From Armatimonadota bacterium (GTDB lineage: Bacteria > Armatimonadota > Armatimonadia > Armatimonadales > Capsulimonadaceae): a stretch of DNA of 50,633 nucleotides. Below the pieces are notes generated by a model that had not been told where the DNA came from, did not search any database, and saw only the letters and a list, made by a program, of their open reading frames with translations. The stretch is from positions 1 through 50,633 of the forward strand of contig JANXMY010000081.1 in the NCBI GenBank assembly GCA_025354405.1. Direction: 5' to 3'. This document shows, piece after piece, positions 1-50,633 of the stretch (its first letter is position 1; each line of letters opens with the position of its first letter). Made by a program: the position numbers and the translations under genes.

Positions 1-5
1 AACCA

Positions 6-34
6 TTGACAAAATGCTCAGATTGTGACATAAT
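6..34 (+). promoter_or_regulatory. Sigma-70-type promoter of the nuo operon
   Basis: A TTGACA -35 box at 6-11 and a CATAAT -10 box at 29-34 are separated by exactly 17 nt. Transcription would start near 41, giving a leader of about 60 nt before nuoA, with an AGAGGA ribosome site just upstream of its ATG. No other equally good promoter was seen before nuoB, so this probably drives the whole nuo operon. Confidence 0.7.
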
Positions 35-102
35 TCACAGAGAGTGTAAAAGCGAATCTTCTTCGTTTTTAATCACCATTTTGTTCTTTAGAAGAGGATC
101 CT

Positions 103-504
103 ATGCTTCCTGTCGCACCGCCGCCCGTGCCATTGCTTTCCGATTATCTTCCGCTGCTGGTTTTGCTGGTGGTTGCGGTACTGCTTGCCGGAACTCTTGT
201 CGGTCTTTCGTGGATCCTCGGTCCTAAGAAGCCGTCTGCCGCTAAACTGGCCCCCTATGAGTGCGGTGTTACCCCGGTCGGCTCGGCGCGTGAGCGGTTT
301 CCGGTGAAATATTATTTGATCGCAATGCTGTTTATCGTGTTCGATATCGAAACGGTATTTTTGTATCCCTGGGCAGTGACATTCACGCGCTGGAGTAGCC
401 ACGCATTGCAGATTTTCAGCCTGATGGAGATGATCGTGTTTATCGTCATCCTTTTCGTCGGGTACATTTACGTTTGGCAGAAAGGCGCTTTCGAATGGGA
501 GTAG
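103..504 (+). CDS. nuoA: NADH-quinone oxidoreductase subunit A
   Basis: Small membrane subunit of respiratory complex I, part of the joint between the hydrophilic arm and the proton-pumping membrane arm. The 133-residue product has three hydrophobic segments (about 13-36, 64-88 and 95-120) and the family hallmarks YECG (about residues 48-51) and the acidic FDIET segment following [12 protein letters not shown]. An AGAGGA ribosome site precedes the ATG. It is the first gene of a complete nuo operon and its 3' end overlaps nuoB by 10 nt, suggesting translational coupling. Confidence 0.95.
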
Positions 505-968
505 AACAAAACCTCGGAGTGTTGACCGTACCGCTGAATAAAGTTGTCAACTGGGCACGACGCAACTCAGTCTGGCCTGCGACTTTCGGACTGGCTTGCT
601 GTGCGATTGAAATGATGGGAAGTACGAACTCACGCTACGACCTGGCCCGATTTGGCTCGGAGGCCTTTCGTGCTTCGCCGCGCCAGGCGGACCTGATGAT
701 CGTCGCGGGCCGTGTCTCGAAGAAGATGGCTCCGGTATTGCGGCAGATTTATGACCAGATGCCTGAGCCGAAATGGGTTATCTCGATGGGCGACTGTGCT
801 TCCTGCGGCGGCGTGTTCAATAACTATGCTATTTTGCAGGGTGTCGATCAAATCGTACCCGTGGATATTTATGTTCCCGGCTGCCCGCCCAATCCGGATG
901 CATTGATTTACGCGATCAATCAACTGCAGAAGAAGATCGACCGAGAGCATTTCAGCGACCGCCGATAA
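495..968 (+). CDS. nuoB: NADH-quinone oxidoreductase subunit B
   Basis: Carries the terminal [4Fe-4S] cluster N2 that passes electrons to quinone. The reading frame shows the expected ligands: the tandem Cys pair in LACCAIEMM, the Cys in GDCASCGG and the Cys in VPGCPPNP. I chose ATG 495 (MGVEQNLGV) over an in-frame TTG at 474, because 495 gives the usual family N-terminus and has a purine-rich AGAAAGG upstream. The product is 157 aa, a normal length. It overlaps the end of nuoA and is followed by a 91-nt gap that contains a palindrome. Confidence 0.94.
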
Positions 969-973
969 GACCT

Positions 974-1023
974 AACCCCGGCGTGACCGCCGACCCTTCC
1001 CATTTAGGGAAGGGTGAGGGGTT
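974..1023. repeat. REP-like nested palindrome between nuoB and nuoC
   Basis: The nuoB-nuoC gap holds a hairpin of two 9-nt arms (ACCCTTCCC at 993-1001 and GGGAAGGGT at 1007-1015) around a 5-nt ATTTA loop. It is nested inside a second inverted repeat, AACCCC (974-979) and GGGGTT (1018-1023). No U-tract follows, so it is not an ordinary terminator. The CCCTTCCC/GGGAAGGGTGAGGGG style is typical of dispersed REP-like elements; no second copy is visible in this window. Confidence 0.5.
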
Positions 1024-1059
1024 GGGTTCTGAAAGGCCATTAGAATTTACAGGTGATTT

Positions 1060-1662
1060 ATGGACTATGATGTACGCCTCGGCCTGACGCCGACCGACCT
1101 GCAGCTTCGCGAAATCCAGACCAAGCGTCCCGATGAATGGGTGGATTTGAACCCAGATGACTGCGTTGAGCTTCGCTTGATTCAGGAACAGTTCCCTGGC
1201 TCGGTCGTCCAAACCCGCCTGTTTCGAGGCGAGAAGACCATAGTCATTCGTAAAGATAATATTGTCGGTATCTGTCTTATGCTGCGGGACAGCCCGGAGA
1301 CAAACTACAATTATCTTTCTGACCTCACCTGTTTTGACCGATTGGATATCATGGCAGAGGATGCGGGTGAACTTCGATTCGAGGTTATCTATAACCTATA
1401 CTCGATGGGAACATTCCAGCGTCTGCGGCTGAAGGCTCAGGTAGACGAAGACGACGCTGCTATTGATACGGTCGAGATTATCTGGCCGAATGCCAATTGG
1501 AATGAGCGCGAAGTCTACGATATGTTCGGGATCTCGTTCAACAATCATTCAGATATGCGCCGCATCTTGATGCCGGACGATTGGATTGGTCATCCGCTTC
1601 GAAAAGACTTTCCCCTGGGCGGCGAAGAGATCGAGTTTACACATAACGTTCGAGCGCAATAG
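1060..1662 (+). CDS. nuoC: NADH-quinone oxidoreductase subunit C
   Basis: The 30-kDa-type subunit of the hydrophilic arm that packs against NuoD near the quinone site. The 200-aa product has the family signature in its C-terminal part: a NWNEREVYDMFGI segment (about 146-158) followed by RRILMPDDWIGHPLRKDFP (about 168-186). It is separate from nuoD, not fused to it as in enterobacteria. An AGGTG ribosome site precedes the ATG, and the gene ends 12 nt before nuoD. Confidence 0.94.
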   Translation: MDYDVRLGLTPTDLQLREIQTKRPDEWVDLNPDDCVELRLIQEQFPGSVVQTRLFRGEKTIVIRKDNIVGICLMLRDSPETNYNYLSDLTCFDRLDIMAEDAGELRFEVIYNLYSMGTFQRLRLKAQVDEDDAAIDTVEIIWPNANWNEREVYDMFGISFNNHSDMRRILMPDDWIGHPLRKDFPLGGEEIEFTHNVRAQ

Positions 1663-1674
1663 AAAGAGCAAGCT

Positions 1675-2928
1675 ATGGCTATCATAGAGCGAGAGCTGAC
1701 TGAAAAACCGCTGGTGCAGCGAATGGGAGTCGGGATAGACTCTGAAATTGTCCAGACCGACGACGGCGACCGGATGATCGTTAACATGGGGCCACAGCAC
1801 CCTTCCACGCATGGTGTTCTGCGCCTGGTGGTCGAGCTGGACGGCGAAAATGTGATGAAGGCCACGCCTCATATCGGCTATCTCCATACGGGTCTTGAAA
1901 AGACCATGGAGAATATGACCTATTACAAAGCACTGACTATCACCGACCGTGAAGATTATCTGTCTAACCTGATGAATAATCTGGCCTACTCGATGGCGGT
2001 TGAGAAGCTGATTGACTGCGAAATCCCGCCACGCGCGCAGCGCCTGCGTCTCATTCTGAACGAACTGGAACGGATCGCGTCGCACCTGCTCTGGCTGGGC
2101 ACGCATGCTCTGGACATCGGGGCAATGACCCTTTTCTTTTACACCTGGCGTGAGCGTGATGCCATTCTGGACATGAAAGAAATGATGTCAGGGGTCCGTA
2201 TGATGACTTCCTGGATCTGTCCCGGCGGTTTGCGCGGCGATATGCCGGAAGGTTGGTTTCACAAGGTCAACCGTTTCGTGGCGGATTTCCCGCGTCGCTT
2301 GGACGAGTACAATCGCCTCATTGCAAAGAACCCGATTTTTATCGAGCGGCTCTCGGGTGTCGGCATCATCTCCGCGGAAGATGCTGTGGCCTGGGGTTTA
2401 AGTGGTCCGTCTCTGCGCGGCTCCGGCGTTGCCTGGGACATACGTAAGGCAAACCCATACACGGGCTACGATGAGTTTGATTTCGACATCCCGACGGGCA
2501 CAAAGGGCGACGTTTACGACCGCTTTCTTTGCCGTATGGAAGAGATGAAGCAGAGTCAGCGGATTCTCGTGCAGGCTTTGAAGAATGTTCCCGGTGGCCC
2601 AGTGATGACCAGTGACCGAAAGATCGCTCCGCCGCCGAGGGCCGAGCTGGACACATCGATGGAATCACTCATCCACCACTTTAAGCTGTTCACGGAAGGG
2701 TATCACCCGCCCATCGGCGAGGCCTACGCTGCCGTTGAAAGTGCCCGTGGCGAGAAGGGTTATTACATCTACAGCGACGGCTCAAACAAGCCGGCTCGTG
2801 TGAAGATCAAAGGCCCATCTTTTAATAATCTGCAGGCGCTCCCCAAGATGGCGGAAGGCCGGATGATCGCTGATGTCGTTGCCATCATCGGTTCCATCGA
2901 CATTGTTCTGGGTGATATTGACCGCTAA
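1675..2928 (+). CDS. nuoD: NADH-quinone oxidoreductase subunit D
   Basis: The 49-kDa-type subunit, related to the large subunit of NiFe hydrogenases, which forms the quinone-binding cavity with NuoB. The 417-aa product carries MGPQHPSTHG at about residues 38-47, HIGYLHTGLEK (about 66-76) and the C-terminal end on ...DIVLGDIDR expected for the family. The first ~25 residues are a variable extension. No hydrogenase metal-binding cysteines are present, as expected. It sits 12 nt after nuoC and 21 nt before nuoE. Confidence 0.95.
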   Translation: MAIIERELTEKPLVQRMGVGIDSEIVQTDDGDRMIVNMGPQHPSTHGVLRLVVELDGENVMKATPHIGYLHTGLEKTMENMTYYKALTITDREDYLSNLMNNLAYSMAVEKLIDCEIPPRAQRLRLILNELERIASHLLWLGTHALDIGAMTLFFYTWRERDAILDMKEMMSGVRMMTSWICPGGLRGDMPEGWFHKVNRFVADFPRRLDEYNRLIAKNPIFIERLSGVGIISAEDAVAWGLSGPSLRGSGVAWDIRKANPYTGYDEFDFDIPTGTKGDVYDRFLCRMEEMKQSQRILVQALKNVPGGPVMTSDRKIAPPPRAELDTSMESLIHHFKLFTEGYHPPIGEAYAAVESARGEKGYYIYSDGSNKPARVKIKGPSFNNLQALPKMAEGRMIADVVAIIGSIDIVLGDIDR

Positions 2929-2949
2929 ACTGATAGTGAAGAGAAGCCT

Positions 2950-3423
2950 ATGTTTACTGAAGAAGTGCTGAAGAAGCTGGATGCGATCGTCCAAAAGTAT
3001 CCCACCAAAAAAGCTGCCCTGCTGCCTGCCCTCTGGCTGGCGCAAGAGGAGAATGATGGCTGGATTCCGCGCGAGGCGATGAAAGACATCGCTGATTTTC
3101 TGGAGCTTGCTCCGGCGGAAGTTGAGGGTGTGGCGACATTCTACACGATGTACAACAAAGTCCCCATCGGCAAGCATCATCTGGAAGTCTGCCACAATAT
3201 CGTTTGTATGGCGGTCGGTGCCGATGCACTGATCGATCATATCGGCGAGAGATTGGGGATAGACAAGGGCGCGACGACGGCAGACCGGAAATTCACACTG
3301 AACGGTGCCGAATGTCTTGGAGCCTGTGCAAATGCTCCCTGCATGATGGTTGGCGGCACCTATTACGAAGACCTAGACTTTGCAAAAACTGACAAGATAT
3401 TGGACGAGCTGGCGAAGAATTAA
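2950..3423 (+). CDS. nuoE: NADH-quinone oxidoreductase subunit E
   Basis: The 24-kDa-type thioredoxin-like subunit with the [2Fe-2S] cluster N1a. The 157-aa protein has the four ligands as CHNIVC (Cys-x4-Cys, near residues 82-87) and CLGACANAPC (near 120-129), plus the family helical N-terminal part with ALLPALWLAQEENDGWI. A GAAGAGAAG stretch serves as ribosome site. In most nuo operons nuoF follows directly; here two unrelated small genes (3435-4189) intervene. Confidence 0.94.
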   Translation: MFTEEVLKKLDAIVQKYPTKKAALLPALWLAQEENDGWIPREAMKDIADFLELAPAEVEGVATFYTMYNKVPIGKHHLEVCHNIVCMAVGADALIDHIGERLGIDKGATTADRKFTLNGAECLGACANAPCMMVGGTYYEDLDFAKTDKILDELAKN

Positions 3424-3434
3424 CACGACATGCC

Positions 3435-3731
3435 ATGACCGAAGAAGAACTCGTCGGGATATGGATTGTTGACCCAGTTGGAAGAACACGTCTTGCCGCT
3501 GTGGAGCAACACTTTGAAAAACACAAGTCCCAACTTGGTGCGACAAGCATCGAGCAGTACGTGAGACAAGCAGTCAGCTTTCGGGAAGAGGCCAAAAAGC
3601 GGAACGGGGCTGGCAAGGTAGTTGTAGGCCGTACTCCTGGAGTTCGCAGCTGGAAAAAACTGGGGCGGTTTATACATCTGGCGCCGAATGACGAAATTGT
3701 CTCTTTTGGTGTGGTCATTACGATAGAATAA
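3435..3731 (+). CDS. Toxin-like small protein inserted between nuoE and nuoF
   Basis: A 98-aa product with no relation to complex I. Seen: an HFEKH motif (His26, His30), then LGATSIEQYV (about 34-43), a basic middle and a C-terminal strand pattern GRFIHLAPNDEIVSFG (about 77-92). From memory, an H-x3-H motif followed by a GA-S-EEY-type helix and an N-x-I-V-S-F-G-like strand resembles the small RNase-like (BECR-fold) C-terminal toxin domains of polymorphic toxins and phage-type nucleases. That is inference from pattern only. The stop codon overlaps the next start by 1 nt, as in toxin-antitoxin or toxin-immunity pairs. No secretion or delivery domain is attached. It could instead be an uncharacterised conserved small protein. 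Confidence 0.6.
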   Translation: MTEEELVGIWIVDPVGRTRLAAVEQHFEKHKSQLGATSIEQYVRQAVSFREEAKKRNGAGKVVVGRTPGVRSWKKLGRFIHLAPNDEIVSFGVVITIE

Positions 3732-4189
3732 TGTCTCTATATACTAGCCAAATACTGACAGACCAAATTTATGCACTCAGCGATAAATTGGGTGGTTTAT
3801 TTCCATATGACGACTGCAATCGGCTGTTTACTCAGATACGAGAAGCGGTCACAGTGCAAGCCGACAAAAAGTATGGCGATTTGATACCGGATCTAGATGA
3901 GTACTTTTATCTCGTTGAATCACACTCTAGGGGAGTCGCCAATCTCGTAAACTGGCCTAGTTCAGAGCTATCTATTTCACAGAAGCTGTTAAAAAACTCT
4001 TTTTTTCAGACTCACACCAGATATAGAGATGTAGAATGGATGATAAACGAGATAAACACTCCTCGCTTACACCAGTTGCTAACGGTGAGCAATGAACTTC
4101 GCAGCATGTTGCAAAAGCTTATTATTGACACGATTGAAGAGAGCAAGCGTATCAATTTGATACGTCAAGAAGAATTTCTATACGCTTAG
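3731..4189 (+). CDS. Unknown protein, putative antitoxin/immunity partner
   Basis: A 152-aa product that I do not recognise. It is predicted to be soluble and mostly alpha-helical, with no signal peptide, membrane segment or cysteine-rich motif. It is translationally coupled to the upstream toxin-like gene through a TAATG overlap and ends 16 nt before nuoF. Its composition is visibly AT-richer than the nuo genes (runs such as TCTCTATATACTAG, many AAA/ATA/TTA codons), which suggests separate origin. The partner role is inferred only from gene order and coupling. Confidence 0.6.
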   Translation: MSLYTSQILTDQIYALSDKLGGLFPYDDCNRLFTQIREAVTVQADKKYGDLIPDLDEYFYLVESHSRGVANLVNWPSSELSISQKLLKNSFFQTHTRYRDVEWMINEINTPRLHQLLTVSNELRSMLQKLIIDTIEESKRINLIRQEEFLYA

Positions 4190-4205
4190 AAAGCCAAAAA
4201 ATCAG

Positions 4206-5555
4206 ATGGCAACCGAACAAGTCAAATTTCTTTTTAAGTACCGAGATGTCGAAAACTATGACGACATGGAAGTGTACCTGAAGCACGAAGGGTACGACGC
4301 TCTGCGCAAAGCTCTCACGATGGACCAGGATGCGATCATCAACGAGATCAAGCTTTCAGGTCTGCGTGGACGGGGTGGGGCGGGCTTTCCGACCTTCATT
4401 AAGTGGAATGGGATTCCGAAAAATTGGGATCAGCCGCATTATCTGGTTGTCAATGCTGATGAAGGCGAGCCCGGCACGGCTAAAGACCGGGACCTGATGA
4501 ATCACATGCCGCATATGCTGGTAGAAGGCTGTATTATTGCCGCCTATGCCATCCGCGCAAAGGTCTGCTATATCTACGTTCGTGGCGAGTATATGCAGCC
4601 GGCACGGCAGGTGGAAAAGGCGATCAAGCAGGCGTATGACAAGGGCTTCCTCGGAAAGAACATTCTGGGCAGCGGCTTCGATCTGGATATTCATGTGCAT
4701 ATGGGAGCAGGCTCATATGAGTGCGGCGAGGAAACTGCGCTGATGTCATCGCTGATGGGCGAGCGCGGGATGCCCCGGCACAAGCCTCCGGCGGCACCCT
4801 TGCCGGTCATCAGTGGCGTCTGGAAATCTCCGACAATCGTCAACAATGTCGAGACGATTGCCACTGCGGTCCCGATCATTAATGTCGGCGGTGCTGAGTA
4901 TGGCAAGTACGGAACTGGAACCCCCGGGCAGGGCCCAGCCTCGCGCGGAACCAAGCTGGTGACAGTCTCGGGCCATGTTAACAAGCCAGGAAACATCGAG
5001 ATCGTTCTCGGTACACCAATTCGCGAGATTATCGATGATATCTGTGGCGGCATGAAGGACGGTATTCCGTTCAAGTTCATGATTCCTGGCGGGTCGTCGG
5101 TCCCGATGCTGATCGAGGATGCACTGGACACCCCGTATGACTATGAGTCTCTGGCGAAAGTCGGCTCGGCCCTTGGCTCGGGCGGCCTGATGATTTACAA
5201 TCAGACTGTGAGTGTTCCGGCCATGATGACAAGGCTGATGCATTTCTACGCTCATGAGTCTTGTGGCAAGTGTACACCCTGCCGCGAAGGGACGAGCTGG
5301 CTGGTTAAGATCCACGACCGGATCATGGCGGGCGGTGGACGCTACGAGGATATCGATATTCTCAGCGACATCTGCAACAACATGATGGGCCGCTCTTTCT
5401 GTCCGCTGGCCGATGCGGCCGCCTGGCCTCTGGTCGGACCGAGTGGAACCGGTGGTGCGCTGAAGTACTTCCGGCATGAGTATGAAGAGCTGGTTCGTAA
5501 CGGTGCCGGTGGCCGGAAGCGTGCCTTCTCTCCTCTGCAGATGGCGGCCGTTTAA
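4206..5555 (+). CDS. nuoF: NADH-quinone oxidoreductase subunit F
   Basis: The 51-kDa-type subunit that binds NADH and FMN and carries [4Fe-4S] cluster N3. The 449-aa product shows the glycine-rich FMN/NAD motif GLRGRGGAGFPT (about residues 52-63), NADEGEPGTAKDR (about 87-99), SYECGEETAL (about 171-180) and the cluster ligands in ESCGKCTPCREG (about 352-363) plus a distal Cys in SFCPLAD. Its ribosome site is poor (only GAAAG-type purines), possibly because the inserted pair separated it from its original upstream context. Confidence 0.96.
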   Translation: MATEQVKFLFKYRDVENYDDMEVYLKHEGYDALRKALTMDQDAIINEIKLSGLRGRGGAGFPTFIKWNGIPKNWDQPHYLVVNADEGEPGTAKDRDLMNHMPHMLVEGCIIAAYAIRAKVCYIYVRGEYMQPARQVEKAIKQAYDKGFLGKNILGSGFDLDIHVHMGAGSYECGEETALMSSLMGERGMPRHKPPAAPLPVISGVWKSPTIVNNVETIATAVPIINVGGAEYGKYGTGTPGQGPASRGTKLVTVSGHVNKPGNIEIVLGTPIREIIDDICGGMKDGIPFKFMIPGGSSVPMLIEDALDTPYDYESLAKVGSALGSGGLMIYNQTVSVPAMMTRLMHFYAHESCGKCTPCREGTSWLVKIHDRIMAGGGRYEDIDILSDICNNMMGRSFCPLADAAAWPLVGPSGTGGALKYFRHEYEELVRNGAGGRKRAFSPLQMAAV

Positions 5556-5566
5556 GGCGAACAACT

Positions 5567-6403
5567 ATGGTCACGACGCAGGATAAAAAGTTCTACGCAG
5601 ACAACGGCTACGCAGTGGTCCGGGGGGTTTTCTCCCCGGACGAATGCGCCGTCTACCGAGATCACTTTATGTCATTGCGTGCGGAAGGCTCGAAGCCTGG
5701 TGACATGGTGGCGGACACTCTGAAGCTGAGCGACCCTCTGAAGTCATTTCCGCGCATGATTCACATGCACCGCTGGGATGCGAGTTCTCTGAACTGGATG
5801 CTGGACCCGCGTCTGGAAGAGTGCCTGACCGCTTTTCTCGGGACAGAGCCGCTGGCAGTGCAGACAATGCTGTATTTCAAGCCCGCCGGAGCACGGGGAC
5901 AGGCACTGCATCAAGATAACTTTTACCTGCGTGCACAGCCTGGCACCTGCATGGCGGCCTGGATGGCCCTGGACGATTGCGACGAAGAAAATGGCTGTAT
6001 GCGAATCGTTCCCGGCAGCCATGAGTGGCCCGTTCTGTGTACGACCGAAGCGGATACCGAAGCAAGCTTTACAAACGTGACGGTGCCATTGCCGGAGGGT
6101 ATGGAAGCGGCTCCGGTGGCGATGAGAGCCGGCGACGTGCTGTTCTTTAACGGCTCCGTTGTTCATGGCAGCTACCCAAATGTATCGAAAGACCGTTTCC
6201 GCCGAGCGCTCATCGGGCACTACATTGAGAGCCGGGCGGAGCGTGTCGCGGAATTTGATCAGCCGGTGCTTCGGATGGACGGCACGGCTTTCGCGATCGA
6301 AGGCGTGGAAGAGGGTGGCCCCTGCGGGGTCTGGGTAGACAACTCCGGCAAAAGCGAGATTGAAATTGTGGGCCGACAGGCCGTCGCCGTTGGCCATGAG
6401 TAG
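5567..6403 (+). CDS. Phytanoyl-CoA dioxygenase (PhyH) family protein
   Basis: A 278-aa Fe(II)/2-oxoglutarate-dependent oxygenase of the PhyH fold. The double-stranded beta-helix metal triad is visible as HQD (His115, Asp117) and His200 in VVHGS, with a basic cluster (Arg210, Arg212, Arg213) placed to bind 2-oxoglutarate. These residues suggest an active hydroxylase; the substrate cannot be read from the sequence. It starts 11 nt after nuoF with an AAGGCG ribosome site, so it is probably co-transcribed with the nuo operon, an unusual location. Base composition resembles the neighbouring nuo genes. Confidence 0.85.
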   Translation: MVTTQDKKFYADNGYAVVRGVFSPDECAVYRDHFMSLRAEGSKPGDMVADTLKLSDPLKSFPRMIHMHRWDASSLNWMLDPRLEECLTAFLGTEPLAVQTMLYFKPAGARGQALHQDNFYLRAQPGTCMAAWMALDDCDEENGCMRIVPGSHEWPVLCTTEADTEASFTNVTVPLPEGMEAAPVAMRAGDVLFFNGSVVHGSYPNVSKDRFRRALIGHYIESRAERVAEFDQPVLRMDGTAFAIEGVEEGGPCGVWVDNSGKSEIEIVGRQAVAVGHE

Positions 6404-6421
6404 CGACGTGAGGGCTAAGCG

Positions 6422-6625
6422 CTGAAGTCAGATTACCAGTATGTCGTGAACACTGCGGGCGAGACAGCAGGCGTGCTTTTGTCTCCTAAAGCATTCGAGG
6501 CATACGAAGAATATTTGATAGATCAGGCGATTGCTCAGGCGGCACGTGATAGCAAGGACGAAGTGGGCCGCCCTCTAGACGATTTTCTAGCGTAATTGCG
6601 TCATGAAGGCGAGATTGATGTATAA
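6422..6625 (+). pseudogene. Broken RelB/Phd-type antitoxin remnant
   Basis: The frame from 6422 reads KSDYQYVVNTAGETAGVLLS... then EEYLIDQAI and GRPLDDFLA, a typical small antitoxin sequence with an N-terminal Phd/RelB-like DNA-binding strand and helix. There is no ATG; the frame opens directly after a TAA at 6416-6418, with only CTG or an internal GTG as candidate starts. A TAA at 6593-6595 interrupts it. Past this stop the same frame continues LRHEGEIDV and ends at TAA 6623-6625, overlapping the toxin start at 6618 exactly as intact pairs do. GAA to TAA is the simplest origin of the stop. Confidence 0.65.
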
Positions 6626-6872
6626 AGTCATTCTCTCAGCCCGCATTGAGAAACCTTTGCGGTCATTTGAGAGAAGCCTGAAAAACCGCATTTTGTCGGC
6701 ACTCATTGCACTCGCGACAGATCCACGGCCACCGGGCTGCATCAAGATTAAAAGTGAAGATGGAGTTTGGCGTATTCGAGTTTGAGATTACCGAATTGGT
6801 TAATTGATTGACGATTCGGCACTGACGCGCACAGTCGTGCGCATTGGAAATCGAAGCGACTTCTACGACTAA
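6618..6872 (+). pseudogene. RelE-family toxin pseudogene with two in-frame stops
   Basis: From ATG 6618 the frame reads MYKVILSARIEKPLRSF, then DPRPPGCIKIK and EDGVWRIRV, the usual RelE/ParE-type mRNA interferase core. It hits TGA at 6783-6785. Without changing frame it continues DYRIG, meets TAA at 6801-6803, and then reads LIDDSALTRTVVRIGNRSDFYD to a TAA at 6870-6872. Intact relatives have a Gly at the first stop (GGA to TGA) and usually a Tyr at the second. Full length would be 84 aa, normal for RelE. The toxin is therefore inactivated by substitutions, not frameshift. A sequencing artefact is unlikely to yield three stops in two genes. Confidence 0.75.
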
Positions 6873-6915
6873 GAGTTAAGACCTCCGGCGGAATTAGAGT
6901 ACAAGAGTAACAAGT

Positions 6916-8859
6916 ATGGCGGAAACATTGACAGCAACGACAATCGCACCGGCACAGGGCAACACCTCTGCACTGCCACCGGTCGAGATGGTTAATCTCA
7001 GCATCGACGGACGGGCAGTCTCTGTGCCGAAGGGGACACTGGTTATCACAGCGGCGTTTCAGGCGGGCGCGGATATTCCATACTTCTGTCACCATCCACG
7101 GCTGCGACCGGCGGGTGCATGCCGGATGTGCCTGGTCAAAATTGAGAAGATGAACAAGATCCAGACCGCCTGCACCGTCCCGGTGGCAGAAGGCATGGTT
7201 GTCGATACGGTCTCGCCCGAGGTCAAACAGGCACAAAACGGTATTCTGGAGTTCCTCCTGATAAACCACCCGCTGGACTGTCCGGTGTGTGACCGTGGCG
7301 GCGAGTGTCCACTTCAGAACATGGTTTTTCAGTACGGGGCAGGTGTCACCCGCTTTATCGACGAGAAGCGGCACTTCCCAAAAGCTGTGCCGATTTCGGA
7401 GTATGTGGTTCTGGACCGTGAGCGGTGCATTCAGTGCGCCCGCTGCACGCGCTTTACGGAGGAGATCTCCGGGGACGGCGAGCTGGCTATCGAGAACCGC
7501 GGTAATGCGTCCATTATCTCGCCATTCTCACCGGAAGGCTTCAAGTCGAAGTTCAGTGGCAACACGATTGAGCTTTGCCCGGTAGGGGCGCTGACTTCGC
7601 GTACTTATCGTTTTGCCGCTCGGCCTTGGGAGTTCACCTCACAGGATTCCATCTGCACCATGTGCGGTGTCGGCTGCAATGTCGCAGTTCAGACCCGAAA
7701 CGGTGAGCTGATGCGCGTAAATGCGCGTCTGAATGAAGACGTCAACGAGGAGTGGACTTGTGACAAAGGCAAGTTCGAGCAGTACTGGGTCAACAGCACG
7801 GATAGGATCAAAGAGCCGCTCCAGCGCTACGCGTCGCAGCTTCGCAGCGTAACTTGGGATGATGCGATGAAGGCTTCGGCAATCGCTCTTAAGGAAGCCG
7901 CCGCGGCAGACCCGAACAGTGTGGCGGGAATTGGTTCGACGCGAGCGTCTAACGAAGATCTGTATCTGTTTCAGCGTCTGTTCCGTGGCGTGCTCGGAAC
8001 GAACAATATCGACCACCGGATGTTCCCGTTCCCGATCATTCCGATGCAGGCAAGTATCGCAGAAGTTGGTCTGGCTAAAAAGATCGTGGCGATTGGCACA
8101 CAGGTAGACGATGATCTGCCGGTGCTCTGGCTGCGTGTTTTCAAAGCTATCTCGAAAAACGGTGCCGAATACTTCCGAAACGATGATGCGCATTCTTCCG
8201 AAGTCGCTGAAGCGATTGCTGCTGGGTCTGACACAGTCGTGCTGGCATGGTACGGACTGCCCAGTGCCGATATTGAGTTCCTGAAGGCCGCATGTGCGGC
8301 GTCGGGTGCGAAGCTGAACGTCTTGCTGCCAGATAACAACTCATGGGGCGCAATTCAGATGGGGGTCCTGCCTGATCGTTTGCCCGCTCTGCATTTCGTG
8401 GGCAACGGAGCCACTCCGAAGTTTGAGTCACTCTGGGGAGCACCGCTGCCCGCCGAGCCGGGTCTGGATACACGCGGCATCTTCGAAGGCTGCGTCAGCG
8501 GTTCCATCAAGGCGCTGTATATTATGGGCAGCGATCCGATGACTACGTTCGCAGACAAAGAGTTAGTAAAATCCGCCTTGGAAAAAGTGCCGTTTTTGAT
8601 TGTTCAGGATATGTTCATGACGGAGACGGGCAAGCTGGCGAGTGTTTTCCTGCCCTCCTGCTCCTTTATTGAGAAAGACGGCTCGTTTACCAATATCGAA
8701 GGCCGAGTGCAGAAATTTAAAAAAGCGGTCGAGCCGCGTGGGCAAAGCAAGGCGGACTGGCAGATCGTCGCTGAGCTGGCATCGCGTCTCGGCAAGCCGG
8801 TTCCGTATTTTTCGCCGCGCGACGTGGCCCGTGAAATCACAAAGGCAACTGCCCAATGA
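6916..8859 (+). CDS. nuoG: NADH-quinone oxidoreductase subunit G
   Basis: The 75-kDa-type iron-sulfur subunit. It has an N-terminal ferredoxin-like [2Fe-2S] domain (CHHPRLRPAGACRMC and a later Cys), the His/Cys-liganded N5 site in HPLDCPVCDRGGEC, a [4Fe-4S] set CIQCARC with a distal CPVGAL, and a further CTMCGVGC with a distal Cys in WTCDKGKF. That last set matches the extra N7 cluster found only in some bacteria. A molybdopterin-oxidoreductase-like domain follows. At 647 aa it is shorter than many homologues (700-900 aa). An N-terminal tail of about 25 variable residues precedes the ferredoxin domain. It overlaps nuoH by an ATGA junction. Confidence 0.95.
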   Translation: MAETLTATTIAPAQGNTSALPPVEMVNLSIDGRAVSVPKGTLVITAAFQAGADIPYFCHHPRLRPAGACRMCLVKIEKMNKIQTACTVPVAEGMVVDTVSPEVKQAQNGILEFLLINHPLDCPVCDRGGECPLQNMVFQYGAGVTRFIDEKRHFPKAVPISEYVVLDRERCIQCARCTRFTEEISGDGELAIENRGNASIISPFSPEGFKSKFSGNTIELCPVGALTSRTYRFAARPWEFTSQDSICTMCGVGCNVAVQTRNGELMRVNARLNEDVNEEWTCDKGKFEQYWVNSTDRIKEPLQRYASQLRSVTWDDAMKASAIALKEAAAADPNSVAGIGSTRASNEDLYLFQRLFRGVLGTNNIDHRMFPFPIIPMQASIAEVGLAKKIVAIGTQVDDDLPVLWLRVFKAISKNGAEYFRNDDAHSSEVAEAIAAGSDTVVLAWYGLPSADIEFLKAACAASGAKLNVLLPDNNSWGAIQMGVLPDRLPALHFVGNGATPKFESLWGAPLPAEPGLDTRGIFEGCVSGSIKALYIMGSDPMTTFADKELVKSALEKVPFLIVQDMFMTETGKLASVFLPSCSFIEKDGSFTNIEGRVQKFKKAVEPRGQSKADWQIVAELASRLGKPVPYFSPRDVAREITKATAQ

Positions 8860-10295
8860 CATTGCATGAGTTTTTCAACTACTTTTTGTTTGTTCGAGAT
8901 GTTCCCCCACAGTATGGATGGATCGAGACTGCTAGGATCGTTGCGCGTGTGCTGATGGGTGTCTTCGGCATTCTGCTCGCGGTGCCGCCGCTGGTCTGGT
9001 GGGAACGCCGCCTTTTGGGCTGGATGCAGCAGAGGCAGGGGCCGAATCGTGTCGGACCGTTTGGACTTTTGCAGACGATTGCGGACGGCGTAAAGCTGCT
9101 CTTCAAAGAAGATATGAACCCGACCAACGTGGACAAAGTGCTGTTCATCATGGCACCTATGATCTTCTTGATCCCGTCCCTGGTCACCGCCGCCGTTATT
9201 CCCTGGGGGCCGAGCTACACCTGGGGGGCGGTTGCGCCGAATGTCAACGTCGGCGTCCTGTACATGCTTGCCTGGGGTTCCCTGGCGGTTTACGGGGTGG
9301 TGCTGGCGGGCTGGTCATCTAACAACAAGTACTCTCTGCTTGGCGGGCTGCGGTCCTCAGCTCAGATGATTTCCTATGAGCTTGGCATGGGCCTGGCGAT
9401 CGTCTCAGTCGTGCTGCTCTCCGGCAGCCTGAGCCTGCAGGATATCGTCGGCAATCAAGGCTACTATCCGATCACAGCTCAGCTGACACACTACGGGATC
9501 GCCTGGCCTGCGTGGAACGTCTTCAAGTTCTTCCCGCTTGGGTTCATTGCGACCTTGATTTACATGGTCTCGATGCTGGCAGAGACCAACCGTGCACCAT
9601 TCGATCTGCCGGAAGCTGAGACTGAGTTGGTTGCCGGTTATCACACAGAGTATACGTCGATGAAGTTCGCGACGTTCTTCCTGGGCGAATATGCAAATAT
9701 GATCGTGGTCAGCGCGATTTGTACGACGCTGTTTTTCGGCGGGTATCACGCCCCGATTCCGTGGCTTGATCAGCTGCCGCAGGGCATTGTCAATGTCTAC
9801 AAGTTTAATGCTGGGGGCCTTCGAGATATCAGCCATTGGGGAATTCCGTGGGCGACCATGATCGTCAATTCGCTGCTGCCTCTGGTCTGGTTCACTCTGA
9901 AAGTACTGGGCTTCCTGTACTTCTTTATCTGGGTACGCGCCACGATGCCGCGCCTTCGCTACGATATGCTGATGAAGTTCGGCTGGCAGGGTCTGCTGCC
10001 GATCGCGCTGGTCAATATTCTGCTGCTGGCAGTTGGCCTCGCACTTAACTATGGGGTTGCCCTTGCAGCCTGGGCCGTGATCTTTAGCACTAGTTTAATC
10101 TTCTTCGCGAAGAGCAAGCCTGCCCAGCTGTTCACGGCTAACTCGCGGCGTGCGGAAACGATCAAGCTGAGCTCAGGCGCAGTTCCCTTTCGCACAGTGG
10201 CCGAAAACCCCGGTCATGATGTCCAAACTATCCCGCCCACCTCACCGGGCGAGTCGGTAGCGGAAGCGCTGCTGGCAATGAGTAAGAAAGGTTAA
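8856..10295 (+). CDS. nuoH: NADH-quinone oxidoreductase subunit H
   Basis: Membrane subunit that forms the entry of the quinone chamber. It shows WWERRLLGWMQQRQGPNRVGPFG (a family hallmark near residues 48-70) and an ETNRAPFDLPEAE acidic loop (about 245-257), with about eight to ten hydrophobic helices. The ATG overlaps the nuoG stop. The 479-aa product is longer than typical (about 325-440), because it ends in a hydrophilic tail of roughly 60 residues after the last helix (about 418-479), rich in Ser, Pro and charged residues. Confidence 0.95.
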   Translation: MTLHEFFNYFLFVRDVPPQYGWIETARIVARVLMGVFGILLAVPPLVWWERRLLGWMQQRQGPNRVGPFGLLQTIADGVKLLFKEDMNPTNVDKVLFIMAPMIFLIPSLVTAAVIPWGPSYTWGAVAPNVNVGVLYMLAWGSLAVYGVVLAGWSSNNKYSLLGGLRSSAQMISYELGMGLAIVSVVLLSGSLSLQDIVGNQGYYPITAQLTHYGIAWPAWNVFKFFPLGFIATLIYMVSMLAETNRAPFDLPEAETELVAGYHTEYTSMKFATFFLGEYANMIVVSAICTTLFFGGYHAPIPWLDQLPQGIVNVYKFNAGGLRDISHWGIPWATMIVNSLLPLVWFTLKVLGFLYFFIWVRATMPRLRYDMLMKFGWQGLLPIALVNILLLAVGLALNYGVALAAWAVIFSTSLIFFAKSKPAQLFTANSRRAETIKLSSGAVPFRTVAENPGHDVQTIPPTSPGESVAEALLAMSKKG

Positions 10296-10300
10296 GCTCC

Positions 10301-10765
10301 ATGAGTCTCATGGATGATATTAAGGCCCTCGCCGCTGAAGTGCGGGCTCCGCTGACGGGACTGGCAATTACCCAAGGGGCTTCCCATCAGCCCCGTGTCA
10401 CGATCCAGTATCCGGAAGTACGCCGTCCGATGCCGCGCCGCTCTCGGTGGCGTCATGTACTGAACCGGTATGAGAACGGGCTGGAAAAGTGTATCGGCTG
10501 CTCGCTGTGTGCGGGTGCCTGTCCGGCAAATGCGATCCTGGTCGTGGCAGCCGAAAACACGGAAGAAAACCGCCGATCACCAGGCGAGCGATTCGCCGCG
10601 CAGTATGAAATCAATATGCTTCGGTGCATTTTCTGTGGCTATTGCGAAGAAGCCTGTCCGACACAGGCGATCCAGCTCAAAGACATCTGCGAGCTGGCTG
10701 ACGACAACCGGAAAGATCTCATCTACACCAAAGAAATGATGCTGGTCGCTGACCCGGCGGCTTAG
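10301..10765 (+). CDS. nuoI: NADH-quinone oxidoreductase subunit I
   Basis: Ferredoxin-type subunit (TYKY) with clusters N6a and N6b linking the NuoG chain to NuoB. Two [4Fe-4S] motifs are clear: CIGCSLCAGACP (about residues 64-75) and CIFCGYCEEACP (about 108-119). The 154-aa length is normal, and the PMPRRSRWRHVLNRYENG segment before the first motif fits the family. It starts 5 nt after nuoH with an AAAGG ribosome site and is followed 7 nt later by nuoJ. Confidence 0.95.
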   Translation: MSLMDDIKALAAEVRAPLTGLAITQGASHQPRVTIQYPEVRRPMPRRSRWRHVLNRYENGLEKCIGCSLCAGACPANAILVVAAENTEENRRSPGERFAAQYEINMLRCIFCGYCEEACPTQAIQLKDICELADDNRKDLIYTKEMMLVADPAA

Positions 10766-10772
10766 GAACCTT

Positions 10773-11276
10773 ATGACTGGACAACTTTTACTTTTCGCCT
10801 TTCTCGCCGCCGTTACTATCGTCTGCGGTGTCGCGATGATTTTGGCGGACAACCCGGTACGCAGCGCGCTGTACCTCGTGCTTGTGCTTTTCAGCGTCGC
10901 CCTGCTGTTTCTAACGCTTCACGCGGTATTTATCGCGGCAGTCCAGATTATTGTTTACGCCGGGGCAATCATGGTGCTGTTTATATTCGTGATTATGCTG
11001 CTGAATCTGGGCACGCCTGAGCGGATCGTAGATCGGCTGAAACCGCAGCAGGCACTTGGCCCGATACTGGGTGTCGTATTCGTGATCCTGCTGGCTTTCA
11101 TCATCTCAAGTCTGCCCACGGGGAAACATCCACCACTCTCAAACACTCTGGTTGGTCCCTACGAGATTGGTATGAACTTGTTTACGGCGAACTGGATATT
11201 TCCCTTCGAGATCGTTTCTATTTTGCTGCTGGTCGCCGCTGTTGGCGCGGTCATGCTGGCAAAGAAGAGGATTTAA
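10773..11276 (+). CDS. nuoJ: NADH-quinone oxidoreductase subunit J
   Basis: Five-helix membrane subunit of the proton-pumping arm. The 167-aa product has the conserved DNPVRSALYLVLVLFSVALLF-type second helix region (about 26-46) and an AVQIIVYAGAIMVLFIFVIMLLNL-type third helix (about 56-78) containing the pi-bulge region. It ends with a typical VGAVMLAKKRI tail. It sits between nuoI and nuoK with gaps of 7 and 3 nt. Confidence 0.94.
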   Translation: MTGQLLLFAFLAAVTIVCGVAMILADNPVRSALYLVLVLFSVALLFLTLHAVFIAAVQIIVYAGAIMVLFIFVIMLLNLGTPERIVDRLKPQQALGPILGVVFVILLAFIISSLPTGKHPPLSNTLVGPYEIGMNLFTANWIFPFEIVSILLLVAAVGAVMLAKKRI

Positions 11277-11279
11277 CTG

Positions 11280-11585
11280 ATGCCCATCCCTCTTGACTAC
11301 TACTTGATACTCAGTGCCGCGCTTTTCACGATTGGTGTGGTGGGTGTGCTAATTAAACGAAACCCAATCGTCATCTTCATGTGCGTTGAGCTGATGCTAA
11401 ACGCCGTCAATTTAACCTTTGTCGCCTTTTCTCGCTACCACAGCGATATCGGCGGGCAGATGATGGTGATTTTTGTAATGGCGGTCGCCGCCGCTGAAGT
11501 CGCCGTTGGCCTCGGGATTCTTGTCTCAATCTTCCGCAACCGTGCCTCGATCAATGTCGACGAAATTGATTTGATGAAGGGGTAA
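11280..11585 (+). CDS. nuoK: NADH-quinone oxidoreductase subunit K
   Basis: Three-helix membrane subunit (101 aa), with the family signature [18 protein letters not shown] (about 31-48), containing the conserved membrane Glu of helix 2, and a second Glu in [11 protein letters not shown]. The Leu of LNAVN in this conserved stretch is encoded by CTA (11397-11399), so CTA is read as Leu in this organism, which bears on the odd tRNA at 33687. It ends 47 nt before nuoL, a gap that contains a terminator-like hairpin. Confidence 0.95.
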
Positions 11586-11594
11586 ACCCCCTCG

Positions 11595-11622
11595 TCCCCA
11601 GGTCTTATACTGGGGAGTTTTT
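11595..11622 (+). terminator. Terminator-like hairpin inside the operon, between nuoK and nuoL
   Basis: A 7-bp stem TCCCCAG (11595-11601) and CTGGGGA (11610-11616) around an 8-nt loop is followed by GTTTTTT. This has the form of a moderate intrinsic terminator placed before the three large antiporter-like subunits. It may partially terminate transcription and lower nuoLMN expression relative to upstream genes, or act on mRNA stability. The nuoL ribosome site (GGAG) lies just after it. Confidence 0.5.
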
Positions 11623-11632
11623 TGGAGCGATC

Positions 11633-13699
11633 ATGCCGCATTCTGACCCGACCTTACTTTACGCCTGGCTTATTCCGCTATTTCCACTGGTAGGCTTTCT
11701 CATCAACGGTTTTCTCAGCCCGATTGCTGGCAAGCCGCTGCCAAAAGCTCTGGCCGGTGGCTTGGCGACAGTCGCCGTCTTCTCTTCGTTCGCCGTTGCA
11801 GTCATGCTGTTTCTGCATGTCCTCTCCGCCGATGCTGCTCATAAGCAGGCAACGGTGTTTCTGGCACCCTGGATGCATGTGCCGTCGATAGCTGCTGAGG
11901 GTGTGCATGGCTTCACGATTAACTTCGAAATGTTAATTGACCCGCTCTCCGTGCTGATGATGCTCATTATCACCGGGGTCGGTGGCCTAATTCACCTCTA
12001 CTCGATGGGCTATATGGCTGCCGATAAAGGCTACCAGCGGTTTTTCACCTACCTCAACCTATTTATCTTCTTCATGCTGCTGCTGGTAACCAGTAACAAC
12101 CTCCCGATGCTCTTTATCGGCTGGGAAGGCGTTGGCCTCTGCTCTTACCTGCTTATCGGTTTCTTCTACGAAAAGAAGTCGGCAGGCGATGCAGCGAAGA
12201 AGGCTTTTATCGTCAACCGAATTGGTGATGTGGGCGTCTTGATCGGCATGTTCTTCCTATTCCACTATTTCGGAACCCTGGACTTTATCACCGGGCAGAG
12301 CGGCGTAACGGGGATGACTGAAGCCGCACCGGCACTGGTCGCGGCGGCTTCGACCACGGTTGTTACGACACTGCTGCTGATGATCTTCCTGGGATGCACG
12401 GGCAAATCGGCACAGATCCCACTTTACACTTGGCTCCCGGATGCAATGGAAGGTCCGACCCCAGTTTCCGCACTGATTCATGCCGCGACGATGGTCACGG
12501 CGGGCATTTACCTGCTTTCACGGATGCACACACTTTTCATCCTCTCCGATGTGGCGATGGTGACGATTGCAGTGACAGGTATTGCGACTGCGCTCTTTGC
12601 CGCATCGATTGGTCTGATGCAGAACGACATCAAGCGCGTCCTGGCTTACTCCACTATCTCCCAGCTTGGTTATATGTTTGCGGCCTGCGGGGCAGGGGTT
12701 TTTGCGGCGGGCATGTTTCACGTCATGACGCATGCGTTCTTCAAAGCCTGCCTCTTCCTGGGTTCCGGCTCAGTCATTCATGCTGTAGAGCATGCGATGC
12801 ATGCCGCGCATGATAACGATCACGCCCCAGCAGACGGTCTTGACCCAAATGATCCGCAGGATATGCGAAATATGGGCGGACTGTTTCCGCGCATTAAAGT
12901 CACTGCCGTCTGTATGATTGCGGCGACGGCAGCGATCTGCGGAATCTGGCCATTCGCCGGATACTACAGCAAAGATGAAATCCTGTTTCGCGACTGGGCA
13001 ACAATGGTGCATGGCGACTGGCTATTCTGGGGCGTTGGCTTTTTGACCGCTCTGCTGACGGCATTCTATATGGTGCGAATGGTGATGAAGACATTCTTCG
13101 GTGCACCGCGCACGACTGCGGCCAAAAACGCACATGAGTCTGGCCCATTGATGCTGATTCCAATCGGTGTTTTAGCCGTTCTCTCGTTAATCGCCGGGTG
13201 GCCGATCCTGCCGCTGAACTTCGAAAAGTTCAGCGAGTTTTTGGCGCCTTCAGTTGGTGTGACGCCCGCTGCAAACCCGCTAGTTGAATCAGAGCTTGGC
13301 CTTGGGACCTTAGCGGCGATTGCACTAGTAATCGTCTACTGTATCTTCCGGTATCGTTCGACAAAAAACAATGAGCTGATGGCCCCTGATGCACGGGCGA
13401 ATCGGGCCTTCCTCAGCCCAGGCTGGCTGAACTGGGCGATCCTCAATAAGTATTTCGTCGACGAAGCCTACAACTTCTGGTTCGTGCGGCAGGGCAAGAT
13501 ATTCTCACAGTGGCTCTGGCGCAAGTTTGACCTCGAAGGCGTAGACGGCATAGTCAACGGGGTGGGGGCATTGACTGCCTGGTCGGGGCAGCGCGTTCGC
13601 CGCTTCCAGAACGGCTATGTGCGTTCGTATGCATTCTCGATGGTGGTCGGTATCCTCCTCGTTTTGATCGGCTGTCTGGTCGGGATCGGGCATAAGTAA
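11633..13699 (+). CDS. nuoL: NADH-quinone oxidoreductase subunit L
   Basis: Largest antiporter-like proton-pumping subunit. The 688-aa product has the FIGWEGVGLCSYLLIGF helix with its pump Glu (about 162-178), the LPDAMEGPTPVSALIHAATMV segment (about 264-284) and ends in a long lateral helix and C-terminal anchor, explaining its length compared with NuoM and NuoN. A variable loop rich in His, Asp and Asn (about 385-410) follows helix 11. It begins after the internal hairpin, with GGAG as ribosome site, and ends 6 nt before nuoM. Confidence 0.95.
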   Translation: MPHSDPTLLYAWLIPLFPLVGFLINGFLSPIAGKPLPKALAGGLATVAVFSSFAVAVMLFLHVLSADAAHKQATVFLAPWMHVPSIAAEGVHGFTINFEMLIDPLSVLMMLIITGVGGLIHLYSMGYMAADKGYQRFFTYLNLFIFFMLLLVTSNNLPMLFIGWEGVGLCSYLLIGFFYEKKSAGDAAKKAFIVNRIGDVGVLIGMFFLFHYFGTLDFITGQSGVTGMTEAAPALVAAASTTVVTTLLLMIFLGCTGKSAQIPLYTWLPDAMEGPTPVSALIHAATMVTAGIYLLSRMHTLFILSDVAMVTIAVTGIATALFAASIGLMQNDIKRVLAYSTISQLGYMFAACGAGVFAAGMFHVMTHAFFKACLFLGSGSVIHAVEHAMHAAHDNDHAPADGLDPNDPQDMRNMGGLFPRIKVTAVCMIAATAAICGIWPFAGYYSKDEILFRDWATMVHGDWLFWGVGFLTALLTAFYMVRMVMKTFFGAPRTTAAKNAHESGPLMLIPIGVLAVLSLIAGWPILPLNFEKFSEFLAPSVGVTPAANPLVESELGLGTLAAIALVIVYCIFRYRSTKNNELMAPDARANRAFLSPGWLNWAILNKYFVDEAYNFWFVRQGKIFSQWLWRKFDLEGVDGIVNGVGALTAWSGQRVRRFQNGYVRSYAFSMVVGILLVLIGCLVGIGHK

Positions 13700-13705
13700 A
13701 AGTAT

Positions 13706-15283
13706 ATGTTTGAATTTCATGGTTTGCTCACTCTCATCGTCTTTTTGCCGGCAGCCTTTGCGCTGCTGGCCGCGCTCCTGCCGAAGACGAATCTCAAAGC
13801 GATTCAGGGCATGGCTCTGATTGGGACCCTGGCGACCTTGGCGGTCTCGGTCCTCCTATATGCGCAGTACACGCCAAATAGCCCACACCAATTTCAGCTG
13901 ATTGACAAGACGCAGTGGATTTCATCGCTGCATATCAATTATTTCCTGGGTATGGACGGCATCTCACTGATGATGGTGCTGATGACGACGGTGATCTTCC
14001 CGTTTGTTGTTGGTGTTTCGTTCAAGGAGATTACGCAGCGGACCCGCGAGTATTACTGCTGGGTGCTGGTGATGGAGACAGCCATTCTGGGCGTCTTCTT
14101 GTCGCTGAACCTGGTCCTTTACTACCTTTTCTGGGAAGGCATGCTCATCCCGATGTACTTCATCATTGGGATCTGGGGCGGACCGAAGCGGATTTACGCC
14201 ACGGTCAAGTTCTTCCTCTACACGATGATCGGCTCAATGGTTATGCTGGTCTCGATCATGGCCCTTTACTTCCTGGCCGGTTCGAGCACCTTTGATTTAC
14301 CGGAGCTGCAAAAGCACGTTTCTGTTGGCGGAATGTTTTCCGGCAAGCAGGCCACTGATATCCTGCTGTTCCTGGGCTTCTTCCTGGCATTTGGTATCAA
14401 AGCCCCAATATTCCCCTTCCATAGCTGGGTTCCGGATGCGTATGCTGAGGCTCCAACGGGCGGGACGATTATCCTGGTCGCACTGAAGATGGGGCTGTAC
14501 GGCTTTATCCGTTTCTGCCTGCCATTGTTCCCCTTTGCAATCAAAGCCTGTGCGCCAGTGATCATTGTGCTGGCAGTCATTGGTATCATCTATGCGGCCT
14601 TTGTGGCGGCGATGCAGACTGACCTCAAGCGGCTCATCGCTTACTCTTCGATCTCTCATATCGGAGTTATCATGCTGGGCATTTTTGCATTAACGAGTCT
14701 GGGGCTCACCGGGGCAGTTATGCAGATGGTCAGCCATACGATCACGACGGGAGCCTTGTTTATACTGGTCGGCGCACTGTACGCCCGGCGTCAGTCCTAC
14801 AAGATCGCAGACTATGGCGGGCTGATGGCAGTGATGCCGATGTTCACCGTCGTATTTCTCATCGCAACACTTTCTTCCGTGGCCTTGCCATTGACGAGCG
14901 GCTTTACGGGAGAGATACTGCTGCTGATGGGTTCCTTCCAGACAAATCCCTGGGCTACAGGTTTTGCAACGACCGCGGCGATCTGGTCAGTAGTGTATAT
15001 GCTCTGGATGTTCCAGCGCGTCATGTACGGTAAGCTGGATAAAGACGAGAATCGCAGCCTGCCGGACCTGACACGCGGCGAGAAATTGGCTCTGTTTCCG
15101 CTTGTACTCCTGATTTTTGCTCTGGGCATCTATCCGACACCGCTGCTGCTGAATAAAGTCAATCCTTCCGTCAACACCGTGCTGGCACAAACGATGCCCG
15201 TCTACGCTGACCCATTTGCCGCACCGCCCATCTCGACCCCGAAACTTGCCGCTGTCGCCATGCAGCCGAGAGGCCAGAAATAA
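13706..15283 (+). CDS. nuoM: NADH-quinone oxidoreductase subunit M
   Basis: Antiporter-like proton-pumping subunit of complex I, 525 aa with about 14 hydrophobic helices. It shows the FLGMDGISLMMVLMTT region (about 80-95), a YLFWEGMLIPMYFIIGIWG helix with the pump Glu (about 142-160), and FPFHSWVPDAYAEAPTGG (about 237-254). The C-terminal ~35 residues are hydrophilic and Pro/Ala-rich. Its TAA stop overlaps the nuoN ATG by 1 nt, indicating coupled translation. Confidence 0.95.
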   Translation: MFEFHGLLTLIVFLPAAFALLAALLPKTNLKAIQGMALIGTLATLAVSVLLYAQYTPNSPHQFQLIDKTQWISSLHINYFLGMDGISLMMVLMTTVIFPFVVGVSFKEITQRTREYYCWVLVMETAILGVFLSLNLVLYYLFWEGMLIPMYFIIGIWGGPKRIYATVKFFLYTMIGSMVMLVSIMALYFLAGSSTFDLPELQKHVSVGGMFSGKQATDILLFLGFFLAFGIKAPIFPFHSWVPDAYAEAPTGGTIILVALKMGLYGFIRFCLPLFPFAIKACAPVIIVLAVIGIIYAAFVAAMQTDLKRLIAYSSISHIGVIMLGIFALTSLGLTGAVMQMVSHTITTGALFILVGALYARRQSYKIADYGGLMAVMPMFTVVFLIATLSSVALPLTSGFTGEILLLMGSFQTNPWATGFATTAAIWSVVYMLWMFQRVMYGKLDKDENRSLPDLTRGEKLALFPLVLLIFALGIYPTPLLLNKVNPSVNTVLAQTMPVYADPFAAPPISTPKLAAVAMQPRGQK

Positions 15284-16833
15284 TGCTTCCTGTCACGTTC
15301 TCCGATATTTTTGTCGTCTCGCCCCTGCTGATCGTCGTCATCACGGCGATGGTTGTCTTGATGGTGGACCTCGCTCTGCCCCGCGACCGGAAAAGCGCCT
15401 GTGTCGGCGTTTCTTTGTTCGGCCTGGTTCTGGCGGCGGGAGCCTGCGGGCTGCTGTGGCGAGCACAGAAAGAAGCTTTTAACGGAACAGTCATCGCCGA
15501 TGATTTCGCGCTGGCTTTTCAGTTAATTTTGATTATTGTCAGCGCTTTATCAATACTGCTCTCTGAAAAATACATTCAGCAAAAGGGCATCAACTACGGT
15601 GAGTATTATGCATTGATGCTGTTTTCAGCCTCGGGCGCAATGCTGATGGCGACATCGCGGGAGCTGATTACGATCTTTATCGGGCTGGAAGTGCTGTCTA
15701 TCGCACTGTACGTCCTGTCGGGATTTGCACGCACGGAGGCCCGCTCAGAAGAGTCGGCGATGAAGTATTTTCTGCTGGGGGCCTTCTCCTCTGGGTTCTT
15801 TTTGTATGGCATCGCTTTGATCTACGGCGGGACGGGTACGACGCGGCTGGACTCGCTCTCGAATCTTCCAGTGGCAACTCTGCTTTCGCCCTACGCAGTC
15901 GCTGGGTTCGCACTGCTCATTGTCGGTCTGGGATTTAAAGCGGCCATTGTACCGTTCCACTCCTGGACACCAGACGTCTATGAAGGGGCACCGACCTCCG
16001 TGACGGCCTTCATGTCGGCGGGAGCGAAGGCCGGGGCATTCGCAGCCTTGATCCGCGTTGCGATCGTGCTGCTGCCGCTCTCTGCGGTGTTTAACGATGT
16101 CTTCTGGGCTTTGGCAATTCTGACAATGGTGGTTGGGAACGTCGTCGCAATCGTTCAGACAAATATCAAGCGGATGCTGGCTTATTCGAGTATCGCCCAT
16201 GCTGGCTATATTCTGGTCGGCCTGATTGCTCAGAACTCCGAAGGCCATGCCGGAATCTTGTTTTATATCCTGGCTTACACGTTTATGAACCTCGGTGCCT
16301 TCGGCATATTGATCCTCTTGGCGCGTCGTGGTCAGGAACTGAACAATATCGAAGATTTGCAGGGCTTGGCACAGACGCAGCCTTGGGCGGCAGCGCTCAT
16401 GGGATTGTTTATGTTCTCGCTGGCCGGAATTCCGCCGACGGCCGGGTTCATGGGCAAGTTCTATGTCTTTATTGGAATCGTGAAAGCGGCGCAGACAGCC
16501 TCAAACTCCGGGCTGTTCTACAGCCTTGCGGTCATCGGCCTAGTTGCCAGTGTCATCGGCGCGGCATATTACCTCCGGATTGTCTACACGATGTACTTCT
16601 TGCCTGCCCGGCGTGAGTACCCGGCGGACGTTTGGGGCTTCTCACCCGGGGCAAACTTCGCTCTCTTTATCTCTGCAATTCTGACGCTGGTCTTAGGCAT
16701 TTTTCCCTCGGGATTGTACAAGACGGCGGAGCTTGCGGCGGCTTCGCTAAATACGCCACCTTCGATTTCGAGGCAAGCGATCAAGCCGGTGCCTGCCGCT
16801 GCTCCATTGATGGAAAGAGCAAGCGTACGCTAA
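15283..16833 (+). CDS. nuoN: NADH-quinone oxidoreductase subunit N
   Basis: Third antiporter-like subunit, 516 aa. The VPFHSWTPDVYEGAPTSV segment (about 224-241), AYSSIAHAGYILVGL (about 302-316) and the FSLAGIPPTAGFMGKFYVF helix (about 382-400) identify it. The final ~35 residues form a non-membrane tail. It is the last gene of the operon and is followed within 10 nt by a strong intrinsic terminator. Confidence 0.95.
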   Translation: MLPVTFSDIFVVSPLLIVVITAMVVLMVDLALPRDRKSACVGVSLFGLVLAAGACGLLWRAQKEAFNGTVIADDFALAFQLILIIVSALSILLSEKYIQQKGINYGEYYALMLFSASGAMLMATSRELITIFIGLEVLSIALYVLSGFARTEARSEESAMKYFLLGAFSSGFFLYGIALIYGGTGTTRLDSLSNLPVATLLSPYAVAGFALLIVGLGFKAAIVPFHSWTPDVYEGAPTSVTAFMSAGAKAGAFAALIRVAIVLLPLSAVFNDVFWALAILTMVVGNVVAIVQTNIKRMLAYSSIAHAGYILVGLIAQNSEGHAGILFYILAYTFMNLGAFGILILLARRGQELNNIEDLQGLAQTQPWAAALMGLFMFSLAGIPPTAGFMGKFYVFIGIVKAAQTASNSGLFYSLAVIGLVASVIGAAYYLRIVYTMYFLPARREYPADVWGFSPGANFALFISAILTLVLGIFPSGLYKTAELAAASLNTPPSISRQAIKPVPAAAPLMERASVR

Positions 16834-16839
16834 AATTAG

Positions 16840-16872
16840 AGAAAAGGCCCCCCAATTCTGGGGGGCCTTTTC
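16840..16872. terminator. Strong bidirectional terminator after nuoN
   Basis: Arms AGAAAAGGCCCCCC and GGGGGGCCTTTTCT pair perfectly over 14 bp around a short AATTC/T-type loop. The A-rich and T-rich flanks make it work from either strand, so it can end the nuo operon on + and the convergent gene at 16888-17277 on -. Confidence 0.85.
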
Positions 16873-16874
16873 TA

Positions 16875-16906
16875 TTTTGTCGGCGACTTATTTTGTCGGC
16901 GACTTA
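16875..16906. repeat. Perfect 16-bp tandem duplication at a gene end
   Basis: TTTTGTCGGCGACTTA occurs twice back to back (16875-16890 and 16891-16906). The - strand gene ends inside it: its stop TAA at 16888-16890 arises at the junction of the two copies. A single copy would encode the same C-terminus (KSPTK) followed by TAG, so the duplication is protein-neutral. Confidence 0.9.
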
Positions 16907-17277
16907 TGCAGATGGACCATCTGCCAGATCCCATCAATCTTTACGAAAACACGCGTTTCATTCATCGTTGCGAATTGGGGCGGCTGGCTCTCCGTTCCAA
17001 ATGACGTCTTGAGCAGCGTGTAATTGACGATCGCTGTTTCGCCGTAGATCTGGACACGTGGGGTGAGCATATCCAGGCGTCCGGCCGTGCCATTTCCTCC
17101 GCCCTCGATCAGCTTCAGGTGAAACTCCAGACCATCAATGCGCTGGGGCGAGATGTACCATTCATACGACGACATATCCGCCGCACTGTGTTTGCGATGT
17201 ACTTCAGGGTCCCCGGTATACATGGCTTCCAGCATTTGCCGGGTGATTTCTAAGACTTCCAACTCCGCGTTTTCCAT
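16888..17277 (-). CDS. CaMKII-association / SnoaL-like (NTF2 fold) protein
   Basis: A 129-aa cytoplasmic protein of the NTF2-like fold. Features seen: an N-terminal helix (LEVLEITRQMLEAMYTG), the ISPQRIDGLEFHLKLIEG segment, a VQIYGETAIVNYTLL strand and a C-terminal ETRVFVKIDGIWQMVHLHKS, matching the CaMKII association-domain/ketosteroid isomerase-like pattern. The ligand is unknown. I preferred ATG 17277 (MENAELEV), which has GGAGA upstream, over an in-frame GTG at 17304. It is convergent with the nuo operon and divergent from ilvE. Confidence 0.75.
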   Translation of the reverse strand: MENAELEVLEITRQMLEAMYTGDPEVHRKHSAADMSSYEWYISPQRIDGLEFHLKLIEGGGNGTAGRLDMLTPRVQIYGETAIVNYTLLKTSFGTESQPPQFATMNETRVFVKIDGIWQMVHLHKSPTK

Positions 17278-17320
17278 TTTGTTTTCTCCGTCTGTCTGAA
17301 TCACTATTCTCCGTATATAG

Positions 17321-17349
17321 TTGTCTTTCCTCGTGCCTCGTGCTATACT
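17321..17349 (+). promoter_or_regulatory. Promoter of ilvE
   Basis: TTGTCT (17321-17326) and TATACT (17344-17349) are separated by 17 nt, giving a start near 17356 and a short leader that contains the AGGAGG ribosome site of ilvE. It lies in the 98-nt gap between divergent genes. Confidence 0.65.
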
Positions 17350-17375
17350 AAATTATCAACCCAGGAGGCAGTCGC

Positions 17376-18260
17376 ATGTCTGGACAGCAGTTTGTATCCC
17401 TTAATGGGAATTTGGTGAAAAAAGAAGAAGCGGTCATCCCGTTTTATGACCATGGTCTTCTCTACGGCGACGGGCTTTTTGAAGGCATTCGCGTCTATGG
17501 CGGTCGAGTTTTCAAGCTGGACGAGCATGTTGCAAGGCTCTATTATTCTGCAAAAGCTCTGAATATAAACATCCCCGCCGCGCCGCAGGTGACCCGGGAG
17601 ATTATTCTTGATACCGTCCGTGCTAACGGCCACCGGGAAGGATATGTGCGCGTTACGGTGACACGGGGTACGGGGCTAGGTTTGGACCCGAAGCATATTA
17701 AGGGCGAGGCCAATGTCTATATCTCCTGCGAACAGCTGGCGCTCTATCCACCAGAAATGTATGAAAATGGGCTGATTGTTGCCACAGTTTCCACACGTCT
17801 GCCTTCCCCTGATGTTATCGATCCACGCGTCAAGTGCACGGGGAAATATATCAATAACATCATGGCGAAGGCCGAGGCAAACCGGTCTGGCGCCGGAGAA
17901 GGTCTGATGCTGACCCGGGAAGGCTATGTCGGCGAGGCGACAGGCGACAACATTTTCCTAGTAAAAAATGGACAGCTTTTGACGCCTCCGGCGACAATCG
18001 GCATTTTACAGGGAATTACCCGCGATACGGTGATCACACTGGCCGCGGAGGCCGGGATTTCCGTGTTCGAGCCGATTATGACGCAATATGATGTCTATAA
18101 TGCCGACGAGGCATTTTTGACTGGAACCGCGGCTGAGGTAATCCCTGCGGTCGAGTTCGACGGTCGACTCATTGGTGATGGCAAACCCGGCCCGATGACG
18201 CGGCAGCTGATGGCAGCATTTCGTGAGCATACACGGATCAGCGGAGTGCCTGCATTTTAG
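17376..18260 (+). CDS. ilvE: Branched-chain amino acid aminotransferase (class IV PLP fold)
   Basis: Transfers the amino group between glutamate and branched-chain 2-oxo acids in Val/Leu/Ile synthesis. The 294-aa length is typical. FYDHGLLYGDGLFEGIRVY (about 23-41) is the family N-terminal signature, the PLP Lys is expected at Lys153 in VKCTGKY, and GILQGITRDTVI plus FLTGTAAEVIPV are the conserved C-terminal motifs. A D-amino acid transaminase or aminodeoxychorismate lyase of the same fold is possible but the motifs favour IlvE. AGGAGG ribosome site 8 nt upstream. Confidence 0.88.
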   Translation: MSGQQFVSLNGNLVKKEEAVIPFYDHGLLYGDGLFEGIRVYGGRVFKLDEHVARLYYSAKALNINIPAAPQVTREIILDTVRANGHREGYVRVTVTRGTGLGLDPKHIKGEANVYISCEQLALYPPEMYENGLIVATVSTRLPSPDVIDPRVKCTGKYINNIMAKAEANRSGAGEGLMLTREGYVGEATGDNIFLVKNGQLLTPPATIGILQGITRDTVITLAAEAGISVFEPIMTQYDVYNADEAFLTGTAAEVIPAVEFDGRLIGDGKPGPMTRQLMAAFREHTRISGVPAF

Positions 18261-18316
18261 GGCACTCTAGTTTGGGGCGGCTGAGCAATTTCCGGGTAAG
18301 AGTATGATGTTAAGTT

Positions 18317-18541
18317 ATGGTCAGTAAAGAAAAACAGCACAAAAATCTCTGTCTCTTCCAATGGGTATTTGTCCTCTTAATGGGCCTGCTCGGGGCAGTC
18401 GTTGGCGGGGTCGGCCTCTTTTCTCCCACCGGGCAGCCCGGAGGCTACCGTGAAATCGGGATTGGCCTGATGGCAGCACTCTCCGTTTCTGGAATTGGAG
18501 TGTCATTCTATATGCGCTGGAAAAATGCTCGGAGGGTATAG
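18317..18541 (+). CDS. Small two-helix membrane protein
   Basis: 74 aa with two hydrophobic segments (about 11-35 and 46-67) separated by a short SPTGQPGGYREIG loop and a basic C-terminus. I do not recognise a family. No Shine-Dalgarno precedes the ATG; instead a TATGAT box lies 8 nt upstream, a pattern seen at other possible leaderless genes here. It ends 3 nt before mcsA and probably belongs to the mcsA-mcsB-clpC operon. Confidence 0.6.
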   Translation: MVSKEKQHKNLCLFQWVFVLLMGLLGAVVGGVGLFSPTGQPGGYREIGIGLMAALSVSGIGVSFYMRWKNARRV

Positions 18542-18544
18542 GCT

Positions 18545-18748
18545 GTGAAAACTGAGACTCAGCCGATTGTCCCTGGTGACGTGAAAAGTAGTGGAGCATG
18601 TCCAGGCTGCGGTCAAACCAAGTTGGAATTGTATGCGGATGGTCAGATGGGGTGCGCACGCTGCTACAGGACATTTTCGCCGGAAGTCGAGCGGGCACTG
18701 AAGGAGATACACGGTGAAAGCCGACACCTCGGGAAGAACTCCGCCTAA
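18545..18748 (+). CDS. mcsA: Minimal McsA-like zinc-finger protein
   Basis: McsA activates the protein arginine kinase McsB. Typical McsA has two zinc-binding modules plus a UVR motif; this 67-aa version carries only one, CPGC (Cys19, Cys22) and CARC (Cys37, Cys40). It is followed by the McsA-like LKEIHG...H.GK pattern (about 52-64). GTG start with GGAGGG 8 nt upstream. It overlaps mcsB by 35 nt. The assignment rests on the motif and on the mcsA-mcsB-clpC order known from Firmicutes; the ctsR repressor usually first in that order is absent here. Confidence 0.75.
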   Translation: MKTETQPIVPGDVKSSGACPGCGQTKLELYADGQMGCARCYRTFSPEVERALKEIHGESRHLGKNSA

Positions 18749-19826
18749 CGTCGGTTCGGAAAGAACCTTGTCGGTGCTCCCGGTCTGGGCTGGTGAGACC
18801 GGCTGGGATTCCGATGTGGTGCTCTCAACGCGGGCGCGTCTTGCACGAAATCTCGCGGGGATTGCCTTTCCGGGACGTGCGGCGGATTCCGAGCTGAAAC
18901 AGGTGGCAAGGCAAGTGATCTCGGCGGCCAAGCAGCGCGAAAAAGGTCAGATTGGTCTTCGGGCTGTGGAGATCAGTGGGCTCGATCCAGCCGAAAAGGC
19001 GGTCCTGGTTGATAGCCACTTGATCAGTGTACCTCTTGCGATGGCTGGTCCCCATCGATGGGCCCTAGTAGACGACCGGCAAACAGTGAGCGTCATGGTC
19101 AACGAAGAAGACCATTTACGTTTACAGGCGATCCTACCCGGTTCGCAATTAGATGCCGCCTGGAGTATCGCGGATCTGATGGATGACCAGTTTGGGGAAC
19201 AACTCGAATATGCATTCGATGCGAGGCACGGATATTTAACTTCTTCGCTGACGAACTGCGGTACGGGCCTGCGGCTCTCGGTTATGGCACATCTTCCAGG
19301 CCTCGCCGCCTCAGGCAAGCTGGAAGGGGCATTAGAGGCGGCGAGGACATTGGGATCGGCTGTCAGAGGTTCCTTTGGCGAAGGCAGCCTGATTGCTGGG
19401 AACGTCTATCAAATCTCGAATGCCGTCAGCACCGGCAAAACTGAGCGGCAGCTGCTGACGCGCCTCGCAGCGACGGTGACGCTGCTGGTGACGGATGAGA
19501 AAGCAGCCCGGGAACTGCTCTGGCGCGACGAGCGTTTGAAAATAGAAGGCTTGGTCGCAGCGGCCCAAGTATCCCTGAAGCAGGCTGATAAATTGACAAC
19601 AGCGGATTCAATGGAGATCCTTTCAACATTGCGTCTCGGGGCGGTCTTAGGGATGGCGACCGGTGTGACAAGCCGTGTTTTTAGCGAACTGCTTTCATCG
19701 CTGCATTTGGGGGCCCAGTTTGTCTCCGGCGAAAAGGCACAGTATACGTTTTACGAAGAAACGCGGCGTCCTTCGTTAATACGGAACAAGATTCGGGAGC
19801 AAAATCCGAAGTATAGTTTAAGATAG
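18714..19826 (+). CDS. mcsB: Protein arginine kinase
   Basis: Phosphorylates arginines on damaged proteins, marking them for ClpC-ClpP. The 370-aa protein keeps the guanidino-kinase motifs: LSTRARLARN (about 37-46), VNEEDH (129-134, catalytic Glu region) and LTNCGTGL (179-186) with a Cys. The C-terminal RDxxRA allosteric motif of Firmicutes McsB appears diverged (EETRRPSLIR). GTG 18714 is supported by AAGGAG with 7-nt spacing, although it lies inside mcsA. It is followed 42 nt later by clpC. Confidence 0.92.
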   Translation: MKADTSGRTPPNVGSERTLSVLPVWAGETGWDSDVVLSTRARLARNLAGIAFPGRAADSELKQVARQVISAAKQREKGQIGLRAVEISGLDPAEKAVLVDSHLISVPLAMAGPHRWALVDDRQTVSVMVNEEDHLRLQAILPGSQLDAAWSIADLMDDQFGEQLEYAFDARHGYLTSSLTNCGTGLRLSVMAHLPGLAASGKLEGALEAARTLGSAVRGSFGEGSLIAGNVYQISNAVSTGKTERQLLTRLAATVTLLVTDEKAARELLWRDERLKIEGLVAAAQVSLKQADKLTTADSMEILSTLRLGAVLGMATGVTSRVFSELLSSLHLGAQFVSGEKAQYTFYEETRRPSLIRNKIREQNPKYSLR

Positions 19827-19868
19827 CACCTGCGCCAGGTACGAAAGAAAAACGGGAGAAGCAATATC

Positions 19869-22403
19869 ATGTGGCAAAGATTTACCGAACGCGCTCGCAA
19901 AGTAGTGTTTTATGCACAGGAAGAGGCCGGACGACTTGGCGAAAACTACGTTTCCACGGAGCATTTACTTTTGGGACTTGTCCGCGAAAATGACAGTGTT
20001 GCCGCCCGGATTCTTGACCGTATTGGAGTGAGTCTGGGTCGTATTCGCTCGGAGATCGAGCGCCAGGTGGCCCGCGGCGATGGTCGCCTGGGTCAGGACA
20101 TGCAGCTGACCCCTCGGGCGAAGCGCGTGATCGATCTGGCTTATGACGAAGCTCGTCAGCTGAACAATAACTATATTGGCACGGAGCACCTGCTTCTGGG
20201 ACTAATCCGAGAGGGCGAAGGGCTTGCCGGACGGGTACTCTCAAAGCTTGGTGTCGATTTGGATCGGACACGCCGTGAAGTTCTGCATTTGCAGGAAGGT
20301 GGTGGCGAAGGCGGTGCGGCGGCCACGAAAGGGCAGCCTGCGAAGACGCGCACCCCGACGCTGGACGAGTTTGGTCGTGACCTGACGGAGCTCGCTCGCA
20401 ACGAAAAGCTGGACCCAGTCATTGGTCGTGCCAGTGAAATCGAGCGCTGCATCCAAATTATCTCTCGCCGTATGAAGAATAATCCTTGTCTCCTGGGCGA
20501 GCCGGGCGTAGGTAAAACAGCGATCGCCGAGGGTCTGGCCCAGCGCATCGTCATGGGCGATATTCCTGATTACCTTAAGGACAAGCGGGTTATCCAGCTC
20601 GATCTGGCTGCACTGGTTGCCGGGACAAAATATCGGGGTGAGTTTGAAGAGCGCATGAAGCGTGTCATGGAAGAGATGCGCAAATCCCAGGGTGAGATCA
20701 TCCTCTTTATCGATGAGCTGCATACCTTGGTCGGTGCGGGCGCGGCAGAAGGTGCGATCGACGCTTCCAACATTATGAAGCCGGCACTGGCACGCGGAGA
20801 GCTGCAGTGTATCGGGGCAACGACACTCGATGAGTACCGCAAGTATGTGGAGCGCGATGCAGCTCTTCAGCGGCGCTTCCAGGCCATCCAGGTCAAAGAG
20901 CCGTCGGTGGACGATGCGATTGAAATCCTCAAGGGTCTGCGTCCTCGGTATGAGCAGCACCACAAGGTCGAGATTACAAACGAAGCGTTGGACTCGGCGG
21001 CACGGCTTTCTGACCGCTATATTACCGACCGTTTCCTGCCGGACAAAGCGATCGATGTCATCGACGAAGCTTCCTCGCGCGTTCGTCTGCGCTCGGCCAT
21101 GCCCCCGCAGGAACTGCGTGATGCAAAGATCGAGCTGAATGCCGTCCAGAAAGAGCTGAACGGTCTGCCAAACAATCGCCAATACGAGAAAGCTTATGAG
21201 CTTCAAGGCCGTAAGCGAGAACTCGAAGAGCGTGTGACTGAGTTAGACGAAATCTGGATGGAGACGAAAAAGGACGCCAAGCAAGTTGTTGATGAAGACG
21301 AAGTCGCCGCGATTATCTTCTCTATGACCGGCATTCCCGTCTCACGTCTGGTAGAAGCTGAAACCGAGAAGCTCTTCCGTATGGAAGATGAATTGCACAA
21401 GCGGATCATCGGGCAGCATGAAGCGATTGTGGCGATTTCGAAAGCCGTTCGCCGCTCTCGTTCTGGTCTGCGTGATATCAAACGCCCAATCGGTTCGTTT
21501 ATCTTCCTGGGACCGACGGGGGTTGGCAAGACGGAACTGGCCCGTGCCCTGGCCGCATATCTGTTTGAGAAAGAAGAGAGCCTGATTCGAATCGACATGT
21601 CCGAGTACATGGAAAGCTTCGCGGTCTCCCGCCTCGTAGGAGCTCCTCCCGGATATGTCGGATACGATGAGGGCGGTCAGCTTTCTGAGGCGGTGCGCCG
21701 AAATCCGTACTCGATCGTGCTGTTAGACGAAATTGAGAAAGCGCATCCTGAAGTTTATAATATCCTGCTGCAAATCATGGAGGATGGCCGCCTGACCGAT
21801 TCGCATGGGCGGGTGATCGACTTCAAGAACGTCATTTTGATTATGACGAGTAACATCGGCGCTCGGTCTATTCAGGGTGAGCGAGAGATGGGCTTTGGGC
21901 GGATCGCCGGGCCGAAGACAGCGGAAGAGATCACGCGGCAGATGGACAGCATCAAGGGCCGGATTACGGACGAATTAAAGCGCGTCTTCCGCCCCGAGTT
22001 CTTGAACCGCCTGGACGAGACGATTATCTTCCAGCCGCTATCGTCGGACGAAATCCTGCAGGTTGTCTCGCTGATGCTGGACCGTGTCAGCAAGCAAATC
22101 GCGCAGAAGGGTATGGACTTTGAGGTCACCAGTGCGGCTAAGGAGTTCCTGGCCCGCGAAGGTTTCGACCCGCAGTATGGTGCTCGTCCACTGCGCCGTG
22201 CCGTGCAGCGACTGGTAGAAGATCCGCTTTCCGAGGAGATACTCCTGGGTAAGTTTGTCGCTAATGATACAATCGTTGTGGACACCACGGAAGAAGAGGG
22301 TATCATCTTCCGAAAAGGGGCACCTCTGGGGCCGGAAGGCGAGCATGGGACACCCGATGTCGACACGCTGCCGGACGAGGACCTTCAGACAATTAGTGGC
22401 TAG
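19869..22403 (+). CDS. clpC: ATP-dependent Clp protease ATP-binding subunit ClpC
   Basis: Hexameric AAA+ unfoldase that feeds ClpP. 844 aa, normal for ClpC. It shows an N-domain of two repeats with STEHLLLGL and GTEHLLLGL (about 29-37 and 104-112), where phosphoarginine binds in B. subtilis. Walker A of the first AAA+ domain is GEPGVGKT (210-217), a UVR-like coiled middle region lies near 420-470, and Walker A of the second is GPTGVGKT (about 547-554). Transcribed with mcsA-mcsB, consistent with arginine-phosphate-tagged proteolysis. A strong terminator follows. Confidence 0.96.
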
Positions 22404-22416
22404 TGATTAGACACAG

Positions 22417-22460
22417 ACAGGCCGGGAGCAAATGCTCCCGGCCTGTTTTTCTTTTTTTTC
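22417..22460 (+). terminator. Intrinsic terminator after clpC
   Basis: ACAGGCCGGGAGCA and its complement form a 14-bp stem with a 3-nt loop, directly followed by a T-rich tract (TTTTTCTTTTTTTTC). It closes the ilvE/mcsA-mcsB-clpC transcription unit. Confidence 0.85.
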
Positions 22461-22491
22461 AATTTTCGAAATTCGTGAAAGTTTGTTAAGT

Positions 22492-22881
22492 ATGAAGATC
22501 CGATGGAACTCAGGCAGTATGCGTTTGCGAATTACTCCAACCGAGCTCGCAGCGGTTCTTAGCGGCCGCACAGCCTCGGAAGTTTTGCAAGTTCCGGGAG
22601 GTATGTCCTGGCAGGTGCGGCTGGAAACTGGCGCGGAGACGCAGTTATCTTCGGATGGCCAGGTTGTGGTGCTCTCACTCTCGCCTGCGGATCGAGAACG
22701 ACTCGCGGATCCAGAGTTGGAAGGAGTTTATTTTCAGGCGGATGGGGGCATACGATACTTTGTGGAGAAAGATTTCCCCTGTGTTCATTCGCGTGCCAAG
22801 GAATCTATGGAAATGCCAACAGAGACCTTTATCGCACCCGGTGATTTTGAGCGTCGAAAATTAGAATCGGGCGAAAATTAG
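22492..22881 (+). CDS. DUF7009-like small protein
   Basis: 129 aa starting MKIRWNSGSMRLRITPTELA. From family recall, the MKIR-x-N-S-x-RxRLTxTE start, a middle strand region and a C-terminal FVEKDFPC segment match the DUF7009 family of uncharacterised cytoplasmic proteins. ATG 22492 is preferred over an upstream in-frame alternative at 22432, because that would begin inside the clpC terminator. The ribosome site is weak. Function unknown. Confidence 0.7.
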   Translation: MKIRWNSGSMRLRITPTELAAVLSGRTASEVLQVPGGMSWQVRLETGAETQLSSDGQVVVLSLSPADRERLADPELEGVYFQADGGIRYFVEKDFPCVHSRAKESMEMPTETFIAPGDFERRKLESGEN

Positions 22882-22893
22882 AAGTGGGCAAAA

Positions 22894-23259
22894 ATGGCAA
22901 ATGAGTTAGTCGTGCAGTCGGGATGGTCGAAGGATGAGGAAATTGACGAGTGGGATCGTCCGCCTACTGCGGATATCCCCCACTTCCACCCTTATCATCC
23001 AGAGCGGGCCGCCCGCTCTGCGGATAAGGACGCGGTTTCGCATGCAGAAGGCGATGGCTCGTTTGCTTCGCAGCGCGTGACTGACGCCCGGGAAAATCGT
23101 CAGAGAAACGGAGATTGGGGGGACCTTCGTACCTGGATCTCAATCGCCTGTATGTGCCTCGGCTTTCTCGCTGTGACCGCCGCCGTGTACTTTCTGCCGA
23201 ATGGGCGGCACAATCAAAACGACGGGGCTACTCCTACCCCCTCGATCCGCCCTTATTAG
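22894..23259 (+). CDS. Small single-pass membrane protein, unknown
   Basis: 121 aa: a long hydrophilic N-terminal part rich in Asp, Glu, Arg and His, then one hydrophobic segment (about 82-101, WISIACMCLGFLAVTAAVYF) and a short tail. The topology is likely cytoplasmic N-terminus with a single anchor. It follows the DUF7009 gene by 12 nt. Its 3' end overlaps the convergent GH35 gene by 26 nt. No family recognised. Confidence 0.55.
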   Translation: MANELVVQSGWSKDEEIDEWDRPPTADIPHFHPYHPERAARSADKDAVSHAEGDGSFASQRVTDARENRQRNGDWGDLRTWISIACMCLGFLAVTAAVYFLPNGRHNQNDGATPTPSIRPY

Positions 23260-26200
23260 CTGCCCGCCGGGCATTTCCCGGCACGAGAATGGTACCTAAG
23301 CGGCTGGCTTGAGCTTCGACGATGATTTTGATTTGATCCGGAGAGTTCCCTTCTTCATCGAATACCTCCAGCGTATTCTTTCCTGACAGAAGCCAAGTCT
23401 CGGGCAGGTACAGACCATCCACGGGAGATTTTTCGGGGTAGCGGCCCAGATTGTGGCCGTTCAGCCAGACGGTCCCCCGAGACATCCCTGTCAGGGAGAC
23501 CCGCAGAATAGGATGGGGGCCGGATTCCCCGGGAGGCGTTGCGGTGAACGTCGTCCTGTAGAATCCCGGGACGCCCAGGCCTTTCGGGAGGTTATTTGCT
23601 TTCCATGCCACTGGCAGCACCACTCCCCCGCGCATTTTCCATCCGTTAATAGCTTGCCCGTCCGGGATACCAGCATCGAAGCGGACATACCCGATGTTTC
23701 CAGTCCCGGCGCGATTCTGTACGGCAACGGCCAAGACATTCGGGCCTTTTTCATTCCAAGCTGAGTCGAGGGAAACATCCGCCTGCGAATTTATGCCAAC
23801 GCTGCCCGCAATCTGTTTGCCGTTCAAGAAAACGACACCGTTATCGTCAATGCTATTGAAATGAAGGCGTCGATGTGGTCCCGGCCACAGTTTGAGCGTC
23901 GTGCGGTACCAGACCCACCCGACGCGCCCGTTAAATACATCCGCTGCCACATCGGCGTCATGCCAGTCTGCCCCAGCTGAGTTCAGCTCAGGGGCGGCAA
24001 ACTTCGCGGCATCTCCGGGGGCGGCGTCGTCAGCCTGCCAGCGGAACTTCATTGTATCATCCGAGGCACTTGCTGGCACGTCTAACGTTACAGCGCCAGA
24101 GATGCCTTTAGCGTCAATCGTATCCATTGGGCCGTAATAGTCATAAAGTTTAAGACGTCCATAATGTGCGGTTAGAAAAGCCAGCGTGTTTGTGCCTTTT
24201 TGCAGTGGAACGAGCAGGTGGCGAGGAGCGGTACTTTGGGGCTGCGGATTGGCATCACTGCTGACAGCACGCGAGCCATTGACAAAGCACGTCGCCCAAT
24301 CTCCGCTGCTGCTGAGGTTTAGCTGGTAACTTCGGCTCTCAGGAACGGTCACTTTGGTGCGATACCAGGCGAATGCACTGTTGTCACCGTCTGCGCCCAT
24401 CGCCAGCGGCTCCGCACTGGTTTTCCAATGGGTATCGTTAAATCCCGGCTGCACCTCGGGCGGCGTCGGAGCATTCGCGGCGATCTGCCACGGTCCAAGC
24501 TTAGGTGCCGTCGCAGGCGCAATAGTCCTGACGGCTTGTAGACGCTTCACCAGTAACCGAGTGGAATCTGCGCCATACAGCAGCAGGGGTAAAGGGTGGG
24601 GGTTTGGAACCAGCCCGCGCTGCTCCGTTGTCATACGGAGAATTCCTCCAAGGTCAGTAACTTCCCCGACATAATCTGGCCCGCAGGCGATGAGGCTGCC
24701 GCCCTGTAGGAACCAGGTCCGATCGGCCATGTCCAGACTCATTGCCAAAATACGAATTCTCTGGGATCCAACGCGGAATACGCTGTTGGTCGGAGTGAGC
24801 GCGGGATACTTCGTGAGGAGCGAAATACTGTCGTGTTTCGCACTGACTGACAGCTCCTGCTTGCCAGGGGTAGGCTGCTGCAGGATAACTGCGCTCTTGG
24901 CATCGAAATGCATCTCGGCCGGCTCACCAGGGACTCCGTAGACGACCAGAGTGGTTGTTAGCCCCTGACGGGCCATCCCAAGGATACGCGCTGCTGCAAG
25001 CCGCAGATTGACACCTGTCACAAGGGGATAGCCATTGACAATCGGAAGTATTTCCCGTGGCGCGAGTGTGATCGGCCCGGTGGTGGGGTAGACCGATTTT
25101 CCATCGACGGAACGAATTTGGGTCATCACCGGACCGCCGCTCGTGTTGTCTAAGAAAAGAATCTGGCCCGCTGGACCTTTGCGGTTCGTGATTTGCACCT
25201 GCGGATTCGTCGCTGTCACTCCCTGGCCGCCACTGCTGGCGAGGGAGTTCTCAATCACTTCCGGAAAGCTGGTCGCGAAAGTTGCTGCGCGTTTCTCTCG
25301 GTAGTAGACATCGCGCAGATCTCCCGTCTGCCCGATTGGGCCGCAGAAGTCATACGAGGCTCCCTGTTCATTGGAGTTCCAGGCATTGAAATTGGTGCCC
25401 CCGGCAAATGTATAGTGGGAGTACCCGGAACCGCCATAAGCAATAACCTTCCAGGTTGCCCGTTCCAGTCGTGCGGCACGGTCTGGAGGAGATCCATAGA
25501 GACCGAACCAGCCGGTCCAGAACTCCGTACTGTACCAGGGGCTTGTCCGCATTGAGGTGTCAAAGGGAAGGTCTCCGGCAGGATCATCCCCATGGTTTAA
25601 TCCGCTGAAGAAGATTGGGACCTGAAGTTTCATGGCCAGCATCTTGGTATGAAACCACTGGTAGTACGGAGTAGGTAAGTCGGTGCCACCTCCGACCTTG
25701 TTTTCATTCTCCATCTGGACGAGAATCACCGAGCCGCCATGATTGATCTGGTTTGCCGCGATGATCGGCACAAGTCGATTAAAGTAGGGTGTCACAGCCT
25801 GGTAGAAGGGGGCATTTTCCTGCATGGGCAGAAGCCCTGGTTTGAATCGAAGCCAGAGTGGAAGGCCACCGGAATCCCACTCCGAGTTGACGTACGGGCC
25901 CATGCGGACCACAACATATAACCCGAGCGAGTGGGCCAGCTTCAAATATGCATCGAAGTCTTTGTCCCCTTGAAAGTCGAACTTCCCCTCGGTCGGCTCA
26001 TGGTAGTTCCAGAAGCAATATGTTTGAAGAGAGTTGTAACCGGCTCGTTTAATACGCAGCATTCGGTCGCGCCACATGGCACGTGGTGTCCGGCTGTACT
26101 GCAGCTCACCCGCCGCGATAAATGTTCGCTTGCCGTGGATCAGAAACCCGCGGCCGTCGAAGTTGATATACGGCTTGGCGGCAGCCATCGGTGGAAAAAT

Positions 26201-26311
26201 GCTGTCGTTCTGATTTGGCCAGCCAAAAGCATGGGACCGAATTGGAAATAGAGCGAGCGTGAGAAGGGCGGCGGCAAGCAGCATCTGTCGGGGGAAGTTT
26301 ATAGTGGGCAT
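23234..26311 (-). CDS. Secreted GH35 beta-galactosidase, multidomain
   Basis: 1025 aa with a signal peptide (residues ~1-28, ending SHA). The catalytic (beta/alpha)8 domain begins GELQYSR (about 68-74) and TYCFWNYHEP (97-106); the acid/base is Glu203 in QMENEN and the nucleophile Glu263 in STEFWTGW, both at the expected GH35 positions. Several beta-sandwich domains follow. One near residues 775-880 (DVFNGRVG, LHFNSIDDNGVV, LNGKQ) is strikingly similar to a segment of the GH2 enzyme at 33906. A last sandwich carries VWLNGHNLGRYP. It probably releases terminal galactose from plant polysaccharide outside the cytoplasm. A perfect promoter lies only 9 nt before the ATG. Confidence 0.92.
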   Translation of the reverse strand: MPTINFPRQMLLAAALLTLALFPIRSHAFGWPNQNDSIFPPMAAAKPYINFDGRGFLIHGKRTFIAAGELQYSRTPRAMWRDRMLRIKRAGYNSLQTYCFWNYHEPTEGKFDFQGDKDFDAYLKLAHSLGLYVVVRMGPYVNSEWDSGGLPLWLRFKPGLLPMQENAPFYQAVTPYFNRLVPIIAANQINHGGSVILVQMENENKVGGGTDLPTPYYQWFHTKMLAMKLQVPIFFSGLNHGDDPAGDLPFDTSMRTSPWYSTEFWTGWFGLYGSPPDRAARLERATWKVIAYGGSGYSHYTFAGGTNFNAWNSNEQGASYDFCGPIGQTGDLRDVYYREKRAATFATSFPEVIENSLASSGGQGVTATNPQVQITNRKGPAGQILFLDNTSGGPVMTQIRSVDGKSVYPTTGPITLAPREILPIVNGYPLVTGVNLRLAAARILGMARQGLTTTLVVYGVPGEPAEMHFDAKSAVILQQPTPGKQELSVSAKHDSISLLTKYPALTPTNSVFRVGSQRIRILAMSLDMADRTWFLQGGSLIACGPDYVGEVTDLGGILRMTTEQRGLVPNPHPLPLLLYGADSTRLLVKRLQAVRTIAPATAPKLGPWQIAANAPTPPEVQPGFNDTHWKTSAEPLAMGADGDNSAFAWYRTKVTVPESRSYQLNLSSSGDWATCFVNGSRAVSSDANPQPQSTAPRHLLVPLQKGTNTLAFLTAHYGRLKLYDYYGPMDTIDAKGISGAVTLDVPASASDDTMKFRWQADDAAPGDAAKFAAPELNSAGADWHDADVAADVFNGRVGWVWYRTTLKLWPGPHRRLHFNSIDDNGVVFLNGKQIAGSVGINSQADVSLDSAWNEKGPNVLAVAVQNRAGTGNIGYVRFDAGIPDGQAINGWKMRGGVVLPVAWKANNLPKGLGVPGFYRTTFTATPPGESGPHPILRVSLTGMSRGTVWLNGHNLGRYPEKSPVDGLYLPETWLLSGKNTLEVFDEEGNSPDQIKIIVEAQASRLGTILVPGNARRAANKGGSRG

Positions 26312-26320
26312 TGTTGGTTT

Positions 26321-26349
26321 ATTATATCAAAGGGGAAGGGGAGTGTCAA
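26321..26349 (-). promoter_or_regulatory. Full-consensus promoter of the GH35 gene, leaderless layout
   Basis: On the - strand TTGACA (26349-26344), a 17-nt spacer and TATAAT (26326-26321) match the sigma-70 consensus perfectly. Only 9 nt separate the -10 box from the ATG, so the mRNA would start 2-4 nt before, or at, the start codon. No Shine-Dalgarno is present. Confidence 0.75.
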
Positions 26350-26420
26350 GGGCATACTTGAATGTAAGCCCTTGGAATCTATACCAAGTATTTGTGAATA
26401 AGTAATCTGGGATTTTCCTC

Positions 26421-26467
26421 AGCCCCGAAGGGGCTTTCTCCAAGTAGCCCGGCCTTTCAAGGCCGGG
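26421..26467 (-). terminator. Paired hairpins downstream of the VanW-like gene
   Basis: Two stem-loops follow the 26499-27647 gene on the - strand: CCCGGCCTT/AAGGCCGGG (26448-26467, 9 bp) and AGCCCC/GGGGCT (26421-26435, 6 bp). The T-tracts are short, so termination strength is uncertain. They separate this gene from the GH35 promoter. The rest of the 26350-26498 gap shows nothing else. Confidence 0.5.
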
Positions 26468-26498
26468 TCTAAATCTCAGGAAACATATGCGCGAGTAC

Positions 26499-27647
26499 TT
26501 AGTGGTTATAATCGAGATCAGGGGTCCAGCGGTACTCACTACGGAACGCTTGTCTCTTGGCAACTGTGCCGTCTGGCAGGGTGACGACGCGGTTAAAACT
26601 GCCGATGAAATGCCGCTCACCAAGGCGCCGATGCGAACTGACCAGACGGACTTTGCGTCCCGGAACACCCTTGCCGAACAGCGACACAATTGCGTGGCTG
26701 CGGTTCGTCTTGTAAGAGATGTAAATCGGAGTCGTCGTGTTGTTTTTCAGGCGGAAGTCCTTCTGACCATGGTAGATGGTCGAATCGCGGCCTGGGTCCA
26801 CATAAGGCACAGTTCGAACGTGCTGGTGGCGCTCGATGATCATCAAATCTGCAAGCATCGCGGCATTGAAAATGGTTGTCGCCACCTGGCACATACCGCC
26901 CCCGCTCTGTATCTCGATGTGGCCATCAATAAATACATGGCCTTTGCCATTGAACCCATGAGCGGGATCACGCGGGCCTACGGTCTTGTCCACGGAAAAT
27001 ACAGCGCCAGGCGGTACAATGGTCCCGTTAATGCGGGAGATTGCGCGGCGGACCGTGTCCGTTCGGCCTTTGTCGCTGGGATTAAAGCGAGTGACGAAAT
27101 AGCCGATTCGTGCATCGATTCCCTGCAGTGAAGCCGTTGTGATATGGGCTGGCTTAATCTTCATCGGTAGAATGATATGCAACGTTGCGGGTTCTGCTTC
27201 CAGGGACTTTTGGATCAGATCTACCGCTGCATCGAGGTTGAGTGACCCGCCATCATAGCTTGGAACAATAATCGCTGGAACTTCACTCATCCCATCGTCG
27301 CTGCTGGTATCGCTTGCGACAAATGGATGCGCTTCTTTGGGAGCACGCCGTATATATGGGGCAATTCGGTTGAGATAGCCGCGGAGAATCGCCCGGTCGA
27401 CGATGAATTTAAATGTACCGGATGGGCTGGAATCGGAGCCATTTGCTGCATAGGTCACCCCAACCTGCTTGCGGGAAGGGTGCCAGGTTTGGTGTCCATC
27501 CCCGAGCCTTAGCTTCTGGGAGAGCCGCCCTGCAGCCTGGGGAGTCGGAGATGCTGGATATGCGGGCGTAGGTTCCTGAGCGAATACGCTATGGGCCGTG
27601 CCGAAAAGCACCAGTGAGGTAAGTAGGCATCGAGTAGGGCGATGCAT
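26499..27647 (-). CDS. Secreted VanW-family protein
   Basis: 382 aa with a signal peptide (~1-23, ending VFA). The C-terminal half has the VanW signature: PGAVFSVDKTVGPRDPAHGF, a Gly-rich GGGMCQVATTIFNAAML segment with its conserved Cys, then HQHVRTVPYVDPGRDSTI and LKNNTTTPIYI. The family is named from vanB-type vancomycin-resistance clusters and is common in cell-envelope proteins; its biochemical role is not established. The N-terminal half (about 70-200) may be a YoaR/peptidoglycan-binding-like domain. No other vancomycin-resistance genes are nearby, so this is probably an envelope protein and not a resistance determinant. Confidence 0.88.
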   Translation of the reverse strand: MHRPTRCLLTSLVLFGTAHSVFAQEPTPAYPASPTPQAAGRLSQKLRLGDGHQTWHPSRKQVGVTYAANGSDSSPSGTFKFIVDRAILRGYLNRIAPYIRRAPKEAHPFVASDTSSDDGMSEVPAIIVPSYDGGSLNLDAAVDLIQKSLEAEPATLHIILPMKIKPAHITTASLQGIDARIGYFVTRFNPSDKGRTDTVRRAISRINGTIVPPGAVFSVDKTVGPRDPAHGFNGKGHVFIDGHIEIQSGGGMCQVATTIFNAAMLADLMIIERHQHVRTVPYVDPGRDSTIYHGQKDFRLKNNTTTPIYISYKTNRSHAIVSLFGKGVPGRKVRLVSSHRRLGERHFIGSFNRVVTLPDGTVAKRQAFRSEYRWTPDLDYNH

Positions 27648-27759
27648 AGAGTTGAATCCCTTCCGTACCTCCCTGCGGAAGCACTGCTGCTTTGAACCGA
27701 ATAATTAAACTTATTTCCTAGTTTACCCGATTGTAAAGAATTATTGAAAGTAGAGACTT

Positions 27760-28101
27760 ATGAAAAAGATTGAAGCGATCATTCGGCCGCTGCAGCTGGA
27801 AGCCGTCAAGAGCGCTCTGGCGGAAGCAGGCGTCACTGGAATGACGGTGAGTGACGTGCGCGGCTCCGGCCGGGCCAGAGGGCAGCGAGCGGATTCGTTT
27901 CGCGGGGAGCAGTATGTGATCCATCTGCCCCCGAAAATCAAGCTGGAACTGACGGTGCGAGATGAAGATGTGGACGCGGTGATCGCTGTGATATTAGAGC
28001 AGGCCCGGACCGGGGAGGAAGGCGACGGCAAGATATTCGTGCTGCCCGCCGCCGAAGTGAGGCGTATTCGGACCGGTGAGACTGGTGACGGGGTTCTGTA
28101 A
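27760..28101 (+). CDS. glnB: Nitrogen regulatory P-II protein (GlnB/GlnK family)
   Basis: Trimeric sensor of 2-oxoglutarate, ATP/ADP and nitrogen state. 113 aa beginning MKKIEAIIRP, with GMTVSDVRG, and the B/C-loop motif TGEEGDGKIFVLP and RIRTGETGDG. The uridylylation Tyr corresponds to Tyr52, one residue later than canonical Tyr51, because the T-loop is one residue longer and diverged (GSGR in place of GFGR). No amtB or glnA is adjacent, so target and modification are unknown. It converges with the next gene across 15 nt. Confidence 0.92.
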   Translation: MKKIEAIIRPLQLEAVKSALAEAGVTGMTVSDVRGSGRARGQRADSFRGEQYVIHLPPKIKLELTVRDEDVDAVIAVILEQARTGEEGDGKIFVLPAAEVRRIRTGETGDGVL

Positions 28102-28116
28102 CACCTTGCTTTTGCC

Positions 28117-28587
28117 TCACGGCGCATTCGGTACAGGCATCCGCACGGCCTGGATTGCCTGCTTGACATCCTGATAAAGTGCTTTGCCTGCAGCACTGGT
28201 CACAGTTCGCAAATCCGGGGACTGGCGACTGTGATAAAGGAGGTAGATGCGTACTTCCGGCGCGGTGCCGGAGAGATTTGTGTCCAGTCCTACTCCCTGC
28301 GGCAACGCATTAATCGGATAGGCTTGTTTCAAGTCCGCGAAGATGCGCCGGGTGACGAGCGGTGCCAAACTACCGGTTCGCCGGGATCCATGCCGACCGG
28401 TACGCGGCAGATAGGCCGCCGACAGCTTTCCATTCGAACCTAGGTAAACCCGGTAACCGGGAATATCAAAGCTGCCGGTGTTGACAATATAAACATAATC
28501 CACGGGTGCCGGGGTGCGGTGGTGGGTGGTTTTAGCGGATACGGACGCAGTGAGCAGCAGAGCGACGCAGGTGAAAAGCAGGCGCAT
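28117..28587 (-). CDS. Small secreted protein of unknown function
   Basis: 156 aa with an N-terminal signal peptide (~1-18, ending VSA). The mature part begins with a His/Pro-rich stretch and contains VYIVNTGSFDIPGYRVYLGSNG-like strands, then LVTRRIFADLKQAYPINAL, suggesting a compact alpha/beta domain. No family recognised. GAGGA ribosome site 7 nt before the ATG and a TATAGT box further upstream. Confidence 0.65.
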   Translation of the reverse strand: MRLLFTCVALLLTASVSAKTTHHRTPAPVDYVYIVNTGSFDIPGYRVYLGSNGKLSAAYLPRTGRHGSRRTGSLAPLVTRRIFADLKQAYPINALPQGVGLDTNLSGTAPEVRIYLLYHSRQSPDLRTVTSAAGKALYQDVKQAIQAVRMPVPNAP

Positions 28588-28623
28588 GATGGGTTCCTCG
28601 TGGTAACTATACCCTCGCCTGCG

Positions 28624-28648
28624 GCCAATTCACACCAAGCGAATTGGC
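28624..28648. promoter_or_regulatory. Dyad symmetry between divergent genes
   Basis: GCCAATTC (28624-28631) and GAATTGGC (28641-28648) form a perfect 8-bp inverted repeat with a 9-nt spacer in the 134-nt gap upstream of both the secreted protein and flhA. It could be an operator for a dimeric regulator or an mRNA hairpin; no regulator gene is adjacent. Confidence 0.35.
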
Positions 28649-28706
28649 GTTAAGAGCAGTCCTAACACAGTATCGGAAAATAGTGTGGGAAACTTGAGGG
28701 GCACCG

Positions 28707-28715
28707 TGGAATAAT
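28707..28715 (+). promoter_or_regulatory. Extended -10 element of flhA, leaderless layout
   Basis: TGGAATAAT gives an extended TG motif and an AATAAT -10 box ending 6 nt before the GTG start of flhA. No convincing -35 box or Shine-Dalgarno is visible, so an mRNA starting at or next to the GTG is suggested. Confidence 0.4.
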
Positions 28716-28721
28716 CCCGGC

Positions 28722-30830
28722 GTGGCACTTCAAATTCAACGACAACCGACAGAAACTTCCGGCGGCATCATGGGCTTTTTTGCAAAAGCCGCCCAGCAGA
28801 CAGATATTGCGATGGCGATGGCCCTGATCGGCATGGTCGCTATGCTGATTTTGCCGCTGCCGGAAGCTCTCCTGGATCTGGGACTCGTTCTCAATCTGAC
28901 CGGAGCTGTGCTGATACTTTTAACGGCACTTTACACGACGGAACCCCTCCAGTTCTCGGTTTTCCCTGCACTTCTTCTTGTCACTACTCTTTTTCGATTG
29001 GCGCTCGAAGTCTCGGCCATGAAGCTGATCATCGGGACCGGCAGTGCGGGCCATGTGATTGCGACTTTCGGACAGGTCGTGATTGGCGGCAATTATGTCG
29101 TCGGTATCATCGTGTTCCTGCTGCTGGTAGTCGTGCAGTTTGTCGTCATCACCAGTGGTGCGGGGCGTGTGGCGGAAGTCGCCGCGCGGTTCACACTCGA
29201 CGCGATGCCAGGCAAGCAGATGGCGATCGACGCGGATTTGAACGCCGGGGTTATCAATCAGGATCAGGCACGGGCACGGCGCAAAGCGGTTGGACAAGAA
29301 GCGGATTTCTACGGAGCCATGGACGGCGCCAACAAGTTTGTCCGAGGCGATGCGATTGCGGCGATTGTAATCATCGTTCTTAATATCCTCGGCGGCTTCG
29401 CGATGGGCCTGAGCAAAGGGCAGGACGTCGTCAAGGTTTTACAGACCTATACCCTGCTGACGGTCGGTGAGGGCCTGGTGGCACAGATCCCTGCGCTGCT
29501 GATCTCGACGGCAGCGGGTTTGATGGTCACCCGGGCAGCATCGGACACCGCCATGGGCGGGGATATTGCCCGCCAGCTCTTTCAGTCCCCACGGCCGCTG
29601 TTTATCGCTGCTGGTCTGGTCTGCCTATTTATTCCCTTTGGTTTCCCCTTGCCCCAAACCGTGCTTGTTGCTGGGGTACTGGCTGGAATCGGCGTCATAC
29701 TGGTCAAAACCCAGAAGCAGGCCATGGCGACCGAAACGGCGGAGGCGGCGACAATCGCTTCTCGGCCCGCACCGCTGGCGACGCCGGAAAGTGTCCTGCC
29801 GCTGCTGCATGTCGACGTACTAGAATTGAACTTTGGATACGGCCTGCTCTCCCTGGTCGATCAAGCGGCGGGCGGCGATCTGCTGGACCGTATTACGGTC
29901 ATCCGCAAGAAAACGGCTCTGGAACTCGGGCTGGTGATCCCCACCGTGCGTATCCGGGATGACCTGCACCTGAAGGCTAACGACTACGCGATCAAGCTGA
30001 AGGGCGCAACCCTCGCCACTGGCATGGTGCATCCGAATTCAATTATGCTGATCGATCCGGGCTCAGTCATCGACCCGATTACCGATGGTATTCCTGCCAA
30101 AGAACCGGCTTTCGGCGTCCCCGCCCAGTGGGTCAGCCGCAGCCATCGAGACCGGGCCGAAATGGCGGGTTACACGGTGGTGGATCCGTCGTCCGTAATC
30201 TCGACACATCTGGCAGAAGTCATCAAGGGCCACGCGGCGGAGATTATTACGCGTCAGGACACGCAAGCACTGATCGAGCATGTCAAACAGGCGAATTCAG
30301 CGGTCGTCGAAGAGTTGATTCCTAATTTGATGACCGTGGGCGAAGTACAGAAGGTTCTTCAGCACCTGCTGCGGGAGCGAATCTCGATCCGCGACCTAGT
30401 GACGATTCTCGAGACGCTGGCCGACCATGCGGGCCGCTCCAAAGATATGGACCTGCTGGGGGAGTGGGTACGCGCAGCCTTGGCCCGCTCAATCTGCCGT
30501 CAATATGTGGATGACAGCAGCGGGGCACTCCAAACACTGACGCTAGACCCAAATCTGGAGCAGATGCTGCTGGAAGCGGTAACACCCGGTCTGCCAAATC
30601 TGACTTTGGAACCGTCGGTTGCCCGGATGTTCATCCAGAACCTGGGTGCGCAGATGGAGCGCATGATCGCCCTGGGATACCAGCAGCCGGTTCTGCTATG
30701 TATGTCCGCCCTGCGCCTTCCGCTGCGCCGCCTCACGGAGCGTTCGCTGCCAAATCTGGTCATTCTATCGTATAATGAAATCGTTCCCAATACAGAAGTA
30801 CGCGCCGTCGGCGCGGTCTCAGGAGAGTAA
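28722..30830 (+). CDS. flhA: Flagellar biosynthesis protein FlhA
   Basis: Core export-gate component of the flagellar type III secretion system. 702 aa: seven to eight N-terminal membrane helices (about residues 30-330), including the FHIPEP-family signature VGQEADFYGAMDGANKFVRGD spanning about 190-210, and a large cytoplasmic domain that binds export substrates. The start is GTG 28722. An in-frame ATG at residue 17 (MGFFAKAAQQ) is a possible alternative that would give a more usual N-terminus. No flhB or other basal-body genes flank it; flhF follows 6 nt later. Confidence 0.94.
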   Translation: MALQIQRQPTETSGGIMGFFAKAAQQTDIAMAMALIGMVAMLILPLPEALLDLGLVLNLTGAVLILLTALYTTEPLQFSVFPALLLVTTLFRLALEVSAMKLIIGTGSAGHVIATFGQVVIGGNYVVGIIVFLLLVVVQFVVITSGAGRVAEVAARFTLDAMPGKQMAIDADLNAGVINQDQARARRKAVGQEADFYGAMDGANKFVRGDAIAAIVIIVLNILGGFAMGLSKGQDVVKVLQTYTLLTVGEGLVAQIPALLISTAAGLMVTRAASDTAMGGDIARQLFQSPRPLFIAAGLVCLFIPFGFPLPQTVLVAGVLAGIGVILVKTQKQAMATETAEAATIASRPAPLATPESVLPLLHVDVLELNFGYGLLSLVDQAAGGDLLDRITVIRKKTALELGLVIPTVRIRDDLHLKANDYAIKLKGATLATGMVHPNSIMLIDPGSVIDPITDGIPAKEPAFGVPAQWVSRSHRDRAEMAGYTVVDPSSVISTHLAEVIKGHAAEIITRQDTQALIEHVKQANSAVVEELIPNLMTVGEVQKVLQHLLRERISIRDLVTILETLADHAGRSKDMDLLGEWVRAALARSICRQYVDDSSGALQTLTLDPNLEQMLLEAVTPGLPNLTLEPSVARMFIQNLGAQMERMIALGYQQPVLLCMSALRLPLRRLTERSLPNLVILSYNEIVPNTEVRAVGAVSGE

Positions 30831-30836
30831 CCTTTT

Positions 30837-32207
30837 ATGAGTAATGTTACGATGATGCCCGGTGGCAATGAGCGTTTAGAGCGAACCGGCCATTTCCAGA
30901 TGCGCACCACCACCGTAACGGGTCGCACGGTAACGGATTGTCTGCTTCAGGCCAAAGAGGAGCTGGGAGTGGATGCTATTATCGTCAGCCGAAAGACATA
31001 CAAAAAAGGCGCCCTCTTCGGTAAGTTCGGTGGCCGCGAGATCGTCGAGATGACATTCGGCACCTACTTACCGCCCTCACATCCACTGGTGACTCCGCCC
31101 CTGCGCTTCGGCAATGGGACGAAAGGTGCTGAGAGAGAAATTGATCGGGTTGAGGCGAAAAACACTCGGATTGAGGAGCTGGAAACCCAGATCGCCAGCC
31201 TGACTGAAAGTGTGCAGAGTCTGGCGGAGAAGCCGAGAACGCGTCGTCCGGCAGGACCGGCCTTTGTACCCGCCGTGCTGCAAGCTGACCCCGCGGAGTC
31301 TGGGCAGCAGGCACTGGCACGATTAGTGGCACAGGTCACGCCAAAGGCTGAGGCGGCACGTTCACGCCGCAAAGATAAAGAGGCCGCAGGCCCAGTTGTC
31401 CAGGCTGTTGAAGCTGGGTATCCTGGCCTGATGCAGCAGCTCGTGGATGCCGATATCGCGGCGCCGCTGGCCCGTCAGCTGCTCGCTGAGATGCCCGCGG
31501 GTCTTGCCGCAGCCGACTCCGTAACGTTCCTGCGTACGATACTCTCCCAGCGTCTGCGCATTGCGAATGGTTTCGAGGCGACGCCTGCCCTGGGCAAGAT
31601 GCGGCTCATGGCTTTCGTCGGTACAACGGGAGTAGGTAAAACAACGACCATCGCGAAGCTGACAGCCCGTTTTGCGCTGCTGGAGCGGCGAAAAGTCGGA
31701 GTCATTACGCTCGACACCCACCGGGTTGGAGCCGCCGAACAGCTGCAAAAATATGGCGAGATCTTGCGCGTGCCGGTCAAGGTTGCCCATGATAAGCTGG
31801 CCCTGATACAGCATCTGGAAGCCTTTGCCGCCGAGGGAATGGAATTGGTGCTGCTGGATACGGCGGGACGCTCGCCCAATGAAATGATTCCTTTAGGCGA
31901 AACTGCCCATCTGTTCGATGGGGTGGGGGCGGTCCAAAAATATTTGACGATTCCCGCCATGCTCGGTCAGCGGGACATGGACAATATCGTGACCAAGTTC
32001 CAGCAGATATTCACCCCAGATGCAGTAATCCTAACCAAGCTCGACGAGGCCTCCGACCATACCTGTTTCGGACGACTGCTGACCTTACAGGCGAAGTTTG
32101 GCCTGCCGCTGGCCTATGTCACGACCGGTCAACGAGTGCCCGACGATATCGTGCTGCCAGACGCCCATGCGATTGCCTCACGGATTTTAGCCGCGCCGCT
32201 GATGTAA
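30837..32207 (+). CDS. flhF: Flagellar SRP-type GTPase FlhF
   Basis: SRP-family GTPase that guides flagellum number and position. 456 aa with the N-terminal B domain starting around TVTGRTVTDCLLQAKEELG (about 24-42), an Arg/Glu-rich linker with coiled-coil propensity (about 95-125), an N domain, and the G domain with the P-loop VGTTGVGKTTT (about 260-270), LDTHRVGAAEQ, DTAGRSPNE and TKLDEAS. A stretch of about 20 residues after DTAGRSPNE (LFDGVGAVQKYLTIPA) is family-typical. Probably in one transcript with flhA. Confidence 0.94.
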   Translation: MSNVTMMPGGNERLERTGHFQMRTTTVTGRTVTDCLLQAKEELGVDAIIVSRKTYKKGALFGKFGGREIVEMTFGTYLPPSHPLVTPPLRFGNGTKGAEREIDRVEAKNTRIEELETQIASLTESVQSLAEKPRTRRPAGPAFVPAVLQADPAESGQQALARLVAQVTPKAEAARSRRKDKEAAGPVVQAVEAGYPGLMQQLVDADIAAPLARQLLAEMPAGLAAADSVTFLRTILSQRLRIANGFEATPALGKMRLMAFVGTTGVGKTTTIAKLTARFALLERRKVGVITLDTHRVGAAEQLQKYGEILRVPVKVAHDKLALIQHLEAFAAEGMELVLLDTAGRSPNEMIPLGETAHLFDGVGAVQKYLTIPAMLGQRDMDNIVTKFQQIFTPDAVILTKLDEASDHTCFGRLLTLQAKFGLPLAYVTTGQRVPDDIVLPDAHAIASRILAAPLM

Positions 32208-32238
32208 AGACGCCCCCGGCCCCCAATTGTGCGAGGTC

Positions 32239-32290
32239 AGAGAGCATACAAGTTAGAGAGCATACATGCGGGCGGGGGCAAGCCCCGCCC
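32239..32290. repeat. Direct repeat and GC-rich hairpin between convergent flhF and glycerate kinase
   Basis: AGAGAGCATACA occurs at 32239-32250 and again at 32255-32266. Directly after it GGGCGGGG (32270-32277) and CCCCGCCC (32283-32290) form an 8-bp hairpin with a GCAAG loop. There is no U-tract, so it may serve as an RNA end-stabilising structure or weak terminator for both genes. Confidence 0.5.
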
Positions 32291-33481
32291 TTACTGCGGA
32301 GTATAGGGATCGGACCGCCCAGAATTGGGGCTGGAGGTCGTCTCCCAGTCTTTCGCGAGTGTGTCCATAAAACGCGCGGCCGCTTCCGATAAAATTTTCC
32401 CCGCATTTCGCATTGCTTCGTCCCTCGGCAGACCCTCCGAGATGTCAAACGCGGCACCTAGCCCCAGAGCAATCGCCGCTTCTTGATTTACGCTTCCTGC
32501 AAATGCAATGACCGGGATACTCCCAAGCTTTCGGCAGCGTTTCAGCACTCCGCTGATTGTCTTTCCCTGCAGCGTCTGGGCATCGATCCGCCCTTCTCCC
32601 GTAAAAACGAAATCAGCACCCTGAAGTTGCTCTTCAAACCCGGCGGCGTCCAAGATCAAGTCAATGCCGCTAACCGCTATTGCGTCGAAACACGCCATCA
32701 GCCCCGCGCCTAGGCCGCCCGCCGCCCCCGCTCCTGGCCAGTTCGAGACGTCCCGGCCGGAATCTCGGCTGAGAACTGCCGAATAATTCCTCATCGCCGT
32801 CTCCAATTCCGCTGCGATTGCTTCTGTCGCTCCTTTTTGCGGTCCATAGACAGCGGAAGCTCCGTTTACGCCTAATAGAGGATTAGTGACGTCGGAAGCG
32901 ATGGTGATTTCTATGTGTCTGAAAATGGATGATAGGCCTTCCATCCTCAAACGTGAGATCTGGATCAGATCCCGGCCGCTTATCTGTCTCCGCATGAGAT
33001 CTCCGTCAGCATCAAAAAACTTGACGCCCATTGCCTGCAGCGCACCCGCACCACCATCGTTTGTCGCACTTCCTCCAAGCCCCACAATGATTCGCTTCGC
33101 ACCGGAGTACGCTGCGGCGAGCATCAGCTGTCCGACGCCGTAAGTTGTAGAATAGAGTGGATTTCGGAGCTCAGAGGGAAGAAGTGTCAGCCCCGCCGCG
33201 GCTGCCATTTCGATAACCGCGGTCTCTCCCTGGGCCCCAAGAAGCGCCCAGGCTGCGTTTACAAATGACTGGCAGGCAGGCCCGCAGACAGATGTCGTCA
33301 CTCGCTGGCCGCCGGAGGCCGTAACCAATGCCTCCACCGTGCCTTCTCCGCCGTCGGCGAGCGGCAAAAGAACCAGTTCCGTAGTCGGGTAAACCTGGCG
33401 AACTCCATGAGCCATAGCTTCAGCGGCTTCGAGTGCCGTTAAGCTGCCTTTGAAAGAATCCGGTGCAATAATGATTTTCAT
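32291..33481 (-). CDS. Glycerate kinase (class II, GlxK/GarK type)
   Basis: Phosphorylates D-glycerate to a phosphoglycerate in glycerate/glyoxylate use. 396 aa from MKIIIAPDSFKGS, the canonical start of this family; LADGGEGT (about 56-63) and GLGGSATNDGGAGAL (about 136-150) are the conserved substrate and ATP-site motifs. I rejected the longer frame because it would run through the upstream tRNA-Gly gene. The start lies just 9 nt after the tRNA terminator, leaving no room for an ordinary promoter or Shine-Dalgarno. Confidence 0.9.
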   Translation of the reverse strand: MKIIIAPDSFKGSLTALEAAEAMAHGVRQVYPTTELVLLPLADGGEGTVEALVTASGGQRVTTSVCGPACQSFVNAAWALLGAQGETAVIEMAAAAGLTLLPSELRNPLYSTTYGVGQLMLAAAYSGAKRIIVGLGGSATNDGGAGALQAMGVKFFDADGDLMRRQISGRDLIQISRLRMEGLSSIFRHIEITIASDVTNPLLGVNGASAVYGPQKGATEAIAAELETAMRNYSAVLSRDSGRDVSNWPGAGAAGGLGAGLMACFDAIAVSGIDLILDAAGFEEQLQGADFVFTGEGRIDAQTLQGKTISGVLKRCRKLGSIPVIAFAGSVNQEAAIALGLGAAFDISEGLPRDEAMRNAGKILSEAAARFMDTLAKDWETTSSPNSGRSDPYTPQ

Positions 33482-33490
33482 GGGAGATAC

Positions 33491-33525
33491 AAAAAAACAG
33501 CCGCCCTTGTGGGGACGGCTGTTTT
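33491..33525 (-). terminator. Strong intrinsic terminator after the tRNA pair
   Basis: On the - strand AAAACAGCCG and CGGCTGTTTT make a 10-bp stem, followed by a run of seven T residues (33497-33491). It ends transcription of the tRNA genes but is positioned directly before the glycerate kinase start codon. Confidence 0.8.
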
Positions 33526-33531
33526 CGGGAA

Positions 33532-33602
33532 GCGGGAGACCAGGCTCGAACTGGCGACATTCTCGTTGGCAACGAGACATTCTACCACTGAATTACTCCC
33601 GC
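33532..33602 (-). tRNA. tRNA-Gly (anticodon GCC)
   Basis: The 71-nt sequence folds as a full cloverleaf: acceptor GCGGGAG pairing with the 3' CTCCCGC, anticodon stem CTCGT/ACGAG with loop TTGCCAA giving anticodon GCC, and a T-arm with GTTCGAGC. The 3' CCA is not encoded. It is transcribed with the upstream tRNA-like gene from the promoter at 33784-33813. Confidence 0.95.
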
Positions 33603-33686
33603 AGGGGAATGGCTGAACAAAAATAGTATAGCCTGTATTGATACCGTTTGTCAAGGGATGCGCGGATATCATCTGTTGAATAAAAT

Positions 33687-33763
33687 TGGTGCCTTCCATC
33701 GGATTCGAACCGACACTGTATGCGGCCTAAACGCATTCTCTCTACCAATTGGAGTAGGAAGGC
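33687..33763 (-). tRNA. tRNA with anticodon UAG (Leu codon CUA/CUN) but a short variable arm
   Basis: 77 nt with encoded CCA (33687-33689) and discriminator A. The stems are good: acceptor GCCTTCC/GGAAGGC, anticodon stem ATGCG/CGCAT with loop TTTAGGC (anticodon UAG, G37), T-stem GTCGG/CCGAT with TTCGAAT loop, and a D-loop with GG. The variable region is just 5 nt (ACAGT), whereas bacterial tRNA-Leu normally has a long type II arm. The D-stem is probably only 3 bp. CTA is evidently read as Leu here (for example in conserved nuoK), but whether this tRNA carries Leu is not known. It and tRNA-Gly share a promoter. Confidence 0.8.
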
Positions 33764-33783
33764 TTGGTACTCAATTCAAGTAC

Positions 33784-33813
33784 AGTATATCCAAGGTAGA
33801 GCTCTTGTGTCAA
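33784..33813 (-). promoter_or_regulatory. Promoter of the two tRNA genes
   Basis: On the - strand TTGACA (33813-33808) and TATACT (33789-33784) are spaced 18 nt, with the first tRNA base 20 nt downstream. This is a good consensus promoter for a stable-RNA unit. Confidence 0.7.
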
Positions 33814-33860
33814 CTGCATCCGCAGAAGGAATTACGCTTTGCCATAACGAAATAGCAAGA

Positions 33861-33883
33861 TAGTCCTGTTGCATTCAGGACTA
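33861..33883. promoter_or_regulatory. Inverted repeat upstream of the GH2 gene
   Basis: TAGTCCTG (33861-33868) and CAGGACTA (33876-33883) are perfect 8-nt arms with a 7-nt spacer, 22 nt before the GH2 ATG. The size and position fit an operator for a LacI/AraC-like sugar regulator or a 5'-leader hairpin; no regulator gene is adjacent. No convincing promoter was seen beside it. Confidence 0.45.
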
Positions 33884-33905
33884 GTATTTCTCGAAAGGCT
33901 CCGCA

Positions 33906-36746
33906 ATGATATTAAACCACTGCCGATTTGTTTGTTTGCCGGTCGTCTGCACAGTTCTCTTCGCTGCTGCTAACTTACAGGCGCAGTCCGCCGAACGGCC
34001 TATTCGGCAGAGAATATTGATGGATGCCGATTGGCGTTTCCAGTATAAAACGCAGCCGACTTTGGTGCACACAGCCTCAATCGATTCCTGGTTATGGCGT
34101 TTTGGCCCGACGGGTGAATTCGCAGCAACGACCTCCGGTCCAGATGTCTTCGGTGGCAAGGTGGGTATTGCGGAGTACAAGACGACACTTCCGGCGCTTA
34201 CGCTTTCTCACCGGATTCTTCACTTCACGTCTGTGGACGACAACGCGACCGTGATCCTAAACGGCAAACAACTTTTGCATCATGAAGGCTGGAATGATCC
34301 CTTTGATGTGCCGCTCGACACCGCCTGGAAGGCCAGTGGGCCAAACGAACTCACGGTTATGGTCGAAAATACCGCCGGGGCCGGGGGCGTAAATGGTCCG
34401 GTAACTCTTGGGACTTTAGTGAATACCGTCTCCTTTGGTCCGACCCGACCTGAGTTTGTAGACCGCAGCTGGCGTCAAGTGCATCTGCCACACGATTATG
34501 TGGTGGAAGCCGCGTTTGATCCCAAAGGGGATGCGGGGCATGCCGCTCTGCCGCCGAAGCCGGCGTGGTACCGAAAAACTTTCTTGCTGCCAGCCGCTGA
34601 CAAAGGCAAAAGCCTATGGATCGATTTCGACGGGGCGTACCGCGATACAACCGTTTGGCTGAACGGGTTCAAGCTGGGCAATCATCCCTGCGGCTATACC
34701 CCGTTTCGTTTCGATATCAGCCGCGAAGCGAAGTATGGCGGCCGGAATGTTCTGACGGTGCAGACCAACCCGCAGCACCAAGAGGGGTGGTGGTATGAAG
34801 GCGGCGGCATTTATCGCCATGTCTGGCTGAACATCGCCGATCCCGTACATATCGCGCCGTGGGGAGTGTTTGTGACGTCGCAGTTGGATGAGCCGGGGCC
34901 GGACGGAAGGGCAGCCAATGCCGTGATAACTGTCAAGACGACGATTGACTCCCCAAATCTGCGTGCCGTAGGAAAGTATACCGTCGTGTCTCGGGTCCTG
35001 GATCCCGCCGGGAAGCCTGTTGGATCCAGTGTGGTGGAGCCGCGTTTGAGCGGTGCGGAAGCTGTCGCAAGGCCTCAGCAGACCTTCCTGCGGCAGGATG
35101 TGACCTCTGAAGTCAGGGTTACAGCCCCCAAGCTTTGGTCAATTGAAACGCCGCAGCTTTATCATCTGCGTACGGAAATCCGGCAGGGCAATCGCGTTCT
35201 CGATACCCAGGACACACCATTTGGCATCCGCACGATCCGCTTCGATGCTGAAAAAGGCTTTTTTCTCAATGGCAAGGCTGTCAAAATCAAGGGAACCTGC
35301 AACCATCAGGACTTTGCGGGGGTAGGGGTTGCCATGCCGGACAGCCTGCTCTACTGGCGCATCAAGAAGCTGAAGGAAATGGGCAGCAATGCGTATCGCT
35401 GCTCCCATAACCCACCGACCGCCGAACTGCTGGATGCCTGCGACAAATTGGGCATGATCGTCATGGACGAAAACCGGCACCTCGGCGATACCGAAGATGG
35501 AAAAGCAAGCATGACTACTCCCTTCGCCAACTTAGGTGAAGTGGAAAGCATGGTACTTCGTGATCGAAATCATCCGAGCGTGATCCTCTGGTCGATGTGC
35601 AATGAAGAGGGTATCCAGAATACGACGCACGGCCGGGATATCTTTGCCGCGATGAAGAAAGCCGTCGACCAAGCTGATGGGACCCGTCCGGTGAGCTGCG
35701 CGATGAACGGCGGCTATGACTCGGCGGTTGGGATCACCTCGGTCGAGGATCTGCAGGGGATCAATTATAATCCCGGCGCGTATGATGGGTTCCACAAAGC
35801 GCATCCCGCGATGCCCCTTTACAGCAGTGAGACCTCCAGCGAAGTCGGCACTCGCGGGGTCTACGGCCCGGACAAGTTCAAGATCGACGGTATTGACTAT
35901 GTCGGGGACCAGGTCAGCGGGCATGTCAGCGCATATGATATTCATGCCCCCGGCTGGGCACAGACCGCCGAAAACGCCTGGCAGCCGATAGCCGACCGGC
36001 CTTATGTCGCCGGGGGCTTCGTCTGGACGGGGTTCGATTACAAAGGAGAGCCGACACCTTTTGCCTGGCCGGACATCAATTCAAATTTCGGCATTCTCGA
36101 TATGTGCGGGTTCCCCAAAGATGCGTTCTACTACTACCAGTCCGTCTGGGGCAGCAAGCCGATGGTCCATGTCTTCCCGCACTGGAATTGGGTTGGCAAG
36201 GAAGGCCAGCCGATCGATGTCTGGGCATATAGCAATGCCGAGCGAGTCGAGTTATCTCTCAATGGGGCGAGCCTCGGCTCGAAACTGATGCCAAAGAACG
36301 GTCACGTCAATTGGTCTGTGCCCTATGCGCCGGGAACACTCACCGCAAAAGCTTACACTGGAAATACGCTGATCTCTTCAGATGAAGTTACGACCACCGG
36401 GGAAGCCGCAGCCCTGCGACTGCGGACGGATCGAACACAGCTCACCTCAGACGGCGAAGATGTCACAATGGTTTCGGTAGATGTCATCGATACGCTGGGG
36501 CGCGTTGTTCCGACCGCCGACAACGAAGTCACATTCATCCTGACCGGGGCGGCCCATATTGCTGGTGTCGGCAATGGCGATCCAAGTTGTCATGAACCGG
36601 ATAAGGCCAGCCGCCGCTCGGCATTCAACGGACATTGCCTGGTAATTATCGGCGCAAACGACCTTCCCGGTACAATTCAGCTCTCTGCCACGGCAGCGGG
36701 ACTCCGCTCAGCATCGCTCACGCTGACTTCGCGGAGGCCAAAATAA
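33906..36746 (+). CDS. Secreted GH2 beta-galactosidase-like glycosidase with extra N-terminal sandwich
   Basis: 946 aa, signal peptide (~1-27, ending LQAQ). A DVFGGKVG...LHFTSVDDNATV...LNGKQ beta-sandwich lies at about 80-170. The standard GH2 sugar-binding domain follows (about 180-310, with VHLPHDYVVE and EGGGIYRHVWL), then an immunoglobulin-like domain and the TIM barrel (about 440-750). The acid/base is Glu567 in MCNEEG and the nucleophile Glu642 in SSETSS. The C-terminal part (about 750-946) has DUF4982/Ig-like strands. Substrate within the GH2 range (galactoside, glucuronide or mannoside) is not settled by the motifs. Its stop overlaps the GH3 start by 1 nt. Confidence 0.9.
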   Translation: MILNHCRFVCLPVVCTVLFAAANLQAQSAERPIRQRILMDADWRFQYKTQPTLVHTASIDSWLWRFGPTGEFAATTSGPDVFGGKVGIAEYKTTLPALTLSHRILHFTSVDDNATVILNGKQLLHHEGWNDPFDVPLDTAWKASGPNELTVMVENTAGAGGVNGPVTLGTLVNTVSFGPTRPEFVDRSWRQVHLPHDYVVEAAFDPKGDAGHAALPPKPAWYRKTFLLPAADKGKSLWIDFDGAYRDTTVWLNGFKLGNHPCGYTPFRFDISREAKYGGRNVLTVQTNPQHQEGWWYEGGGIYRHVWLNIADPVHIAPWGVFVTSQLDEPGPDGRAANAVITVKTTIDSPNLRAVGKYTVVSRVLDPAGKPVGSSVVEPRLSGAEAVARPQQTFLRQDVTSEVRVTAPKLWSIETPQLYHLRTEIRQGNRVLDTQDTPFGIRTIRFDAEKGFFLNGKAVKIKGTCNHQDFAGVGVAMPDSLLYWRIKKLKEMGSNAYRCSHNPPTAELLDACDKLGMIVMDENRHLGDTEDGKASMTTPFANLGEVESMVLRDRNHPSVILWSMCNEEGIQNTTHGRDIFAAMKKAVDQADGTRPVSCAMNGGYDSAVGITSVEDLQGINYNPGAYDGFHKAHPAMPLYSSETSSEVGTRGVYGPDKFKIDGIDYVGDQVSGHVSAYDIHAPGWAQTAENAWQPIADRPYVAGGFVWTGFDYKGEPTPFAWPDINSNFGILDMCGFPKDAFYYYQSVWGSKPMVHVFPHWNWVGKEGQPIDVWAYSNAERVELSLNGASLGSKLMPKNGHVNWSVPYAPGTLTAKAYTGNTLISSDEVTTTGEAAALRLRTDRTQLTSDGEDVTMVSVDVIDTLGRVVPTADNEVTFILTGAAHIAGVGNGDPSCHEPDKASRRSAFNGHCLVIIGANDLPGTIQLSATAAGLRSASLTLTSRRPK

Positions 36747-39679
36747 TGCGATTAACACAGATATGGATCGCATCCCTCGCGTTTACGTTTCTGACTGCGC
36801 AGGTGTCCTCAGCACAACCCGTAATGGTCTACAAAGATGCGAAGGCCCCTTTGGAATCTCGCGTCACTGATTTGTTCAGCCGACTGAATCAGGACGAAAA
36901 ACTGAGTCTGCTCAGCGGAACGCCATTCACAACCCAGCCGATCCCACGCCTTGGCGTGCCTGCCATGGGTATGGTAGATGCCGGGCAGGGCGTACGCGGA
37001 GGGATGGAAAGCACACGGGGCCCGGCGACGCTGTTCCCGGCGGGGGTGGCGATGGCCTCTACCTGGGATCCGCTACTGGTGGGCCGAATTGGCAAAGCGA
37101 TTGGCGAAGAGGCGCTAAACAAAGGGACCGGGGCACAGGTGCTGCTTGGTCCGGCGGTCAATATTCAGCGCTCACCGCTTGGCGGGCGAAATGGCGAATA
37201 CTTTAGCGAAGACCCCTATTTGGCAGGGAGGCTAGGTGTTGGGTATATCCAAGGTATGCAGAGCACGGGCTGCGGTGCATGCCTCAAGCATTTTGCCTGT
37301 AACAATGAAGAAGTGGATCGCGACTTTGTCGATGTTCGTGTCAGCGAGCGTACCTTGCGGGAGATCTACCTTCCCGCTTTCGAAATGGCCATCAAGGAGG
37401 GGCATCCCTGGACGGTGATGTCATCCTATAATCGGGTCAACGGCCACCATTCCACCGCAAGCAACTATCTGCTGACAGAGGTTCTGAGGAAGAACTGGGG
37501 CTATGATGGCATGGTCATGTCCGATTGGGGTGCGGTGCACGAGACGGCCCGCGTTGTCGCGGCGGGAAACGATCTAGAGATGCCGGGGCCGGGGCAGCTT
37601 TCCCATGACAAGCTTGTGAAAGCTTTAGGGAGCGGCACAATCACGCAGGTTCAGGTCGACACCAATGTTCGACGTATTCTTCGAACGATTCTGCGTGTGG
37701 GCTTGCTGGATACTCCGCATGTGCCGGATCACACCTTTGTTAATTCAACAGAACATCAGAGGCTGACTTTTGAGGCCGCATCGCAGGGAATCGTGCTGCT
37801 GAAGAACGAAGGCGGTCTGCTGCCCCTGAACTCAGCCACCCTTCACTCGATTGCGCTGATCGGCCCGGCTGCCGCTGGCATGCAGATGGGGGCAGCAGGG
37901 AGCCCCGAAGTTCAGCCGTTTTATTCAATCAGCCCGAGAGATGGTATCAAAAAACGTGCTGGAACTGGAGTGACGGTCACCTATACCCCCGGAGACGATT
38001 CCGGCGTTCCAATCCCACCGTCCGCCTTAAAATTGTCTGCCGAATATTTCACCAATCGCACTCTGGCTGGGAACGCCGTACTCATCCAGCCAGAGACTCA
38101 AATTCAAGCGGATTGGAACACAGTCGCCCCGGCACCGGGAATTGGACGTACGAATTTCAGTGTACGCTGGACTGGGACACTGACCGCGCCGGTCACGGGG
38201 CACTACACGCTTCAATTAATGGCGGATGATGGCAGCCGTTTGGTCTTCAATGGTAAAACGTTGATCGATCACTGGATTGAAGCAGCCGGATCTCTGCAAA
38301 GCGTGGAAGTGAATCTCGAAGCCGGACATGCCTATCCGCTGCGTGTGGACTATTTCCAGGCGGCGGGCGAAGCTTACATTCGGCTGAACTGGACAATGCC
38401 CGGACAGTCACGTTTCACGGAAGCCGCCCAGGCGGCGGCGGCCGCCGATGTGGCGATCGTCGTAGTCAGTACAGAGGGGAATGAAGGGGAGGGGAATGAC
38501 CGCCCTTCGATGGCCCTGCCAGGTGGCCAGGATGCGCTCATCCAGGCGGTGGCCGCAGCCAATAAACGGACGATTGTTGTGCTCAACAATGGCACTCCGG
38601 TGGGTATGACCAAGTGGCTAAAGCAGGTCCCTGGGCTGATCGAAGCCTGGTTCCCTGGCCAAGAAGGCGGTGCGGCTCTGGCGGCGATCCTGTTTGGCGA
38701 TGTGAATCCCTCCGGGAAACTTCCGACGACCCTCGCCGCCGCGCGTGAGGACTACCCTGACTTCGGTCATTTCCCCGGTGTGAATGGCAGTGTCGATTAT
38801 GCGGAAGGTATCTACGTTGGCTACCGGCATTTCGACAAAGCCAATGTCGCACCGCTGTTTCCCTTCGGCTACGGGTTATCCTATACGACGTTTCGCTATG
38901 GCCCGATTGCACTATCAAAAGCGATTTTGGCTCCCCATGGCACGATTACAGCATCCGTTAGCATTACGAATACGGGGAAACGATCGGGGGCGGAAGTCGT
39001 AGAAATGTATATCCATGACCCCGCGCCGAAGATCGATCGCCCGGTTCGGGAGCTGAAAGGTTTCAGGAAAGTCTTTTTAAAAGCAGGCGAAACGAAGCTT
39101 GTATCCTTCCCAGTGACGCCCCGAGCACTGGCTTACTGCGATGCCCCAAATATGCAGTGGAAATCGAACATGGGCACGTATGAGCTACAGATTGGATCGT
39201 CGTCCCGAGATATTCGGCAGAAGGCTCCTCTTCGCCTGACATCGAATTGGACTGAAGCCACTCCCACCCTCACCCATGCGGTCGAAGCCGCAAGGGCAGG
39301 CGATCTAGCGGCTGGCCGGCCGGTCGTCGCTTCTTCCGTTGAGGCGAGTTTGGTGGCGAAGAATGCCGTGGATAGTGACAGTGAAAGTCGCTGGGGATCG
39401 GAGTTTTCCGACCCACAATGGATCGCGGTCGATCTGGGGAAAACGGTGAAAGTCAGCCGGGTAGTCCTCTCCTGGGAGGACGCTTATGCCACTGGCTATT
39501 CCATTCAAGTCTCTCCGGACGGCACAAGCTGGACGGATGTTTACCACACCACGAGTGGGAAAGGTGAAACGGAAGAAATTAAGTTTACGCCGACGGACGC
39601 ACGCTGGGTGCGGATGTTTGGTACAAAGCGAGTGACACTGTTCGGCTACTCACTCTTCAGTTTCGAGGTCTACAAATGA
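36746..39679 (+). CDS. Secreted GH3 beta-glucosidase/xylosidase with PA14 and F5/8C domains
   Basis: 977 aa from ATG 36746, whose A is the last base of the GH2 TAA. Signal peptide ~1-23. The GH3 N-terminal barrel has KHFACNNEE (about 181-189) and nucleophile Asp260 in VMSDWGAVHE. A PA14 carbohydrate-binding insert (about 425-550, with GHYTLQLMADDGSRLV and GEAYIRLNW) interrupts the (alpha/beta)6 domain. The acid/base region is near TEGNEGEGNDRP. A fibronectin type III-like domain and a C-terminal discoidin (CBM32-like) domain (about 855-977) complete it. The latter implies binding to galactose-type sugars. Confidence 0.9.
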   Translation: MRLTQIWIASLAFTFLTAQVSSAQPVMVYKDAKAPLESRVTDLFSRLNQDEKLSLLSGTPFTTQPIPRLGVPAMGMVDAGQGVRGGMESTRGPATLFPAGVAMASTWDPLLVGRIGKAIGEEALNKGTGAQVLLGPAVNIQRSPLGGRNGEYFSEDPYLAGRLGVGYIQGMQSTGCGACLKHFACNNEEVDRDFVDVRVSERTLREIYLPAFEMAIKEGHPWTVMSSYNRVNGHHSTASNYLLTEVLRKNWGYDGMVMSDWGAVHETARVVAAGNDLEMPGPGQLSHDKLVKALGSGTITQVQVDTNVRRILRTILRVGLLDTPHVPDHTFVNSTEHQRLTFEAASQGIVLLKNEGGLLPLNSATLHSIALIGPAAAGMQMGAAGSPEVQPFYSISPRDGIKKRAGTGVTVTYTPGDDSGVPIPPSALKLSAEYFTNRTLAGNAVLIQPETQIQADWNTVAPAPGIGRTNFSVRWTGTLTAPVTGHYTLQLMADDGSRLVFNGKTLIDHWIEAAGSLQSVEVNLEAGHAYPLRVDYFQAAGEAYIRLNWTMPGQSRFTEAAQAAAAADVAIVVVSTEGNEGEGNDRPSMALPGGQDALIQAVAAANKRTIVVLNNGTPVGMTKWLKQVPGLIEAWFPGQEGGAALAAILFGDVNPSGKLPTTLAAAREDYPDFGHFPGVNGSVDYAEGIYVGYRHFDKANVAPLFPFGYGLSYTTFRYGPIALSKAILAPHGTITASVSITNTGKRSGAEVVEMYIHDPAPKIDRPVRELKGFRKVFLKAGETKLVSFPVTPRALAYCDAPNMQWKSNMGTYELQIGSSSRDIRQKAPLRLTSNWTEATPTLTHAVEAARAGDLAAGRPVVASSVEASLVAKNAVDSDSESRWGSEFSDPQWIAVDLGKTVKVSRVVLSWEDAYATGYSIQVSPDGTSWTDVYHTTSGKGETEEIKFTPTDARWVRMFGTKRVTLFGYSLFSFEVYK

Positions 39680-39783
39680 CGCGTTTTGACGCTGTCACCA
39701 GGTAGTGGGTGGGCAAGGAATAGATATCGGTATCGTTGAAGACAAGCGAAGATCTATGAGAGATTTATTAGAGGGAGTATAAG

Positions 39784-42243
39784 ATGAAGATTTTTAGTCG
39801 GAATTTCGCACTGGCCGCCGCTGGCCTGCTGCTCGGTGCAATTGCACTCCCAACCCAGGCGGCCCCCGGCCATCTGACGGTCCAGGTGGACCGGCCCGGA
39901 GTGAAAATCAGCCCGATGTTCAATGGCCTAATGATCGAAGATATTAGTCATTCGATTGATGGAGGATTGTATGCCGAGCTGATCCAGAATAGGGACTTCA
40001 AGAATGACGCCAACGCTCCGGCTCACTGGGCGGTCGTCCAGGGTGGTGAGGGAGTCGGAACGATTACTCTGGATAAAGATAATCCAGTTCCAGGAACTGT
40101 GCTCACCAATTCACTGCGCCTGGATATTACGAAAGCCGGGGCTGGTTCGAAGGTCGGCGCGGCTAACGAAGGCTACTGGGGCATTCCCAACTTTGCGAAC
40201 CACACTTACCACGCTTCATTCTATGCGAAGTGTGCGGTCGGCACCACCGGGACACTAACCGTGGGGATTGAAAGCTCAGACGGTAAAACTGAGCAGGGTC
40301 GCCCGCAAATAGTCAAAGTGACCAATCAGTGGGCTAAATATTCAGTCACGCTCCGTCTCGGCGCGGTTGCTCCGCTGACGGCAGCGAACCGTTTCGTCAT
40401 TTCCTCAGCGCAGCCGGGTACCTTTTGGCTCTCTCAGGTCTCGCTTATGCCGACTGCCTACCAGAACCGGCCCAACGGTACACGTGTCGATCTCATGAAT
40501 TCGCTGGCGGGGATGAAACCGCGCTTTCTTCGTCTGCCCGGCGGAAACTATCTGGAAGGAAACACGATCGCTGAACGGTTCGACTGGAAAAAGACCATCG
40601 GCGATATTTCGCAGCGGCCGGGCCATCAGGACCCCTGGGGCTACCGATCTACAGATGGTTTCGGACTGCTGGAATATCTGGAATGGTGTGAAGATCTGAA
40701 AATGCAGCCGCTGCTGGCAGTCTTTGCCGGATATGCGCTGGGCGGCGAGCACGTTTCTGCTGGCCCTGAACTTACCCCTTATGTCCAGGATGCACTGGAC
40801 GAGATCGAGTACGTGACTGGCGGTCCCAATACGACCTGGGGCGCGCGGCGCATCGCTGATGGTCACCCCGCTCCATTTCCTCTTGGCTACGTCGAAGTTG
40901 GCAACGAAGACACTTTCGATAGGTCCGGCAGTTATGATGGACGTTTTGCGCAGTTTTATGATGCGATCAAGGCAAAATATCCGAAGCTTCAAATCATTGC
41001 GACGACGGGTGTGAAGGGACGTGTTGCCGATGTCATCGATGATCACTACTATCGGTCAGCGGCGGACATGGCACGCGACTCACGGCATTACGATGGCTAC
41101 TCGCGCACTGGGCCAAAAATCTTTATCGGCGAATGGGCATCGGTCGAAGGTAATCCGACGCCTACTCTGCAGGCGGCCCTAGGCGACGCAGCCTGGCTGA
41201 CCGGGCTAGAGCGAAATTCTGATCTTGTGATCATGGAATCGTATGCTCCGCTGCTGGTAAATGTTAACCCGGGTGCCTCTCAATGGGGAACAAACCTGAT
41301 CGGTCTCAACGCTACGGGAAGTTACAATTCCCCCTCCTACTATGTGCAGGCAATGTTTGGTGCAAACACAGGGGATGTCGTATTGCCGGTGACTCTGGTT
41401 CAGCCTACCGACAAGGTCGCGGCCGTCACACCTATGCCGCGAGGAAAGATAGGGCTCGGAACCTGGGAGACACAGGCAGAGTATAAAGATATCAAAGTCA
41501 CGTCTGGCGGAAAAACTCTTTATCAGAAAGACTTTGCGAACGGGGCTGTAGACTGGGCATTAGGCCAGGGTGAGTGGAAAACACAAGATGGTACTTTCCG
41601 TCAGATGAGTCTGGCGTCTGACTGCCGGGCAAGCGCTGGGGATGCTCAGTGGGGTGATTATACTTACACGCTCAAGGCGCGAAAAATCAGCGGCCTGGAA
41701 GGGTTCTTAATCCAGTTTCATGTTCAGGACGATGGGACCCGTATCTGGTGGAATATCGGCGGCTGGCGCAATGTTCGAACTGCCCTGCAGCGATTTAATA
41801 GTGGGGACGTTCGTGAGATTGGCTCAGTACCGATGGTCGTCGAAACGGGTCGCTGGTACGATATTAAAATCGAAGTGTCGGGCCGGTCTATTCGGTGCTC
41901 GCTGGACGGTAAGCTGATCACAGAAACGACCGACACACCGCCAGATGTCCCGGAGCAGTTCTACACCGCTGCCAGTCGAGACTTAAAGACCGGCGACATT
42001 ATCTTGAAGGTCGTCAATATGGGTTCGGAGCCGCAGCCGCTCCAAATCGATCTGTCGGGGGCAAAAGGCATTGCGAAAACCGCAATCGCCACCATGCTCG
42101 CCGGTGAGCCGGGTGATGTCAATTCGATGTCCTCCCCGTTGAAGATCGCACCTCGCTCACTGGTCTTTAGCAATATCGGGAAATCGTTTTCGCCAACATT
42201 TCCTGCGCATTCTGTCACCGTGCTTCGGGTAAAGACCCGATAA
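39784..42243 (+). CDS. Secreted GH51 alpha-L-arabinofuranosidase with LamG-like insert
   Basis: 819 aa with signal peptide (~1-27, ending TQA). FNGLMIEDISHSIDGGLYAELIQNRDF spans the family N-terminal motif (about 46-72); a carbohydrate-binding sandwich (about 80-225) follows, then the barrel with LRLPGGNYLEG (249-259), acid/base Glu375 in EVGNED and nucleophile Glu450 in FIGEWAS. A second sandwich similar to DUF1080/LamG domains sits between barrel and C-terminus (about 550-715). Removes arabinose side chains, so it complements the GH2, GH3 and GH35 enzymes. A GAGGGAG ribosome site precedes the ATG. The 104-nt gap after GH3 shows no clear terminator. Confidence 0.92.
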   Translation: MKIFSRNFALAAAGLLLGAIALPTQAAPGHLTVQVDRPGVKISPMFNGLMIEDISHSIDGGLYAELIQNRDFKNDANAPAHWAVVQGGEGVGTITLDKDNPVPGTVLTNSLRLDITKAGAGSKVGAANEGYWGIPNFANHTYHASFYAKCAVGTTGTLTVGIESSDGKTEQGRPQIVKVTNQWAKYSVTLRLGAVAPLTAANRFVISSAQPGTFWLSQVSLMPTAYQNRPNGTRVDLMNSLAGMKPRFLRLPGGNYLEGNTIAERFDWKKTIGDISQRPGHQDPWGYRSTDGFGLLEYLEWCEDLKMQPLLAVFAGYALGGEHVSAGPELTPYVQDALDEIEYVTGGPNTTWGARRIADGHPAPFPLGYVEVGNEDTFDRSGSYDGRFAQFYDAIKAKYPKLQIIATTGVKGRVADVIDDHYYRSAADMARDSRHYDGYSRTGPKIFIGEWASVEGNPTPTLQAALGDAAWLTGLERNSDLVIMESYAPLLVNVNPGASQWGTNLIGLNATGSYNSPSYYVQAMFGANTGDVVLPVTLVQPTDKVAAVTPMPRGKIGLGTWETQAEYKDIKVTSGGKTLYQKDFANGAVDWALGQGEWKTQDGTFRQMSLASDCRASAGDAQWGDYTYTLKARKISGLEGFLIQFHVQDDGTRIWWNIGGWRNVRTALQRFNSGDVREIGSVPMVVETGRWYDIKIEVSGRSIRCSLDGKLITETTDTPPDVPEQFYTAASRDLKTGDIILKVVNMGSEPQPLQIDLSGAKGIAKTAIATMLAGEPGDVNSMSSPLKIAPRSLVFSNIGKSFSPTFPAHSVTVLRVKTR

Positions 42244-42254
42244 GGACTCATGCG

Positions 42255-42292
42255 AAAATACCCGGCGGACAAAATTGTCCGCCGGGTATTTT
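42255..42292. terminator. Perfect hairpin terminator after the GH51 gene
   Basis: AAAATACCCGGCGGACAA and its complement form an 18-bp perfect stem around a 2-nt loop, with A/T-rich ends usable from either strand. It separates the + strand glycosidase cluster from the convergent gene at 42315-42689. Confidence 0.85.
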
Positions 42293-42314
42293 GGTTTCAA
42301 AAGTCTTTAAGTCG

Positions 42315-42689
42315 TTAGGCCTTCGGTCGATTCTGCTCATGATGGCTCTCCCGAATGGCTTTCAGCTTTTCACGCTGCTCCGGTGTCAGGATGGCCTGCA
42401 TCTGCTGCCGTGTGCTGCGGCCCAATTCGTGCATCTTAGCTTTTCGAGCCTCAGGGGTCAAAGTCGTATCTGCTTTGATCGCCTCTGCCTGCTGATGTGC
42501 TCCCATCAGTATGGGACGAAGCTGCGCCTTCTGTGCATCCGTTAGTTCAAGCTCATTCGAGAGCTTCTTCAATTTTCCACCACCATGATTGCCAGGGGCA
42601 CCAGGGGCAGCTTGGGCAGTATGTGAGGCAGCGACAACGGTAAAAGAGAGCGTCAGTGCGGCCAGTGCGGCCAGTATTGGTTTTTTCAT
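42315..42689 (-). CDS. Spy/CpxP-like periplasmic protein (LTxxQ motifs)
   Basis: 124 aa with a signal peptide (~1-28, ending AQA). The mature part is helical and has two LTxxQ motifs, LTDAQ (near 49-53) and LTPEQ (near 101-105), as in Spy/CpxP-family periplasmic chaperones or metal-stress proteins. A Gly/His-rich stretch follows the signal peptide. Function is inferred from motif only. Confidence 0.75.
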   Translation of the reverse strand: MKKPILAALAALTLSFTVVAASHTAQAAPGAPGNHGGGKLKKLSNELELTDAQKAQLRPILMGAHQQAEAIKADTTLTPEARKAKMHELGRSTRQQMQAILTPEQREKLKAIRESHHEQNRPKA

Positions 42690-42719
42690 GGTGTAGTGAC
42701 GTAGATTTTGCGACGAAGT

Positions 42720-43505
42720 TCAGAATTCCTGTAAGGTCAGGCCGCCGCGGGATCTTAACGTTTGAGGCTGACGGAAAAGTGACTGAGGTGGCTGAACCGG
42801 AGCCATCACTGCCAGGGCTTCCTGGAGAGCGGTGACAAGAAGGACATCGTGTGTTACGCCGGATCGAGTCGTTGATGTTTCGACAACATCCCCTTCCGGG
42901 GCAGGAGCGACTTCGCGGATGCCGACTCCGGAGCCATCCAGCTGGCGGGTCCAGCCGGCGGTCAAGGCCGAAAGGGCATGGGCGGCGGCGGCATAGACTG
43001 CTTCAGATGCGACAAAATCGGCTGTTTTTTTCGGGGTCGGATTATAAATGATGATGCCGCCGGCTCCCTGCTTCTTTAGCAGAGGCACAACGGCCTGGAC
43101 ACCATAAAGTGCACTTTTCACATTAATCTGCATTGTCAGATCAAATTCATGGTCGTTGACTTCCAGTGCTCCCAGCCGAAGTGCACGGTTAACCGCATGA
43201 ATAAATGCATCCACGCGACCAAACTTTCTTTCAATCTCCTCAACAACTGTTTGCGCCTGTTCCCGGTCTGCCATATCAGAAGTGAGTGGGAAAATGCGAT
43301 CTTCTCCGGTCTGTTCACGAATTTGGATCGCGAGAGCTTCGATGCGGAAAACTCGTCGGCGAGCGATCGCGACTACTCGAGCCCCCTCCATCTGTGCCAG
43401 CCGGCGGGTTGTGCAGTAGCCGATCCCGCTGGAAGCCCCGGTGACGATCACCAGCTTGCCAGCCAAAGATTCGTCTGTGCTTTTTTGTGTACCAAATGTC
43501 CTCAT
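42720..43505 (-). CDS. SDR-family protein with degenerate catalytic site
   Basis: 261 aa with an intact Rossmann TGASSGIG (22-29) and Asn128 in INVKSALYG. The catalytic positions are altered: NNAG is replaced by HAVNR (103-107), the Ser position ~13 residues before the Tyr is in YNPTPKK, and the YxxxK Lys is Ala (Y171 AAAA). It may bind a nucleotide without classical dehydrogenase activity. It is divergent from the transaminase gene across 73 nt, and a GACAAT box lies 6 nt before its ATG with no Shine-Dalgarno. Confidence 0.8.
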   Translation of the reverse strand: MRTFGTQKSTDESLAGKLVIVTGASSGIGYCTTRRLAQMEGARVVAIARRRVFRIEALAIQIREQTGEDRIFPLTSDMADREQAQTVVEEIERKFGRVDAFIHAVNRALRLGALEVNDHEFDLTMQINVKSALYGVQAVVPLLKKQGAGGIIIYNPTPKKTADFVASEAVYAAAAHALSALTAGWTRQLDGSGVGIREVAPAPEGDVVETSTTRSGVTHDVLLVTALQEALAVMAPVQPPQSLFRQPQTLRSRGGLTLQEF

Positions 43506-43566
43506 GCCACTATTGTCGGCAATGTTCTCACTTGTCTACAGGTTTAATTCGTGAGAGTAAATTGGC

Positions 43567-43572
43567 TATAAT
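43567..43572 (+). promoter_or_regulatory. -10 box of the transaminase gene, leaderless layout
   Basis: A perfect TATAAT lies exactly 6 nt before ATG 43579, so transcription would begin at the start codon itself. The -35 region is weak (TTAATT or TTTAAT at 17-18 nt). No Shine-Dalgarno is present. Confidence 0.6.
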
Positions 43573-43578
43573 CAAATC

Positions 43579-44913
43579 ATGAATACGCCAAAATATCCGG
43601 GACCGCTGAGCCGGGAGATGATCGCTGAAATGCAGGGCTATGTCGTGTATCACCCCTGGCCGTTTGTGCTGGATATCGCACGTTGCGAAGGAATGTATCT
43701 CGCAACAATTGACGGTCAGCGCATCTTTGACTGGGCGGGATACTATGGCTCCAAGCTCATCGGTCACAATCATCCTCACCTGCAAGAGGCGCAGTATGTC
43801 GCGCACCTGGCTCTGGCCGCGAATAATAAAGTTGCGAATCCCGACTTTCTCACCCCAGAATCCCTCGCGTATTATCGGCTCCTCTACCGCCTCTTCCCAA
43901 AAGCGATGGCGGAGCTAGGCAGCCGCGAAGTCTATGCTGTCAACTCCGGAGCCGAAGCAGTCGAGAATATGCTGAAGTATTTGATCTCGCGCCACAATTC
44001 CCGACATAACAAGCGCGGCGAACAACCCGGTTCCGGCATCCGCCGCTTTTTGTACTTCGATCAGGCGTTTCACGGACGGACGGTGTACGCTCTCCAGGTT
44101 ACAGAAACTTTGGACCCGATTGCAACCCAGGACTTCCACGGGCTGGCAGCGTCAGGCAATATCAAAGTTCCCTTTCCGGCGATAGATAACGATGCCTCGC
44201 AAGCCGAAAATGACACTCGCACCCGCCAAAGCCTGGAGCTGATTGAGAGTATTCTTAATCAGATGGGGGAGGAGATCGTTGGGATTATCGTCGAGCCGAT
44301 CCAGGGAGCAGGTGGGCAGCGTGTAGCCCAGCCGGAATGGTTTCGGGGCCTCTCCTCACTGTGCGAAAAGTACGATGTTGGTCTGGGGATTGACGAAGTG
44401 CAGACGTCGGCTGGCCCGACGGGAACTGTCTTCGCCATCGACCAATTCGATCTGCCGTTCCCGCCGCATGCCGTTGCTGTCGGCAAGAAGTTTGCCCTGG
44501 GGGCATTGTTCATGCGGGAAACACTGCCCGATATTGGCGTTCTAGACAGTACCTGGGGCGGCGGTCTCTCCGACATGGTACGCTTTTGCCGTGAATGGGA
44601 AGTCGTCGAAGAGGAGGGATTGGTAGAGGCCGCGGCATTAAACGGCAAGGAGCTGGCGCAGGGCCTCCGGGATCTGCAAAACCGCTTCCCGGCACTCCTG
44701 CGTAATGTGCGCGGTATGGGGCTGTATTATGGATTTACGCTGCCGGATGGCGAGACTCGCGCACGACTGACCGAGATCGCCCTGCAGGAGCATGACCTGC
44801 TGCTGCTGGGAGCAGGCGCGGACAGCATCCGCACCCGTCCCAATCTCGGTGTGACTTCAGGTGATATCAAGCACTTTCTGGAATTGCTCGATGTCTGCCT
44901 CTCCAAAGTCTAG
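43579..44913 (+). CDS. Class III aminotransferase, probably L-lysine 6-transaminase type
   Basis: 444 aa PLP enzyme. The PLP Lys is expected at Lys303 in VGKKFALGAL, Asp272 in GIDEVQTSAG contacts the cofactor ring, and the DSTWGGGLSDMVRF motif plus VNSGAEAVENMLK (121-133) and FHGRTVYALQVTET closely resemble L-lysine-epsilon aminotransferase (Lat) from memory. That activity makes 2-aminoadipate semialdehyde, used in lysine degradation or secondary metabolism; no partner dehydrogenase is clearly adjacent, the divergent SDR being degenerate. Another omega-amino acid substrate is possible. Confidence 0.82.
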   Translation: MNTPKYPGPLSREMIAEMQGYVVYHPWPFVLDIARCEGMYLATIDGQRIFDWAGYYGSKLIGHNHPHLQEAQYVAHLALAANNKVANPDFLTPESLAYYRLLYRLFPKAMAELGSREVYAVNSGAEAVENMLKYLISRHNSRHNKRGEQPGSGIRRFLYFDQAFHGRTVYALQVTETLDPIATQDFHGLAASGNIKVPFPAIDNDASQAENDTRTRQSLELIESILNQMGEEIVGIIVEPIQGAGGQRVAQPEWFRGLSSLCEKYDVGLGIDEVQTSAGPTGTVFAIDQFDLPFPPHAVAVGKKFALGALFMRETLPDIGVLDSTWGGGLSDMVRFCREWEVVEEEGLVEAAALNGKELAQGLRDLQNRFPALLRNVRGMGLYYGFTLPDGETRARLTEIALQEHDLLLLGAGADSIRTRPNLGVTSGDIKHFLELLDVCLSKV

Positions 44914-44925
44914 GCTCTCTTAAGT

Positions 44926-46536
44926 CTAAACCGTATATTGATCCACAGTCATCACTTCGAATCCCTCACCCACCTGACGGGTCGCGAGGGCCGTGTGCAG
45001 GGCACGGGCAGTATCGAGTGAGGTCAGGCAGGGGATGGAATGTTCCACTGACGCGCGGCGGATCAGGGCGGCTTCTTTTTCGATCTGCTTATCTTTCGAA
45101 ATTGTGTTGATCAGCAGCGACACCCGTCCACCACGAATTAAATCCAGCAGATTTGGCGTTCCTTCGCTAATCTTATGCGCCGTCGTGACAGTGAGGCCAT
45201 GCGCTTCCAAAAATCGAGCCGTCCCGCTCGTGGCATAGAGCTGAAAGCCCAGTGCGGCGAAGTCCTGAATGATCGGCAGGGCTTCATCTTTGTCCGGGTC
45301 AGCCAGAGTGACCAGTAGTGCCGCCCCTTTGCCGCCTGCCGGAACATCGATCCCCGAGGCGACCATGGCTTTATATAGCGCCCGCGAAAAGTCCGTATCG
45401 ATCCCGAGAACCTCACCCGTACTCTTCATCTCAGGGCCTAAATTGATGTCTACATCGGTGAGCTTGGCGAACGAAAACACCGGAGCTTTCACGGCAATGT
45501 TGGGCTGATTCGGGTGGAGGCCATTGGTGTAGCCCTGCTCGGCAAGTGTCCGGCCGATTGAGGCCCAGGTTGCGGCCTTGACCATCGGGATGCCCGTAAT
45601 TTTGCTCAGATAAGGCACGGTTCGGGATGCCCGCGGGTTGACTTCGATCACATAAGCCTGATCGCCTTCGATCACAAACTGGATATTCATCAGGCCCACG
45701 ATATGCAGGGCCTCGGACAGACGCGATGCATAGGAAACGATCTGGTCCAGGGTCACCTGCTTGATGGTCTGCGGGGGATAGACTGCCATCGAGTCGCCGG
45801 AATGCACTCCTGCCCGCTCAATATGCTCCATAATCCCTGGCAGCAGGCACCCGCCCTGCCCGTCGGCAATGACATCCACTTCCGCTTCTTTCCCGACGAT
45901 ATACCGGTCCACCAGAATAGGCGCCCCGTCCGAGATATCTTCCGCATAGCGCATATACTCGCGCAGGTCAGCGGGATTGTAGACGATCTCCATCGCCCGC
46001 CCGCCCAGAACGTAAGAAGGCCGAACCAGCACCGGATAGCCGATCTCCTCCGCCACAAGAACGGCTGCATCTGCGGTCGTGACTGCTCGGCCTGCGGGCT
46101 TCGGAATATCCAGCTCTCGGAGCAGTAAATCAAAGCGATCCCGATCTTCCGCGAGATCAATACTGTCGAAAGACGACCCGAGAATCGCGATACCTGCCTC
46201 CATCAGTGGTTTGGCCAGATTAATCGCCGTCTGTCCGCCGAATTGTACGACCACACCTTCGATCGGTGCCTCACGTTCAATGACATGCAGGACATCTTCA
46301 GGCGTCAGCGGCTCGAAATACAGCCGGTCAGACGTGTCGAAATCGGTCGACACCGTCTCCGGGTTGTTATTGATGATGATCGCCTCATATCCTGCTTCGC
46401 GCAAAGCACGGACGCAGTGGACGCTGGCATAATCAAATTCGATTCCCTGCCCGATACGGATTGGGCCGCTGCCTAGGACGACGACTTTTTTCTTCGCGGC
46501 GGTTGATGTAACGGTGGTTGGTTCAGTATTTGTCAT
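44926..46536 (-). CDS. carB: Carbamoyl-phosphate synthase large chain, C-terminal half only (split carB)
   Basis: 536 aa beginning with a short Thr-rich tail and then [20 protein letters not shown], the start of the second ATP-grasp half of CarB. It contains [10 protein letters not shown], the ATP-grasp core [12 protein letters not shown] and [12 protein letters not shown], and ends in the allosteric MGS-like domain (about 390-536). This is the half that phosphorylates carbamate. The N-terminal half (carboxy-phosphate site) must be encoded elsewhere, because neighbouring genes are unrelated. Its own start codon and tail argue for a natural split gene, as in Aquifex and methanogens, and not a truncation. 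Confidence 0.88.
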
Positions 46537-46590
46537 AATTATTTGATCGGTAGAAGGAGAACGGCAGCGGATGAAATGATTTTAGCCCTG

Positions 46591-46596
46591 ATTATA
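46591..46596 (-). promoter_or_regulatory. Possible -10 box of carB
   Basis: TATAAT on the - strand overlaps the stop codon of the upstream gene and would give a leader of about 45 nt for carB, which itself has no Shine-Dalgarno. The -35 region is poor, so this is a weak call. Confidence 0.3.
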
Positions 46597-47365
46597 CCCG
46601 CAAGCCTACTGCTGGAACTTCCAGTTCTTTGAGACTGGCGACGCTTTTTCGGTGCTCCTGTGAATTTCGGATGTTCTTCATTGGCTGGAGCTGGCTCCAT
46701 GTCATCAAATAAGCACCTTTCCAGGTAGGGCGATACAAATTTGAGGTTCGGTCTAAGTACATCCGTCCAAATTGTACTTGTTCCTCAAAATCCTCGATCA
46801 TCCGCTGCTCTTGCACCGTGATTTCGGTTCCGGTCGCCGGCAATGGCTCGATAGCCCCGCCGATCTGGGCCATCCGTCGACGATGAATTCCGTAAAGCTC
46901 AGCGGGACTCTGGACGTCAGGCAGTCGCAGCGATTTTTGTTTCGGGCCGTGCTTGTAGGTGCCAAGCACTGCCGCATTGCTGGTGCCCAGGACAGTCTCA
47001 TCCTGGTAGCGGGAGATGAACTCGACGTAACTGGTCGTCAGTTTTGCGCCCTGCGGCGTGACTACGTAAATCGCGGCGGCGACTGCCTTTACCTGTGTTG
47101 CCCGGTTCATGAACAGTGTCAGCAGAGGAAATAAATTCGGAGCGGAGTTTTGCCACGAGAGATGCCCAACTGTTTCAAATCCTTCCGATTCCAATGCCTG
47201 CTGGCATGACCACAGAAATTGCGCCGCAGAATCGGGAAGAGTGGCAAGGTCTACGGATTCAAACTTTGGCGCGGCACTCATTTTTTGTGTAAATCGGATG
47301 ATGATCGGTGTGATCAGATACATGAAAACGACGTAGAGTAAAATCCAGAGAAAAAGTCCATGCAT
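46592..47365 (-). CDS. Membrane-anchored protein of unknown function
   Basis: 257 aa with a single N-terminal hydrophobic segment (about 4-24) acting as an uncleaved anchor and a soluble domain after it. The domain has regularly spaced strands (VKAVAAAIYVVTPQGAKLTTSYVEF) and helices (YGIHRRRMAQIGG; IEDFEEQVQFGRMYLD). No catalytic motif or family recognised. An AGGAGG ribosome site lies 7 nt before the ATG. It follows mnmG by 29 nt on the same strand. Confidence 0.65.
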   Translation of the reverse strand: MHGLFLWILLYVVFMYLITPIIIRFTQKMSAAPKFESVDLATLPDSAAQFLWSCQQALESEGFETVGHLSWQNSAPNLFPLLTLFMNRATQVKAVAAAIYVVTPQGAKLTTSYVEFISRYQDETVLGTSNAAVLGTYKHGPKQKSLRLPDVQSPAELYGIHRRRMAQIGGAIEPLPATGTEITVQEQRMIEDFEEQVQFGRMYLDRTSNLYRPTWKGAYLMTWSQLQPMKNIRNSQEHRKSVASLKELEVPAVGLRV

Positions 47366-47394
47366 AATAATCCTCCTGGGGTGGGCCTGGAGCG

Positions 47395-49305
47395 TTAAAC
47401 TGCCTGTCTTCGCCGCCCCTGCTCCAGATGTACGCTGAGAATAGCGATGTCGGCAGGGGTGACGCCGGGGACCCGGGCAGCCTGAGCCAGAGAAGTGGGA
47501 TTCACACGGATGAGCTGGTCGCGGCTCTCATTGGAAAGGGCGCGTATTGCCTTGAAGTCAAAAGCCGTGGGGATGGCGACGTCTTCCCGGCGGCCTGCGG
47601 ACGCGACCTGTTCGTTCTGACGCTGAATATAACCCTCGTATTTGCACTGAATTTCGACCTGTTCGACAACGGCGCGGGGCAGCGGGGTTATTGGTGCCAA
47701 AGCAGCGACGGTCGCATAGCCGATATGAGAGCGCTTTAATAGGTCTGAAAGAGGAAGGCGCTGGCTAACTGGCAGCAGGCCGGCTTCCGCGAGGCGCGGG
47801 TTGTCAGTTCCGCTGACAAAGGTGGTTTCCAGTCGATGGGTTTCCTGGGTAATGGCTTCGCGCTTATGCGTGAATTTCTGCCAGCGCTCTTCGGATATGA
47901 GTCCTAAGGCGTGGCCGCGCTGGGTCAGACGCAGGTCAGCATTGTCCTGTCGCAGCAGCAGGCGATATTCGGCCCGAGAAGTAAGGAGGCGATACGGCTC
48001 GTTGGCTCCCTTTGTGACGAGATCATCGATCATCACTCCGAGGTAGGCTTCGGAACGATTGAGAAGGAACGGCTCTCGGCCCGCAGCAAAGAGTGCAGCA
48101 TTGGCCCCGGCCATCAAGCCCTGCCCGGCGGCTTCTTCGTAGCCGGAAGTACCATTAATCTGACCCGCTAAAAAGAGCCCAGAGATGCGCTTGGTCATGA
48201 GGGCATGGGTCAGCTCCGTCGGCGGGACGGCATCATATTCCACCGCATAGCCCGCTTTCAGCATGACGCATTCTTCAAGCCCAGGAATTGTGTGCAAAAA
48301 CTCCAGCTGCACTTCGGCAGGCAGGGAAGTACTGGTTCCCTGGACATAGAGTGAATCGGTGTCCCAGCCTTCCTGTTCCAGAAAGACCTGATGGCTTTCG
48401 CGCTGGCTGAATCGCACGATTTTGTCTTCGATTGAGGGGCAGTAACGCGGTCCCTGGCCTTCTATGGAGCCGCCGTACATGGCGGAACGGTGGAGGTTCG
48501 CCTCGATAATCGCTTTGGTATGCGCGTTCGTGTGCGTCAGCCAGGAAGGCAGCAGAGCTAGCTTGCGAAGGTTCGCTCCGACCACTGTCTCGTGGAGAAA
48601 GCTAAAGGGGGGAGTTTCCGGCTCGGACTCAATCGGGCTCGTTTTGGCAAAATTTACACTCTTTTTGTCAATACGCGGCGTCGTTCCGGTTTTGAGGCGC
48701 AGGGTCGGAAATCCCAGCCCGCGCAGGGTGTCCGAGAGCCCAATGGCCGGCTTCTCCCCGAGGCGGCCACCGGCGGTCCGCTCGTCGCCTCGATGCATCA
48801 TTCCGCGCAGGAAAGTCCCGGTGGTGACGACAACAGACTTTGCACGCAGTGTTTCGCCCTCTGCGGTTCGGATCCCGGCGATGACTCCGTTTTCGATCAC
48901 AAAGCTCTCTGCCATGCCTTCCTGCATCGTGAGATTGGGAGTTGATTCCAAAGTCTCGCGCATGGTGCGGCTGTAAAGGTCCTTGTCGCATTGGGCGCGA
49001 GTCGCCTGCACTGCGGGGCCCTTGCCGGTGTTGAGCAGCCGGATATGAGTGAGTGTCTTATCGGCATTGACACCCATCTGTCCGCCGAGGGCATCGATCT
49101 CTCGGACCAGATGGCCTTTCGCCGGGCCACCGACTGAACAGTTGCAGGGCATAAGAGCAATCGTGCTAAATGACAGGGTGAGGCAGAGGGTTTTGGCACC
49201 CAATCGTGACGAAGCGAGGGCGGCTTCAGCTCCTGCATGGCCTGCTCCGATGATGATGACGTCGTAGTCTATAACTTTGGAATTCACACTAGTATTATAG
49301 CACAT
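47395..49305 (-). CDS. mnmG: tRNA uridine 5-carboxymethylaminomethyl modification enzyme MnmG
   Basis: FAD-dependent enzyme that, with MnmE, modifies the wobble uridine of tRNAs. 636 aa, near the normal length. FAD site GAGHAG (about 21-26), [13 protein letters not shown] (about 53-65), and [21 protein letters not shown] (the C-terminal FAD/Gly-rich motif, near 377-397) are all intact. Two starts compete: ATG 49305 with GGAGG 6 nt upstream, or GTG 49287, which follows an extended -10 box by 6 nt. No mnmE or rsmG is adjacent. Confidence 0.95.
49294..49302 (-). promoter_or_regulatory. Extended -10 motif inside the first codons of mnmG
   Basis: TGCTATAAT on the - strand is a perfect extended -10. 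If used, RNA would start at GTG 49287 and mnmG would be leaderless from MNSKVIDYD; no -35 box is visible. It competes with the SD-supported ATG 49305. Confidence 0.3.
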
Positions 49306-49547
49306 TCGCTGCCTCCAGCACCTGATGCCGCACGTAATCTAGACGCAGGAGATGCGCTGGATTTAAGACATCACTGGAGAGCTGACTGCTCGAACGTGGC
49401 TTCCGATGAAGAAACGCCCAATCGGCCGTCGCTAAAGAAGGCTTCCAAACTTGTGTTTCCCTTGCCCGGAATTCCTGCTGCCGAATAGGTCTGAAAATTT
49501 CTTAACATAAACTTAATATTACATGCCCTGAAAAACGAGAAATTCGA
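49306..49547. other. Gap upstream of mnmG with one tiny possible ORF
   Basis: The 431-nt space between mnmG and the prepilin gene is composed of this stretch and a prepilin leader. On the - strand 49508-49371 could encode a 45-residue peptide starting [18 protein letters not shown] and ending in TAG-free frame at a TGA. It has a TAATAT box 7 nt before its ATG but no recognisable homology. I see no tRNA, repeat or hairpin terminator here. Confidence 0.4.
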
Positions 49548-49576
49548 TTGACAGCAAGCAAGAGTTATGTTAGAAT
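49548..49576 (+). promoter_or_regulatory. Promoter of the prepilin gene
   Basis: TTGACA (49548-49553) and TAGAAT (49571-49576) with a 17-nt spacer. A start near 49583 leaves a 5' leader of about 154 nt before ATG 49737, unusually long for this window. Confidence 0.75.
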
Positions 49577-49736
49577 CTCAGATGAGGAAACGCAGTGCCA
49601 AGTGCCGTTCAGAATGGTTCTTTTTCGTCTAATTATGAGAAAATATTTCTGCTCGCAGGCTTTTCCTTTTCAAGTGTCGCCCGTCTTTGCATCGCAAATA
49701 CACTCAGATGCACCGTCAGAAAAAGGAAAATGTAGT

Positions 49737-50519
49737 ATGATCAAGTCAACCAATTCACGTCGTGGATTTACGCTCATTGAGCTGCTCGTCGTCATCGCCA
49801 TTATCGCGATTCTCGCGGCGATTTTGTTCCCCGTTTTCCAAAAGGTCCGCGAGAACGCGCGCCGTACCTCCTGTTCGTCAAATATGAAGCAGCTCGGCCT
49901 GGCATTCATCCAGTACACGCAGGATGCCGATGAGAAAGAGCCCTCCGGCACAACGAATGTGGCTCCCTCTGCCGCCACGTTTGGATATGGCTGGGCTGGC
50001 CAGCTTTACAGCTACACGAAATCCACTGGTTTGTACAAATGCTCCGATGACACCACCCCCAATAACCCAGCTGGGTCCTCGTCGGTTTCGTATGCACAGA
50101 ATGCAAATCTTGCCGGCCAGAGCATATCACTTATCAACGCTCCTGCCAGCACGGTTCAGGCCTACGAAGTGTATGGCGTTGCTGCCGACACCGCGAACAA
50201 TTTGATGCTGGCCAGTGGAGAGATTGACAGCCGGGCCGGAACTGGTCTTGGCCTGGGTATTCCTGCGGCGGCAGGTGGTACGCCGAATAGTGGTGGCAAC
50301 GACGCGGACAACGGAATTCCATCTACTCGACATGACAAAACTGTCAACTCTTATGCTTCCAACTACCTGGTGGAAGACGGCCATGTTAAATACGTGCGTA
50401 TCCCGCAGATCTCCGGAGGCAACAATGCCCCGTCTTCTACAAACGCTGAGAATGCTGCTGCGAACGCCGCTGGAACGGCAAACCTCAACGGTAAGCTGCT
50501 GACGTTCAGTGCTATCTAG
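49737..50519 (+). CDS. DUF1559-family prepilin-like secreted protein
   Basis: 260 aa beginning [20 protein letters not shown]: a type IV/type II secretion prepilin leader cut between Gly and Phe, followed by the hydrophobic assembly helix and a [20 protein letters not shown] segment at about 40-59. The rest is a Ser/Thr/Asn-rich pseudopilin domain. A C-terminal RHDKTVNS...VEDGHVK corresponds to the H-x-DG motif of DUF1559 proteins, with more residues between H and DG than the nominal nine. AAGGAA ribosome site. In Armatimonadota and Planctomycetota these occur as large paralogous sets; role unknown. Confidence 0.88.
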
Positions 50520-50537
50520 TCAGGTCGATTTATCAGG

Positions 50538-50570
50538 GGGCGGCATGCTGAAAAGCATACCGCCCTTTTT
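50538..50570 (+). terminator. Terminator after the prepilin gene
   Basis: GGGCGGCATGCT and AGCATACCGCCC form a 12-bp stem with one mismatch around a GAAA-type loop, followed by TTTTT. It closes the prepilin transcript. Confidence 0.8.
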
Positions 50571-50571
50571 C

Positions 50572-50602
50572 TTGACTTCGGGATGGCTTCGTATGCTACA
50601 AT
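50572..50602 (+). promoter_or_regulatory. Possible promoter for a gene beyond the right edge
   Basis: TTGACT (50572-50577) and TACAAT (50597-50602), with a TG just before the -10. The 19-nt spacer is longer than ideal. The transcript would start near the window end. Confidence 0.4.
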
Positions 50603-50633
50603 CAGCCTATTCGCTGTCTCTACACGTGTACAC

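Follow-up and report, generated by a model that had tools for sequence, protein, structure and literature searches.

Bacterial tRNA-Leu is, by the textbook rule, always of class II, with a long variable arm. The window analyzed here, a stretch of 50,633 nucleotides from a member of the Armatimonadota (family Capsulimonadaceae), carries a gene for a tRNA with the leucine anticodon UAG and a short variable region, which contradicts this rule. The locus thus raises the question of whether this gene encodes a functional leucine tRNA, how it relates to the class II tRNA-Leu(UAG) of related bacteria, and where it came from. In the following, G000 designates the genome of the window, G001 that of a second species of the genus, and G004 that of one further genus of the same family.

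Structure and conservation of the tRNA gene

The features of the locus are as follows.

33687..33763, minus strand: class I tRNA-Leu(UAG) with encoded CCA (ARAGORN, Rfam, covariation in 15 homologues, conservation in G001 and G004)
33784..33813, minus strand: predicted sigma-70-type promoter of tRNA-Leu, TTGACA, 18 nt, TATACT (consensus scan, 11/12 matches)
33531..33602, minus strand: tRNA-Gly(GCC), downstream partner of tRNA-Leu(UAG) (ARAGORN and Rfam; paired with class II Leu in most relatives)
33625..33654, minus strand: promoter-like site of tRNA-Gly, TTGACA, 18 nt, TATACT (consensus scan, 11/12 matches)
33493..33526, minus strand: intrinsic-terminator-like hairpin 3′ of tRNA-Gly (14 pairs and a T run)

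ARAGORN called a tRNA-Leu(tag) at 33687-33763 on the minus strand, and the Rfam model RF00005 matched positions 33690-33763 with 50.9 bits (E value of 4e-8; gathering score of 29). Read 5′ to 3′, the tRNA is GCCUUCC UA CUC CAAUUGGUAGA GAG A AUGCG UUUAGGC CGCAU ACAGU GUCGG UUCGAAU CCGAU GGAAGGC A CCA. Its cloverleaf comprises a 7-bp acceptor stem, a 3-bp D stem (CUC/GAG), and 5-bp anticodon and T stems; the variable region (ACAGU) has 5 nt, as in class I tRNAs, compared with the 10 nt or more of a class II arm. The anticodon UAG is followed by G at position 37, the discriminator is A73, and CCA is encoded; anticodon and A73 are those of a leucine tRNA. Positions 13 and 22 form a C·A opposition and an extra A20a is present, which, with the 3-bp D stem, is the D-arm design of tRNA-Leu. 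The D-arm motif CCAAY(Y)GGYAGAG and residues U8, A14, A15, A20a, and U48 are likewise present and are invariant or nearly so across the class I alignment. Anticodon, G37, discriminator, CCA, variable region, and D stem had all been described in an earlier sequence-only reading of this DNA, and ARAGORN, Rfam, and covariation bear that description out.

In 15 class I tRNA-Leu(UAG) sequences from bacteria and phages, standard pairs occupied 99.3% of the pair cells, with all four helices holding, compared with a mean of 65% for shuffled controls and 35 to 46% for slid structures. Of the 20 pairs, 17 show two-sided changes, among them two of the three in the D stem; with such covariation across homologues, a chance folding can be dismissed. 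In G001, where the flanks have diverged, the tRNA is 100% identical; in G004, the identity is 89%. The encoded CCA is not kept in these relatives, both of which have CAC followed by other bases. A pseudogene or false positive, for which nothing beyond the short arm would speak, is scarcely credible in view of the intact and covarying stems, the conservation in the congener amid diverged flanks, and the promoter. The hexamers TTGACA and TATACT recur in front of the class I gene of G001 and G004, and G002 has them ahead of its class II gene; the window gene would be transcribed from its own, strong sigma-70 promoter.

Position of the gene in the phylum

The gene is part of an otherwise conserved tRNA-Leu(UAG)-tRNA-Gly(GCC) pair and occupies the position that the resident class II gene holds in relatives, a circumstance that the sequence-only reading had missed. 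The ordinary class II tRNA-Leu(UAG) of the phylum, which starts with GGGCGAG, usually lies directly upstream of tRNA-Gly(GCC). In G000, G001, and G004, this position is held by the class I gene, at a distance from tRNA-Gly(GCC) of 84 bp, approximately 1.1 kb (with an ORF in between), and 32 bp, respectively. The intervening ORF of G001 (about 340 aa; L045:720-1770) has membrane-like segments and is absent from the window. grpE is located upstream of the pair both in G002, G003, and G006, with a class II leucine gene, and in G004, with the class I gene. Outside the order, Lys(CTT), Leu(UAG), Gly(GCC), and tig (trigger factor) follow one another in both G034 and G029, the leucine gene being of class II in the former and of class I in the latter; in G022, the class I Leu(UAG) gene is followed by Gly(GCC) and trigger factor, and the gene upstream is shared with G036. 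The shared neighbors (grpE; Lys(CTT) and tig) support orthology between the places of the class I and class II genes.

Searches with a class II model and patterns recovered the class II tRNA-Leu(UAG) in 48 of 61 genomes of the phylum. By the same searches, it was not found in G000, G001, G004, G022, G029, and G036, which are the six genomes with a class I UAG gene outside tRNA arrays, nor in G012, G024, G040, G047, G048, G051, and G060, which have no stand-alone class I gene. Where the class I UAG gene occurs in an array only, the class II gene is retained (G002, G007, G010, and G011), with the exception of G060. The best class II match in G000, G001, and G004 was tRNA-Leu(CAG) with 70 to 71 bits, compared with 88 to 104 bits for true UAG genes of the order. 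A search around the class I gene revealed no remnant of a class II gene. As class I genes hold the class II place in two or more unrelated families as well, replacement in place probably occurred at least twice and perhaps three times.

The tRNA-Leu set of the genome

Among the 44 tRNA matches of G000, there was no second tRNA-Leu(UAG), and the class II model and patterns were negative as well; a normal tRNA-Leu(UAG) elsewhere in the genome, which the earlier reading had named as a potential argument against its own proposal, was thus searched for and not found. The other tRNA-Leu genes found (CAA, CAG, and GAG) are all of class II. With CAG and GAG as the only other CUN readers found, the window tRNA is the sole reader of CUA found in this draft assembly, which is 96% complete.

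tRNA-Leu(UAA) of either class was not found in G000 or G001 even though TTA is in use (72 codons in the genes of the window), and some tRNA genes must therefore be missing from the assemblies. This bears on the alternative that these genomes do possess a normal class II tRNA-Leu(UAG), which the drafts lack, the class I tRNA being an extra one, as where an array-borne class I gene coexists with class II. Such coexistence is seen in G002, G007, G010, and G011, and G000, G001, and G004 are draft metagenome-assembled genomes of 93 to 96% completeness. However, the class II gene is absent from all three assemblies, and its usual place is held by the class I gene in each, which makes this alternative unlikely.

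Several further observations concern the tRNA complement of these genomes. The tRNA-Leu(UAA) found in G004 is of class I and lies within a tRNA array. More than 20 tRNA genes are crowded into an array of G004 (contig C342; L066/L073), one of them for a 74-nt tRNA called Ser(aga) that lacks a long arm. G022 and G036 (L069, L070, L054, and L057) possess class I tRNA-Leu genes for all five leucine anticodons, with GAG, CAA, CAG, and UAA in arrays and UAG standing alone, i.e., a near-complete second set of leucine tRNAs. In G000, a tRNA-like match (L043; C102:44732-44808; 42.7 bits) was assigned to Arg or Glu, its two-base anticodon being doubtful, and is possibly a degenerate tRNA. In 2 of the 61 genomes, which represent two related genera, class II tRNA-Leu(UAA) has about 50 nt inserted behind U34 of its anticodon loop (L427:185-316, G010:C194; L428:169-299, minus strand, G017:C693). 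The insert resembles a mini-tRNA, with an acceptor-like stem (CGGGAG/CTCCCG) and two hairpins, one small and one like a T arm, and its removal restores a perfect anticodon arm. The position after U34 is where the group I intron is known to reside; the insert is much too short to be such an intron. An intron-bearing gene as the reason for the missing tRNA-Leu(UAA) of G000 was rejected, the insert motif occurring only in G010 and G017.

Decoding of CUA and predicted recognition by LeuRS

tRNA-Thr/Ala(UAG) recodes CUN in yeast and Ashbya mitochondria, and the sequence-only reading had considered a recoded tRNA or ambiguity at CUA; it had also noted CTA at conserved leucine positions of nuoK and nuoL. 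CTA accounts for 63 of the 1,426 leucine codons in the genes of the window. The following codons are informative.

11397..11399, plus strand: CTA codon, NuoK residue 40, Leu in 13/13 orthologues
11987..11989, plus strand: CTA codon, NuoL residue 119, Leu in 13/13 orthologues
12059..12061, plus strand: CTA codon, NuoL residue 143, Leu in 13/13 orthologues
1396..1398, plus strand: CTA codon, NuoC residue 113, Leu in 8/8 orthologues

The nuoK and nuoL positions thus proved to be leucine throughout. Across the nuo operon, for which up to 13 orthologues were compared, the CTA columns contain 57% Leu, like those of CTC, CTT, and TTG, which is not the placement at non-leucine positions expected for a reassigned mitochondrial-type tRNA(UAG). 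As CTA is placed on invariant leucines, no recoding is indicated; judged from these codon columns, CUA is leucine in this genome. Only the unusual shape of the tRNA would favor reassignment of CUA to another amino acid or its ambiguous reading, which the codon columns, the leucine determinants described below, and the absence of the alanine pair G3-U70 (positions 3 and 70 are C-G) render extremely improbable.

In E. coli, LeuRS recognizes A73, A14, A15-U48, G18G19, A20a, and contacts between the D and T loops, and neither the long arm nor the anticodon; tRNAs from which the long arm has been cut are still charged (PMC9976931). A73, A14, A15-U48, G18G19, and A20a are all present in the window tRNA and invariant or nearly so in the 15 class I tRNAs. 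Each genome has one full-length LeuRS gene, and a special second LeuRS was rejected on these grounds. The LeuRS of G000 is 76% identical to that of G002, which uses a class II tRNA-Leu(UAG), and is no more deviant than the enzymes of other class II users. The window tRNA would be charged with leucine by this single, ordinary LeuRS via A73 and the D-loop/T-loop core, and would read CUA, and possibly other CUN codons, as leucine.

Kinship with phage and array tRNAs

The window tRNA was ranked by similarity against 1,353 distinct tRNAs, a pool in which most of the phylum was represented by its class II UAG genes. The 76 nearest were all short tRNA-Leu, led by the window gene itself and two orthologues from the family, and the best class II tRNA-Leu ranked only 207th even at lenient gap costs; this ranking is biased toward class I, because a class I motif had been used to retrieve many of the loci compared. 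The closest sequence outside the family was a tRNA-Leu of the Pseudomonas putida phage vB_PpuM-Amme-3 (61 of 74 positions identical), followed by a tRNA cluster of the Chthonomonadaceae (L117) and another phage. No close match was found in plasmids.

The acceptor stem GCCUUCC differs from the GGGCGAG of the class II UAG gene, and positions 9 to 13 and the D stem are also unlike class II; these three regions agree with the class I tRNAs of phages and arrays (61/74 and 58/74 positions identical overall). This agreement makes loss of the arm from the resident gene less likely than its replacement. Deletion of the variable arm in place, which would turn a class II gene into class I with no foreign gene involved, would account for the same locus, the same anticodon, the promoter hexamers common to the class II gene of G002, and a D arm of the Leu type (3-bp stem and A20a). 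We regard it as improbable, given the class I character of these regions and the lack of any class II tRNA-Leu among the 200 nearest tRNAs.

Replacement by an acquired gene, and thus the suggestion of the sequence-only reading that the tRNA is acquired, for example from a phage, or a rare class I tRNA-Leu, is supported as regards class I and probable as regards acquisition from phages or arrays. A possible route is tRNA-dependent lysogeny, in which a phage breaks a host tRNA gene and supplies its own (PMC10865867). Followed by decay of the prophage, it would explain a newcomer at an old place. No integrase was recognized among the ORFs of the window, inspected by eye, or at the locus, nor was there a class II remnant that could represent a broken host tRNA gene; such traces could have disappeared if the event is old.

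Taken together, it is quite probable that the window gene is an acquired class I tRNA-Leu(UAG) with its own promoter, which is charged by LeuRS, reads CUA, and has displaced the resident class II gene in place. The gene would descend from the class I tRNA-Leu stock of tRNA arrays and phages, and the displacement upstream of tRNA-Gly(GCC) would date to the common ancestor of this genus and a second one in the family. For the phylum as a whole, we lean toward the view that, in at least two and probably three lineages, class I tRNAs of the phage or array type have supplanted the resident class II tRNA-Leu(UAG), which is presumably essential, at its own locus; the sole CUA reader there would then be a tRNA of foreign type.

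Distribution of class I tRNA-Leu

Bacterial genomes and viral contigs were scanned with a DNA pattern for tRNAs that have the D-arm motif of Leu, either UAA or UAG as anticodon, and 5 nt in the variable loop. It matched at least 119 stretches of bacterial genomes and at least 120 of viral contigs. According to ARAGORN, the matches listed comprise at least 101 UAA and at least 19 UAG tRNAs in genomes and at least 77 UAA and at least 47 UAG tRNAs in viral contigs. The possibility that these are tRNA-Lys(CTT) genes miscalled by a one-base shift was rejected, as ARAGORN assigned every match listed to tRNA-Leu. Most of the genome matches listed are from Actinomycetota with a single chromosomal gene, and others lie in tRNA arrays, e.g., a 26-tRNA array of Cylindrospermum. 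In the phylum of the window, a class I gene model detected class I tRNA-Leu for each of the five leucine anticodons, and arrays hold most of these genes. In two complete mycobacterial chromosomes with class I UAA, one class II UAG gene was found, and an exact pattern found no class II UAA. The assertion of the sequence-only reading that all bacterial tRNA-Leu are normally class II is therefore wrong, since class I genes are carried by phages, by bacterial tRNA arrays, and by the chromosomes of many actinobacteria.

Few publications mention such tRNAs. In members of the Mycobacterium mucogenicum clade, a tRNA-Leu(TAG) whose variable loop is short was described in 2019 from a tRNA cluster, beside the normal chromosomal one (PMC6582537). 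For M. tuberculosis, a long loop is ascribed to tRNA-Leu 2, 3, and 5 (PMC11541572), so that by implication the remaining ones lack it. How widely short-armed tRNA-Leu occurs seems to have received little attention in the open literature searched. Class I tRNA-Leu is thus a widespread, little-discussed kind of tRNA, for which the displacement of a resident isoacceptor in place is a less usual role. These genes are natural examples of a dispensable long arm, in agreement with the biochemistry of E. coli LeuRS, and annotation rules that require a long arm for Leu would misjudge them. A foreign-type tRNA gene that has apparently taken over a presumably essential decoding role at a resident locus also bears on the fates of phage and array tRNAs.

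Comparison with known systems

Relative to the canonical class II tRNA-Leu(UAG) of the phylum (GGGCGAG...), the window tRNA has the same decoding role, genomic place, and LeuRS determinants, whereas the class II tRNA has a long variable arm and different acceptor and D stems. The phage vB_PpuM-Amme-3 tRNA-Leu(UAG) (PP496413, 91642-91718) shares, besides its overall identity, the D-arm pattern and nearly the same anticodon arm; it is located in a phage tRNA cluster, and its acceptor stem is unlike that of the window tRNA. The cluster tRNA-Leu(TAG) of M. mucogenicum/phocaicum (PMC6582537) resembles the window tRNA in its UAG anticodon, short variable loop, and kinship with array class I tRNAs, but it is an extra array gene in strains that keep the long-loop isoacceptor, whereas the window gene stands alone beside tRNA-Gly(GCC), with no long-arm copy found. 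Metazoan mitochondrial tRNA-Leu without a long arm derives its leucine identity from A73 and A14 (PMC9976931), like the window tRNA, but is organellar and of separate origin. The chromosomal class I tRNA-Leu of actinobacteria (UAA, some UAG) is similar to the window tRNA in its 5-nt variable loop, the CCAAYYGGYAGAG motif, and its occurrence as a single chromosomal gene; it mostly has the other anticodon, however, and looks like the normal state of that group rather than a recent replacement.
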